Positions 1 through 64,000 of a stretch of 64,000 nt of DNA are shown here, one piece after another. The DNA lies in the NCBI GenBank assembly GCA_020091685.1, contig CM034605.1:7239019-7303018 (forward strand), given 5' to 3'. The translations under genes and the position numbers were made by a program. This stretch comes from Lutjanus erythropterus (lineage: Eukaryota; Chordata; Actinopteri; Lutjaniformes; Lutjanidae). Under the pieces are notes generated by a model. That model searched no databases and was not told the origin of the DNA. It saw only the letters and a program-made list of their open reading frames with translations. Within the stretch, counting starts at the first letter, position 1; every line of letters begins with the position of its first letter.

Positions 1-1812
1 CGTGGAGAAAGTTCAGTGTAACCCAGGGCACGTGCCTGGATGATGGAACTTTTCCAGCTCGCCCCCTCCCTCTGACATACCTACATCTTAAACCCTGTCA
101 CCCTCTGAGGTGATTAATGCTACGCAGCTCAAACCAACACCACCACAGGCAGTGGGGGCATCCTTCCTGAGCCGGCTACAGTGTCACAGTGGGGTTTTCC
201 TCCTCTCACCTACTCTCGAACCCGCACGCACACACACAAAAATTGTGGTTGATGCCCAAATCTAGCCAGCTGGAGTCAACCCCTCTTGGCACCCTGTGCA
301 ACACTTTCCACTGCACGGAACAGGTCCCATTCCAGAGCAGGAGAATCTGCAGGTCGGCACGCAACGGCTGCAAGGGCAGAGGACACAACATTTTTCCATG
401 CCCCATTAAAGCAAGAGGAAGCCAGAGGTACAAGAACAATAGATTGGCAGGTTTAGGACACATTTCACCAGTGTGTTGTTCAGATCAAACAGATAAAGCG
501 ATGATGAATAGCTAACATGTGGGTGCACACATGCATAAAGCAGAAATCACTCTATCTGCACACGTTTTCAGGTCCCAGCATACATGCATGTAAAAATAAA
601 CCTGCTGTACACATATGCACCCTCACACACCATCACCCACACATGCTAGTGCATACATCTCCGAAGCCCATAGTGACTAAGCATGTCTTTTGTCATCTTC
701 AAACGCAAATCCATTCAGCCGAGCAGCCGCGACCACACACACACACCAAAGACCCCGGCGTGGAGGAGCTGTGTGTGAGGTCCACAAGTCAGGCTGGAAA
801 GACGAGTGGAAAGGGGCTTTGCAGTAGTAAGCTTTTGTTAAACGAACTAATCCGCCATTGATATGCTAAATCCTGTTATAAGGAAAGAGAGTTAGAGGCA
901 GGAGAAGGGAGATGATGGTGGGAGAGGGCCAGGGAGCGGGACAGATCTGAAATATGGTCCTATTTCATTAGCAGCCAAAAACAAATTATCTCAAGACAGC
1001 CATGAAAAACTGATCTGGTTTGAATAACCTAGTGTGCCATTTGGCACTGAGGAATATTGATGCATTCTCTTGCCTGGCTATTGCTATCAGTTGCATTGTA
1101 AAGCTCAAAATAATAAATGGCTCATAAGTCATAACTTATCTGTGTACATCAATGATGAATGTGACATGAAAGCTGGAAAAAAAAGTGGTGGCTTGTGTTG
1201 AATGTTCTGCTGAATTTCTTTTCCATCACCGTAAAATAACACAAAACCAATGTGCAAAGGCACTCGGTCACACAGGAAAAAAAAGGTTTTCATAGAAATA
1301 CAGTAGAATAGCGCTCATATGACTGTGTGGTTAGTGTGTCTGTGTGTGTATGATGTGTGGCAGAGGTGGGTGGCTAAGGGGAAGTAGTGTTGAGAGCGGT
1401 GCACAGGCTCTGACAGATGGCCATGTGATTACAGTAAGGAAAAGTATGCTGCTTGACCTCAGGCTGCCTCACACCTTTATTAGTCTGGCAGCAGGCCAGA
1501 CAGATGTGGAGGACAGTTACAGAAAAACCTCCAGCTCAAGATCAGTCTGCATGAGCTAAAGGTTTTACATACATGTGTAGCCAAGTAAACAATCCTATTC
1601 ATAAAGAATTGTATTATATTTTAATATTAATATCAATATCCTGGACTCAAATTACGTTTATTTGAGGGAGGTGCTCTTCGGATAAGTGTACACAAAAATA
1701 ACAACTAAAAAAATTAAAATGCCTTTATTGTCACCACATAGTCATGCTAGACCTTAAAACAAACTAACACATTTCAGCATCAAGCCTTTGTCTGGGAGCC
1801 AGTTTGATTGTT
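1..1812. other. prkd3 first coding intron, left part, no exon seen
   Basis: No exon is recognised here on either strand. The short open frames have no recognisable domain, and I found no match to the next part of protein kinase D3 (the ECGFFGMYDK region). The stretch at about 900–1150 looks unique and even in composition, so it could be conserved non-coding sequence. That is only an impression without an alignment. CA-rich runs occur at 510–760. Confidence 0.4.
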
Positions 1813-2960
1813 TTAAAGGAGAATTGTGTAATATATTTACTGTAGTAAACCATCCGGCGTTTCGGTCTGGACAACCTTCATCAGGTATATCTGATCAGGT
1901 ATGCCTGATATACCTGATGAAGGTCGCCCAGACCGAAACGTTGGATATTTAATAAGTCAGCAGAAAGCAAGACAGTGTGCGGAAGTCTTTCTGGTTTTCT
2001 TCAAGTTGAATCTTCCACCGACGCACCTGTCATACATTCAGGTGTGCAGAGACCTTTTTTTAATATTTTTAATACTATAGTAAATCATAAAATGACCATG
2101 ATAAGTCATAAGAGATTAAGGAAACACAATGATTTGAAATACTGGCTTCTCCAGTAACAGTGCTACAGCCATCATCCTTTGAAATTACCATGCCAGCCTG
2201 GAGCAATTGTTTTTGTTTGCCCATTTCATTTTTATTAGAGGTAAAATTAATGCTGAATGTTCGCCAAATGACTAAGTGTCCATATATGAGTGATAAGAAA
2301 TCACTGATAATCTTTTATAAGGAGTAGATGTAGATGACAGCTTGTTCACACGACACATAGGCTAAATTTCTGCCGTGAGGCGACTGCTGAACGCCTTATC
2401 TTTCTACGTAGAGTTTGCAGAAGAGTTTGAAGAGAAAAAAAGAGCTGTTTTTTTTTAACACAATCAGTGATTTCTCCCTCGTTCATAGAGGGAGGGATGG
2501 ATGGAGGGGGAAGAGAAAAGAGAGAGAAAAAGAAACACTGTCCTGCACCTGATTTTTTTCATGTCTGTGTGTAGCGTATAGTGTTAACAAGCTGTGACAG
2601 TTAAAGTGAGCAATATGTTAAAGGAGTCTGGCAAGCAGTAAGGCCGGCAGTCACTGAACTCCAACTCCAGAGTGAATGTTTTCAGGTATTTCAGTGTTTT
2701 TTGTTTCCAGGGTAACAGGCTTAGCTTTACATCAATAGACGATTGACAGAGACATATACAGCTGATCAATTTAGAGTGCAGGGCGCGTTGCAACTGGTCA
2801 TTGTCAAAGTACAATGTTTTGTTTGTCTTGCGTTCCTGTTCAGTGCCCCAGCAGCATGAAGGCCACTGACCTGAGCTTCGAGTCTGGGGGGGGGAGAGGG
2901 TGGAGGGAAAACTTGCTTCAACTATAGATAGTATATTAAATAGTACATTAAATAGGGAGT
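1813..2960 (+). mobile_element. TTAA-flanked repeat family A, copy 1 (3' part missing)
   Basis: The copy starts with TTAAAGGAGAA at 1813. Its body, about 2076–2960, is shared with copies at 3176–4295 and 18617–19182. Shared blocks are AAATGACCA..TG..GTCAT, a TTTTTGTTTGCCCATTTCA block and a GGTAACAGGC-like block followed by ATTGTCAA. There is no recognisable 3' end; a family B MITE begins soon after. A foreign palindromic segment interrupts it at about 1851–2075. It is a non-autonomous DNA element with no protein coding. Confidence 0.6.
1852..1946. repeat. 40-bp inverted repeat with 15-bp loop
   Basis: The left arm (1852–1891) and right arm (1907–1946) are reverse complements with about four mismatches, around a loop at 1892–1906. 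The arms contain ACCTGATGAAGGT and AGACCGAAACG. This 'GATGAAGG..GACCGAAACGTT' word recurs in repeats of many animal genomes. The hairpin sits inside TTAA repeat copy 1 and appears to have arrived as part of a 225-bp insert (about 1851–2075). Confidence 0.8.
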
Positions 2961-2984
2961 CAACCTAACCTGCATTTAAATTGT

Positions 2985-3175
2985 TGGTTTATAAAATGTC
3001 AGGAAATAGACAGAAAAATGCTATCACAGTTTCATGAAGATCAAAAGGATGTTCTCAAATAGCTCGTTTTGTCCAACCAACACTCCACATTCAGGCTATC
3101 ATCACATTCGATGAGGAAAAGCAGCAAATTCTCACATTTGAGAATTTGGAACAAGAAAATGTTGGACAGTTTTGT
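2985..3175 (+). mobile_element. Family B (hAT-like) MITE, left half, split by a TTAA element
   Basis: The words TAAAATGTCAGGAAATAG, TTTTGTCCAACCAAC and AGCAGCAAATTCTCACATTTGA match, in order, the MITE at 18272–18613. The expected right part, with GATTATCAGAATAGTTG, appears only at 4296–4395. A TTAA element (3176–4295) lies exactly between them. Confidence 0.65.
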
Positions 3176-4295
3176 TTAAAGGAGAAATCTGTAATAAAAT
3201 GACCACAATGTGTCATCAGAGATCAAGGAAACGCTACACGCTTCACTTGACATGACTGCTGTTGCAGTGTTCAACTTTCCATTATGGATCAGAATAACTG
3301 TTTTGTATTACATTAATCAGAGTTGAAATTTATGCCGAATCTTTCACCGAATGTGTAAGGGTCTATTTAAGAGTCATAAGAAATCAATAATAATCTTGTA
3401 GAAGGTGAAGTTGTTTTTGTTTTCAGTATAACTCAATTAACTTTACACTGACAGACAATTGTCTCTTATAAAGAGCTGATCAACTTACACTTGAGGACTT
3501 GTTGATGCTTGTTATTGTCAATTTACAAGGTTGCGCACATCTTGCACTCCTGCGGAGCTCCTGCAGCCTGCCTGTCTCTGCCATGTTTGGGGAGGAGGGG
3601 GCAGGGGGAAACGAACTTGCTGCAACCATAGATCATATATTAAACAGGATTACAAGTATTACGGTATGCCAAGGTGTTCTAGACAGTATGATTTTCAACA
3701 CCATCATAATACAGACACTCCCCTTTATATCAAACTAATATGGAGATGATGTAATTTAGAGTACAGCACATGCCTGTGAGGGGTCAGTCTCTCTCAAAGG
3801 CAGCGCAACTGAGCTGAGAAACATGGTATGTGAGGGATAAAGTTACTCAACTAACTAGCAAAAAAAAAAAAGTCCTGATGATAAGGGTAAGACTGCAGGC
3901 TACTGACGGGTCACAGTAGCTTGTCATAGTGAGTTTGTGACTTAAGTGAGCGCGAGACAGGGAGCTGCAGAGTAATTACTCTATTATTGGTGCAGAGAGT
4001 GGTGGTGAATGTGAACGCTGAGAAAAAAAGCAAAACGAACAGTGAAACTGTTGGTATGGCAGCATGTGTAAAGTGATGACGTGTAGTTTCTCAACTGAAG
4101 GAAATAGCATAAATTGCTATGACAATCAGCTCTGCCTACGTTAAGAGAGTAATATGGTACAGTAGATTTGAGCTTTTACAAAAATACCGCCAAAATATTG
4201 TATATGCCAGCAAAATGTCAGGAAACCTAATTAAAACTTATTTAGTATACAGTCTGTGGCTCCAAGTCGCTATTTGGACTACAGTATTCCTTTAA
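3176..4295 (+). mobile_element. TTAA-flanked repeat family A, copy 2 (most complete, 1.1 kb)
   Basis: It is bounded by TTAA at 3176–3179 and 4292–4295, with short inverted ends TTAAAGGAG and ATTCCTTTAA. The body aligns by eye with copies 1 and 3. No transposase is visible, so it is non-autonomous. TTAA targets are used by piggyBac and some other cut-and-paste families, but the family was not identified. It sits inside an older family B MITE. Confidence 0.65.
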
Positions 4296-4395
4296 AAATG
4301 ACTTTAAAAATTAATAGATTATCAGAATAGTTGCTTACTGATTTAACTGATTCATTGACTCATCATTTTGTCTCTACACTAATGCACTTTTTTCT
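4296..4395 (+). mobile_element. Family B MITE, right half
   Basis: It continues the element begun at 2985. AAAATGACTTTAAAAATTAAT, then GATTATCAGAATAGTTG and a degenerate end, correspond to the right third of the copy at 18272–18613. Confidence 0.55.
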
Positions 4396-7300
4396 TCGTA
4401 GTTTTTCAAAGTCAGCCTTTCATCCACACTAACAGTGTTTTAGACCACCAACAATGGATCTTTTCACAAACACTCTTCAGTGGGTGCATTTGAAAATGCC
4501 AGTTTTATCATTCTGTATGATTGTCATGTGATCTCTGGCATCACACCGTCATGTGATTTGTGGCTGACAAATCTTGACTTGCTGGCCTTGACCATTCTTC
4601 AGTATAACTCTGTAAATAACTAATCTGACACTGCCAGACTCACATTGTAAAAACCTGACAATGGTCTGACGAAATTCAAGCACAAACATTAGTTTAGAGA
4701 AGAGCTCAAGGACAGTAAGCTGACATGAAGCAAAGTAATAAATTTACTTTCTTCATATGCAAGTAATTTACTTTTGGGACCTGTTTCTCCAAACGGTCAA
4801 CCAATTAAATGGCAGGCCAGGACCTCCAACCTTCCACAAGTTAAATTTTCTCCAGACCTTTGTGATCTACGTGTGGCAGGTGTCTTGCTATGTGAGATTA
4901 CTGAAAAACATACAACACTTAAATGCCCATTATACAAAATTTTCATGTTTTACTATTGTTTTGACATCACAATCGGACAGTGCACCTGGAGAAATAAACC
5001 TGATAATGCTGGAGTGCATGAAAAGCATTACATGTGTTTTCCATCCTGACGTCAATTTGAATCTTAAGCCCAGCTGAGAAACTGTGTTGAAGATGAATGA
5101 GTAAGTCTATCACTCCACAACTACCTCTGTGGTGCCCTTGAGCAGACACTTAGCCTTAGACTTAGATTTTTTGTACTGGTCACAATGTGCAAAAGACAGT
5201 AACTGTGTTACGGATAGGCTTTATCCCTATGACAGTGGAGGGTAAAGGATTGTCTGATGTCCCAACAGAAGACATAACCTAAATATGTTCATCAAATATG
5301 TTCTGAGTTCTTGTGAAACATTAAACCCGAGTCAGGAGGTGGATGGCTGTTATTAATTTAGCTTGAGGTGGCAAGATAAAGATTGTCACAAGATCAGTGT
5401 GATGAAAAGTGCTTTTTCTCACCAGATAAATAAATCCATTGACTGATAACCCTGCAATTATTTAATATTTCCATGACACAGACCACACAGCTCCAAAGGC
5501 CCAGCACCAGAACACACAAGACGTTGATTTGTTTCTGTTTTATATCTGAAGAGAGTCCCTCAGAACACCTTAAAAGGAGAAAAATAACAAGAGAGCTGGA
5601 TCAAATGGATATATATATATATGGTACTTGAACTTGGTAAATAACTCCAAGCGCAGCTTGATGAATTTTGATGTACAGCAGACATAATAGGCAACATGTG
5701 CTGTCATGAAACCATAAGTTCCACTGAGCCGTAGTGAGAGTTTCACAAATAGGAAAACAGTTTTTAAAGTAAAAACAATGGGTAAACCAGTGTATGACTT
5801 TGAGGTGTACGTTAATGCCCACAACAGAGGAAAATGTACTTCAATAACCCGTCAAACGAATGCACTGGAAAATCCAATTATGTGCTCACGCGAATCTTGG
5901 GGGGGAAAACTGTGTAATTACTTTGTTCAAGTCACATCAAACACAGTGTGGAAAACTGTGTTAATCTATTAAAGTCAACAGTGGGATTGTATTTGTTTTC
6001 ATTACATATTATTAATGTAAGACCAACCAAAAGTTTTCCACACAGCATGGGACGAGAAACACATGCGCAGCGAATTGTACAATTACAAGATGTGGCCATC
6101 AACATAATTCATTTGTCACTTGGAGTGAGGCATCAAAAGAAGGCACACTGGAAACACTCTGGTTTTCCACTGTCTTGTTCAACATGAAGTGTTTTTGGTC
6201 CTCCATTAACAGTTTCCATATAATGTGGCAGCAATATTTTCTAAATAATTTACTTTGATGGTGCAGATGTCCTCACTGTACCGTAGGCATGAAGCAAACT
6301 CAATATAAACATACATTCTACTTAGTCTTATTATTAATTATCTTACTTTTTAATAGAGGGAATGTTCCGAGACTAATGAGTTGACTGGAATCAGCAGTGA
6401 GCAGAAAATCTTACACAACATTCTAACACATTACTACTTGACCTGTTGTGACCTGCTAATAAGCAAATCAAAGCTTCAATTCCACATCTGAGGCACAAAA
6501 TAACTGTGCTGTTTGAATTAAAACACGCAAGAGAAACTTACTGGAATGCATGTAGCATGTTGACAGAATGCATAGTTGAGGCTGGATCAGCTGCTACAAG
6601 CATAATGCTGCAATCCACTGCAAGTCAAAAGTCGACTTCCAAATCTCTGTTGCCGACTTACAATCTAACGGCATCCAGTGCATCTTCCTGGCAAAGCATG
6701 GACTCGTGTTAATTGGACGTGTTGGTATGGCAAGCCTCTGGATTTGACAAGCATCTACAGCAGCTGATTTAGAGGATCTGCACACTTTGAAAGGGATGTG
6801 AGAAGTAGGCTTGTACCACATGCCTGCATAGACTTTTATCAAGCACAAATCAACTGGATGGAACTACAAAGTTGTTACTGCATGTCAAGTAATTTTGCTT
6901 ACTATGTGTGCTGCCATATCACTGTGACATCAAGTATATTTATGTTAACAAATATCCAAAATCCATCCTGACCATTTTTTTTCTGAGCTCTGAGTACAAT
7001 CAATTGCAGCACAAAAACCTCCAGGAAGAGTCACTTTCGAAGCCAGTTTGACATAGTGGCCTAACTGTGTAATAACACATGATGTATTGCAGCCCAAAAA
7101 TACATTTTCACATTAGTTTACATTGTGAAAGAAGCATCTGCCACACTTTTACATTTTTTGAGTGTCACAACTCCAGCAAAATGATTCGATTCAATACAAG
7201 AATTCATCTATTCAGTCTGATAGCATTTGGAAAGTCTAGAGGAGCCAATTTTTGCCATTTACCTCAACTTTTTGTTGCTTATCAGCCAGCTTGAATTGAT

Positions 7301-7984
7301 GTAGATTTTCAATGCGTTTAACAACTTGAGAGCTTTATTCAACTGCAACAGGTGAAAAGTTTATAAAATCACTTCATATCAGAGAGCATGGACCATGCCA
7401 CCACCTGTTCGTTTGAGTCTGCAAGTCATTTTAAATGATATTGCAGGGTGTTACAATATACTGCAGATCTACTGAGTGATCACAGTCCAGTTAAGTACAA
7501 TAACTGCTGCATGCTTCCCTTCTGCTCTGCAGACAGTGCATGAAAAGAGAGGCCAAGATGCATGGTTCATTTCAATGGTACATTACATAAAACTATTTGC
7601 TCCTCCGTTTGCAGGCACAGGCCAAGAAAAACACGCTACAGCTGGAGGCAGAAAGAGCAAAAAAAAAAAGGGGGTGGGGGTTCCGTGTAGCTGACTGACA
7701 AAGCACTACCCTCATCTGGTTTATATTCAAGCAGGCATCTTTGTACACTTGCAGGATCACACAAACTCATCCCATCACTCTCCACAACATACACACATTT
7801 ATAATATGAGCTCCTCCTGAAGTCAAGTCAGCTTCTTTTCCACTGCAAAAGGAAGACTCCACTCAGGGGAACCAACTGAAGCTGCCACATGTAGCGGAAA
7901 GGAAACTCATTTGGTGGGAGTGTGACAAGAGGAGCTATGACTTTCTCACTCTATGGGCTGACTAACTTGTTTCCTTCCATGTGG
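4396..7984. other. prkd3 intron, no gene seen
   Basis: AT-rich intronic DNA with short chance ORFs only. A small TA run lies at 5609–5621. Nothing resembling an exon of protein kinase D3 was found. Confidence 0.4.
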
Positions 7985-8652
7985 CAGAATATGGTTCGTG
8001 GTTCATTGAGCTTTTACTCTATGAAGCTGTAATATCGCGAAACACAGCAGAGTGTTCTTAAGAACAACAGATCCAGTCTGAATGACGTCTGAAGTTTCAG
8101 CCAAGCAGAATACATCTGGCGCTATAGTCAATTTCTGTGCATTACACTGAAGCAGCACTCTGTCGAAACTGTGACACACAACATACACTACAATACCATT
8201 AATGCTGAAAGACACATATGGGCTTTGGAGCAACATATGCTGCCATCCAGACAACATCTTTTTCAGGGACATCCATGCTTGGACGAAGCTAAGACACATT
8301 CTGCACATGTTACAACAGTGTGGGTTTGTAGTAAAAGAATTTGGGTACTAGATTGGCCTGCCCACAGTCCAGACCTGTCTCCCATTGAATGTATGGTGTC
8401 CTCAGTTCCCAAAAACTTACTGAGTGTTGTTAAAATAAAAGGTGATGTAACACAGCAATAAATGTCACTGTCCAAACTTTTCGGGAACATGTTGCAAGCA
8501 TCAAATTCACAGAAAGTGTATATTTACAAAAACAATGCAATTTCTTCTCTCTGTGCTGCATTCAATTAAATCTAGGTCAAAGAGAAATTCAACAGAAGTC
8601 GTTGCACTCTGTTTCATACAGCGTCCCCACTTTTTGGAACTGGGTTGGTTGA
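7985..8652 (+). pseudogene. Degenerate Tc1/mariner transposon fragment
   Basis: The frame at 8171–8461 contains WPAHSPDLSPIE, the block around the second aspartate of Tc1-type DDE transposases, after a decayed LFQ-H-region. The catalytic stretch is broken by substitutions, and an internal deletion runs straight from SPIE into the last codons. The 3' untranslated part follows, and the terminal inverted repeat ends near 8652 (GTCCCCACTTTTTGGAACTG). The left terminal repeat was not found. The MITE at 27867–28138 has the same ends. It cannot encode an active enzyme. Confidence 0.8.
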
Positions 8653-11600
8653 CCAACATCTGAGGGCCAAAGGCCACTTCTCACTTCTTGTCTTTTAAGA
8701 GAAGTGTGAACACTGCAGCCTGGCTGAGGCATAGCTGACTTGTAAGATGAGAGTGCAAGGGTTCTGAAAAAGTGCCAAGTGTTCATATGCAATTAATTCA
8801 GTACTGGTTTCCTTCCCCCTGTAAACTGAGAGCTGTGTACGTGTGTGATTTAAGCCTATGTGACCGTATGTGTGTATCTACATTTCTGGTGCAGACAAGG
8901 TTGAATTGCAAGTCTAACCACTGAGCTAAGGTCCATGGCCGTGTCCAGACCACAGCGTAGTAGGAGACTCTACACCTGTCATCCTAGACCTATTTCAATC
9001 ATCAAGAGACTCTAACAAAGGTATACCGCTTGCCCAATTTACATCAACCACAATAGCTCATGGTTTCCAGCCAAATCTCTTCCTAGTGGTCTCCAAAGAA
9101 AATCCCACAATTATTCCACCAGGCTTTTGATTATGTGAATCCAGAGAAACAATACTCTTCTGTGGCAATTTGGCCTCAAGTGCAAAATGACTGAAGTGCA
9201 GTGAAGATAATGGGGATGAGGTCACTTTTTGGTTGCTAGCCACTGTGGCCCAGATGAGAGCCAGGTGGTTTTTAGCCTAATAACACCATTTTTTTTTTTT
9301 TTTCAAATGTGACAGAAAGTGTCTCATCTCTCTTCAATGACAATCTCCTGCACATATGAGAGTGTTTGCTTGCATGCATGTGTGTGAGTATGACAGTATT
9401 TGTGTGTGTTCATGAGTGTTTCATGCATTACAGTGTCCAGAGGCTGAGCAGAGAAGAGGAAGGCTGAGTCACAGGATCTAAGGCCTCTCAGGAAGAGAGC
9501 AGTGTGATCTAAGACATGCTTGGCCAGGCCCCCGCACACTGCTGATGAGTTATAGCCCCGCTGCGATCCTCCGCCAGCGCCTCCGCCTCAGAGATATACT
9601 GCAGTACGCACTCCATCTCCCCTCTCTGGCATGGAGTACCAGGGGACAGCCGCCAGATTCACCTCCACACGGGGCAAATAAACAGGTGAAGCTGAGGGGA
9701 ATTTACGCGAGATTGATGGCGACTGCACTTTCTCTTGTTCTGGTGGAGCCGGAGGTCAAAAGGTGTGCGGTAATAGCAGGATGTAGGAACATGCTGCTGT
9801 TGCTCAACAGAAACATCAATAATTGCTGTGGGTTCTGTGTTACAGAAAGTGGGCAGGCACTGGCTGCTTGAGGTTTTCTCTTTCTTTATGATTAATAGCG
9901 AGGCCTTACTTTTACAGACATTCTTTTGTTGAATTAGCAGTTAAACAGAAATACAATTGTACCTATGCAAAAGAACTTAACAAGACTAAACATTCAGTCG
10001 AGCCAAATTCCAACACTCAGTCCGTCACCTTCTTCAAAACATAAGACACCGAAGGCAATTTCTCTGAACATTTAAACACACAGACAAGAATAATAGCAAG
10101 TGCAGTGTAGAGAAAAGCCACTTGAGCACAGGCACACAGACTGAACAGGCTGTGCTGCTCCGCCGACCACAGCAGATTGGAGAGCGGGAATAGGGAGAAT
10201 ATGGAAACAGGGAGCGGCTCTGAGGGGAACTAACCGAACAGCGAGTACGACTGGAGAAAGAGACACAGTCACAAAAAGGAGTCATGCTGAGTGGCTGACT
10301 GTTTCCCCTGGGTTTAAAAATCCTCAAACAAACCAATCACACAAAAGTGGAATTGTAATACCACGACTTTACTTTCCACTTGGCCTGTGGTGCTTTTCAT
10401 GAGGGCAAATGCTGTGTATTAAATTCTTTAGACCTTTTTCCTCTCATGACACAGTAGGCCTCTTGTTGCTTTCTTGTTGTATCAACACGTAATTGCACTT
10501 GCCCTGCTACCTTCCTATAAGTCTGACAGATCACTCACAGTGCTGAAAGACAGGAAAGGCAAACAGTGCTGAGATAACAACACAGAATAAGACATTCTGC
10601 AACCTGCTCTTATTGTCTGGATCAATAGTGCAGTGCTGATATGACTATGCAGCTACAGCAGAGACAATATGGTCTTCATTGCAGGACATTGGAGACATTT
10701 TTGGCATGTTAACACATCTGCTAAGATCATGATCATAACATCTGTTTGTACTAGCAGGCCTGGAATTAAGTGATTTTTGGGGAAGGGCACTTTGGCCTTT
10801 GATAGATACAAATGTATTTATTTTAGTACAATTAGCTGATGATTAGACTGATCAGTAACCATCAGTAATCAATACAACCAAAAACTAATGGCTGTCAAGG
10901 TCAAACAAATGTATCATACTTTAACAGCTACCTAGCATCTCTGTACTGGTGACAAAATGTAAAAAAAAAAAAAACAATGCAAGCCTGCATATAGCATTAG
11001 CTGTCTGAATCAAACAAAAGTTATTAAAATATTACACCAAACTTTAAGAAATATTATATACTAATAATTCAAAAACACAACTTAGATAAAAGGCATATTA
11101 TGTCAACAGTCTTCTTGTCAATTCAACATCAATATAATCCATAAAGACAAACTATATTTCCATACAAACTCTACATTTTGGATTTTGTTGCCTTAACTTA
11201 CTGTGCTAACTTGTGCATGTCACATAACGTTCATAGTTAGCTAATGTTTGCTAACCGGTGTATCACACTACTGTTGATGTCCAGTGTGATGATGGAGGCA
11301 CTGTGAAACTTCAGTTTGGTTATTTGTTGTGTTGCATGTAGTTTAAAATAAGGAAATGTGAAACTTTTTTTTGACGGCACAACAGCTGCTTCAAAACAGG
11401 ATATGCCACTAGCCATGTGGCTGGGTAATTTTAGAAGGGGTATAGTTTCACATTGATAGACCTAAGATTCACCTCCACAAAGCTCTGCGCTGAAGAAAGG
11501 TCTGGCTACACACATGATTATGCTGAAAACCACTCTGGCTTTTTTGTATTTCTTCAAACCAATCACATCTCATATTGGGTTTAGTGAACACTAAGATGCA

Positions 11601-14600
11601 AAAACAGTGTCCCTGCAAATTAGCGTCTGGGGGAACTTGTTTAGGTGGAACATTTGCATGCGGGGAGGCAAGCCTTGGCATTAAAATGTCTGAATAACCA
11701 CAAAAGGAAAAGCAAATGCTAGCTTGTTTACATTCGTACATTTAGCAAACCAAGTGCCAGTATGCCATTTTCAGCATGTAGATTGCTAACTCTGAGGTTA
11801 TTGTTTCCCAGGAATTTGGAAAATGCCGACAGCGGAGGCCATGATGCCGCCTGAGACAAGTGACTGGCTTATACCCACAGTGTGCATCTTGTGAGTCACC
11901 CTACAAGGTGTATTACTCCAGGGCATCCGTGGTACCGGCCATTTGGCCATGATATAATTTCTGTCCTGTACTAACCTTCTGAGTTGAGAGGTTCTTCAGT
12001 TCAGAAAAGTGATATTAGGGATTAACCAGGTCTAATAAGCAAGGGTTAATATCTTGAAGAGGGCACTTTCCATGTCACTGGACCCCTCCTCTTCAGCATT
12101 TGTCATGGCTGAAGTCCTCTAAGTGTGCTGAGGTTGTCAGCAAGTGCAGTGAAGGAGGAACTCCAGGCTAAGGAGGAGAGAAACTCAAGTTGTTAATGAG
12201 TAAATTAATGAGGGAAATGAGATATCCTCTTTCAGTGAACTGTGCTATACCACGGTTACAAATTTATGAATGGAAAATAGCGGAGTCTCCCAGGAAAGTG
12301 CTCCTAAATCACTACACATGGCTGGCTACACAAGGACGAAGTCACCAGGATTCCCGAGCATTAAATTAAACATTACTGTTGCCTGCCTCTTCAATATAAT
12401 CATAATCGAAAGCTCATTCAGCCAGCATTAAGCGTGATTGGAGTGATGCAAGATTATCTCTCACCACTGGCATAAGTCAAGTATGGTGAAGGGCATTTGG
12501 GCAATCTAGTAGTGCAGAAAATCCAAAGCAAAGCCACACTTGGTGGCAGGAGCGGCCTATGGTCTACTGGTGGTTCTGGCACCGACTGAACGGCAGGACA
12601 TCAGTCGTATGGTGGCCACAACCCCCCTCTATGCCCCGTGGAAGGTCTGCCAGCAGGGCTGTCCCATCCTCCCCTACCCCCTTTGCCTCAAGAGGACCAC
12701 TCTTCTCCACTCTGTCATTCTCTGAGTCTTGTGGCCGGGCCCTGTGTTCTGCCTTGCCACTTTACATTTAGAGGCGAGCGAGGCGGCAGAAATGTGCACT
12801 GCAGATGGTAGAAATTACTTAGCTCACTTAACTTCAGAGATTTTTTTTTCTCTTTTTCTTCTCTCTCTCCCTTTTCCACAAATTACTCCAAGACCGGGGA
12901 AATTGATAGATTCCTTGTGCAAGTAGGCTTTTTGAGTTGTACACGGAAGACTTTTGATTTTTTTTCATCAATCCCAATTGTGATATCAATTTAGTCACCT
13001 CCATGGCTTTGGAATATATCAGTCTGCCTGCAAATGAACTCTGAAAACCATCTAAAAGTTGGAAAAATGCTATGGCTATAACAGTGTGTATTCACAACCA
13101 ATAGCAACAGTGAGTATTTTGACTCATGGGTGACCTGTTTTTTCTTGAGTAGGAGCTGAATGTGCTTTCCAGGAAACGTCTGGCCTCATGTATATCACAC
13201 ATAAAGCCCTGTGCTGTTGGGACGTCCTCTGGGGTGAAATATGGCTGCCAGCTCCATAGGAACATGCAGATGTGGGCTTATACTGTCGAAGGGAGGGAGG
13301 GAAGGACGGAGGGAGGGAGATGGCGGTGATTTATTTCCCGTGTGTTTCAGTTAGTTTTGGTCGATGTGAACTGCAGTCTCTCCATTTTCCATCTGCACCC
13401 TTCTTTCTCGCTGTTTTTTTCTTCTCATTTTCTTCTCAATAGAACTGTTTTTTTTATCTTTTGCTGTTTTCCATAGGTACTTTTTCCAAGCTGGGACCGT
13501 CTTTATGACAAATTTCAATGCCACATGAAGATGACTGTCATTGATTCTGTCTTAAAAAGCTAAATCTTGTGATAACACTTAGACACAATAACATCTGATG
13601 TATAGCACCAAGGCAAATATAAAACCATCATGAAAGCATACAAATGCTGACCAAAGAAAGCCGTCTCAAATGTTGCAACTCAGTCTAATTAATCTTGAAA
13701 AAGGAATGTTGAGCCGATCTGGTTTTCTTTGCCAAGTCTTACCTTGCATCATGCAAGTGATATCACTCAAAGGTTTAGAACAATCCAAATCCTTCTGTTT
13801 TTATAATACTCTGCTATTTTACTGTACGTTGTCCAACATAGCCTGTTTCTGACTCAAAAAGGCCTTTGTCTCGCTAATTACAGAGGCAGCTGTACAGCCC
13901 TCAACCAGAGACTGGGAGTTACAGCACTGACAAAACCAGTAGGGAAACCTGTGGCTGAGGCAGCTGCCTCTCACAGCATTTCCAGCTGGAGTGAAAACGC
14001 AGCAACATCCTAAGGACAAGCGTTAAAATTAAAGTATTCATAAAACTAACATTTGAGGCAAAGGTTTAATGTTTTTTTTCCATTACCTACGCCAAAAGAA
14101 CTTCAAATTTCTTTCCTCCTGCTAAGCTTTATCATCTCCTTTGATAGCGAGAAAAGCCTTTAACTGATGCCAAACTGCACTGTAAATTCTCCATTTATAT
14201 AAAACATGTATGCTGCCAACATTCACCAGAAAATTCAATTGTAACTTTGCAGGATATTAAATAAATTCCTGTAAAAGACTGAAAACTAAACAGTGTTGAT
14301 TGTGCGATTGCCATTACAGCATCCATCAAGCTGTGTCAGATATTCAGCACTACCAAAGCAAGTGTTTAGCTTCAAATATTTCAGTTTCCTAGCAGTCTAA
14401 TCCCACCCATCTCCAGCAACATCACATCATCCTCCAAAAATGCCTGGGTGAAGAGGAATGTTCTGTAGCTGGCTGCATGTCCAGGCTGACCAGCTGGCTA
14501 ACTGGGAGTCATTCTCAGGGAGTCGTGAACTTTTGTCCCGCCACTGCTCCCTTGCTGGCTGCACAAGAGGACTTGGGCGACACCAAACAGGAAGGGCTCA

Positions 14601-17600
14601 ACAAGTGGAAGCTATGGATGTTTATCTCGCGCCATTCATCAAGCCCAAAAATCAGACAGAGAAGTCGGAACCTGACCAGTGAAACAAGGCTGTCTTGACT
14701 TGGAGTTGTGTGTAGCTACTGGGGGGCCATCAATGCGCAGTCATGGGTCAGATCTGGGCTCAATGGTACCCGACTGGGAGGGTCTCCACCACCCGCTGAC
14801 TGGCTCCCTTCATCCGTTCTCACAATCCTCAAGGAGCCTGGCTCAGAGTTGATACCCTTGTGCCAAGTGGTGACACTAAAACAGACGTATTTTAAAGTAG
14901 ATTGCAGGAGCAGTAACCGCAAAAGACTCAACCTATCAAGATCAGGTTGCCCCAGACTAAGGTTGACCTTAACCACTAAAGCTGTTGAATGTGGTCCAAA
15001 CCACTACTATCAAAACCAACATCAGATCAGCCCAGCGAACAGACAGAAAGTAAATCTATACTGTGGATGCTGGCCAAGTCATGCTGTTGAGTCTTTAGCA
15101 GGAAGAGAAATGAACCATACAAAATCTATACAATACACAGCTATTATAACAGGCTACATGGCTGCTCCCTGTCAAACAATGAGACTGATTCAAAACTAAA
15201 GGGTTCAGGAAAGATATGAAATGTCAACCTTGAGGCCGTGACACATTATACACAGTGAAAGAGAGCACATGCAAACATCTGGTCATTTTACAGCTGTCCA
15301 GAGTGCATCCGCCATAGCATACAGGCTTGTATCTATGGCATGTAAAATGATTTCTCTGCAAGTTACATCTTTAATATTAAGGTTCACTGAAAGCTGGTCA
15401 TGACCTAGTTTGTCAGAGAGATCTATAGATATCGCATACCTATCTTATAGTTTGGAACAAGCTCCACAGGGGAAAACTGTGAAAATGTACAAAACAGCAA
15501 AAGTGCTACAAAGCAAAGCACTCATTTCTCCAGAAAAACAACATTCTATCCTTGAGCTATGGTCACAAGCTTTGAGAACATACTGAAAGAATGAGATTGC
15601 AGATACAAGCAGCCTGAATGAAGTTTCTGAGTAGAACAGCTGAGCCGCCTGTAATGAAAAGTATGAATGTTTCTACCTTTATACTTTTGCATTAAGGGGT
15701 TACGCCATACTTACAGTGGATGCATGCACAGGATTTGACGTTACACTACACCTGATATTCACCTCCTGAAAAACGACACATTTGGCTAAGGCAGCCACAT
15801 GAGAACTACTTGAACTATGATTGATCTGCATGGGCTGCTTGTGTTTTCTCCTAAGTTTTTGAAGCTGGTGGAGACTGTTGAGCGTGAACACAACATTAAG
15901 GAAATTGTAGAAGAGTCTGAGTAGTCTTCTCGTTAGCTATTACAATGCAGGCCTACCTGGGGGTAGCTGAAAGAGTAAATCCTGAATTGGCTCTGAGAGG
16001 CTGTTTACAAATGAGCCACGATCTGATTGGACTAAACCCCCAGCAAGCTTGTCTGAGGTGGAGGCACTGTTTGACTGCAGTAACAACGTGGCTGCTTTCT
16101 TGCAGGGACAGCAGGAGTCTTACCTTCTCTAAACACCTTAGATTCTTTTTTTTTTAACATGGCTGATGAACAATCAGTCTACAATGATTGAAATCCGATG
16201 CTCAATGCTAAATGCAAACCAGGACTGCAGAAAAAAAAATCACATTGTGATTATTTTGACAGATATTGTGATTGCAATACAAGTCACGATTTTAGAGGAC
16301 ATTGTTATTTCACACTTTTAAGTTTAGTCAAAACTTGATGCTCCTGCAATATGGATATTGCACTTGGCTATATTGTAGTTTGGATATATCTTATATATCC
16401 ATAACAGGATTAATCTGTCAACCCCTTGAGTCAACTATAAATCCATCTGTACTGTTCCAATAGGTCAATGTGGGAGTTTGGCTGCGTGCTGGGAAATAAA
16501 CAGAGCAAAGATGGTGGTGCAAACTACTGTATGTCTTCCAATATGCCTGAAATCAGACTGGGATGCCACTGCAACTGAGACAAGTGCATCTGGGTTCTTG
16601 CCCTGCTGGCACAGTGACCTAGACCCAGATAATCAACAAGCAGATGGACAAATTGCTCAGCCACACAGCTAAAGGCTACCATGATGTCTACATGGTTTAT
16701 ATCATGATTTACATAAACAACCAAATCCCACTCTGAAAGTTCACAACAGCTGACACAGCAGAAAAGTTCACACTGAATGGACAGATTTAAGTCGGGATAA
16801 GCATCCCTGTTTGTTGCATGGCTGAATGGTGAGTCACGTTGTGAAGCAGGCCAGCTCTCAGCAGAGGAAACATCAGCACGAAGGGGGGAATACACATCCA
16901 TCCAGATTCCATCGCCATGCAGATATTACCACATGAAGTCTGGAGCTCTTTCCTGTCTCACCTCTGCTGACAGACACCTGAGGTTCTGCTGACTGGAGAC
17001 ATCCTGGGACGACTGTCAACGGCTAAGCGAGGGGTCAGAGATCCTCAGGTGGAAAAGTTGGCCAGGATGAGCGGATTTTGTAAAAGGCTCACCATTGTCA
17101 TGCATATTTTAGAACAAGAAGCGAGGAGGCAGGGATGGACTGGAGAGCGCAGAAGGCCTACAGTCACATTTTCCATTGATATCAAAGCCATATGGCTGGA
17201 TTTCATGAAATAGTTGAGGCAGTACACTGCATTTGGCAGTGTTTAATAGAAGAAATGCACAATAATGTGGATGAACAGGCTGGATATGTTCTGTGGTGAT
17301 GATGTACAGTATATTATTATGAAAAGCATGTACAGTATGTTCAGATGTTTATTGTATATACAGCCTTTTCAAAGTTCCCATGACTGGTGGCCATAAATTA
17401 GATCGTTTCCTGCCATATCTTGTTACAGTGCATGACATCTTTAGATGAATGCATATGATATGAAGTGATACACAGCGATAAAATTGCACATAAGAAATAG
17501 GTGATCCAGATCTCATCTTGGCAGATTATCATCCCCCACTCACCGAGAATGCACTGCACTGATTTTCATTATGGATCGTCTTCAAAGCATCATATTTCCC

Positions 17601-18271
17601 ACCCTTTTCCTGTTACAGATTCTTGCAACTATGCCAATATGTTACAGGATCCATGTAAATATGCGCAGTGATGAGATTTTCTGCTCTGCGGACCAGAACT
17701 GTTCATAACTAGCTAGTGAGAATCAGCAGACCTCATAAAGAACAACAACATTACCCTGCTCCTCTGGAATGTCAACTTGGACAACATGAAGCCAAGGACA
17801 CAGGCTCAATAGAGATAGCTCCTTCACTGTCTCCCACTCGACGTTCAACACGAGTTTGTTCCTCATTCATTTTTTCCCCCTTATTTCCATTATCACCACC
17901 TCGGGCACAAATATAGCTCTGACTGACCTAAATGTTCAGATCCCGATGGCTGATGAAAGTGCTTCATTTAATCACCCTTGTTTTATTCAGCCAATGATAA
18001 TTACAGACACAAACGGAGTAATCATCATTATACACAAGAGGTTAAAAAAACAGCAACGTGTGAATGCACCCAGGAGCCATTTCATTATTTCAACAGGCTT
18101 TGCACACCATTAATCCCCACGCAACAATGAAGTACACATCCATGGGCTCAAAGAAGACAATTACTGGGTAAGAGGTTTAGATAACCTTAATATGTTTACA
18201 AATGCTGTATATTTAGTAAATGAATAATAATAGATGTTATCAACTCTACATTTTAATTTGCAATACTTGGT
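8653..18271. other. prkd3 intron, no gene seen
   Basis: About 9.6 kb without a supportable exon. It holds a poly-T at 9290–9303, a poly-A near 10961, a GGGA-rich run at 13289–13320 and a degenerate fish repeat at about 16215–16390 (alternating ATTGTGATT words). Stretches near 9545–9740, 12180–12480 and 17850–18120 look unique and might be conserved non-coding sequence, but this is unverified. The 163-codon frame at 14708–15199 has no recognisable domain and is treated as chance. Confidence 0.4.
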
Positions 18272-18613
18272 TAGGGCTGCAACTAATGATTATTTTCATT
18301 ATAGATTAATATTTTTACAATTAATCAATTACTTATTTAGTCTCTCAAATATCCAAAAAATGTGAAAGATGGAAAAATTTCCCAGAGCCCAAAGTGACAT
18401 CTTCAAATTGTTTTTGTCCTACTAACAGTCCAAAACCCAAAGACTTACTATCAAGAACAACAAAGAAAAGCAGCAAATCTTGAATTCAAGAAGAAAATGT
18501 TAAACGTTTTTACTTGAAAAATGACTAAAACCATCAATCAACTATCAAAATAGTTGGCAACTAATTTTATTTCGTTTAACTAATTGATCAGTCAACTAAT
18601 TGTTGCAACTCTA
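18272..18613 (+). mobile_element. Family B (hAT-like) MITE, reference copy in this window
   Basis: It starts TAGGGCTGCAACTAATGATT and ends CAACTAATTGTTGCAACTCTA, which gives imperfect terminal inverted repeats around 340 bp. The interior words CCCAGAGCCCAAAGTGACAT and AACAGTCCAAAACCCAAAGA are typical of a very common fish non-autonomous hAT-type family. Related copies in the window are at 2985–3175/4296–4395, 29092–29380 (reverse), 57972–58314, 58458–58690 and 60126–60200. Confidence 0.8.
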
Positions 18614-18616
18614 TTT

Positions 18617-19182
18617 ATTGTACAACTTACTGTGCAAATTTACTGTAATCTTTAATATATTACTGTAATCTTTAATATATTTACTGTATTAAATCCAAAA
18701 ATGACCATGATTTGTCATCAGAGATTAAGTTAACATGTTTAGTTGAAATACCGGTTTCTCTAACAAGGCTACAGTCACCATGTTCTCCTTTGAAATTTCC
18801 ATTCCAGTGCAGGACGTCTGTTTTTGTTTGCCCATTTCACATTTATTAGATTTAAAATTAATGCCAAATGTTCACTGAATGAGTAAGTGTCTGTTTATGC
18901 GTCATACAAAATCATTAGTTATCTTTTAGCATAAACTGATGTTAATAACTGCTTTTGTTGTCAGATTAACAGGCGTAACTTTCTGTTCTAACAGAAACAG
19001 TGTAGGATTCGTCATCGCCTGTCACTGTCAAAATATAATGTTGTGGTCGTTTTGCACTTATGTAGTTAAATGTCCCTTCAGCCTGCAGGCAACCTGCCTG
19101 AGTCTCGAGTATAGACCGTATATTTAAAAGTGGATTCAAACTGTTTGATATACTGTCTATGGCTTATATATTGCTCCTTTAA
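18617..19182 (+). mobile_element. TTAA repeat family A, copy 3
   Basis: It shares AAATGACCATGA..TGTCATCAGAGATTAAG, TTTGTTTGCCCATTTCAC and the later blocks with copies 1 and 2. It ends GCTCCTTTAA at 19182, matching the inverted end of copy 2. The left end is not clear and abuts the family B MITE. Confidence 0.6.
18641..18680 (+). repeat. Perfect 20-bp tandem duplication
   Basis: The unit TACTGTAATCTTTAATATAT occurs twice with no gap, at 18641–18660 and 18661–18680, at the start of TTAA repeat copy 3. It is probably a replication-slippage product. Confidence 0.95.
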
Positions 19183-19972
19183 TGCTTCAGTTCATGTGAA
19201 ATACTTTTTTGATTCTTATTTGGTTTCTGTAGTCGTACAATGCACATATTTTCCCGGCAGAGAAAACCACTTCATATAAAAGGCATAACATCTGTGGTGT
19301 TGTTGTTTTACAATGCTTATTATTATATGGGGCCACTTGAAATTAGAAACAAAAATTAAAGTGTTTAACCCTCATTCTTACTTTGCATGTTATAAGCAGT
19401 CACACACACAGAGACACTAGTAGACACAAACCACGATCAGGGCTGCCTAACCACTCTCAGCACAAATGAACAAGAACAGGCAAATTAAAGCTGGCGCCGC
19501 TGATTTGCACTTAGGATGTTCTCACACGACCAAATGTGAAATGGCAAATGACGGTGAATGATGCAGCCTCTACTTGTGTTCAAAGCCACTTCATATGCTG
19601 AGGCTACACTCCAGTGTCATTACAACACATTGCCAATGTCATGGAAAATAAAGTGGGTCCAACATCACACAGGGAGAGCAAAACCACAAACAGTTCTGTG
19701 TATGTGTGCGCACATGAGCTTGTATGCGTGTAAGTCCAGCTACAGTATACCACAATGTAAATAAGTGGTGCTACTAGACTGCGTCCTGTAACTGGAGGAG
19801 CATCAGGGCTGTTGTGTGCATGCTTCTGCGGTGTTTGACTCATTTTGGGGCACGAGGCCCAGATGTCTGCTTTGGAAAATAAAAACCTAAACAGATGAAT
19901 ATGGTAGAAGATGGCAAAACACATGCCGGTGCATCATGTTGGCCCTCTAGTGCCTTCAGTATTACTACTGAA
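19183..19972. other. prkd3 intron, no gene seen
   Basis: Between two mobile elements. Nothing beyond chance ORFs on both strands. Confidence 0.4.
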
Positions 19973-20974
19973 TAGGGTTGGTATCATTGAATTTTAATGA
20001 TTCTGATTCCGCTGATTGACTTCAGTTCTTAACGATTCTCAATTTCCATTCCTCGAGTGTCCTGCATTCTTCACAGCAGGGTTGTGTGAAATGCTACCAG
20101 CTGAAACACTGAGCTAAGCTAATGTAAGTTAGATAACTGTAAAGAAAGTGGTCTTTTTTCTGGTTTCTTGAATTTGGGGTTTACTTTTACCCCTTTTATA
20201 CCAATTTTTTTTAAATGTTGCTTAAAATGTTTACTCACTGTTTTACAGATGCCTGATTCAAAATGAGCATGCATCAGTTAAAGACACCCCTTCAAAGCAT
20301 CTGCATTCTCCACTGTGTTGGGCTGACGCACTGAGCCAAACCAAGTCAAGCTAAGCTGCACAAGTGTATGGAAAAAGAGCAAAAGAGGTGCAAAATGTCA
20401 CCAATGGAAGCAACGGGCCTTCATTGCCTGCACTGAAAAAGTGGAGTAAATTAGGTGTCACGTTTCCATCACTGCCAATCAGAGCTGGAGCCAGAAGTGA
20501 CTGCCATTTATATCCTTTATCACTGCAGATAAAAGGCAAATGTTAGTGGGTGTTAGTGGGTTTTTTGTCTAATGTAAAAGGGGCTTTAAGCTACTTTACT
20601 GTAACAATAGAGAGTAACACATTCTGGTCAAGAATTTTGTAGAATAGCGTTTGCTAAATTGAGGTGATTATTACAAGACACACAATTTGTCCTATCCACC
20701 TGCCAATCAAGCAACTTAGCAACAGCTGAGGAGGTTAACTGAGAGTAATGCTAGACTCACAATTTAATAAGACAAAGGCATTAAGAGACAAGAAGACACG
20801 CATGCATTCAATTCACATTGCTACAGGCACAGACAGATAGCCAAGTCGATATACGGTTCGTTTGCAATACACAGTTTAATTAGAAACTAATGCCAGTCAA
20901 ATTTGTATAGGAATCAATAAGCAGAATTGGAAGTAATAATTCCTTTGGAAATTGGTTCTCAATGCTAAACCCTA
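19973..20974. mobile_element. 1.0-kb DNA transposon remnant with TAGGGTT ends
   Basis: The left end reads TAGGGTTGGTATC with GATTCTGATTCC following. The right end, reverse-complemented, starts TAGGGTTTAGCATTGAGAA with GAACCAATT. Such TAGGGTTGGTATCG ends are common in fish repeats. No transposase frame was seen, so it is probably non-autonomous. Confidence 0.5.
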
Positions 20975-21108
20975 TATGTATGAAAACAAGCTAATTGCAA
21001 TAGGTTTGCATGTGTTTGTGGAAAAGCTTTCACTTCAGAAGACATCTGAAAAATTGAAAACTGTTTCACTGAAAACAGAGAGTGAATCATATGAGACGAG
21101 ACCCTTAC

Positions 21109-21402
21109 CTTCTGGTCCACTATCGAGCACACCAGGTCCTTGACAGAGGAGAGCGACAGGTCATTGGCCTCCAGGTTCACCGTCTCTCTGGTCAGCCCTA
21201 TCTGCAGCAGGAAGGATACCCCATGGAAGGAGCCGCGGGAGTTGGTGGGGCTGGGGACGCTGTGGCTGCCGTTGGACAGCCGCGTGTAGAGCGGTCCGGG
21301 CGGGCTCGGCGACGGGGACGGGGTGGACGGCGAGGACGGGTGGTGCGGATGAAGAGAGTGGAGGAAGGCTCGAGGTAAGGATGGGGGAGAGGAGGCAGAC
21401 AT
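21109..21402 (-). CDS. prkd3: Protein kinase D3, first coding exon (98 codons)
   Basis: Protein kinase D3 is a serine/threonine kinase that is recruited to membranes by diacylglycerol and acts downstream of novel PKCs. This exon gives the N-terminus only. It has a Ser/Pro/His-rich leader (about residues 1–45), then LSNGS and NSRGSFHGVSFLLQIGL (about 46–70), then LTRETVNLEANDLSLSSVKD and CSIVDQK. The last part is the start of the N-terminal ubiquitin-like domain of PKD proteins and ends at a phase-0 AAG|GTAAGG donor. The leader plus FLLQIGLTRE points to PKD3 rather than PKD1 or PKD2. The C1, PH and kinase exons are not in the window and must lie to the left, past an intron of over 21 kb. The start is the first ATG in this frame; the acceptor upstream (TTTCTGCCAG, 21458) makes the exon 21109–21457. 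The neighbour qpct fits human 2p22 synteny. Confidence 0.92.
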
Positions 21403-21457
21403 TGGGTTTCTTCCAATGGCAACGTGAGACGCTGAATAGTGGAGGTTTTACTGACAG
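21403..21457 (-). other. prkd3: prkd3 5' UTR portion of the start-codon exon
   Basis: The acceptor TTTCTGCCAG|CTGTCAG sits at 21458–21459. An alternative AG is seven bases further in (exon start 21450). The 55 bases to the ATG have no in-frame start. Confidence 0.6.
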
Positions 21458-22394
21458 CTGGCAGAAAGAAGCACAGTTTGATCTCTGTGGATGGAGTCTT
21501 TGGTCCTCATCAGCCGTAGTGAGTCAGCACTGTATGTTTTATCAAAGTGACATTGTTTTTCATAAATTAAGAGGGTAATAGCTGATCCGCCCACCTGAGC
21601 TCACGCAGCACACACTCATTCACTGGATGGGCAGGTAGTCTCTGAGTGACTCGCAGACTTCTGCAGTAAAATCACTGCAACACACTTCATATCCTGGAGT
21701 GGTGCTCCTTCTCCTCACTGAGGTCAGTAATCCACTCTGACCACAGGAAGCCTGTCCCCACAAACACACACACACAGAGAAACACACATAGTGCTATTTT
21801 TATAATGAAAAAAGTATTCACCTGAATACAGTAGAGAGAGTAATGGAACGGTGCTGTAGTGCAGCCCAGCTGTATGAATTAAACAGCTACTTTTATTCCC
21901 ATTGTGAACACTTTTAAGTCCCATTTATTAACAAAAACATGTCTCAGCCAATCTGTTTTCTCAATTAACACACTCAGAAACAGGGGTGCAAGAAAATATC
22001 GATAAACTTGAGTACTACAACATTATGTTTTGGGAGAATACTGTCGATTGTGGCAGTGATTCATTTTGTGCTCAGTTAAGCAGTGTTGTTATCTATCTTT
22101 GCTGTTCTGATTACATAAAAAGTAAACTTTTTAAACTCAGATTTTACACATATGGTGGTGTTTTATTTATACTATGACAGTTTTCCTAAAATTAGATTTA
22201 AAAAATAGCAATATATCACCTTGCCTACAGTACTGATCAGTCAATGGAAACGTAACCCCTGTATTCTGAAATGTACCATATCAGCAGATTCTTGCTCATA
22301 CAAAACACTACTTAGAAAAAATAATTTCTTCTGCAATATTTACCTTTGCTGAAACTGTTTAATGAAAAATTAAATCTGACTTCATCCTTTAGAT
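21458..22394. other. prkd3 5' UTR intron, right of the start exon
   Basis: No exon or clear element. It contains a short CA run at 21762–21775 and AT-rich unique-looking sequence. Confidence 0.4.
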
Positions 22395-23215
22395 TGGCAG
22401 CATTCAGACTGGGGTCCAAAACTAACATGGTTTTGACTGATAATTTATAGTGATCCCAGTTTGATGATTGATTGACTATGAAGACTTAACTATCTTCAAA
22501 CCTAAAGCAAATGCTCAGAGGGTATTCCTTAAAGGAATAGTTCACCCAAAAATGAAAATTCAGTCATTATCTACTCACCCTGATGCCAACTGAGGGTCTG
22601 GTTTATTTCGATAGTCCACAAAACACTGCTGGAGTTTCACAGAAAAACAGAGTTGCAGAGTCTCCCAAACAATTGGAAGTGAATGGTGACCAGTTTTCAA
22701 ATGTAAAAACAACTGAAACAAACATAAAATGCCTCTATACTGCTCATCAGGCATAATCCAAGTCTCCTAAAGAACCAACATGCTCTTTGCACAATGTCAC
22801 ACCACAAACACACAGTTCAGACAGTGTACATGTGCACATGAACATGGCTTACGGATCTACATTGAAGATGCAGGCTAAAAACATGGTGTGAATAACATTT
22901 TTTTAGTCAACTTGGCATGCTGGGCCGCTAGGAGACTTATATTACACCAGATGACCAGTATGGAGGCATTCCATGCTTTTAATCTGATGTTTTTTTACAT
23001 TTGAAAACTGGTCACCATTCACTTCAACTGTTTTCCTGTGAAACTCCAGCAGTGTATTGTGGACTGAAAAACTAAACCTGCCTTTCAATCAGCATGAGGC
23101 TGAATAGATCGTTTTTGGGTGAACTATCCCTTTAAGTCAAAACTCTCTCAGACTGGGGGTCCGTGGCCCAATGTGCATCTATTGTCGGGGTCCTTGAAAA
23201 AGTTTAGGAACCCCT
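22395..23215 (+). mobile_element. Family D hAT-like repeat, interrupted by a TTAA MITE
   Basis: The parts at 22395–22528 and 23136–23215 belong together. The first has GACTGGGGTCC, then GATCCCAGTTTGATGATTGATTGA. The second has CTCTCAGACTGGGGGTCCGTGG and ends AAGTTTAGGAACCCCTG. The same order, with GCGATCCTAGTTTGTTCATTG, appears in the cnksr3 intron at 50850–51115. Ends of the form CAGGGGTTCCTAAACTT are typical of hAT-derived fish repeats. Confidence 0.55.
22529..23135. mobile_element. 607-bp MITE with long inverted arms and TTAA ends
   Basis: It is flanked by TTAA at 22529–22532 and 23132–23135. The left arm begins AAAGGAATAGTTCACCCAAA. The right arm, read in reverse, begins AAAGGGATAGTTCACCCAAA. 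Pairing continues inward: CTGGAGTTTCACAG pairs with CTGTGAAACTCCAG, and GTGAATGGTGACCAGTTTTC has its exact complement near 22998. The paired arms are about 170 bp each. This is a very abundant teleost MITE type, resembling the Angel family; the assignment is from memory. It is inserted in an older hAT-like repeat. Confidence 0.85.
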
Positions 23216-23745
23216 GATTTAGATAGTTACTTGTGTTGTTGTTGTTGTTGCCTTGTATTGTTTTGGTTGTATGTACTTCCCAGAGTAGCTTTAAGCTAGC
23301 TCATACTGCCTTGTTGTAAATGGACTGTGCTAAAGGAGCCACAACTGTCCTTAATACTATTAGTTTTAACTTCACTATCGACCTTTTGCGAGTTTTGATC
23401 AAACTTAAACGAATCACTACAACCGGCCGTATCAGGTCGTGCGCAGACGTTAAAACAACAGCCTAAAAGACACGTTTAAGTTGATAAAGCGTATCATTTT
23501 TGTGTTTACAGGAACTTAACCTCCACAAACATCTGGAACCAAGGCTTCTGAACATCTGCACCCCTCCCACTTTCGATTGGCTTGCTGGCAGAACACGACC
23601 CGAGTCGAGAATGCCAGCAAAACAAGTTATACAAGAGCTGAATTTACACATTCAGGAGTTACTTTGTTACCGTTAAACTAAACCTCCGCGTAAAGCCTGT
23701 TCAAAACCAAGCGTCGCTTTAAATATTTCTGAAATGATACTTTAC

Positions 23746-23870
23746 CTTCACAGTCAGCGAAGGGCGCTTTTCTTTCCATTGTGAGCGGTCTGAAGAAACT
23801 TTGTAACTCCATCAACTGAGGAAAGCGCTGTCTCAACTTTATAATTCTGCACTTTCTGAAGTCTCACGGC
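23746..23870 (-). other. prkd3: Candidate prkd3 5' UTR exon with upstream ATG
   Basis: The 3' limit is a good donor, GTGAAG|GTAAAG, after 23746. The 5' limit is uncertain: a weak acceptor near 23860 would make it internal, or transcription may start here. An ATG at 23812–23810 opens a 22-codon frame (MELQSFFRPLTMERK...) to the donor. Spliced to the acceptor at 21458, that frame stays open past the prkd3 start codon. Confidence 0.45.
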
Positions 23871-23936
23871 AAAACAAAGCGTCGTCGCCTACATAAAACA
23901 AACACAAGTTTTACGCACAGCCGCGCTGACACTCAC

Positions 23937-24100
23937 CGAGCCGTCCATTTATTTTCTCTTATCTTTTATTCCAGATTGTAAATTCATGCGCATCTTATTA
24001 TCCTTCCAGCTGTGACTACTCCCCCCGCTAGACGAGAAAAAGAGCAGCGACCGTCGCTGGGGCTTGGAGTCTTTTTATTATCTCCGCATAACTGACTTTC
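23937..24100 (-). promoter_or_regulatory. prkd3: Candidate prkd3 promoter and alternative first exon
   Basis: A strong donor, GGCTCG|GTGAGTGTC, lies at 23937 on the minus strand. CpG-richer sequence is around it (CGTCGTCGCC to the left, CGACCGTCGCTGG at 24048–24060), unlike the AT-rich surroundings. It fits a first-exon and promoter region for a gene running left. No TATA box is obvious. The transcription start is not determinable from sequence alone. Confidence 0.45.
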
Positions 24101-24402
24101 CATGTGTGGGGAGGAAAACGTGAACTACAGTCCCTGTGAAGCAATGGCGCCTCCGATGGAACCTCAACCAATGCGCATGTGCCTTTCTTTTCCGTTATTT
24201 CAACTTGGTCATGCCAAGAAAAAACTTTATTCTACACGAGACAAGACACTAGTTTCCAAAGCGGGGTCCTGTGGTTCCCAGGGGGCCTTGAAGGGGTCAC
24301 CAGCAAAATGAGGAATGGATCGATGTCACTTTAATTCAATAAATATGAACAAAGAGAGAAGAAGTTTGAGTTCTCTGTCCAGCTTTCAGTCTTAACTGCC
24401 AG

Positions 24403-24462
24403 GGCCGGCCCAAGCCTTTATGTGGCCCTAAGCAGGATTTCACATGGGGGCCCCTCTATTGT
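24403..24462 (+). repeat. Short copy of a GGCCGGCCC dispersed repeat
   Basis: GGGCCGGCCCAAGCCTTTAT followed by GGCCCTAAGCAGGATTT resembles the end of a common fish DNA-element repeat. Only this fragment is visible. Confidence 0.4.
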
Positions 24463-24786
24463 TAATGCTTGATCATTCACACATGTACTGTAAACACATA
24501 CATTATCAATTGTATTTATCGTAGCTTTTGTTGTTTACATCATACTACATGTCTGCCTGGTATATTTTTTATCCTTCTATGGTTTTTAATCTTCAAAAGG
24601 CAGCAAACTCACAAGATTTTATTGGAGTTAATTTTCACTTTAATATTCAAACTTCAAACCTTCACTGTGTGCATGAACATAACATTTGCTCTGATGGATG
24701 CAGCAGGAATTTGTTTTTGTTTTTTGAACCAGTAGTATTGTTAGCCAGCCCATTAACATAATATTGTGTTTTGTATGATTATCATA

Positions 24787-25110
24787 GACCAGGGGTCTGT
24801 AAGCTTTGCTATCAAAAGGCCTTTTTTGGCCAAAAAAGAAAACAAATCTGTCTGGAGTCACAACACCTCTTAGAGTTATTTTCTTTTTTCTATTTTTTTT
24901 TTTAGATTTGGCATCTATAGCTAGTCTATGAAGACAGTCAAGACTACTCAATCCAGGACAAGGCACTGAGCTGTCAACAAAATTTCTAACTTCCTAATTT
25001 TATTTGCCCTGCACTTGAAATGTTTTAGCCGACTTCTGGGTCTACCATGTAAAGCACCATGTATCTTTTGGTTGAAAAATAAATTTATAAAGTTTATTAT
25101 TATTATAAAG
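24787..25110 (+). mobile_element. hAT-like repeat fragment followed by a LINE 3' tail
   Basis: CCAGGGGTCTGTAAGCTTTG with GGCCTTTTTTGGCCAAAAAA (24787–24840) is a typical hAT-derived end. At 25045–25110, TGTAAAGCACCATGTATC and TTTATAAAGTTTATTATTAT look like the degenerate 3' end of an L2/Rex-type LINE on the plus strand. The join between the two is unclear. Confidence 0.4.
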
Positions 25111-25642
25111 TTTAGAAACTGCTTAAAATAAGGGTATATGGACCATTGTGTCTGCTTAAGAACCCTGACATGGAAAGTGTACGTTAATTTCTTAGATATG
25201 CTTAAGTGGTACATTTAATGAAATGTTTATTAATGTACACAGTCCCTGTAACTTTGGACTGTGTGAATAAATCAGCTGAACTTCCAAGCACTGACATAAA
25301 AAAAACAGGAAGAGGAACCTGATTTTGCAAGGATGCTTACGTGTTATCTAACTGCCAGCTCATGTATTTGATGAACTGATACACACCAGATTACACAACA
25401 CAATTTAAGGAACTGCTCCATTGTTACACTTGGTATGTGAGCTTTGGCAATTCAGTAATGACATTCAACAACATGCTGAGTACAGACAGATGTAGTGATG
25501 ACGACTGGTGCTTTCACAAACACACTCTTGATAAATAATCATCAATAATGTGGACATAAAGACTAAGTGCATAAAGGTGAATCATACAACAACTACAACC
25601 GTCTTTACTGAAATGCAGCCTTTAAAACCTGGAAAAGACCAA

Positions 25643-25735
25643 ATGTATCACAATATATTGCAAACCAAAATCTAAGACAACAGTTTCATATCACAATATT
25701 GATGAAGCATCAATATATTGCCCAGCTCTGATAGA
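25643..25735 (-). repeat. Fragment of a CAATATATTG-type hAT-like repeat
   Basis: CACAATATATTGC, later ATATTGCCCAGCTCTGATAG, resembles the end of a fish MITE that begins TAGGGCTGGGCAATAT on the minus strand. It lies just downstream of the mocs3 poly(A) signal. Confidence 0.45.
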
Positions 25736-25776
25736 AATAAGAAAAAATCAACAAGGTTGACAAACAGAATGCAGAA

Positions 25777-25782
25777 TTTATT
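25777..25782 (-). terminator. mocs3: mocs3 poly(A) signal AATAAA
   Basis: The plus strand reads TTTATT, so AATAAA on the minus strand, 23 bp after the mocs3 stop codon. The implied 3' UTR is very short, under about 60 nt. No other AATAAA lies between it and the stop. Confidence 0.7.
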
Positions 25783-25805
25783 GACCAAAAAACATTTTAA
25801 ATGCA

Positions 25806-25963
25806 CTAATACTGTGGGAATGTGGGGTCTATTCTTTTTGCCCAGGCCATCAGCCCTCCACAGATGTCTTTCACAGTGACGCTGTCCACTTCTGATCCAC
25901 TCATCTCCTCCATAACCTGCACCGCCTTCTGAGAGTCATTACCCAGCTTACAGATCACATACA
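25806..25963 (-). CDS. mocs3: mocs3 exon 13, rhodanese active site and C-terminus
   Basis: After the acceptor CTTCCTCCAG it codes [15 protein letters not shown], then [17 protein letters not shown] and TAA. The persulfide cysteine is C412. Confidence 0.95.
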
Positions 25964-28900
25964 CTGGAGGAAGCAGCAGAGAGAAAACACTGAGAGGAGA
26001 CTCGTGTTGCTGTTGAAGTCCATGAAGGACAAAAGGTGGGGGTACTCGATAAGGAGGATTAAGAGTTATAGATGATGTAAATGTATGTTTATTATCATGT
26101 ACAATATTTGACATCATGTGTAATTTTATATTTCATTACTTTTCCATATCACTGCCAATATTACTTTCAATGTCATTGCCAATATTAATTTTTATTTTAG
26201 TTTATTTTAAATTTTCTATTTAACTTCTTCTAAACTCTATATTTCACTTCATATTTCAATACTGTTTTCTATTCAGTGTTACAGTAATTTTGTAGCAATT
26301 TCTGGAATACGAATTTCTTTGGGGAAACCTGCAAACAAGAGTGTTTAAGATTACGCATCATACTCGATTATGCAGAAACTGACAATATAATAAACAATAA
26401 GACTGTAAGCTAAGCTAACAGTCCTCAAGGCTAAATTTAGCTCATTGACAAGGAAAGCTCAACACAGTGACTATCCAGAACATCACCAAAATAACATTTT
26501 GAATATTAATTTCTCTAAAGCAGGCCAGCTGCTCAGGTCGACTGTGCTTGTTTTGGAAAAGGGGTCACCTAGCAACCCCATTACAACCTGCTACTAGCCG
26601 TCCAAAATAAGCCTCCAACCGGCCCAGCAGTATGAGACTACAAAGTGGACTGTGAATATGCACAAGTGGCTCTGCGTGCCTGTTCATTTCAAACAACAAG
26701 TACAGAGCTCTAAACAGTGTTTAGACATGTTACCTGGAGGCCGGCAGTCATCTGCCATCTGCCGTGTCAATTGGCTGATTCTCTCCCGAAGTAATCGGAT
26801 ATGTTCGCTCTTCCTCTCCTCTAAACTTGAGAGGGGAATGTCTGGCAGCAATATAAGGAGAGTAATTCCACAGGAGTGAGAAACAGGACGAACGTAAGCA
26901 GACAATACAGAATTATGACAATGTGAGTGTGGCTCCATCACTTAAAGGATACTGAGAGAGAAAGGTAAGTGGCATATATCCACCTCCACAAGAGGGCGCA
27001 CATCCAACAAGAGATGGGGCTCTGCATTGTCCAATATCGATTTATAATCCTGGAATTACAGTAAAACACTCATTAATGCACAAATACTGATAACTTCATA
27101 ATTAGATAGAGGTGTGGCTTTATCTTTTGGAAAAATCGCATTGATTTATATCCACAGTTAATCACGGAAACCAAAATTACTCACAGCAAATGTTGAAATG
27201 TTGCGTGGATTTGTATAAGTGGAGTAATATGAACATTTTAACTGCTTCTCCTCAAATCACAGGAAACAAAACTGTTTCTAACCGGAGGCCCTTGCACAAT
27301 CTCCATTACAGCCCAATCAATCATGATCCCCATCTCTGCGCTTAATGACTCAGCGGGTTTAAAAAGCGCCAATTCTGCAAGAAACATAAACAGATGCAGT
27401 CCACTACCACTGCTCTTGGTGCCAAATAGAACATATTATTCTTTCCCATAGAAAAACTACAGGCACATTTTAAGTCATTTCCCATTTGGGGCTGGGTCAG
27501 CGCCGAGATGTAATCAGTTTATGAATGCAAATGAAAACTGGGAAAATTGTGAGTAATCATACAATAAACAGCACTAAATACAGGGAGTCACGCAATGGTC
27601 AGCTGTTCTGTAGTATACTGTATGTTCCCTACCTGTACAGTGATCCTCTGTTCTCTGGAGAGCAGGTTGAGTTTGCGGCACTGAAACACACAGGAAGTCA
27701 GGCAATGAGAGATTTTTCTCATGATTAGTGAGTAACTGTGTCTTATCAAATGGCAATAAAGTCCAGCTCATGAGCAAACACTTACTACTTCCAAAAGCAA
27801 CTTTCTTGTAAAAATGTAAATGACCCGTGATATGAGAAGCCGCGTCAACTTTGTCTCTTAGAGCCCCAGTTCCAAAAAAGTTGGGACACTGTGTAAAATG
27901 TGACTGTAAAATGTAATAAGGATTTTCAACTTTCTTTTTACCTGTTAACCTAGTCTTTTGTTGCCCTTGTCCACACTGTTTTTGGAACATTTTACAGGGA
28001 TCAAAGTCGGGATAAGTTTACAATAGTTTGAAGAGTAGTCTTTGTACTGTATTCCACTGAACATAAGTCAAAAGGGGTTTGCAAATCATTGTGTTCTGTT
28101 TTCATTGATGGTTTACACAGCATCCCAGATTTTCTGAATCAGTAAGACCAACCTTATCTGTGGCAGCAGCTCCACAGAAAGCCTCATAGTCCACCAGCTG
28201 GGTCACACTGGGGTTCTCTCCACACACTGCACAGCCAGCCTGCTTGGGCCGCAACTTGATGGACCTGAATCTGGCGTCTTGAGCGTCAAACATCACCAGC
28301 TGCTGCCCGCAGGATGCTGCCTCGCCCAGTCAAGGAAAAGGCCACTTTGTGAAAAGCATCACTGTGCTGCTTGATTCAGAGAATCAGCTGGCGCATGCCT
28401 CATTTGTGTATGAACACCATAGCAACATGTAGCCGTTTTTGGTTGGAAAACAGTGCAACACTTCCCTGGCTGACGCATAAGGCCCAGGTGTCAGCATGAG
28501 TGTTACAATACAACACAGAAGGCAGGACAGGACAAGTCTAGTCTCTGATGTGTCTCAATATTAGAGTGGGAACACTGTAACCACAACAGATTCATAAGAG
28601 CTCTCATAGGAACAGCAAATGATAAGTCAGCAGAGTCCAGACAAAAAATTTATGCCAGTTTTGCTTTATCAGAAAGGCACAAAACAGCCTTCTCATCTCT
28701 AATTTTGTTACAATAAAAACCCCTGCAGCAGTTCTTTGTGTATTCATCCAGATGACTATGCAAGATGTTTCTGATGTAGGGTAACAAAATGGCCAAAGAA
28801 GGTACTGTATGTTGTGTGGGAGTTCAAAGGATACAGCCTTGTCCAGAGGCAACCTTGAGGACTTCCAAAGCCTGGAAGCAGCCCATTATTCCTGGAACTT

Positions 28901-30307
28901 AAAGAGAAGTGGGTTATTTTACCAGCAACAGCTATCATTTACAGATCTGACAAGCCACATCTTTGTCCTCCTTTGAAAACACACATTTTTACTTAGCTTT
29001 TTTCCACTTTCATCTACTTTTACTTAAATTAATACCCTGCTGCATATGTCTAATAATATAATCTATTGTTTTATTATCATTATTATTATTGTTGTCTGCC
29101 AATTATTTTGATAATCGATTAATCTTTTCAGTAATTTTTCAAGCAAAAATGACAAGCAAACATTTGCTGCTTTTCTTCATCATTCATGATAGAAAAATGA
29201 AGAGTCTTCAGGTTTTGGACTATCAATTGGACAGAAGAAGCAATTTGAAGATATCACTTTGGGCTTTTTCCTTTTTTTTTTTTTTTTACAATTTTTGTAC
29301 ATTTTATAGACTAAGCAATTGATTGTGAAAAATTACCAGCATGCTAGTTGATAATGAAATAGCCCTTAGTTCCAGACCTATTTTCAATATATAATTGTAT
29401 ACTTTATTTTAGTTTATTCTTTCTTGTGTGTTTGTTTTTCTAAAGTTTAATTGTTTTTTTTATTGGATTCTGTATTTATTTTGCTGTTGCGAAGCACTTT
29501 CTAACTTTCAAAAAGTGCTACTCAAATGAAATAACATTTCTTCATCTCATTATCATTATTTTAGTAGAACATCCTCTTTACATAGTTAATGGTTTTAAAG
29601 GGAAAAGACTCACCCACTCCCAACACCCCTCCATCAGAACAGTTGGTCACTGTCTCTGGCGGTGGGGGTACTGGGTACAGACATCTGTAGCAGGGGCCTC
29701 CATGGTAGTTATATACTGTCAGCTACAGAAACACAGAAAGATAAAGTAATGCTACTATTCGAGAGGAGCTGATGGACTTTTTCCACACTGATGCAAGATT
29801 TCTACCTTACCTGGCCCTCCATTCTAAGGGCACTTGCTGACACCAGGGGCTTGCCGCTGAGCACACAGGCATCATTCACCAGATAACGAGTGGGAACATT
29901 GTCTGAACAATCAGCCACAATGTCATATATGAGGTCAGTGAAGTCAAGGTGTCATCACAACATGAGTTCATGCCATTGGTTAGTCACATGTACACATTTC
30001 CCAACTGAACATCTAAAACTCTCTTCATGCAACATAAGCAGTCATGGGCCTGAATGAGACTTGGCAGCTGTAAGATGGATTCATGACAAAGAATTGGCCG
30101 GTGGCAGCGGGTCTGTGTAACACATGTAGGTTGAGTGCTTCGCAGCAGGATACTGTTGAATGAGTTGCAAGGCGTTTTCCGGCGAGAGCTGCAGGTGGTA
30201 GGGAATACACTCAACTGCTGAGTTCAGCCTGCAGACATAAAGTCACATTCAAATGCATCAAGTCATTTTCAAAAAAGCCTGGGTTGGCCCACCATGATAA
30301 TAATAAT

Positions 30308-30346
<39 letters not shown>

Positions 30347-33300
30347 AATAATAATAATAATAAACTTCATTTATATAGCACTTTTCATAACATAGAATGC
30401 AGCTAAATGTGCTTCCCAAAAGAAACAAGTCAATAGCAAATGTATTAAAAACAAGAAGTTGAAATAAAGTCCTAAAGAGATTTTTTTTAAAAAAGATTAA
30501 TACTAGTAAAAAGAGAAATCAATTATAGTTTAATAAAAAGTAATTTTAAGATAATGTTTAAAGAAAGGGTGGAATAAATTAAGAGCAAGAATATAAAAGT
30601 ACGTTTTGAGCTGTTTACTAAAACTGTCAACAGAAGTTGTTTGTCTTATGATGGGCGTGTAAGAACAGAAACCTGCTTCACCATATTTTTGCAAGTCATT
30701 TTTTGTATATCGAGTAAGCCAGCATTAAATGACCAGATGCATTTTGAAGTTGCAACCTATCAGTGGTTTGTTTAAGTAATCCAGTATAGAGTGCATTACA
30801 GTAATCTCTGCAAGAAAAAGGAAGGCACAGTGTTGATATGTGATTCAGTTCAGTTTTTTTTTTTACTTCAGGCTTATTCTGTAGAACCAGTCTTACATTT
30901 TTGCTTAACATCTCTTCTCTCTACACATCTCTATTAATTATAAGATATTTTGTACCAATGGCACAAATTAGCAGCTTTAATACAAATTATTGAGGGCTAG
31001 GGTCTTAAAACAAATATCAGGGTCATTATTGGTGGTTCAGTTGAACCAAGAACAAACTGCAAAAACAGCAACATGTGAGTTTTGAATCTGACATGGGACC
31101 TTAGTCACATGCCCCCAGTCACTGCCCTCCCTCCTAATCGTTGCCGTCTGTCTCAGCTATCAAAAATAAATACATTATCTTAAAAACACACATTATTACT
31201 CAAGATTCCTGTATTGTAAATTGTATTATATCTGTAGTAAATTATCATCAATGAACAATTAGGGATTAAAATAAGAGGGTGGCAGTGTACTGTATGTGTA
31301 GCTCAGAATTGTAACACTATACAAATGGCGCCCTCATGTGGTCACGGCTACACAGTGTTTGCTAACCACAGTAGGCCCACTGTGAGGGATAAAGGCACCA
31401 AAAACAGCCATCGCTAAAATAACATGTTTACACAATATTTGCAGACTGAGTAGAAATACACAACCAAATATAACCTGTGGTGAGACTGGAAAGCGCCAGT
31501 ATGCATTATACAGCAACCAGAGGGTCACAAAAAAGCATAGAAATACTCCAATTACCATAGTTAGAGAACATTTACTAATAATATCAAAACACCGACTGCT
31601 CTGTTTCAGGTCTGTTTGTGCAGGAACTCATTTCTCAAATGCCATCAAACACTTTGTTTCTACTAGATGACACTATAATCAAATGATATTAAGATACTTG
31701 CGACCTCTGTGTAAAGTACTTTATTCCAGTCAGTCAGTACCTTCTAACTGCAGTGGCAGCAGACAGAGCTTTGGCCTGGCCCTGGCCGTCCTCCGCATGA
31801 AGCACCTGTCTGTGCAGGTTACTGAGCTCTACCTCATCATAGTCCAGCAGGCCCAGGCGTCCTGCAGAGACACAACGACCAACAGGTTGCTGAGGCTTTA
31901 GAGTACATGTGAAAACCTGATAATGGTGGTCAGCCAGGAAGATTAAAGTATAATCAAGGTACAAAGTTAACAAAGCATGCAATACATGCAATTGTGTGCA
32001 ATTGTGTGTTGAGAAACATTGTTCTTAAACTTTTAAATTATTTGCTAATACAGGTTTTCACAAAGTGGTGAAGATAATCAGTTAGATTACCTACCAATGC
32101 CTGCTGCTGCAAGATACTGTGCCAGGGGGCAGCCCAGTCCTCCACAGCCCACAACCAGCACTGAAGTCTTGGATAAGTTTAGCTGACCTGTGGATAATTA
32201 AGATTCACTCTGTTCAGTTCATTCAGGCCATAAATCTCACTTGACAGATTGCTTACTGTACCGTATATCAGAATAACACTGTCTTAACCATCCGCACCTT
32301 GGACACCTAGCTCAGGTAGGAGGAGCTGTCTGCTGTACCGCATGATCTCCTCATTGCTGAGGGCTGCTTTGGCTTTCAGAGGGGTTAAGGGTGTCACTTT
32401 GTCATGCAACTCCAGTACTGAGGTATGACTCTGAGGGAGGAATTATTACACAAGATATAAGAAACAAGTTCAAACAGGAGCTGTGAGCCATGTGGCATCA
32501 CAGCCTTCAACAGTCTGCCTCAATAATATAATGAGCTACATTTATATCTCTCTTTACATGTCTACAGCCCATATGTCTGACATAAGGCGCTATATGTGAA
32601 AAGCTCTTCATAAGGAGGGATTTAAGTGGCTTAAGTAGCATTTACGCTGAGGGCTAAGTGGGCTCTATTTTTGTTGAAACATACACATTTATTTTGGACG
32701 TTTTCAAATGCCGATTTTTCTAATACTTTTCTTTTCCCTTATGTGATAAGAAGACATGTATGTGTTTTTACTTGTTTGTTACTGACTGTTATTAACTTAT
32801 TTGTTAACTGAGAAGCATGTGAATATATGAATATAGCACTGCATTCTTAGATTGCTTTAATGTGCAATATTGTCTTAACATCATGTGTATCTATGTGAAG
32901 TATGTATATGCGTTTATATGTGTTATGTTTTACTGGAAAGCACACTGCATTTGCCTGAAACATACTTGCAATTAAATTTGATTCATTTATTCATTCAGTC
33001 ATGTGCAACATTACATTTAATATCATGTGCAATTTTACTTTCAATATATTGCCAATACTACTTTTCTACTGTACTTTACTGAGTTTACTTTTTTAACATA
33101 ATTTATCTTACTTTCATTCGTATAGTACATGGGTTTTACATTCACTCCTCACGTACTTTATATTTAAAACTCTATTGTTTTTATTGTTATGTTACTGTAA
33201 TTTTTCAGCAAATTGGATTAATTAAGTTTTATCTTATCTCATTTCTTATTTACATATTTTCTTGTATACATGAGTATGTGATGCTTATCTTTACAGCACC

Positions 33301-34311
33301 GGCAATTAAGGATGTGTGTTTGCCACCTGATGACTGGCATAAATACCTACATCTATATGGACTATATGCTCTGTGTTATTTTAGGTGTCATGTGTCTCTT
33401 CTCTGTTTCATGATGCATGTGATGATGCCGATGTTGATGATGATGATACGGTGACAGTAACAGTATATATTATACTTGTTGTGTTAATGATGATAATGAT
33501 GATGATGATAGTATATGCTACACTGCGGCATCGACCTTCATGGTACCTGTGCCGATGCCCAGTATTATTGAGACTGTGATTTCCTTTCGATGGTGATGTG
33601 TATTACACTGATAAGGATAAAGTTCTTAAGAAATGTTTGCATTTGTATTTTGTATTTTTATTTAAATATGTTAATGCTCACTACATTATTACAGGCAGAG
33701 TTATGATGGACACTCATTAATCTGCATGCCTCTAGCTGCATCTGTGCAAAGGTGCAAGCCATCCTGCACACAGGTTTATGTTAACTACTATATGTTTTTG
33801 TGTCTATGAGCTTTTGTATGGTTTGTTGTGTGTTTTTACACTTGCTGCAGCACAAACTGTCCTCTAAGAAGAGTAATTAACTAAACTGAATTAAATATTA
33901 CTGGGACCATTTCTTACTGTGTTGTGATATTTAATATTTCCCTCCCTAAACTACACATCATCTTCAGGACAATTAGGTACCTCGCCTGCTTGCTAACGAG
34001 TTAGGTTCATTTTAAGATTGGAGTTATGTTCCATGGCAGACTATGAACAATGTTTGCTAACGTTATGTAAACTACAGTAGACAACAAGGATGCCACAATA
34101 ATATTAAAGTTAGCTGCAACATACATGCAAAGGTGCTACATAAAAATGAAGAAAATAAAGGCACAGCCTGTATATCTGAACAAGCAATGAAGCTCAGCAT
34201 CCATTAAAACTTTCGTACCTTTTCCAGTTGTGCCAGTTTATTCTTCAGAGCAGAAAGCTCTCTCTCTTTCTGCTGGAGCTCTGCCTTCAAGCGGCACAAC
34301 TCTTCAGTCAT
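25806..34311 (-). CDS. mocs3: Adenylyltransferase and sulfurtransferase MOCS3 (UBA4), 13 exons, 459 aa
   Basis: Cytosolic enzyme that adenylates and then thiocarboxylates the C-terminus of MOCS2A (molybdopterin synthesis) and URM1 (2-thiolation of tRNA wobble uridine). Joined exons: 34311–34219, 32430–32298, 32187–32095, 31861–31741, 30228–30154, 29928–29811, 29722–29614, 28897–28835, 28316–28153, 27680–27633, 27049–26953, 26841–26734, 25963–25806. They total 1,380 nt including TAA, with no frame break. Residues 1–31 are a coiled-coil-like leader. VVGCGGLG (87–94) is the ATP loop of the E1 fold. C222/C225 and C297/C300 are the zinc CxxC pairs, C239 (TNCSDGG) is the E1-like cysteine, and C412 (CKLGNDS) is the rhodanese persulfide cysteine, all at human numbering. 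The protein ends FPQY as in other vertebrates. Introns 5, 8 and 11 look U12-type. It ends about 1.7 kb upstream of the prkd3 promoter on the same strand and is divergent from qpct. Confidence 0.95.
26095..26335 (+). repeat. Dispersed repeat in mocs3 intron 12, LINE 3'-tail-like
   Basis: ATCATGTGTAATTTTA, TATTACTTTCAAT and a late AATTTCTTTGGGGAA align in order with 32990–33240 in mocs3 intron 1. Both resemble the 3' tail of RTE/Rex3-type fish LINEs (…TGTAACAG..AATTTC…GGGA). No coding remains. Confidence 0.4.
26734..26841 (-). CDS. mocs3: mocs3 exon 12, middle of rhodanese domain
   Basis: It codes (N)[17 protein letters not shown], then [14 protein letters not shown], between the U12-type acceptor TGCTGCCAG and the donor CCTCCAG|GTAACA. 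It starts in phase 1; the split codon AAC is completed by exon 11. Confidence 0.9.
26842..26952 (-). other. mocs3: mocs3 intron 11, U12-type (GT–AG), 111 bp
   Basis: The donor is GTATCCTTT (26952–26944), a perfect match to the minor-spliceosome 5' site. A CTCCTTATA motif about 12 nt before the AG fits the U12 branch site roughly. Splicing here restores FSLNIPLSSL; no U2-type donor in the vicinity does. Confidence 0.8.
26953..27049 (-). CDS. mocs3: mocs3 exon 11, start of rhodanese domain
   Basis: It codes [19 protein letters not shown], then [13 protein letters not shown], between the acceptor TCCAG|GATTAT and the U12-type donor. Confidence 0.93.
27633..27680 (-). CDS. mocs3: mocs3 exon 10 (16 codons)
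   Basis: It codes [16 protein letters not shown] between GTTTCAG|TGCCGC and ACAG|GTAGGG. It links the E1-like part to the rhodanese domain. Confidence 0.9.
27867..28138 (+). mobile_element. Tc1/mariner-derived MITE in mocs3 intron 9
   Basis: It begins CAGTTCCAAAAAAGTTGGGA and has the subterminal word TTTGCAAATCATTGTGTTCT. It ends ACACAGCATCCCAGATTTTC, a decayed inverted copy of the start. These are the ends of the transposon fragment at 7985–8652. It is 272 bp with no coding part, and its right end lies about 13 bp from the exon 9 splice donor. Confidence 0.8.
28153..28316 (-). CDS. mocs3: mocs3 exon 9, second zinc CxxC
   Basis: It codes (S)[19 protein letters not shown], then [18 protein letters not shown] and [14 protein letters not shown]297 and C300 form the second zinc pair. 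It follows a U12-type intron and ends at GATAAG|GTTGGT. Confidence 0.95.
28317..28834 (-). other. mocs3: mocs3 intron 8, U12-type (GT–AG), 518 bp
   Basis: The donor GTATCCTTT (28834–28826) is perfect for the minor spliceosome. TTTTCCTTGAC (28339–28329) matches the U12 branch consensus TTCCTTRAC, 13 nt before the acceptor GAGGCAG. Splicing gives [16 protein letters not shown] in frame. Confidence 0.88.
28835..28897 (-). CDS. mocs3: mocs3 exon 8 (21 codons)
   Basis: It codes [20 protein letters not shown] and part of G268, the helix after the catalytic cysteine in E1-like folds. Acceptor CTTTAAG|TTCC, donor GGCT|GTATCCTTT. Confidence 0.9.
29092..29380 (-). mobile_element. Family B (hAT-like) MITE in mocs3 intron 7, reverse orientation
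   Basis: Read on the minus strand it has ACATTTTATAG-like and TTTGGGC-region words and ends CGATTATCAAAATAATTGGC, matching the family B copies elsewhere. A poly-T of about 18 lies at 29270–29287. Confidence 0.65.
29614..29722 (-). CDS. mocs3: mocs3 exon 7, first zinc CxxC and catalytic Cys239
   Basis: It codes [18 protein letters not shown], then [19 protein letters not shown]222/C225 bind zinc and C239 is the E1-like cysteine. Acceptor CTGTAG, donor GTGG|GTGAGT. Confidence 0.96.
29811..29928 (-). CDS. mocs3: mocs3 exon 6
   Basis: It codes [20 protein letters not shown], then [19 protein letters not shown], ending CCAG|GTAAGG. The coding side is unmistakable, but no AG acceptor exists upstream; the 5' edge given here is the one that keeps the frame and family sequence QQYD. 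Confidence 0.88.
29929..30153 (-). other. mocs3: mocs3 intron 5, U12-like with non-AG 3' end, 225 bp
   Basis: The donor is GTATCCTGC (30153–30145), seven of nine bases as in the U12 consensus. CACCTTGAC ends about 15 nt before the predicted acceptor and resembles the U12 branch site. The minus strand has no AG from about 30003 down to the exon, and an in-frame TGA lies just upstream (GATGACACC). The frame-preserving 3' end reads CTCAT, that is GT–AT. Confidence 0.65.
30154..30228 (-). CDS. mocs3: mocs3 exon 5
   Basis: It codes (R)[19 protein letters not shown], then LQLIQ and CA of the next codon. Acceptor GTCTGCAG, donor the U12-like GTATCCTGC. Confidence 0.9.
30297..30925 (-). pseudogene. 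L2-type LINE 3' fragment with (TTA/TTG)n tail
   Basis: The minus-strand frame (30911–30696) contains [20 protein letters not shown], the conserved DYCNALxxGLP..L.RLQ block near the end of non-LTR reverse transcriptases. Downstream comes the usual 3' end, GTGCTATATAAATGAAGTT (near 30380), and then an ATT/GTT microsatellite tail (30297–30363). It is 5'-truncated as LINEs usually are and lies in mocs3 intron 4. It is not functional. Confidence 0.8.
31741..31861 (-). CDS. mocs3: mocs3 exon 4
   Basis: It codes (G)[20 protein letters not shown], then [19 protein letters not shown], with the SNLxRQ motif of the E1 superfamily (Arg contacting ATP). Acceptor CTCTGCAG, donor AGAAG|GTACTG. Confidence 0.95.
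32095..32187 (-). CDS. mocs3: mocs3 exon 3, nucleotide-binding loop
   Basis: It codes [19 protein letters not shown], then [18 protein letters not shown] is the glycine-rich ATP loop. Acceptor ATCCACAG, donor CATTG|GTAGGT. Confidence 0.95.
32298..32430 (-). CDS. mocs3: mocs3 exon 2
   Basis: It codes [20 protein letters not shown], then [21 protein letters not shown]. The [12 protein letters not shown] motif begins the E1-like domain. Acceptor CCCTCAG, donor CCAAG|GTGCGG. Confidence 0.95.
32990..33240 (+). repeat. Dispersed repeat in mocs3 intron 1, LINE 3'-tail-like
   Basis: It shares ordered words with 26095–26335 (ATCATGTGCAATTTTACTTTCAAT; GTTACTGTAATTTTTCAGCAA). It ends GGATTAATTAAG followed by TTATCTTATCTCA, like the short tails of RTE/Rex3-type LINEs. 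Confidence 0.45.
33411..33515 (+). repeat. GAT-rich simple repeat in mocs3 intron 1
   Basis: Interrupted runs of GAT/ATG, for example GATGATGATGATA and ATGATGATGATGATAG. No gene is implied. Confidence 0.75.
34219..34311 (-). CDS. mocs3: mocs3 exon 1 (31 codons)
   Basis: It codes [19 protein letters not shown], then [12 protein letters not shown], an amphipathic helical leader like that of other MOCS3 proteins. The ATG (34311–34309) is preceded by GCCGCC, a good Kozak context. Donor AAAAG|GTACGA. Confidence 0.95.
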
Positions 34312-34444
34312 GGCGGCTGGTACAAAGCAGGAAACACGTACAATTACAGAATATATATATATATTTCTCTAAAGGATGCTACAATTCACCGTTAGCTACA
34401 GTGTAACTTTGTGACAGGAACATGTTAACGTATCAAGCACACGG

Positions 34445-34500
34445 CACAAACTTCCGGGCTGACCATGTGACAATGCGACCACGTGGTTGGTGACGCACAA
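34445..34500. promoter_or_regulatory. Candidate mocs3/qpct intergenic promoter elements
   Basis: Within 190 bp of the mocs3 ATG lie CTTCCGGG (34451, ETS-like), the palindrome CCACGTGG (34479–34486, E-box for USF/MYC-type factors) and TGACGCAC (34491, CRE/ATF-like). These are common elements of housekeeping promoters. The sites are seen directly; their use is inferred. Direction is more likely mocs3 because of distance. Confidence 0.45.
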
Positions 34501-34756
34501 AGCGCTGGTCTTTTCATTGAAAAAATTACTAAATAATTGTACCTTTATTGTACGGATGCATTTATGTTATTTTTTGGAATTGATGTCGAAAATGTTTTTC
34601 ATATGTTATTTGGGACTAGGTTTAATTTACAAAAAAGAGATGTTTATTATAGAAGTCGTGTTTTTATATATATATATTTATTTATTTATTTTTAACTTAT
34701 ATGTGAAGTTTTATATCCAGAAATCCAAATGGTCTGAATATTCACTAATTCAAGAC

Positions 34757-34800
34757 TGAATGAATGAATGAATGAATGAATGAATGAATGAATGAATGAA
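34757..34800 (+). repeat. (TGAA)11 microsatellite
   Basis: Eleven perfect TGAA units between mocs3 and qpct. Confidence 0.95.
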
Positions 34801-35345
34801 CTTATATTCTAATCCACTGAAAGGACTGGCAAATAAGGGAGCCCCTCATGATCATTTATAATGCCTTACAAACCTATTTTTATATAAATATTAGTTCTTT
34901 TATTTTGTTTTGGATTTTGTTCCCCCTTGTTTGCTTGTTATTACAAACTCCTCGTTTTTTGTATCCTTCTTTTGATTAAATACAAATTTGGAGGAAAAAA
35001 TTAATAAATACGTAAATAGATATTTAATGTTGGGATTTACTCTAAAAATAAAAGAAAAAGGTAAAATGTTATAAAAAAAAAAAATCTGTCGTGTACAATC
35101 GTATATATTTTTTTTTAAACTATGTATTCCTGCGTTTTTGTTTGTTTGTTTTGTTGTTGTTTTTGTTAAATATCGTGTTTAAACGTTTAATACTAAGTTA
35201 GAAGACATAATGGGTCCTTTTAGACTATGTCCTCCAGGCTGTCTGCTGTAAATGTGTTGGTCTGTTGCCGAAAATTAGCATTTATCAAAGGAGGATATTG
35301 GGTAACTGAAGTCACAAACACCCGTGAGGTTCAATAGAGCGCGCG

Positions 35346-35348
<3 letters not shown>

Positions 35349-35390
<42 letters not shown>
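35349..35390 (+). repeat. qpct: (AC)21 microsatellite upstream of qpct
   Basis: A perfect AC run preceded by GCGCGCAT, about 120–160 bp before the qpct ATG. It could lie in the promoter or 5' UTR. Alternating purine–pyrimidine DNA of this sort can adopt Z-form. Confidence 0.95.
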
Positions 35391-35394
<4 letters not shown>

Positions 35395-35507
35395 CAGTGT
35401 AGTGACGCGCAGTGGTGTAGAGCCTCGGGTCCTGCCTCCTGCTTTTCACATGATCTGTAAGCTCTCACAGAGGAGAGACAGGAATGTGGAGAGGAGCGTC
35501 AACAGCG

Positions 35508-44720
<9,213 letters not shown>

Positions 44721-44932
44721 TCGTGCAGAGTTTGTTTATTTTTCAAAGTCTTTGTTTTACTGTGGTTAAAGAGGTTGGTGTGATCTGATGTGTGGTCAGT
44801 TTGATTGTCTAAAGTGACCTTTGTAGGAGGAAGTGTTAACTTTCTCTGTAAGTTCTAACCTCAGACAATAAGAATAGCCAATACTATTGTTCCAGTTTCC
44901 GCTTTCTACTAAGTTAATATAGGGCTAAGAGG

Positions 44933-45095
44933 CTAAGATTGGGTAGTTCAGTCGGTAGCGTGCTCCCCCTGTACAGAGACTATCCATCCTCAGCAGTGGG
45001 TCCATTTCCAGCTTGTGGCCCTTTGCTCCTTGTCTCCCTTCCCACTCTTTACCTGCATTTCCTGTCTATTTACAGCTGCCCTATCAAATTAAGGC
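44933..45095 (+). mobile_element. tRNA-derived SINE copy
   Basis: GGGTAGTTCAGTCGGTAGCG resembles a tRNA D-arm with box A, and GTGGGTCCATTTCC is a decayed box B. The tRNA-unrelated part follows: TGTGGCCCTTTGCTCCTTGT, TTCCTGTCTATTTACAGCTG, and then CCCTATCAAATTAAGGC. This order is typical of a common percomorph SINE-like repeat. It is not a functional tRNA: the anticodon arm and box B do not fold. Confidence 0.75.
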
Positions 45096-48000
45096 TAACA
45101 TCTGTTACTACAGAAGCAAATCCAAATTGACTTTAAGAATCATATCTCAGGTTAGAAAATCGGAAACGCTTCAACATACTTGACTACCTTTTACATCTGT
45201 TACCTAGATAACTGACATAAAAGTTGCTACACTTTAACAAATTTCAGTAATATTCACAGCATTATTACTGTAAAATGAAGAAATCCTTACTGTAAAATGT
45301 GTATACAGTAAGTTGCTGTATACTTATAGTTCACATGAGAATTTTACAGTAAATATATTATTACTGTAAATCTCAATACAGTAATTTTTAGCGGAATTAT
45401 TTTTCCAGCAGTCATAATTTGTATGTACACACACATTTTTGCAATAATCTGTCAAAAGTGGTTAAAATTTGTGACAAGTAATGGAGGTATATTTTACTTT
45501 ATCGTCCCAAATGAAAAGGTGATGAAACCATAAACTAAGCGTTTTCAATAACTATGCATTTAAAAAAAAAAGGAAAATGGAGCTAAACATGTATATAAGG
45601 ATCAACTATACCATAATCCATATGGTATAGTTGGAATAATCCATAATATTAATTATTTTCAGATATGTCTCATAACCTCGTGTTTCATTGTATTTAAAAC
45701 AGCCTACCTGTGACAGCTGCTGAAAGAGTCAAGAGGCCCGAAAGATTCTGAGTGAGCCGTTCAATTACATGTTAGTGACGACAGTGTGCAGCACAGATCA
45801 TCTGAAGGAATAGAAAATGTAGGTCAGTGGACTGAAAGAATATAAGAAAAAAAGTAAAAAGATGGATGTGGGTAACTACATTTAAAACTGTGGAAAAAAC
45901 TCTGTTGAATGAGGTCTGATCTATGAAAAGAGGTTTAGATCACGGTAGTCTGAGTAGTTGTCATTCATTACTTCCCGTTGCTCAACATTTTGCAAAATCA
46001 CTATGATGCACTGATTGTCAGCAAAATATTTCATCATTGTTTTTATGGTTCCAGCCAGAGTTCATCTCACAATTTCCTGTTTGAAAATGTAAAAGGTCAT
46101 TCCTCCACATGGATGCATGAATACACTCCATCATAAACCCACTGTTCATAAAAAATAACCAGCAGAACAACAGCACACAAATAACCAGGGTGACGATGCA
46201 GCACAAGTCAGTTCAATATAAATCAGTGTATTGACAGGACAATGAAAAAAAAACACATTTAACCAGAGAGACAGTAGAAAAGAGAGAGAAATTCATTTTC
46301 AATCAAGTCCAAAATAAATATTCCCTGAAACTTTTCAGAGTTCAACATAAAAACACAACTTCTCAAGTCTTCAGCAATAAACAGCAAAAAGAACTCAGTT
46401 TGTTCAGTTCAGGATCTCAAAATTTGGCCCGAGTAAAACCTCTTCACCGAAACAAATCTAATCAGGATCTGTGGGAAAATTTTAGTGGTTCAGTTTAGTA
46501 AAGAGTAAAAGAGTAAATCTACTCGCCAACAAAGTTAATTACAGATCTCTGGACAGGTGTCAGTTGTTTGGTCCATGCTGAAACAGAAAATCAAACAACA
46601 AAGTTTTGAGGAATCTTTGTTTCTTTATATATTTTTAAAATTTTAAGTAATATTTTATTCTCTTTTATTTCTTTATTTTATTTCTTTATCATTCTGTTTT
46701 ATTATTTTATTCTTTATAATTGTTTTTCACTTGTAAATCTTTTATTTTCATATTTTAGGGACCAGTTAATAAACAAGCATTAATAATAACCTTATTTACC
46801 AGAAAAACAAGTAAATGTCAAAAGTCCCATGGGCTAAAAGCACACACCTGATGTGTTGTATAGATACAAAATGATACTAAGATCCCAAGTTCCATTAACT
46901 TCCTGTGCAAAAAGTTGCTCTGTCAGCTCAGTTTATGAAAAATAATTAATAATAAAGGATACTATTTAAAGAGTCTTTTATATTATTTTAGGGGCTTTTG
47001 CTTCTATTGAATAGGACAGGTGAAGGTAGACTGGAAAGGTGAGAGAGACAACAGACAAAAATAAAAAAGCATAAATTTATATATTCATTCTTAATTAAAG
47101 CTAGAAACATCTGCCGAATCAAACCTTATGGTTAGCCAACTTTGGTCCGGGCGCCCCAGTTTGGGCAGCCCAGATATAAATAAAGACTAACTGAGTCTGT
47201 TTTTTACTTTCAATAACTGGACGGTTTGAAACAATTTGTTTTAGAGGCATTTTTCATTCTCACTTATGTAAAGTGCCTCTAATTTGTGGGATACTTAAGT
47301 ACAAGAGTAATGTACTTAGTTACATTTCACCACTGAAAAAAGCATAACATCTAAATACTTGGTTTGTTTAAGTGAACCCAACTCAAGCACTCTGAGTTTG
47401 GCATCCCTCACCTCGACAACAATCCTATGATTCTCTAAATCCTATCAGGGAGGACCTCCCCTGAATTCCACACTGGCCAAATCCCCTACAGTCCAGCCCA
47501 CTCCCATGAGAACTGAACGCGGCTCTCACCCTCCTGTTTGCTGCAGTCAGAAATGTTTGTGATGCCTGGCAACAGTGTGTGCCAACATACAGCACTGTAC
47601 TGTATATCTTGAGTTGAAGGAGATTAAAAGTGCTTCAAGAGCCATTAGTCACATAAGACTGCAATGCACTGTATAGTTTCCTCCCAAACTCCAAACATGA
47701 GAAGACTGTGTTTTAATGTTTCCTTTGACTTATAAACAGTAAAACTTATTTGATCTGCAGTCTTTTTGTCCTATACTGTGCTTATTACAGTTATACTTAT
47801 TTCTTTCATTCTTTAGTTCTTGTTTCTGACAACTTAGTGGTAGATTCGCTATAAAAAAAAATATACCTCAGGCATTTTACCTGTCAGTCATCACCAAAAT
47901 TACTTGTCTGAGAAAAAGTGAAGAAAATATACTTAACTTTAATCTAAAGAAAAGACTCTTGTTAATAACATGTATTGGTTCAGTCCAACCAGGAGGAAAA

Positions 48001-50331
48001 CCAGCATGTTGGAACAAGGAAAAAGAGGAGAAGCAGAACAAATTGTTGTACAGCACTGTAGTGGGGACTTAGAGTATTCTTTTTTTTTTTTTTTTTTTTG
48101 CCTGACAGCAAATTGATGCATGCCCAGGTTTAATAACAGTCAAGCTTTAATCTGCACCTGATTACAGTGTAGAGGGAACAACAGCTTCCAGCTGTATCAG
48201 AGTGATGGGAAGGTCCGGGACTCTCCCGTGCAAGGTGTGTCGTAGATTATTAGAAAACAAAAACCCTGGAATGTTCACTGAATGTCAGAATCCATAATAC
48301 TAAAAATACTTGAAAAAGTATATAGCCAATACATGCTGGGATTGAAACACATAGGATACATGAAAAAGCTTGCTTACCTACCTTCCTTAACTTTTTCAAC
48401 TAAAGAAGGTCCCTTTGATATTCCCTAATGTTCTACTTGATATGCTGTTTCTGCTTTCTAGTCTTTTATTTAGCACTACAGTAGCTGCTTCCCCACAATA
48501 AATGATCACAGTGGCTTTACATCAAGCCTATGTCATGTTACATATGGTTTATATCACCGAATCAGCCACAAGCAATGGAATAAAGTGATGTTTGTTCTAA
48601 TCAATGATTTCTTTATGTATATAATATTTTCACTGTCAGGAGAAAATCACAACCCATGAAGTTTTTATTGGATTTCTTCAAACCCACAAAAATCTTTTTT
48701 TTTTTTGTCTTTAACATTTCAGCAGGGTCATTTCAGTCATGACACAAAAGTTCAGAACAATAGTTTCTTAAACTACGTCCCTCAGGTGGCAGCGCTTTAG
48801 GCTAAATCTACTCTGTAACTGGGACAGACTGCAATCATATTTCATTATATTATTTAGATTGGGGTGTTTTCTAAATTAGTTACTGAGATTGTAGGCTATA
48901 TAATGTGAGGCACTATTGCGAGCATGTAAGGCAGTCTGCTATGACTTGCAAAAAATCAAGTTACCAACAGAGAGCAGCAGTGAGTCATATTCAGTTTAAC
49001 AGAAAGATGAAGTCCTTGTTACCTTTTCTTGCATGATATTATATCTTGGTAGGTGCAAATATGATTGTACAAATTCAGCTTATATCACACTAATATATGT
49101 CGTGTCAGTAACGCATTTTCAGTGTGTGATTATGACTCATGGGTATGGACAAATAAGATGTTTAATACACAATGCAAAAAAATATGCAATAAAATTTAAC
49201 TATTTGATTATGCTGAAAAGAATCAATGCGAGAATAAATTATACTGTAATATACTCTATTCTTGCATAGATTCGTTTTTTTTCAGGAGCAACAAAATCAG
49301 TTCAACACATTGTTTTACATGTACACGCCTCCAGTTTCAAATGAGGGCGGTGAACGCACAGAAACTACCAACGTCATACGCTGCATTCAGGCCTCTCTGT
49401 AAACTTCTAATTCCATGTCTCGAAAAGGAAAAATACCACCATACCGAGAGACTGTTTGGTGTTTAAGCGGTTTTTAAATAATTATAAATTTTGCTGTCAC
49501 AAAAACAATTTAAGAAAGGGAGAACGGGAGAAACACATCCTGGTATAACTTAGTTTCTGTGGGCATGGGTATTTGTGAAAGTATCAGCAATTAATAAAAC
49601 ATGACTGAAATAACACCCGTGTAAATTAGAGATAGTTATATGAGATCATTCCAGTGTATCTGTATCTGAGAAAATTAAATTATTTAAAGCAGTGGTTGTC
49701 AGTCCCCCAGAATTATCAGGCTGGTGTTTGTGACCACCAGCCCCCTCTGAAAGTGACCACATTCACTCATGAAGACCAGGACTTTCTGTTCGGAGGCAAA
49801 TTATTTTGTATGTAACTGGTACAAGTGACTGAATGTAAAAACTATTCCCCAGTCTAAAATATGACCCTCAGTTTCCATCATGCTTGCTTAACTGAGTAGT
49901 AAGTTGGCTGTTCTAAGTTGCAAATGTTAGTCTATTCGTTTTTGTGTCTGTTCAGAACATCGTGGTTGGTCATTGTTGTTTTTGTGACCCCAAGAAATCA
50001 TCACTCGACTGCTTTAGGGGTCCTGAGCCAGATTATGAGTACTAGGACAGGCTTGGTCGTTAACACGCGCTAAAGTCGTGATTTTTCCGAGTCTCTCCGG
50101 TGACGCGTGAACGCAGCATTGATGCCAGACCGGACTGTGGGGGATTTCAGTCCAGCCTCCTGCTTCACATGCACAGAGCTGCTGAGACAGTAAACACATA
50201 GAGACGGTCAGCACCGACCTGTTGTGTAGAATGTGACAGTAAAACATTTTTTAATTTTATTTAAACAGAAGAACCACGTCGCCAAACTTTTTTGGCACAT
50301 TTTTCTCTCTGGCATTTGAGTTAAAGACGCC
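45096..50331. other. Intergenic, qpct to cnksr3
   Basis: No gene was found. It holds a cluster of ACTGTAAA/TTTACAGT words at 45260–45395 (repeat remnant), a T/A low-complexity run at 46620–46760, the end of a CAGTGGTGAAATGTAAC-type MITE at 47290–47335 (reverse) and a poly-T of about 20 at 48079–48099. The segment from about 50030 is somewhat more GC- and CpG-rich (GGTGACGCGTGAACGC at 50099) and probably holds the cnksr3 promoter. Confidence 0.45.
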
Positions 50332-50383
50332 ATGGAGCCGATAACGAAGTGGACGCCGAAGCAAGTTGTCGATTGGATGAGAG
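50332..50383 (+). CDS. cnksr3: CNK scaffold protein, first coding exon (start of SAM domain)
   Basis: 17 codons, MEPITKWTPKQVVDWMR, plus one base, then GAG|GTAAGTT. This is the N-terminus of connector enhancer of KSR proteins, where the SAM domain begins at once. CNKSR3 starts MEPVTKWSPKQVVDW in mammals; CNKSR2 usually has a few residues before MEPVSKWSPSQVVDW. PKQ and the direct start favour cnksr3, but with 17 residues cnksr2 cannot be excluded. The ATG context GACGCCATGG is a strong Kozak match. The following SAM exon (LDDCLQQY...) was not found up to 64,000, so intron 1 exceeds 13.6 kb. CNK proteins are scaffolds in Ras/RAF signalling; CNKSR3 has also been linked to epithelial sodium channel regulation. 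Confidence 0.72.
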
Positions 50384-53300
50384 GTAAGTTAAGTCTAACT
50401 AGCACTTTGTGTGCAACGTTAATTTTTATTTTGTGACAGAAACGACAGCCCTTGAACGTCGTTTATTGTTCTTCTGTATCTTTTCTGTCTGAACTCTGAG
50501 TCGCTACTCAGTTATCCTCAGCTGGTTTCGTTGAAACTGCTCCTGTGTGTCAACATACCTCCACCGAAGCGTTAAACAATGCACTGCATTTTCTTTTACT
50601 CTCACATACAGATGTTAGCAAGCTGAGCAATATGTCACTTACAGTTACAGCTGTATAACCCGTCTTTTGATACGGCTGCAAAAACTGCTGTTCATTGTAA
50701 CGTTTAAATAATGTAGTGTCTTACTTTTATGGGTGACAAGTATTGGTTCACTTCAGCAGTATACTATAGGTGAATAAATGTTAATTCAGTCCCAAATACA
50801 CTGGGTTATAAACGTCAGAAATCCACTTCCAAACACTTTAGACGAATTGTTTAAAACTGGGGTGCGGGGACCAACAGGGGGTCTTTGAGTGAGTTCTAGG
50901 GGACGGGCAGCAAAAGGAGGAAAAGATTTTAACTTTAACATTTTTCGGAAGTTGAAACAACAAAAGAAAAAATGACAGATGACTTTTGATTGATTTTAAT
51001 TCATAGCGATCCTAGTTTGTTCATTGACTGACCATCATCATCAAGCCTAAAAAAGAGCACCCAGACTCATATCTGACAGAGTTTTGCCTCGGGGTCTCCA
51101 GTCTAAAACTTGTTTTGTTATCTAACTCAACTGGTGACGAATGACAGTGAACACTCACTCATTGTCATTGTTTTTAATTAAGTAACATGATTACTCAGTA
51201 CTCTTTTAAATGATGACCTCATCTTTGAAATCACTGCCCAAACTTGCACCTGCTGAGGAAGTCAGAATGATTGGAAGTCCATCAATCTTTTTGTAGTTGG
51301 ACCTCTATTTTAGTGTTTTTTTAAGAACTGACACTCCATAAAACATACCTGTTTCAGGAGCTGAGGGGAATGCTTGCTATGGTAATGACATCAGTATGCT
51401 TTGAACCTGAGTTCAGTCACAGCATAGTTATGTCTGGTGAGGGACACCCAGTGGTATGTGAAGTATGGACGGAAATAGTCAGAGTGTTATTGTTTCAAAC
51501 AAAACAAAAAGTGAAGTGTGTGTATATTATACAGCAAAAGGAGTTATGGACTGTTTACATGGCCAGTGGTGGGACTAAACTGCCTTTGCTTCACTGTCAA
51601 GAACATTTGGAAACTTCCTAAAACAAAATATAGGGGACTTCCTTTCAATCTCATAATTTGTATCACAGGGCAAGTTCTTTTGTCATTAAATGGAGCTATG
51701 ACAGTGTTGTAGCTCTGTAACTGCTGATGGTGGCCAGTGCTCATCCGTAGTTAGGAGCTAAAGGGGATTGTGGAGGGGTTAGTTTCATGTGTCCAGTGAA
51801 AAGAACCCAGCCAGGGCACACATGGATGGAGGATTAGTTGTCTACACTGGCCCCAGTGCTGTCAGTCTACTGCAAATCTGACTCAGCAGTTATATCCATA
51901 GGTCCCAACCAGTGAATCTGCAGACCACTATAGACACGGTAGAAGTGAAGTAACTGAATGACAGCATTCATTCATGAGAATATATTACTAAATACATATC
52001 CATTTCACATACTTAGCATGCATGAACATGATATGTTGAACAAAGAGCAGGGTTAGACATTAACCATGGCCACAAAAATTTCCACCAAATATTTCATGTA
52101 GGTGATCCCCTTTGTCCACTAATTTTAATTTTATTTTTAATTTTCGAATTTTAGCCTCGAAAATGTACTTTGGCTACCAAATTTAGTTGCTTAGTGGAGC
52201 CAGTGTTTAAAAATGTTAGTGTCTGTCCCTACATTTTGATACCAAGTGATGGGTAAATATAAGATCAATTTGTCATTGTTAAATTTTTATAATTTAACTT
52301 AATCAAAAGTGTCACTGCGGTGTTGTCTTTTATGATTCAAAAAAGCAGATGATGCAACCTTGTAAAGTCATCTCCAAAATGTGACTTTCTTCATTGTGGT
52401 CTTGCAAATAGCCATTCGCTTCAGTTAGAGGCGTTGTCAGTGGGTGTAGACTACAATTACTTAGCAAGAAATTGGATCTGCCTTTAAGCAGTCAGAGCCA
52501 CAAAACAAATAAACTGCAGAAAAATTCAAAATACAGCCACTCATGTTGTCATAATTTAAACCACTGCACAGATGACTGCTCGGTCTGACTTTCAACTGCT
52601 GGGTCAGTCACTGTTTTCAAGACTAGTATCTTTAGGTGAAAATTTAGCTCACTTCATTTAACACAATCCAATGTGTCCTTAACAGGGTGTAACTTCTTTA
52701 TATTGTAAACTGTTGAGAAGTTAAAGTAGCAGCTTGTGCTCCACAATCATGTTTAACATCTTAGTGTCCAAGGGCAGCAAAGTATGCGGTTAAGTGAGGG
52801 CCAGAAGTCGCCAACTGTTGGCATAGAACAGAAAAGACCTTGTGTTGTGTCCTCACTGACCGCTGCACAGTACACAGCCGCAACATAGCATGTAACCAAA
52901 GCTGAAGAACAACTTGTGTAATCTCTTTATACCAAGGACAAGCAGCATCAAACCGAAGAAAAACCCATGTCAAGAGCAGGGTCGTGGCCTTGTGTTGACC
53001 TGCTCACACCAACTGCAAACACGGGTGTTTCCAGAGGTGTCGCGCCTGCATGACAGAATTAAAATTAAACTCCCAGAAAGCACTGCCTTCAGGCCTTCGC
53101 TCTCATTTGCCTCAGGTTGTTTTCCTCAGTAGTACAGGGACTTTTTGTGTATTGAAGCTGTTGTTAATCACTTGCATTGTTCAAGGAGATCAAGCTGTGG
53201 TTGGTGGATGTTTATTGCCAGTGAAAGGGCGTTTGGTTCTTTCAATTCAAACACTGTTGTTTTTTGTTTGGGGACTGGAGATGCCCTGGAGCACATTTCC

Positions 53301-56300
53301 TTCACCACAAGCTCTGATCTTCCAGCTGGACCTGTGGTGTCGTGTGATTGGTATCCCATATGTCATGTGTGGGACGAGTTACCCTGGGGGAAGTAGACAC
53401 TTTTCTAATGACAGTATAGATGTCAAAGCACAATGTATTTTTAATCAACAAATGTATCTCATTTTGGCTTTGTTGTCACATAATTAAATTATGGTCAGAT
53501 TTTGAAGAACTATATCCAGCAACCCACATACTAATGTTCATTAAAGTCAAAAGTTTAAGTCATATGCTGCTAGTCATTTTCCAAATATAGTCCTGAATCC
53601 ACATGGGCAATGCTTCAGCTGAGTGGGGTTGGCACTGTTCAGGGAATGTTTAGCTCCAACTCAGCTGAATAGTTTCTCATTTACCAAATCTACTTTCTTT
53701 TTTCCCCTCCTCACTTTTCCACCTTGTAGTTACTGAGAGTAAGACTGCCAAGTTTTAACAAGGCATCCCAAATATGCAAACCTGCACAACTACTGTCTGA
53801 CAGAGAAGCTTTTATCCAGACACACTCCCTGGATATCCTCCAGCATTGCTATACTTAAATACTGGCTAATCAAATTCCAAAGCCCTTCATCTGGAAATAG
53901 AGTAGGCACGTGAATTTTAGTGATGGGTTTAATTTCAGCAAAAAGATCTGATTGAAGTCCTGCTGATCTTGTGGCCTGTCTCTTGTACCCCTTTGAAACC
54001 AAATGGCCTTGTTTGGCATATATCTAAAAAAGGCTTAGCACTATTCGCTTGTCTACTTTCCACTAATGTGAACCTAGTGCTTGTACTGGTTCGGAGTTGG
54101 TTCAGCTTCCAAACCTCCAACAGAACTGGCTTTTCCACGAGTTAGAGAGCCACCTATCTCTGCTTTTTGCTACAGCCGTCCAACAACGAAACTACTTTGG
54201 CTCCATACAAGTGTTGTAGCTGGCTTTGCAAGCCAACACTGACATGCAAACACAACTGACATGGCTATGGATGGCCCTTACGTTCAAGATGTTTGGATTC
54301 TCTTTAACAGTGAGCATAAGGTGTTAATTTTAGCCTTTGTTAGTCTTAGTTTTTAGCTAGCCACCTACCTAACATTGACAAGGCTGTTTTTTCAATTTAA
54401 CAAATCTTCAATTTCGTGTCTGCACTGAAGCTCTAGTTTTTCTTCTATTTGTTAGTTGCAATAATCCCACACCTAGCCCCTGACATAAGTCATTCTTGAT
54501 TCTAGACCAGTTTCTGAACCAGTTTTCTGGCCAAGAGGCAGTTTTTTGGCTGTTGAAACATGTAACTGGGTTGAGCTTAAGCACCGACTCTGAACCCTGA
54601 GCCCTCGAACTCCCTTGGTGGAAAGGGAGTGTGTGTGTGGAGCTACAGTTGTGTGTCTTGTGTGTGAACATTACCCGTAGCCAAAAGTCTGATGGTCAGC
54701 TGTCAGTTGAACACATGTTCTTTCCTACGTCATGCAGTGGGGTTGCTTCATGTCATGTGGATGGAAATCCAAGAGTAGTAGCAGGGCTGCATCCTGCCTC
54801 TCAAATAGCACTTAAGTGCCAAGAAGGCCATTATCTTGTCAGAGAGGTGTCAAACATGTGCTGAATGTGCTTTTGTCTTTGACCAAGTGTGTGCTTGGAA
54901 AAATAACAGCATTGTGTCTGAGCGTATACATGCTGAGTGACTCCACTGATGGGTACCTCCAGCAGCCTTATCTTTAGAGATGATAGTGAGGTGTGGGCAA
55001 TGATGGCCTATGATCCTTATCTGGCTAAAACAGAGACTTCCTAAACTGGAGTGTGAACAGACGTTGTGCAGACACCCTCACCCTTATTAAGGCATCTACA
55101 CTGCCTCTGTTTTAGTGTCGTGTCAATTGGACAAGTGGAGTTCTATGTTTGGACAGACTCCACAGGCATCATTAATCCATTTTAGCAACCCTTATACTGT
55201 AGGCTGTCTGTATATTCATCAGGGACAGGTGTTGGATTAATCCAAGAGTAGGCTTTAAGCAACAGAAAACTGTATGCCCCTCCTACTGGCCTCATGTATA
55301 CATGGAAGTAAGTGAAATGATTTATTCAATTGGAAGTCATTCTTCCTTTGACGTCCCCTAGAGTTAAAACTCCTCTCTTTGTCATTTACCAGTTTCCAGT
55401 AATCAAGCTATTTAGCTTTTAAAGTCGACCTATTGTGTTCCATTGATGGGCAGATAACCATGTTACCTTTCCATAGAAAATGGCCTTTAGAGTTCAGGGG
55501 AAGTGCTGTAAGAGGATTCCCCCTGGGGAGAGGTGACTGAAAGGGTTTTTCTTGGTTTCGTTCCTGTTAGCCCCTCCATGGCCTGTTTCTCACACAGGCT
55601 GTTGTCCCAGCCGTATAGCCTCAGGAGCTCTAACATGTGGGGACTATTACAGAAATCATTAATAAGTAATGTCACTGTAATAATCTAGTGATGAGCAGGA
55701 GGAGACAAAGACAAAAGGAAAGTTTGTGTTCCCATCATTTTAAAGGTCTTCACTTATGGGACTTTTCCATTGTCACTTTTGGCTGTGGCAAGTCAAACAC
55801 TGATTTGCATTTCCATTACCAGTTTTTAACACTCCAAGCCAATTCTTGCCCGAGATGGACCATCTCCAGAGTAGGCCACAGCGCGCCTGACCCACCTCTA
55901 AGCCTGTTGCTGTGATGACCACCGTTCTCCCCCTCAAATGTGTGTATTGCAAGACTTAACTCATGTCTTTGCAGGAGACCAGAGGGACAGATGTTTTTTT
56001 GAGTTCAGCTATCAGTACTTTTGTGGCTTCTAACTGAATCTTTGTGGTAGGATTGTCACAATATCAGAATTTTACATTTTCGATATAATACTAGCATCAA
56101 TACCTCTTTCAATACCCTGACAAAAGTTCACTGCATTCAAAAAAGTTGTCTTTTTGTCATTTTCCTTTGTTAACAACCTGCACACAGTGCTGGAACAGAA
56201 AAAGCCACTGAACGTTGTCTGGTTTTGCTAGTTTTACTCCCGTAAGCTGAATTTTAGGCAGGACTAAAGTAGGGTAAAGACTGAACTGAACTCTTTGTCT

Positions 56301-57971
56301 TGAATCAGTACATAGATTTTTTTAAAATAGTTTTTGTATTTTTCATTACATCAAAAGGTAGTATTTTATTGTTTTTGAACAATGGATGTGCTATTTAAGT
56401 GCTGATACTTTGATGCTTTGGACAAACTTACTCCAAGGTTTAAGTTTAGTTTCTCTCTTGGGTCACTGTATGTGTAGGTATTTCTTTATTTTACTGTTTC
56501 ATGTTTGCTTTCAGTTATATTTAGTTACTAGTGATGAAAATATAAAATTTCCTGATTTTGCTGTTTCATAATAAAAACCTTTTAATAACAAAATAACAGA
56601 GCACTTTTGTTGTGAAGGATTTATAGGAAATGAAAGGTGTTGATTTACTGTTTTACCTTCCCCTTTATACATCCATGTGTTTTACCAACATGTCATTAGT
56701 TAAAAGACACATGTTCAGGTGGGTAGCCCTGTTGTAATGGAGACACAAATCACTGGCTATGTTGGGCTGGCGTGCCGAGTCACACCGAGTCCAGCTCAGT
56801 CAACCTAAGCCACCTGTATGGAAAAGAGGATATCGTGATTGAAAGTTGCCATTCACTTAAGCTTCAAGACAGTGTGTTCAGCTTCAATATTGTGTTTTTA
56901 ACAGTGTGTAGTAACGATTCTTTATTGTTCAGTTCGTTACAATGCGTGATTTTTATCAGTAAAGCAAAATCAGTTTGCATTTGCATGTATACCCAATGTT
57001 TTTTCTCTCAGTGCTAGGAGAGGAGACCAAGTGTCACCTCATACGCCTGCCAACCTGGGTTAGACCAGTTTGCTTTTCATTCAAATCTAAAATGTGCATT
57101 GCAAATCTCCCAGATGATCTCAGCTTAGCAGGACCTGCAAGCTATTTGGCCCTGCTCTGCCCTAAGAGCATTGGCCTGTGAGGTGCCATGCCTAAGCCAT
57201 AGGAATAAAAGCTCCAACCTGAGGTGGCACAGCGGGTGCAAGTGCAAACACGGGTCACATGCTGACTCTCCCTCTTGTGCAGGGATGTCAAATGCATGCG
57301 CCTGCCCTCTGGTTCATCGCATGGCTTACTTACTCTCAGTCGTGTTATAGAAGTTTTTTCAGTATATTAACGTCTCAAATTGCTACCAAACCAGATCTGT
57401 GCTTGTGTGGAGATTCAAACTTGTGCAGAGAGGGAAAAGGAAGTGAACGGCTGTGTTGTTATTGCTATCAAAGCACTGCTAATGCAGTTATGCTCAAATA
57501 ACCACAGAAAATGAGAGGAATGCAGTTAACGGCTGCCTTATTCTGACCAAACTAGCAGCAGTCTGCGAATGAGCAGTCAAAACAGGTCACACATGTCCTT
57601 TGTTGCATTTGGGGCCACCAGTTGCTTTTAACGGATTTAAAACGCTGAACTCGGTTGAGTTGATGGTCCCCCTTGCTGACCAAATACACACAAAGCTCTT
57701 TCATCCTGCCACCAGCTTACACTGTAATGGAGTGTAATGTCATTATGATTATGAAGTGATCTGTAGTTTTATGAACTGTTACCCACTTTTGGGTTTAGCT
57801 GGGCACTTGGGCAGATGCCAGATACATAGCTTGTTCAGAACATGTTCAGACTAGTCCATGATTTCCCAGTCCTCCACAGAGAGTCATTGAATTCCTGTTG
57901 AGCTATTCACAGAGTCTAAAATTGCTGTCCTTGTAGGAAAAGCTGTCTTATAGTTAAATTTTAACTAGATT
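50384..57971. other. cnksr3 intron 1, left part
   Basis: No exon was found. A family D hAT-like repeat lies at 50850–51115 (AAACTGGGGTGCGGGGACC, AGGGGGTCTTTGAG, then GCGATCCTAGTTTGTTCATTG), related to the copy at 22395–23215. A CACAATATCAG-type repeat fragment lies at about 56049–56125. The rest appears unique, with chance ORFs only. Confidence 0.45.
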
Positions 57972-58314
57972 TAGGGCTGCCATTAACAATTATTTTCATA
58001 TGATTTAGCAGCTGATTATTTTCCACAACAATATAGTCAATAAAATTTCAAAAAATATATAATTCTCATCACATTTTCCCAGAGCCCAAAATGATATCTT
58101 TAAATTACTTCTTTTGTCCAACCAACAGTCTGAAACTGAGTCATTAATAGTCATTTAAATGACAAAGAAAAGAAGCAAGTCCTTACATGTAAGAAGCTGG
58201 AACCCACAGATGTTTTACATTTTTTGCTTAAAAAATGTCTGAAATGATTGATTATCAAACAAGTTGGCGATTTATTTTGTTTTGATCAATTCACTGACTG
58301 GTCATTGTAGCTCT
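57972..58314 (+). mobile_element. Family B (hAT-like) MITE in cnksr3 intron 1
   Basis: It starts TAGGGCTGCCATTAACAATT and ends GGTCATTGTAGCTCT. The interior words CCCAGAGCCCAAAATGATAT and AAGAAGCTGGAACC match the family. Confidence 0.75.
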
Positions 58315-58457
58315 TGCCCAGTTGGGCAAGTGGGACAGATCAATCTACTTGTCAATTTATACATATATATCCCTGGTACAATTAATTAATTAATTGTTGT
58401 ATTTATTAGTGGTTATCAAATAACAACAAAGACTGAAGTTAATTGCCATATTTAATA

Positions 58458-58690
58458 TAGGGCTGCAACATCAATAAAATGTCAAACAATTGTGAAAAAT
58501 GTCAATCCAAGTTCCTCAAAGTTCAAGGTGATGTCTTTAAATGTATTGTTTTTTCAGTCCAAAACCCAAAGATATTTAGTTTAATATGATAATAAACAGA
58601 GATAGGCAAATAATATCCATTTTTCTGCAGTTCTGCATGAAACAATAACATAAACCATTGTCATAAAAGTTTAATAGTTTAATTATTTTT
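58458..58690 (+). mobile_element. Degenerate family B MITE
   Basis: TAGGGCTGCAACATC at the left, then TCAGTCCAAAACCCAAAGAT. The right end is decayed. Confidence 0.55.
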
Positions 58691-61600
58691 TAACCACTTG
58701 CCTGTTGCTAGATTTTCAAGCTCAACATGGCATTTTACTTGCCCCAGGCAATCGGGCAATCCCTATTGTTGAGCCCTGGTTTGTAGGTCTTCGTGCTTGT
58801 GTTTGTGTTTTCACTTGCTGTGACGTGTCTCAGAATCTGTCAGCTCTCTTGTTGACTTGTTACATTAGAGAGTGCTGATAGATAAGGCAGCTGTAATGGG
58901 TTAGCCTGTGTTTTCACAGCATTGATGGCGCATTGATGAATCCTGAGGCCCAGTAGGAGAGTGGCTCCGTCATGTAGCCTGAATAGATGGATGGATGAAA
59001 GTCTTTGTTTTAACCAGGAAGTTAAAAAACACCTGGATGATTACAGGGAAGCACCATACCTTCTTTGCGGTCATTTTTCTGTGTTGTTTTCCATAAAAGT
59101 CTGCAGCACACACAGGCACGTAGTATTCTTTTGTGGAAAGGTCATAAGGCTGATAAGGAGACACAACTGTGCCAAGCTTCTGTTTTCAATTGGTTATGGT
59201 TGAAAGTCACGGAGGGAGTCCACATAAAATTCCACGAGTGCAGAGCAGTGAAGTCATTCTCAAAACATCTCTTTGACTTCTTGTCAATCTTCCTCTGGAC
59301 TTTCCCATCACAGTTTCCTACCTTCAAGAAAAAAAACACGTTTGTTGCTCATTTCCTTACTCGTTCCCAACAGTCAAAACATCTATGCAGGTAACTTATC
59401 AGAATACAGGTCAGCCGTGATGGATCCACAACGACTTGCTTTGTTGTTTTGGAATTTGTTGTTAAAACACTCAACCTACTGAACTAAATATCATCTGCCT
59501 TTTTGCTAGAGGCTGAAAGCATTGGAAAGTTTCAAACAAAACTGTTTTGTTTCCTTGATCTCAATTCAGTTGTTTTTACAAAGGACATTGGGGTAAAATG
59601 CGGGTTTTGAATTTGTTTAAGCAGGGAGTGGTGGCTCTTCATGTGCACCTGAAGAGACAATCATGGGAGACTGTGTTGATCCTTCCTTTTGTTTCCATTG
59701 GTGCAGACAGCAGGGAAAAGTCTCTCACCTGCCCCATGTCTCTGTTTTTATGTGGCACTCTTTCCAGTCAACAATACATTTATAATAATTTATAGGAACA
59801 TGACTGTCCTTTTCTTACTCTGTCATGCCTCTGAGGGAAACCCACAACAGATGTCAGCTAGAACACAAACCTCACCTGGAAATGGGCGGAGTGTGTTTTT
59901 GAGAGGCTAGTGTGAGTGTGTGTGTTCATGAGGAATCCATCATTGGTTTTGTGCATTAAATTTACAATAAATAAGGGGTCTATCACATTAAAACAATAAG
60001 AAATATGCAGGTTGATGTTCTGAAGGGGTGTTGGATCAGGGGAGTTGCCATCTTCATTTTTAAACAACCACCATAGCTGATGAAAATTACACAAGTCAGG
60101 CAGAAATTATGTTCAGAGACAGGGTTAGAGCTGCAACAATGAACTGACTATTAAATAATTCTCTGACTATTCTGATAATCGATTAATTGTTTCGACCCTT
60201 GGTGCAATCTAGTAAACCAGCCCATGTTTCCACCGGTTTTGAATGGAACCATTGTAATCAAGGTATCATCAACAGAGGATGTTGCACAAAGCAAAATGAC
60301 CTGTGGAATATATCACACTCACGTTGGTTCCCAGGGAAATCCGTAGTCTTTTGGTTCTCACTGGCAACCAGCTCTTTAATTAGGAGGTTGAACTGGAACT
60401 CTGCAGTTTCCATGCTGGTGGAAAAGGTCTGTCCTGATCTATGCCAGACATTATAGCCACTAGATAACAGCTACCAGGAAACACACTGTTACCTTGTTAA
60501 ATTACAGATTTTAATAGGTTTGAATATTGTTTAAAACATTATATAGCATATGTCTATCTTTATATATTTTAATGTGGAATTGTTACATGTTATACCTTTA
60601 AAACAAAATATTATGGCACATCTTAAGACACTGAAGCCAGAAAAGCAGTAGAGAAACCACAGCGAAACATGCAGTGTGTGAATGTGTTTTCAGAATGTCT
60701 GCGTCATAGGTGCCCTGTACCGGCCTGTGGGTGACACACTGTCGCTCACGGCTACCTTTCATTGTAGATGACTCACCCTCCCACACCCCTCGTAGCAACA
60801 GGGAGAGCAGGATCAGCCGCCCACAGCCTGTAGGCTGCCTAGTGCGGTCTAATTACACAATTCAAAAATACGAGTGTTAGCCCAGTTGTATTAACTCCCC
60901 TCTATGGTATTACAATAAATGAGTCATTGAGAATTTTTAGGTAAAGTTAATGACTTGTTGATTTGTGTTTTGAATGGAATGTATGTGTCATTTTTGAGGC
61001 ATGTGTGTTTTTGTTGTTGTTATCGGTTGACTATGGAGACGATAAATGGGCTAATGATGCTCTCAATCTTTTTGACCCCAGTGTCCCCCTCCCCTGACCT
61101 GGAGTAAAGCCAGTAGTAAATCATTGGTTTGTGGTCCTCTTCCTCCTCTCCACTTCAGCCTCCTCCATCCGTCCCCCTTCAACCTCTTCCCACTTCCCCT
61201 GTCACTATAGTAACCTTAATTTTATTTACAGCTCCAGCCAATGCTTCAGCTCTTTGTTGGCAGCTATCATGGCAGAGTGGGTGACCACCAGTAGCAGTAA
61301 GAAGTCACAGCAAAGTGCTCCTGCTGGATTGAGCCTGGTAAGAAAGCAGGCAGCAAGCTCAGATTTGCGTGCGGACAGGTCAGGCTGAGGAATGGACCTC
61401 CATTGTGCCAGGGTCAAAGATGGACCCACTGTCGGTTTTAATCGAGTTAAAACCTCTGCTCGGCAGTGCAGTCTTTGTTTCTACTTTTTCAGCCAGGCCT
61501 TTTAACAAGATTTGAGGGAGGATTTACCCTCTGGGAGAATTATGGCAGTTAGCAGGTTCTTATCTAAAGATGCTTATGGGGATCCACATTAGGAATGGAG

Positions 61601-63242
61601 CAAGTACTACACTACACCACACAAGCCACAGGGGCAGTATGGTCCTATCCTTCATTTAAATAAAGGCAGTTTGGAAAAGCAGAGAGAGACAACATCATGG
61701 AACCTAAGCAATGAGCTACTGTGAGTGGAGTCAGCAGCAAAAGCTATTTTTGCCACTTAAAAAAGGTTCTGAAAACTCAATATCAGTTTAGATGCATGCT
61801 ATATTTAGAATATTTATCCAACAGGACACCATTATATAAGCCAAATATTGCTGTGTCTCCAAACCAACCAGACACCATGGTTGAAATCAGTAATATTACC
61901 TTGCAGCAGACATAAGTTGATGGTTTACCGGTGCCTCGATTTGTTGGTTTGTTTGTGTTATTGCATGCGAACTAGTACCTCATACAACCCCACGTTAAAT
62001 AGTCCGAACTATCCATCGAAGTTTGGCTTTGCAAGAATATATGCCCACATATAGTCAGTGTTAGTCTGAGTGCTAGAACACTTTTCCCATGGCAAACTAA
62101 ATGAGTGGGGCACATTTCCTCCCCCAAACCTTGTTCATCTTTATTGTGGTTTCCATAGGCAGCTATTATGGTGCTGGTAAATTGCTCTGTAATCAGTATG
62201 CAGGGCCACCCTGATCATACACCATGCATGTGATGGGATAAAAGCACTAAACAGAGTTCCCTTTAAGACCTGTTTGTTGCTCAGCGGCTATGACTTTGAA
62301 CCCAGGGTGAAGTTTGATGCGGGGATGTCACCTCTTAAAAGTGGTAATTTTCTTTTTTGGTCATTCCTTGTCTTTTTCTCTCTCTGCCTTTTTGCCTCTT
62401 TCCCTCAATCTCTGCCTCTCTGCAGGATGATGGCCCTTAATTATAGTTTTGTCTTAAGGAAATTATGTATAGGTTGTAAGTGAATGCTTTAGAAGTCCTG
62501 TTGACACACAAACCGCACAGTCTGTTACGCAACATCCCATCTTCAGTAGTGACTCCTGGGCCACACAGCAGTAGGGTCCCTACTGCTTTTGTTATTGCTT
62601 AACACCTACTGGAAAACACTAGACTATTCCCAAATTCCAAAAGTGACCGTCTCTATTGTGTTGAGCACTTTCGAGACACAAAGACTTGTGACTATCTTGG
62701 GACACTTGTCAACAGGCGGAACCACAACAATATGATCTTTGGAGGGGCCAGGAAAGACGAAAGATTGTGGTGGGTGGAGGAGCAGGAACAGGGCTGAGAG
62801 GAGAAGGAGGAGGGGGAGATTGAGACATTTTTGAGGTCTTTGTTGCTTTCTTTAGTGGGTGTTTATGCTAGTGGTAACGAGCTGCAGCGTGGCCGGGCGG
62901 CCGACTGGCTGGAGAGTGATGGGTATTTATGTTGTCCCTGAGAGGTTATTGCTCCAACCCCTGCTCCTGTCCCTGTCAAAAACAGGCAAGCATCGGCTAC
63001 TCTTACCTGCACATACTATTCCTGATGCTGGCATTTGTAGGAATGATGAGCTGCTTACACACACCTTTACAATCCTGTCCTTTAATGTCAGTGTACTGAT
63101 GTACCCATGAATCAATCAGCACTATCAGTTTGGTTCAGCAGTTACATGTATGAGTTACAACTGCATTAATTAATTCTTCTATTAATTATTCTTGGTGATA
63201 TACAGCAGATTAATAAATTACTTGAATAGAACTGAGACGCCA
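58691..63242. other. cnksr3 intron 1, middle part
   Basis: No exon was found. A short family B end lies at 60126–60200 (TAGAGCTGCAACAATGAAC, then ATAATCGATTAATTGTTTCG). Otherwise it is unique-looking intronic DNA. Confidence 0.4.
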
Positions 63243-63777
63243 TTAAAGGAACAGTTTGACATTTTGGGAAAAGAGCTTATTTGTTTTCCGGCAAATAGAT
63301 AGACGAGAAGCTTATCTTAGCACAAAGATGGGAAAACATGGAAACTGCAAGCCTTGCTCTGTAAAATGGTAAAAAAAAAAAAATCTGCTTAACAGTTCCT
63401 CTAAATTAACATGCAAAGTCTCATTTGTTTAATCAGTACAAAAATCAAAGTGCAAAAATGACAACTGGTAGTTTTACAAGGGGTTACTGGTTGGTATGTG
63501 TCTTCTCTGCTGGGACCAGTAACTCCCTGGAGCCTCTGCCTGTTGCCTGGCAAGTGCTTAGAGCCAAGAAATAGTCAATATTTTGTTACCATTTAGTTAG
63601 AGAAGCTAGCAGTTTATGCTTGTTTCAAGTGTTTGTGCTAATTTTACCAGCTGCTGGCTGTAACTTTAGGCTATATTTAATCAACAGATATGGTGATATT
63701 GATCTTCTAATCTAACTGTCTGGCAGAAAGCAAATAGGCATCTTTACCCAAATCTTGGACTTATGTCTCACGTTTAA
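63243..63777. mobile_element. TTAA-flanked MITE with long degenerate inverted arms
   Basis: It starts TTAAAGGAACAGTTTGACAT at 63243 and runs to TTAA at 63774–63777. The left arm, CATTTTGGGAAAAGAGCTTA followed by GACGAGAAGC, pairs loosely with the right arm (CTTCTAATCTAACTGTCTGG, then CAAATAGGCATCTTTACCCA). This is a widespread fish MITE type; about 530 bp, no coding. Confidence 0.65.
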
Positions 63778-64000
63778 ACACTTTTCATACTGAAATGATA
63801 CGATACCTTGACTTTGATACTTTGACTTAGATTTTACCCAGGTTTCTCACTAACAGGCTATAACCGTTCAGTGTCAGTGGCATCCATATTTGTGCAGCTT
63901 ACTCAAACTATATGAGAATCTTCTGTTGAAGAACTGCATTTTAATCTGAACTATAAAAAATACTGGTAACAGATTATAGACCACATGTTTTGTATGTTGA

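Follow-up and report, generated by a model that had tools for sequence, protein, structure and literature searches.

Our analysis of a 64,000-nucleotide stretch of the Lutjanus erythropterus genome (hereafter the window) points to a functional mocs3 gene with 12 introns, among which introns 5, 8 and 11 are predicted to be excised by the minor spliceosome, intron 5 with the termini GT-AT, and to a human counterpart that is probably a retrocopy. Taken as a whole, this reading of splice signals, conserved protein and gene order appears likely to us. The coding span of mocs3 occupies positions 25806..34311 on the minus strand, as do all of its exons, introns and branch sites given below, and comprises 13 exons that, joined from 34311 to 25806, form an open frame from ATG to stop of 1380 nt and 459 residues with no internal stop; the 12 introns are implied by this reading frame.

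MOCS3 is an enzyme that combines an E1-like with a rhodanese domain and activates URM1 and MOCS2A, the function of the family being sulfur transfer. The product of the gene shows the domain order of MOCS3 and Uba4, in which an E1-like ThiF domain stands ahead of a rhodanese domain, with Pfam matches to ThiF (PF00899) at residues 63-298 (E 6.4e-80) and to Rhodanese (PF00581) at residues 338-450 (E 7.9e-8). It was matched across both domains by a Uba4 chain in PDB, which we take to be from Chaetomium, and also by the rhodanese domain of human MOCS3 (PDB 3i2v). A protein search of the assembly (938 Mb, 444 contigs) gave 11 matches at E<=0.001, all of them within the mocs3 locus, and no second or processed mocs3 copy was found in the whole assembly at this threshold, which indicates a single-copy gene. 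By its sequence, the gene is an ordinary functional mocs3. The scan of the 64-kb window against Rfam at gathering scores gave 0 matches.

Introns 5, 8 and 11 are distinguished from the remaining nine by their donors. The minor-spliceosome donors that a previous sequence-only reading had placed at these introns were confirmed, namely GTATCCTGC from 30153 in intron 5, GTATCCTTT from 28834 in intron 8 and GTATCCTTT again from 26952 in intron 11; the donors of introns 8 and 11 match RTATCCTTT in 9/9 letters and that of intron 5 in 7/9. The same reading had proposed that all 12 introns be scored, and this was done with U12/U2 log-odds matrices that are approximations from consensus frequencies and not published PWMs. 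Positive donor log-odds were obtained for intron 5 (+11.4), intron 8 (+17.8) and intron 11 (+18.6), and negative ones for the other nine introns (-7.4 to -24.4), which carry ordinary U2-type donors. The scoring was checked on 19 introns of Table 1 in PMC7367187, several rows of which are one intron in related species and do not amount to 19 independent tests: all 12 donors of published U12 introns were positive (6.4 to 19.9) and all seven donors of published U2 introns were negative, and branch scores overlapped (9.0 to 13.7 for U12, -8.0 to 13.7 for U2), with no separation of the classes by the branch alone. The base at position -1 is G in each of the other nine introns and in none of the three, being A in intron 5, T in intron 8 and A in intron 11. 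Their phases are 2, 1 and 1, respectively, and the absence of phase 0 fits the bias of U12 introns against this phase, while the -1A of introns 5 and 11 counts against the assignment, since -1A is disfavoured in phase 1 and phase 2 U12 introns (PMC7367187).

Both U12 signals were detected in introns 5 and 8, and the donor alone in intron 11. Matches to the branch consensus TTCCTTRAC amount to 9/9 letters in intron 8, 7/9 in intron 5 and 6/9 in intron 11. The full U12 branch match that had been noticed 13 nt before the acceptor of intron 8 was recovered as TTTTCCTTGAC, whose branch A precedes the acceptor end by 13 nt, and the scored site TTCCTTGAC (28329..28337, 13 nt from the end) reaches 13.7, a value as good being found in 0.0012 of random windows. 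The branch candidate of intron 5, CACCTTGAC (29943..29951), scores 9.8 at 15 nt, with 0.0052 of random windows as good. An excerpt of PMC3584512 puts the optimum between the branch A and the 3' end at 11-13 nt, a range that holds intron 8 and lies slightly short of the 15 nt of intron 5. The candidate of intron 11, CTCCTTATA (26852..26860), is weak: its score of 2.2 falls short of the 9.0 to 13.7 obtained by the 12 published U12 introns and is reached by 0.24 of random windows, T stands at the branch position of the model, and the closest A's lie 12 and 10 nt before the end of the intron. The U12 class of introns 5 and 8 is well supported by these sequence signals. As to intron 11, its class rests on the donor, because the branch site is poor; the previous claim of three U12-type introns is thus upheld through donor and branch for introns 5 and 8, and through a perfect donor only for intron 11.

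Intron 8 (28317..28834; 518 nt, phase 1, GTATCCTTT...TTCCTTGAC...CAG; donor 17.8, branch 13.7) is classified by its signals as U12-type with GT-AG termini, and lies between exon 8 (28835..28897) and exon 9 (28153..28316), both of them placed by the frame. Its junction is uncovered by the Uba4 alignment, which stops at residue 266 and resumes at residue 284 (query gap 267-283), and 26 in-frame GT-AG, GC-AG or AT-AC pairs occur near its ends. The exact ends given here are the predicted ones, taken from frame, consensus and the strong donor and branch rather than from conserved protein. The statement that each of the three donors restores conserved protein holds accordingly for introns 5 and 11, by the alignment scores given below, and for intron 8 finds a junction devoid of aligned residues.

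The assembly contains minor snRNA loci above the Rfam cut-off, comprising one for U12, one for U11, one for U6atac and two for U4atac. In the proposed mechanism, U11 and U6atac would read the GTATCCT donor of introns 5, 8 and 11, and U12 would read their CCTTRA branch region. The donors of the three introns pair poorly with the 5' end of U1, for which we used the sequence that we take it to have (-1.3 to -2.3 kcal/mol, against -5.6 to -11.5 for the other nine). Duplexes with U6atac of the fish's own genome reached -4.6, -6.8 and -6.4 kcal/mol for introns 5, 8 and 11, the best of the other nine being intron 7 with -5.6. Neither the U11 energies nor those of the U12-branch duplex set the classes apart. 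With U11, introns 5, 8 and 11 reach -3.5, -5.3 and -5.2, intron 7 reaches -8.0 and intron 9 reaches -5.2; with U12, the values are -6.0 in intron 5, -10.1 in intron 8 and -8.3 in intron 11, against -6.1 in intron 1, -5.9 in intron 9 and -8.7 in intron 12. The -8.3 kcal/mol of the intron 11 branch region comes from contiguous pairing with U12, without a bulged A.

Intron 5 (29929..30153; 225 nt, phase 2, GTATCCTGC...CACCTTGAC...CAT; donor 11.4, branch 9.8) is a probable U12-type intron that would end in AT. It separates exon 5 (30154..30228; LNSAVEC..LIQQ in the joined-exon frame) from exon 6 (29811..29928), which is placed by the frame and conserved with Uba4. Its ends were sought among 3722 in-frame, stop-free pairs of donor and acceptor with any termini over a wide range, the joined exons 5 and 6 being aligned to Uba4 for each. 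The top score of 183 was shared by five shifts of one boundary pair; of these, GT...AT (30153-29929) alone has a GT donor. The AT end is adopted because only so does the conserved protein stay ungapped across the junction of exons 5 and 6. With AT-AC termini the best pair scored 167, and with GT-AG 134. The GT-AT end is absent from the sequence-only reading. Intron 5 would hence be a G-type minor intron, and it is probable from the alignment and the signals that it belongs to the rare but known GT-AT class; such a terminus speaks against splicing as an ordinary U2-type intron. PMC8280824 counts GT-AT among the termini of human G-type minor introns, and 2.7% of zebrafish U12 introns have termini outside GT-AG, GC-AG and AT-AC (PMC7367187, Table 2). 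The very rarity of GT-AT termini speaks for another possibility, namely that intron 5 is minor without being GT-AT: the AT end could be a base error or a local variant, that is, a sequencing error or rare variant of CAG or CAC, or the protein could carry a small insertion and the intron use another acceptor. The closest such candidate, a GT-AC intron that ends at 29938, is in frame and scores 169 with three extra residues, but its branch A would be followed by just 6 nt, and PMC3584512 describes GT-AC termini as disfavoured. Since Uba4 aligns gaplessly at the GT-AT junction and none of the GT-AG pairs exceeds 134, we regard these alternatives to GT-AT as rather unlikely.

For intron 11 (26842..26952; 111 nt, phase 1, GTATCCTTT...CTCCTTATA...CAG; GT-AG, donor 18.6), a probable U12-type intron with a weak branch, the question is rather one of class. 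It follows exon 11 (26953..27049), in which the rhodanese domain starts and which is aligned to human MOCS3 3i2v, and precedes exon 12 (26734..26841); the junction FSLNIPL is gapless against 3i2v. Scored on human MOCS3, 77 pairs of six terminus classes in the range tried gave 167 for the modelled GT-AG ends, 127 for the next GT-AG pair and 152 for GT-AT; AT-AC ends (26950-26840) reached 165, but their donor ATCCTTTAA fits neither class. It is conceivable that introns 5 and 8 alone are minor, and that intron 11 keeps a U12-like donor and is handled by the major spliceosome or is passing from one class to the other. Such a history would suit its branch CTCCTTATA, which 24% of random windows equal, and its pyrimidine-rich 3' end (Y=0.75, in comparison with 0.80 and 0.90 in introns 6 and 12 and with 0.70 and 0.55 in introns 5 and 8), and conversion from U12 to U2 has been documented and is commoner for GT-AG introns (PMC2831892, in excerpt). 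Nevertheless, the donor of intron 11 is the best U12 score among the 7782 GT sites of the window and pairs with U1 at just -2.3 kcal/mol, and moving the ends costs 40 points of alignment score for GT-AG or brings in the misfit donor of the AT-AC pair, so that major splicing of intron 11 seems distinctly improbable. More radically, all three donors might be chance matches in an ordinary U2-type gene, as such motifs do recur: both strands of the window hold 19 RTATCCT and four RTATCCTTT sites, of which three and two, respectively, are the mocs3 donors. However, the positions of introns 5 and 11 are fixed by the alignments, and each match was therefore tested once. Of all GT sites on the two strands, 7782 in number, 20 reach the score of the intron 5 donor, 2 that of the intron 8 donor and 1 that of the intron 11 donor (each donor itself counted), and the branch sites of introns 5 and 8 rank within the best 0.5% and 0.1%, respectively, of random windows, which leaves coincidence with hardly any credit. 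The reading that we prefer is that introns 5, 8 and 11 are all minor introns.

The strong concentration of minor introns in one gene that had been claimed was borne out, though it has precedents in human and mouse genes. If minor introns make up 0.28-0.5% of all introns, the probability that at least 3 of 12 are minor amounts to 4.7e-6 to 2.7e-5, where 0.5% is an upper bound from papers and 0.28% a rough figure of this analysis. In each of human (714 genes with minor introns) and mouse (666 genes), two minor introns were reported in 50 genes and three in 3 genes (PMC6717393), and clustering of minor introns was significant in 21/21 genomes tested (PMC7367187); for zebrafish, 662 U12 introns in 612 genes are cited in an excerpt of PMC9501576. 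Three minor introns are hence at the top of the human and mouse range and not beyond it, and the clustering itself is already known. In the papers searched, no report of minor (U12-type) introns in mocs3 was found; zebrafish mocs3 may already be listed in supplementary tables or in databases such as IAOD and MIDB.

If intron 5, 8 or 11 were retained, the frame would run on for 24, 3 or 3 codons, respectively, before meeting a stop, and the protein would break off from its normal sequence after residue 171 or 268, both inside the ThiF match, or after residue 371, inside the rhodanese match. A failure of minor splicing might consequently truncate Mocs3 inside its E1 or its rhodanese domain, provided that the actual splicing is the one that we infer. 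Because retaining any of the three introns gives a stop, Mocs3 of Lutjanus erythropterus would need minor splicing if the introns are spliced as predicted. The previous suggestion that sulfur transfer depends on the minor spliceosome thus keeps its force for this fish under that condition, and loses it for people, in whom MOCS3 is a single exon.

The genomic neighbourhood bears on how this difference came about. The neighbours of mocs3 in the window are, on one side, a protein kinase D gene, which is prkd3-like, and, on the other, the glutaminyl cyclase gene qpct. The former is on the minus strand, with its PRKD ubiquitin-like domain at 20968-21447 and its C1 and kinase domains farther left; the latter is on the plus strand, where 39147-39566 matches glutaminyl-peptide cyclotransferase in PDB (E 7.5e-34). 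The residues of the kinase fit those of human PRKD3 better than those of PRKD1, which makes prkd3 the probable identity, and human PRKD3 and QPCT are presumably strictly adjacent. Farther out, the window is flanked on its left, at a distance of 44-46 kb, by a forkhead gene, which we take to be foxa1-like, and on its right, at 7.5 kb, by a SAM-domain gene; judging by these genes, synteny with human 2p22 seems to be broken over the wider region. Human QPCT and PRKD3 are both placed in 2p22.2 in excerpts of PMC7795678 and PMC12586663, and the 2p22.2 genes named in the latter excerpt, a list of associated genes and not a full map, do not include MOCS3. Human MOCS3 itself is a single exon in 20q13.13 (PMC10135228, in excerpt). 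Since the one exon of human MOCS3 lies on chromosome 20, while the human counterparts of the neighbours of mocs3 share 2p22.2, it is likely that the Lutjanus genome keeps the parent gene and that human MOCS3 is a retrocopy that replaced the parent, both direction and date being drawn from this comparison. Such a retrocopy would have lost any minor introns in one step. In our search of the literature, no work was found on mocs3 as intronless or as a retrogene, or on the molybdenum cofactor in connection with U12-type introns.

A broader scenario, which we put forward tentatively and at somewhat less than even chances, is that the ancestral vertebrate mocs3 lay between prkd3 and qpct and carried the three minor introns, which made both the thiolation of tRNA and the synthesis of the molybdenum cofactor dependent on the minor spliceosome, and that a retrocopy in the human lineage replaced the parent and ended this dependence in one step. 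If this is true, animals that keep and animals that lost the parent gene constitute a natural experiment on the minor-splicing dependence of an essential metabolic gene. Much of the literature on minor introns that we consulted takes human and mouse genes as its starting point, so that a gene without introns in people can easily escape notice. Confirmation would add mocs3 to the small number of vertebrate genes in which three introns are minor and would make it a clean case of retroposition removing dependence on minor splicing; defects of the minor spliceosome would then be predicted to cause loss of tRNA thiolation and of molybdoenzyme activity in such animals, and not by this route in people.

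Among known systems, the vertebrate genes with two or three minor introns in MIDB (PMC6717393) share with mocs3 the donor and branch signals, the scattering of minor introns among major ones and the occurrence of three in one gene; human MOCS3 cannot figure in that list because it is a single exon, as stated in the excerpt of PMC10135228. G-type GT-AT minor introns, as described in part of PMC8280824, have in common with intron 5 of mocs3 the GT donor with U12 consensus and the AT end, the mocs3 intron being derived from sequence and protein conservation only. The closest parallel for the human gene is CCDC16, whose U12 intron disappeared through retroposition both in early mammals and in two lineages of fish (PMC2831892, in excerpt), an intronless copy replacing an intron-bearing parent as is proposed here. 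In contrast to CCDC16, the parent gene would still be kept in Lutjanus, and the way to human would have involved the simultaneous loss of as many as three minor introns, an event that we infer from the two genes.

Comparison of the window with its own genome revealed a dispersed repeat at 27856-28143, in intron 9 of mocs3, with at least 45 genomic matches beyond its own locus; this count and the two that follow are lower bounds, as 40 of 746 candidates were scored. The part at 27949-28143 accounts for at least 41 matches (identity 70-87%), and the part at 27856-27941 for at least four, on the opposite strand at sites already matched. This opposite-strand placement suggests that the element has inverted repeats, like those of short DNA transposons. 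Intron 4 contains an AAC/AAT trinucleotide repeat (30298-30363), approximately 70-135 nt upstream of exon 5 in transcript order. A DDE_3 transposase fragment, presumably Tc1/mariner-like, lies on the plus strand at 8093-8458 (Pfam E 3.3e-9).

Among the neighbours of mocs3, a minus-strand protein kinase D gene, probably prkd3-like judging by its residues, is represented at 20968-21447 and, past the left end of the window, at the outside loci L028-L030. On the same side, 44-46 kb from the window, lies a minus-strand forkhead gene (locus L026, 4412-5587), presumably foxa1-like, in which the domains Forkhead_N and HNF_C are both present. The glutaminyl-peptide cyclotransferase gene qpct (plus strand) is divergent from mocs3 (minus strand); its first piece, at 39147-39566, was identified by a PDB match, and its probable last exon, near 43.7-43.8 kb, is assigned tentatively by its residues.

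Among the minor-spliceosome snRNAs, U4atac was represented by two loci above the Rfam cut-off (L023 and L024, on contigs C24 and C6), compared with one each for U11, U12 and U6atac.
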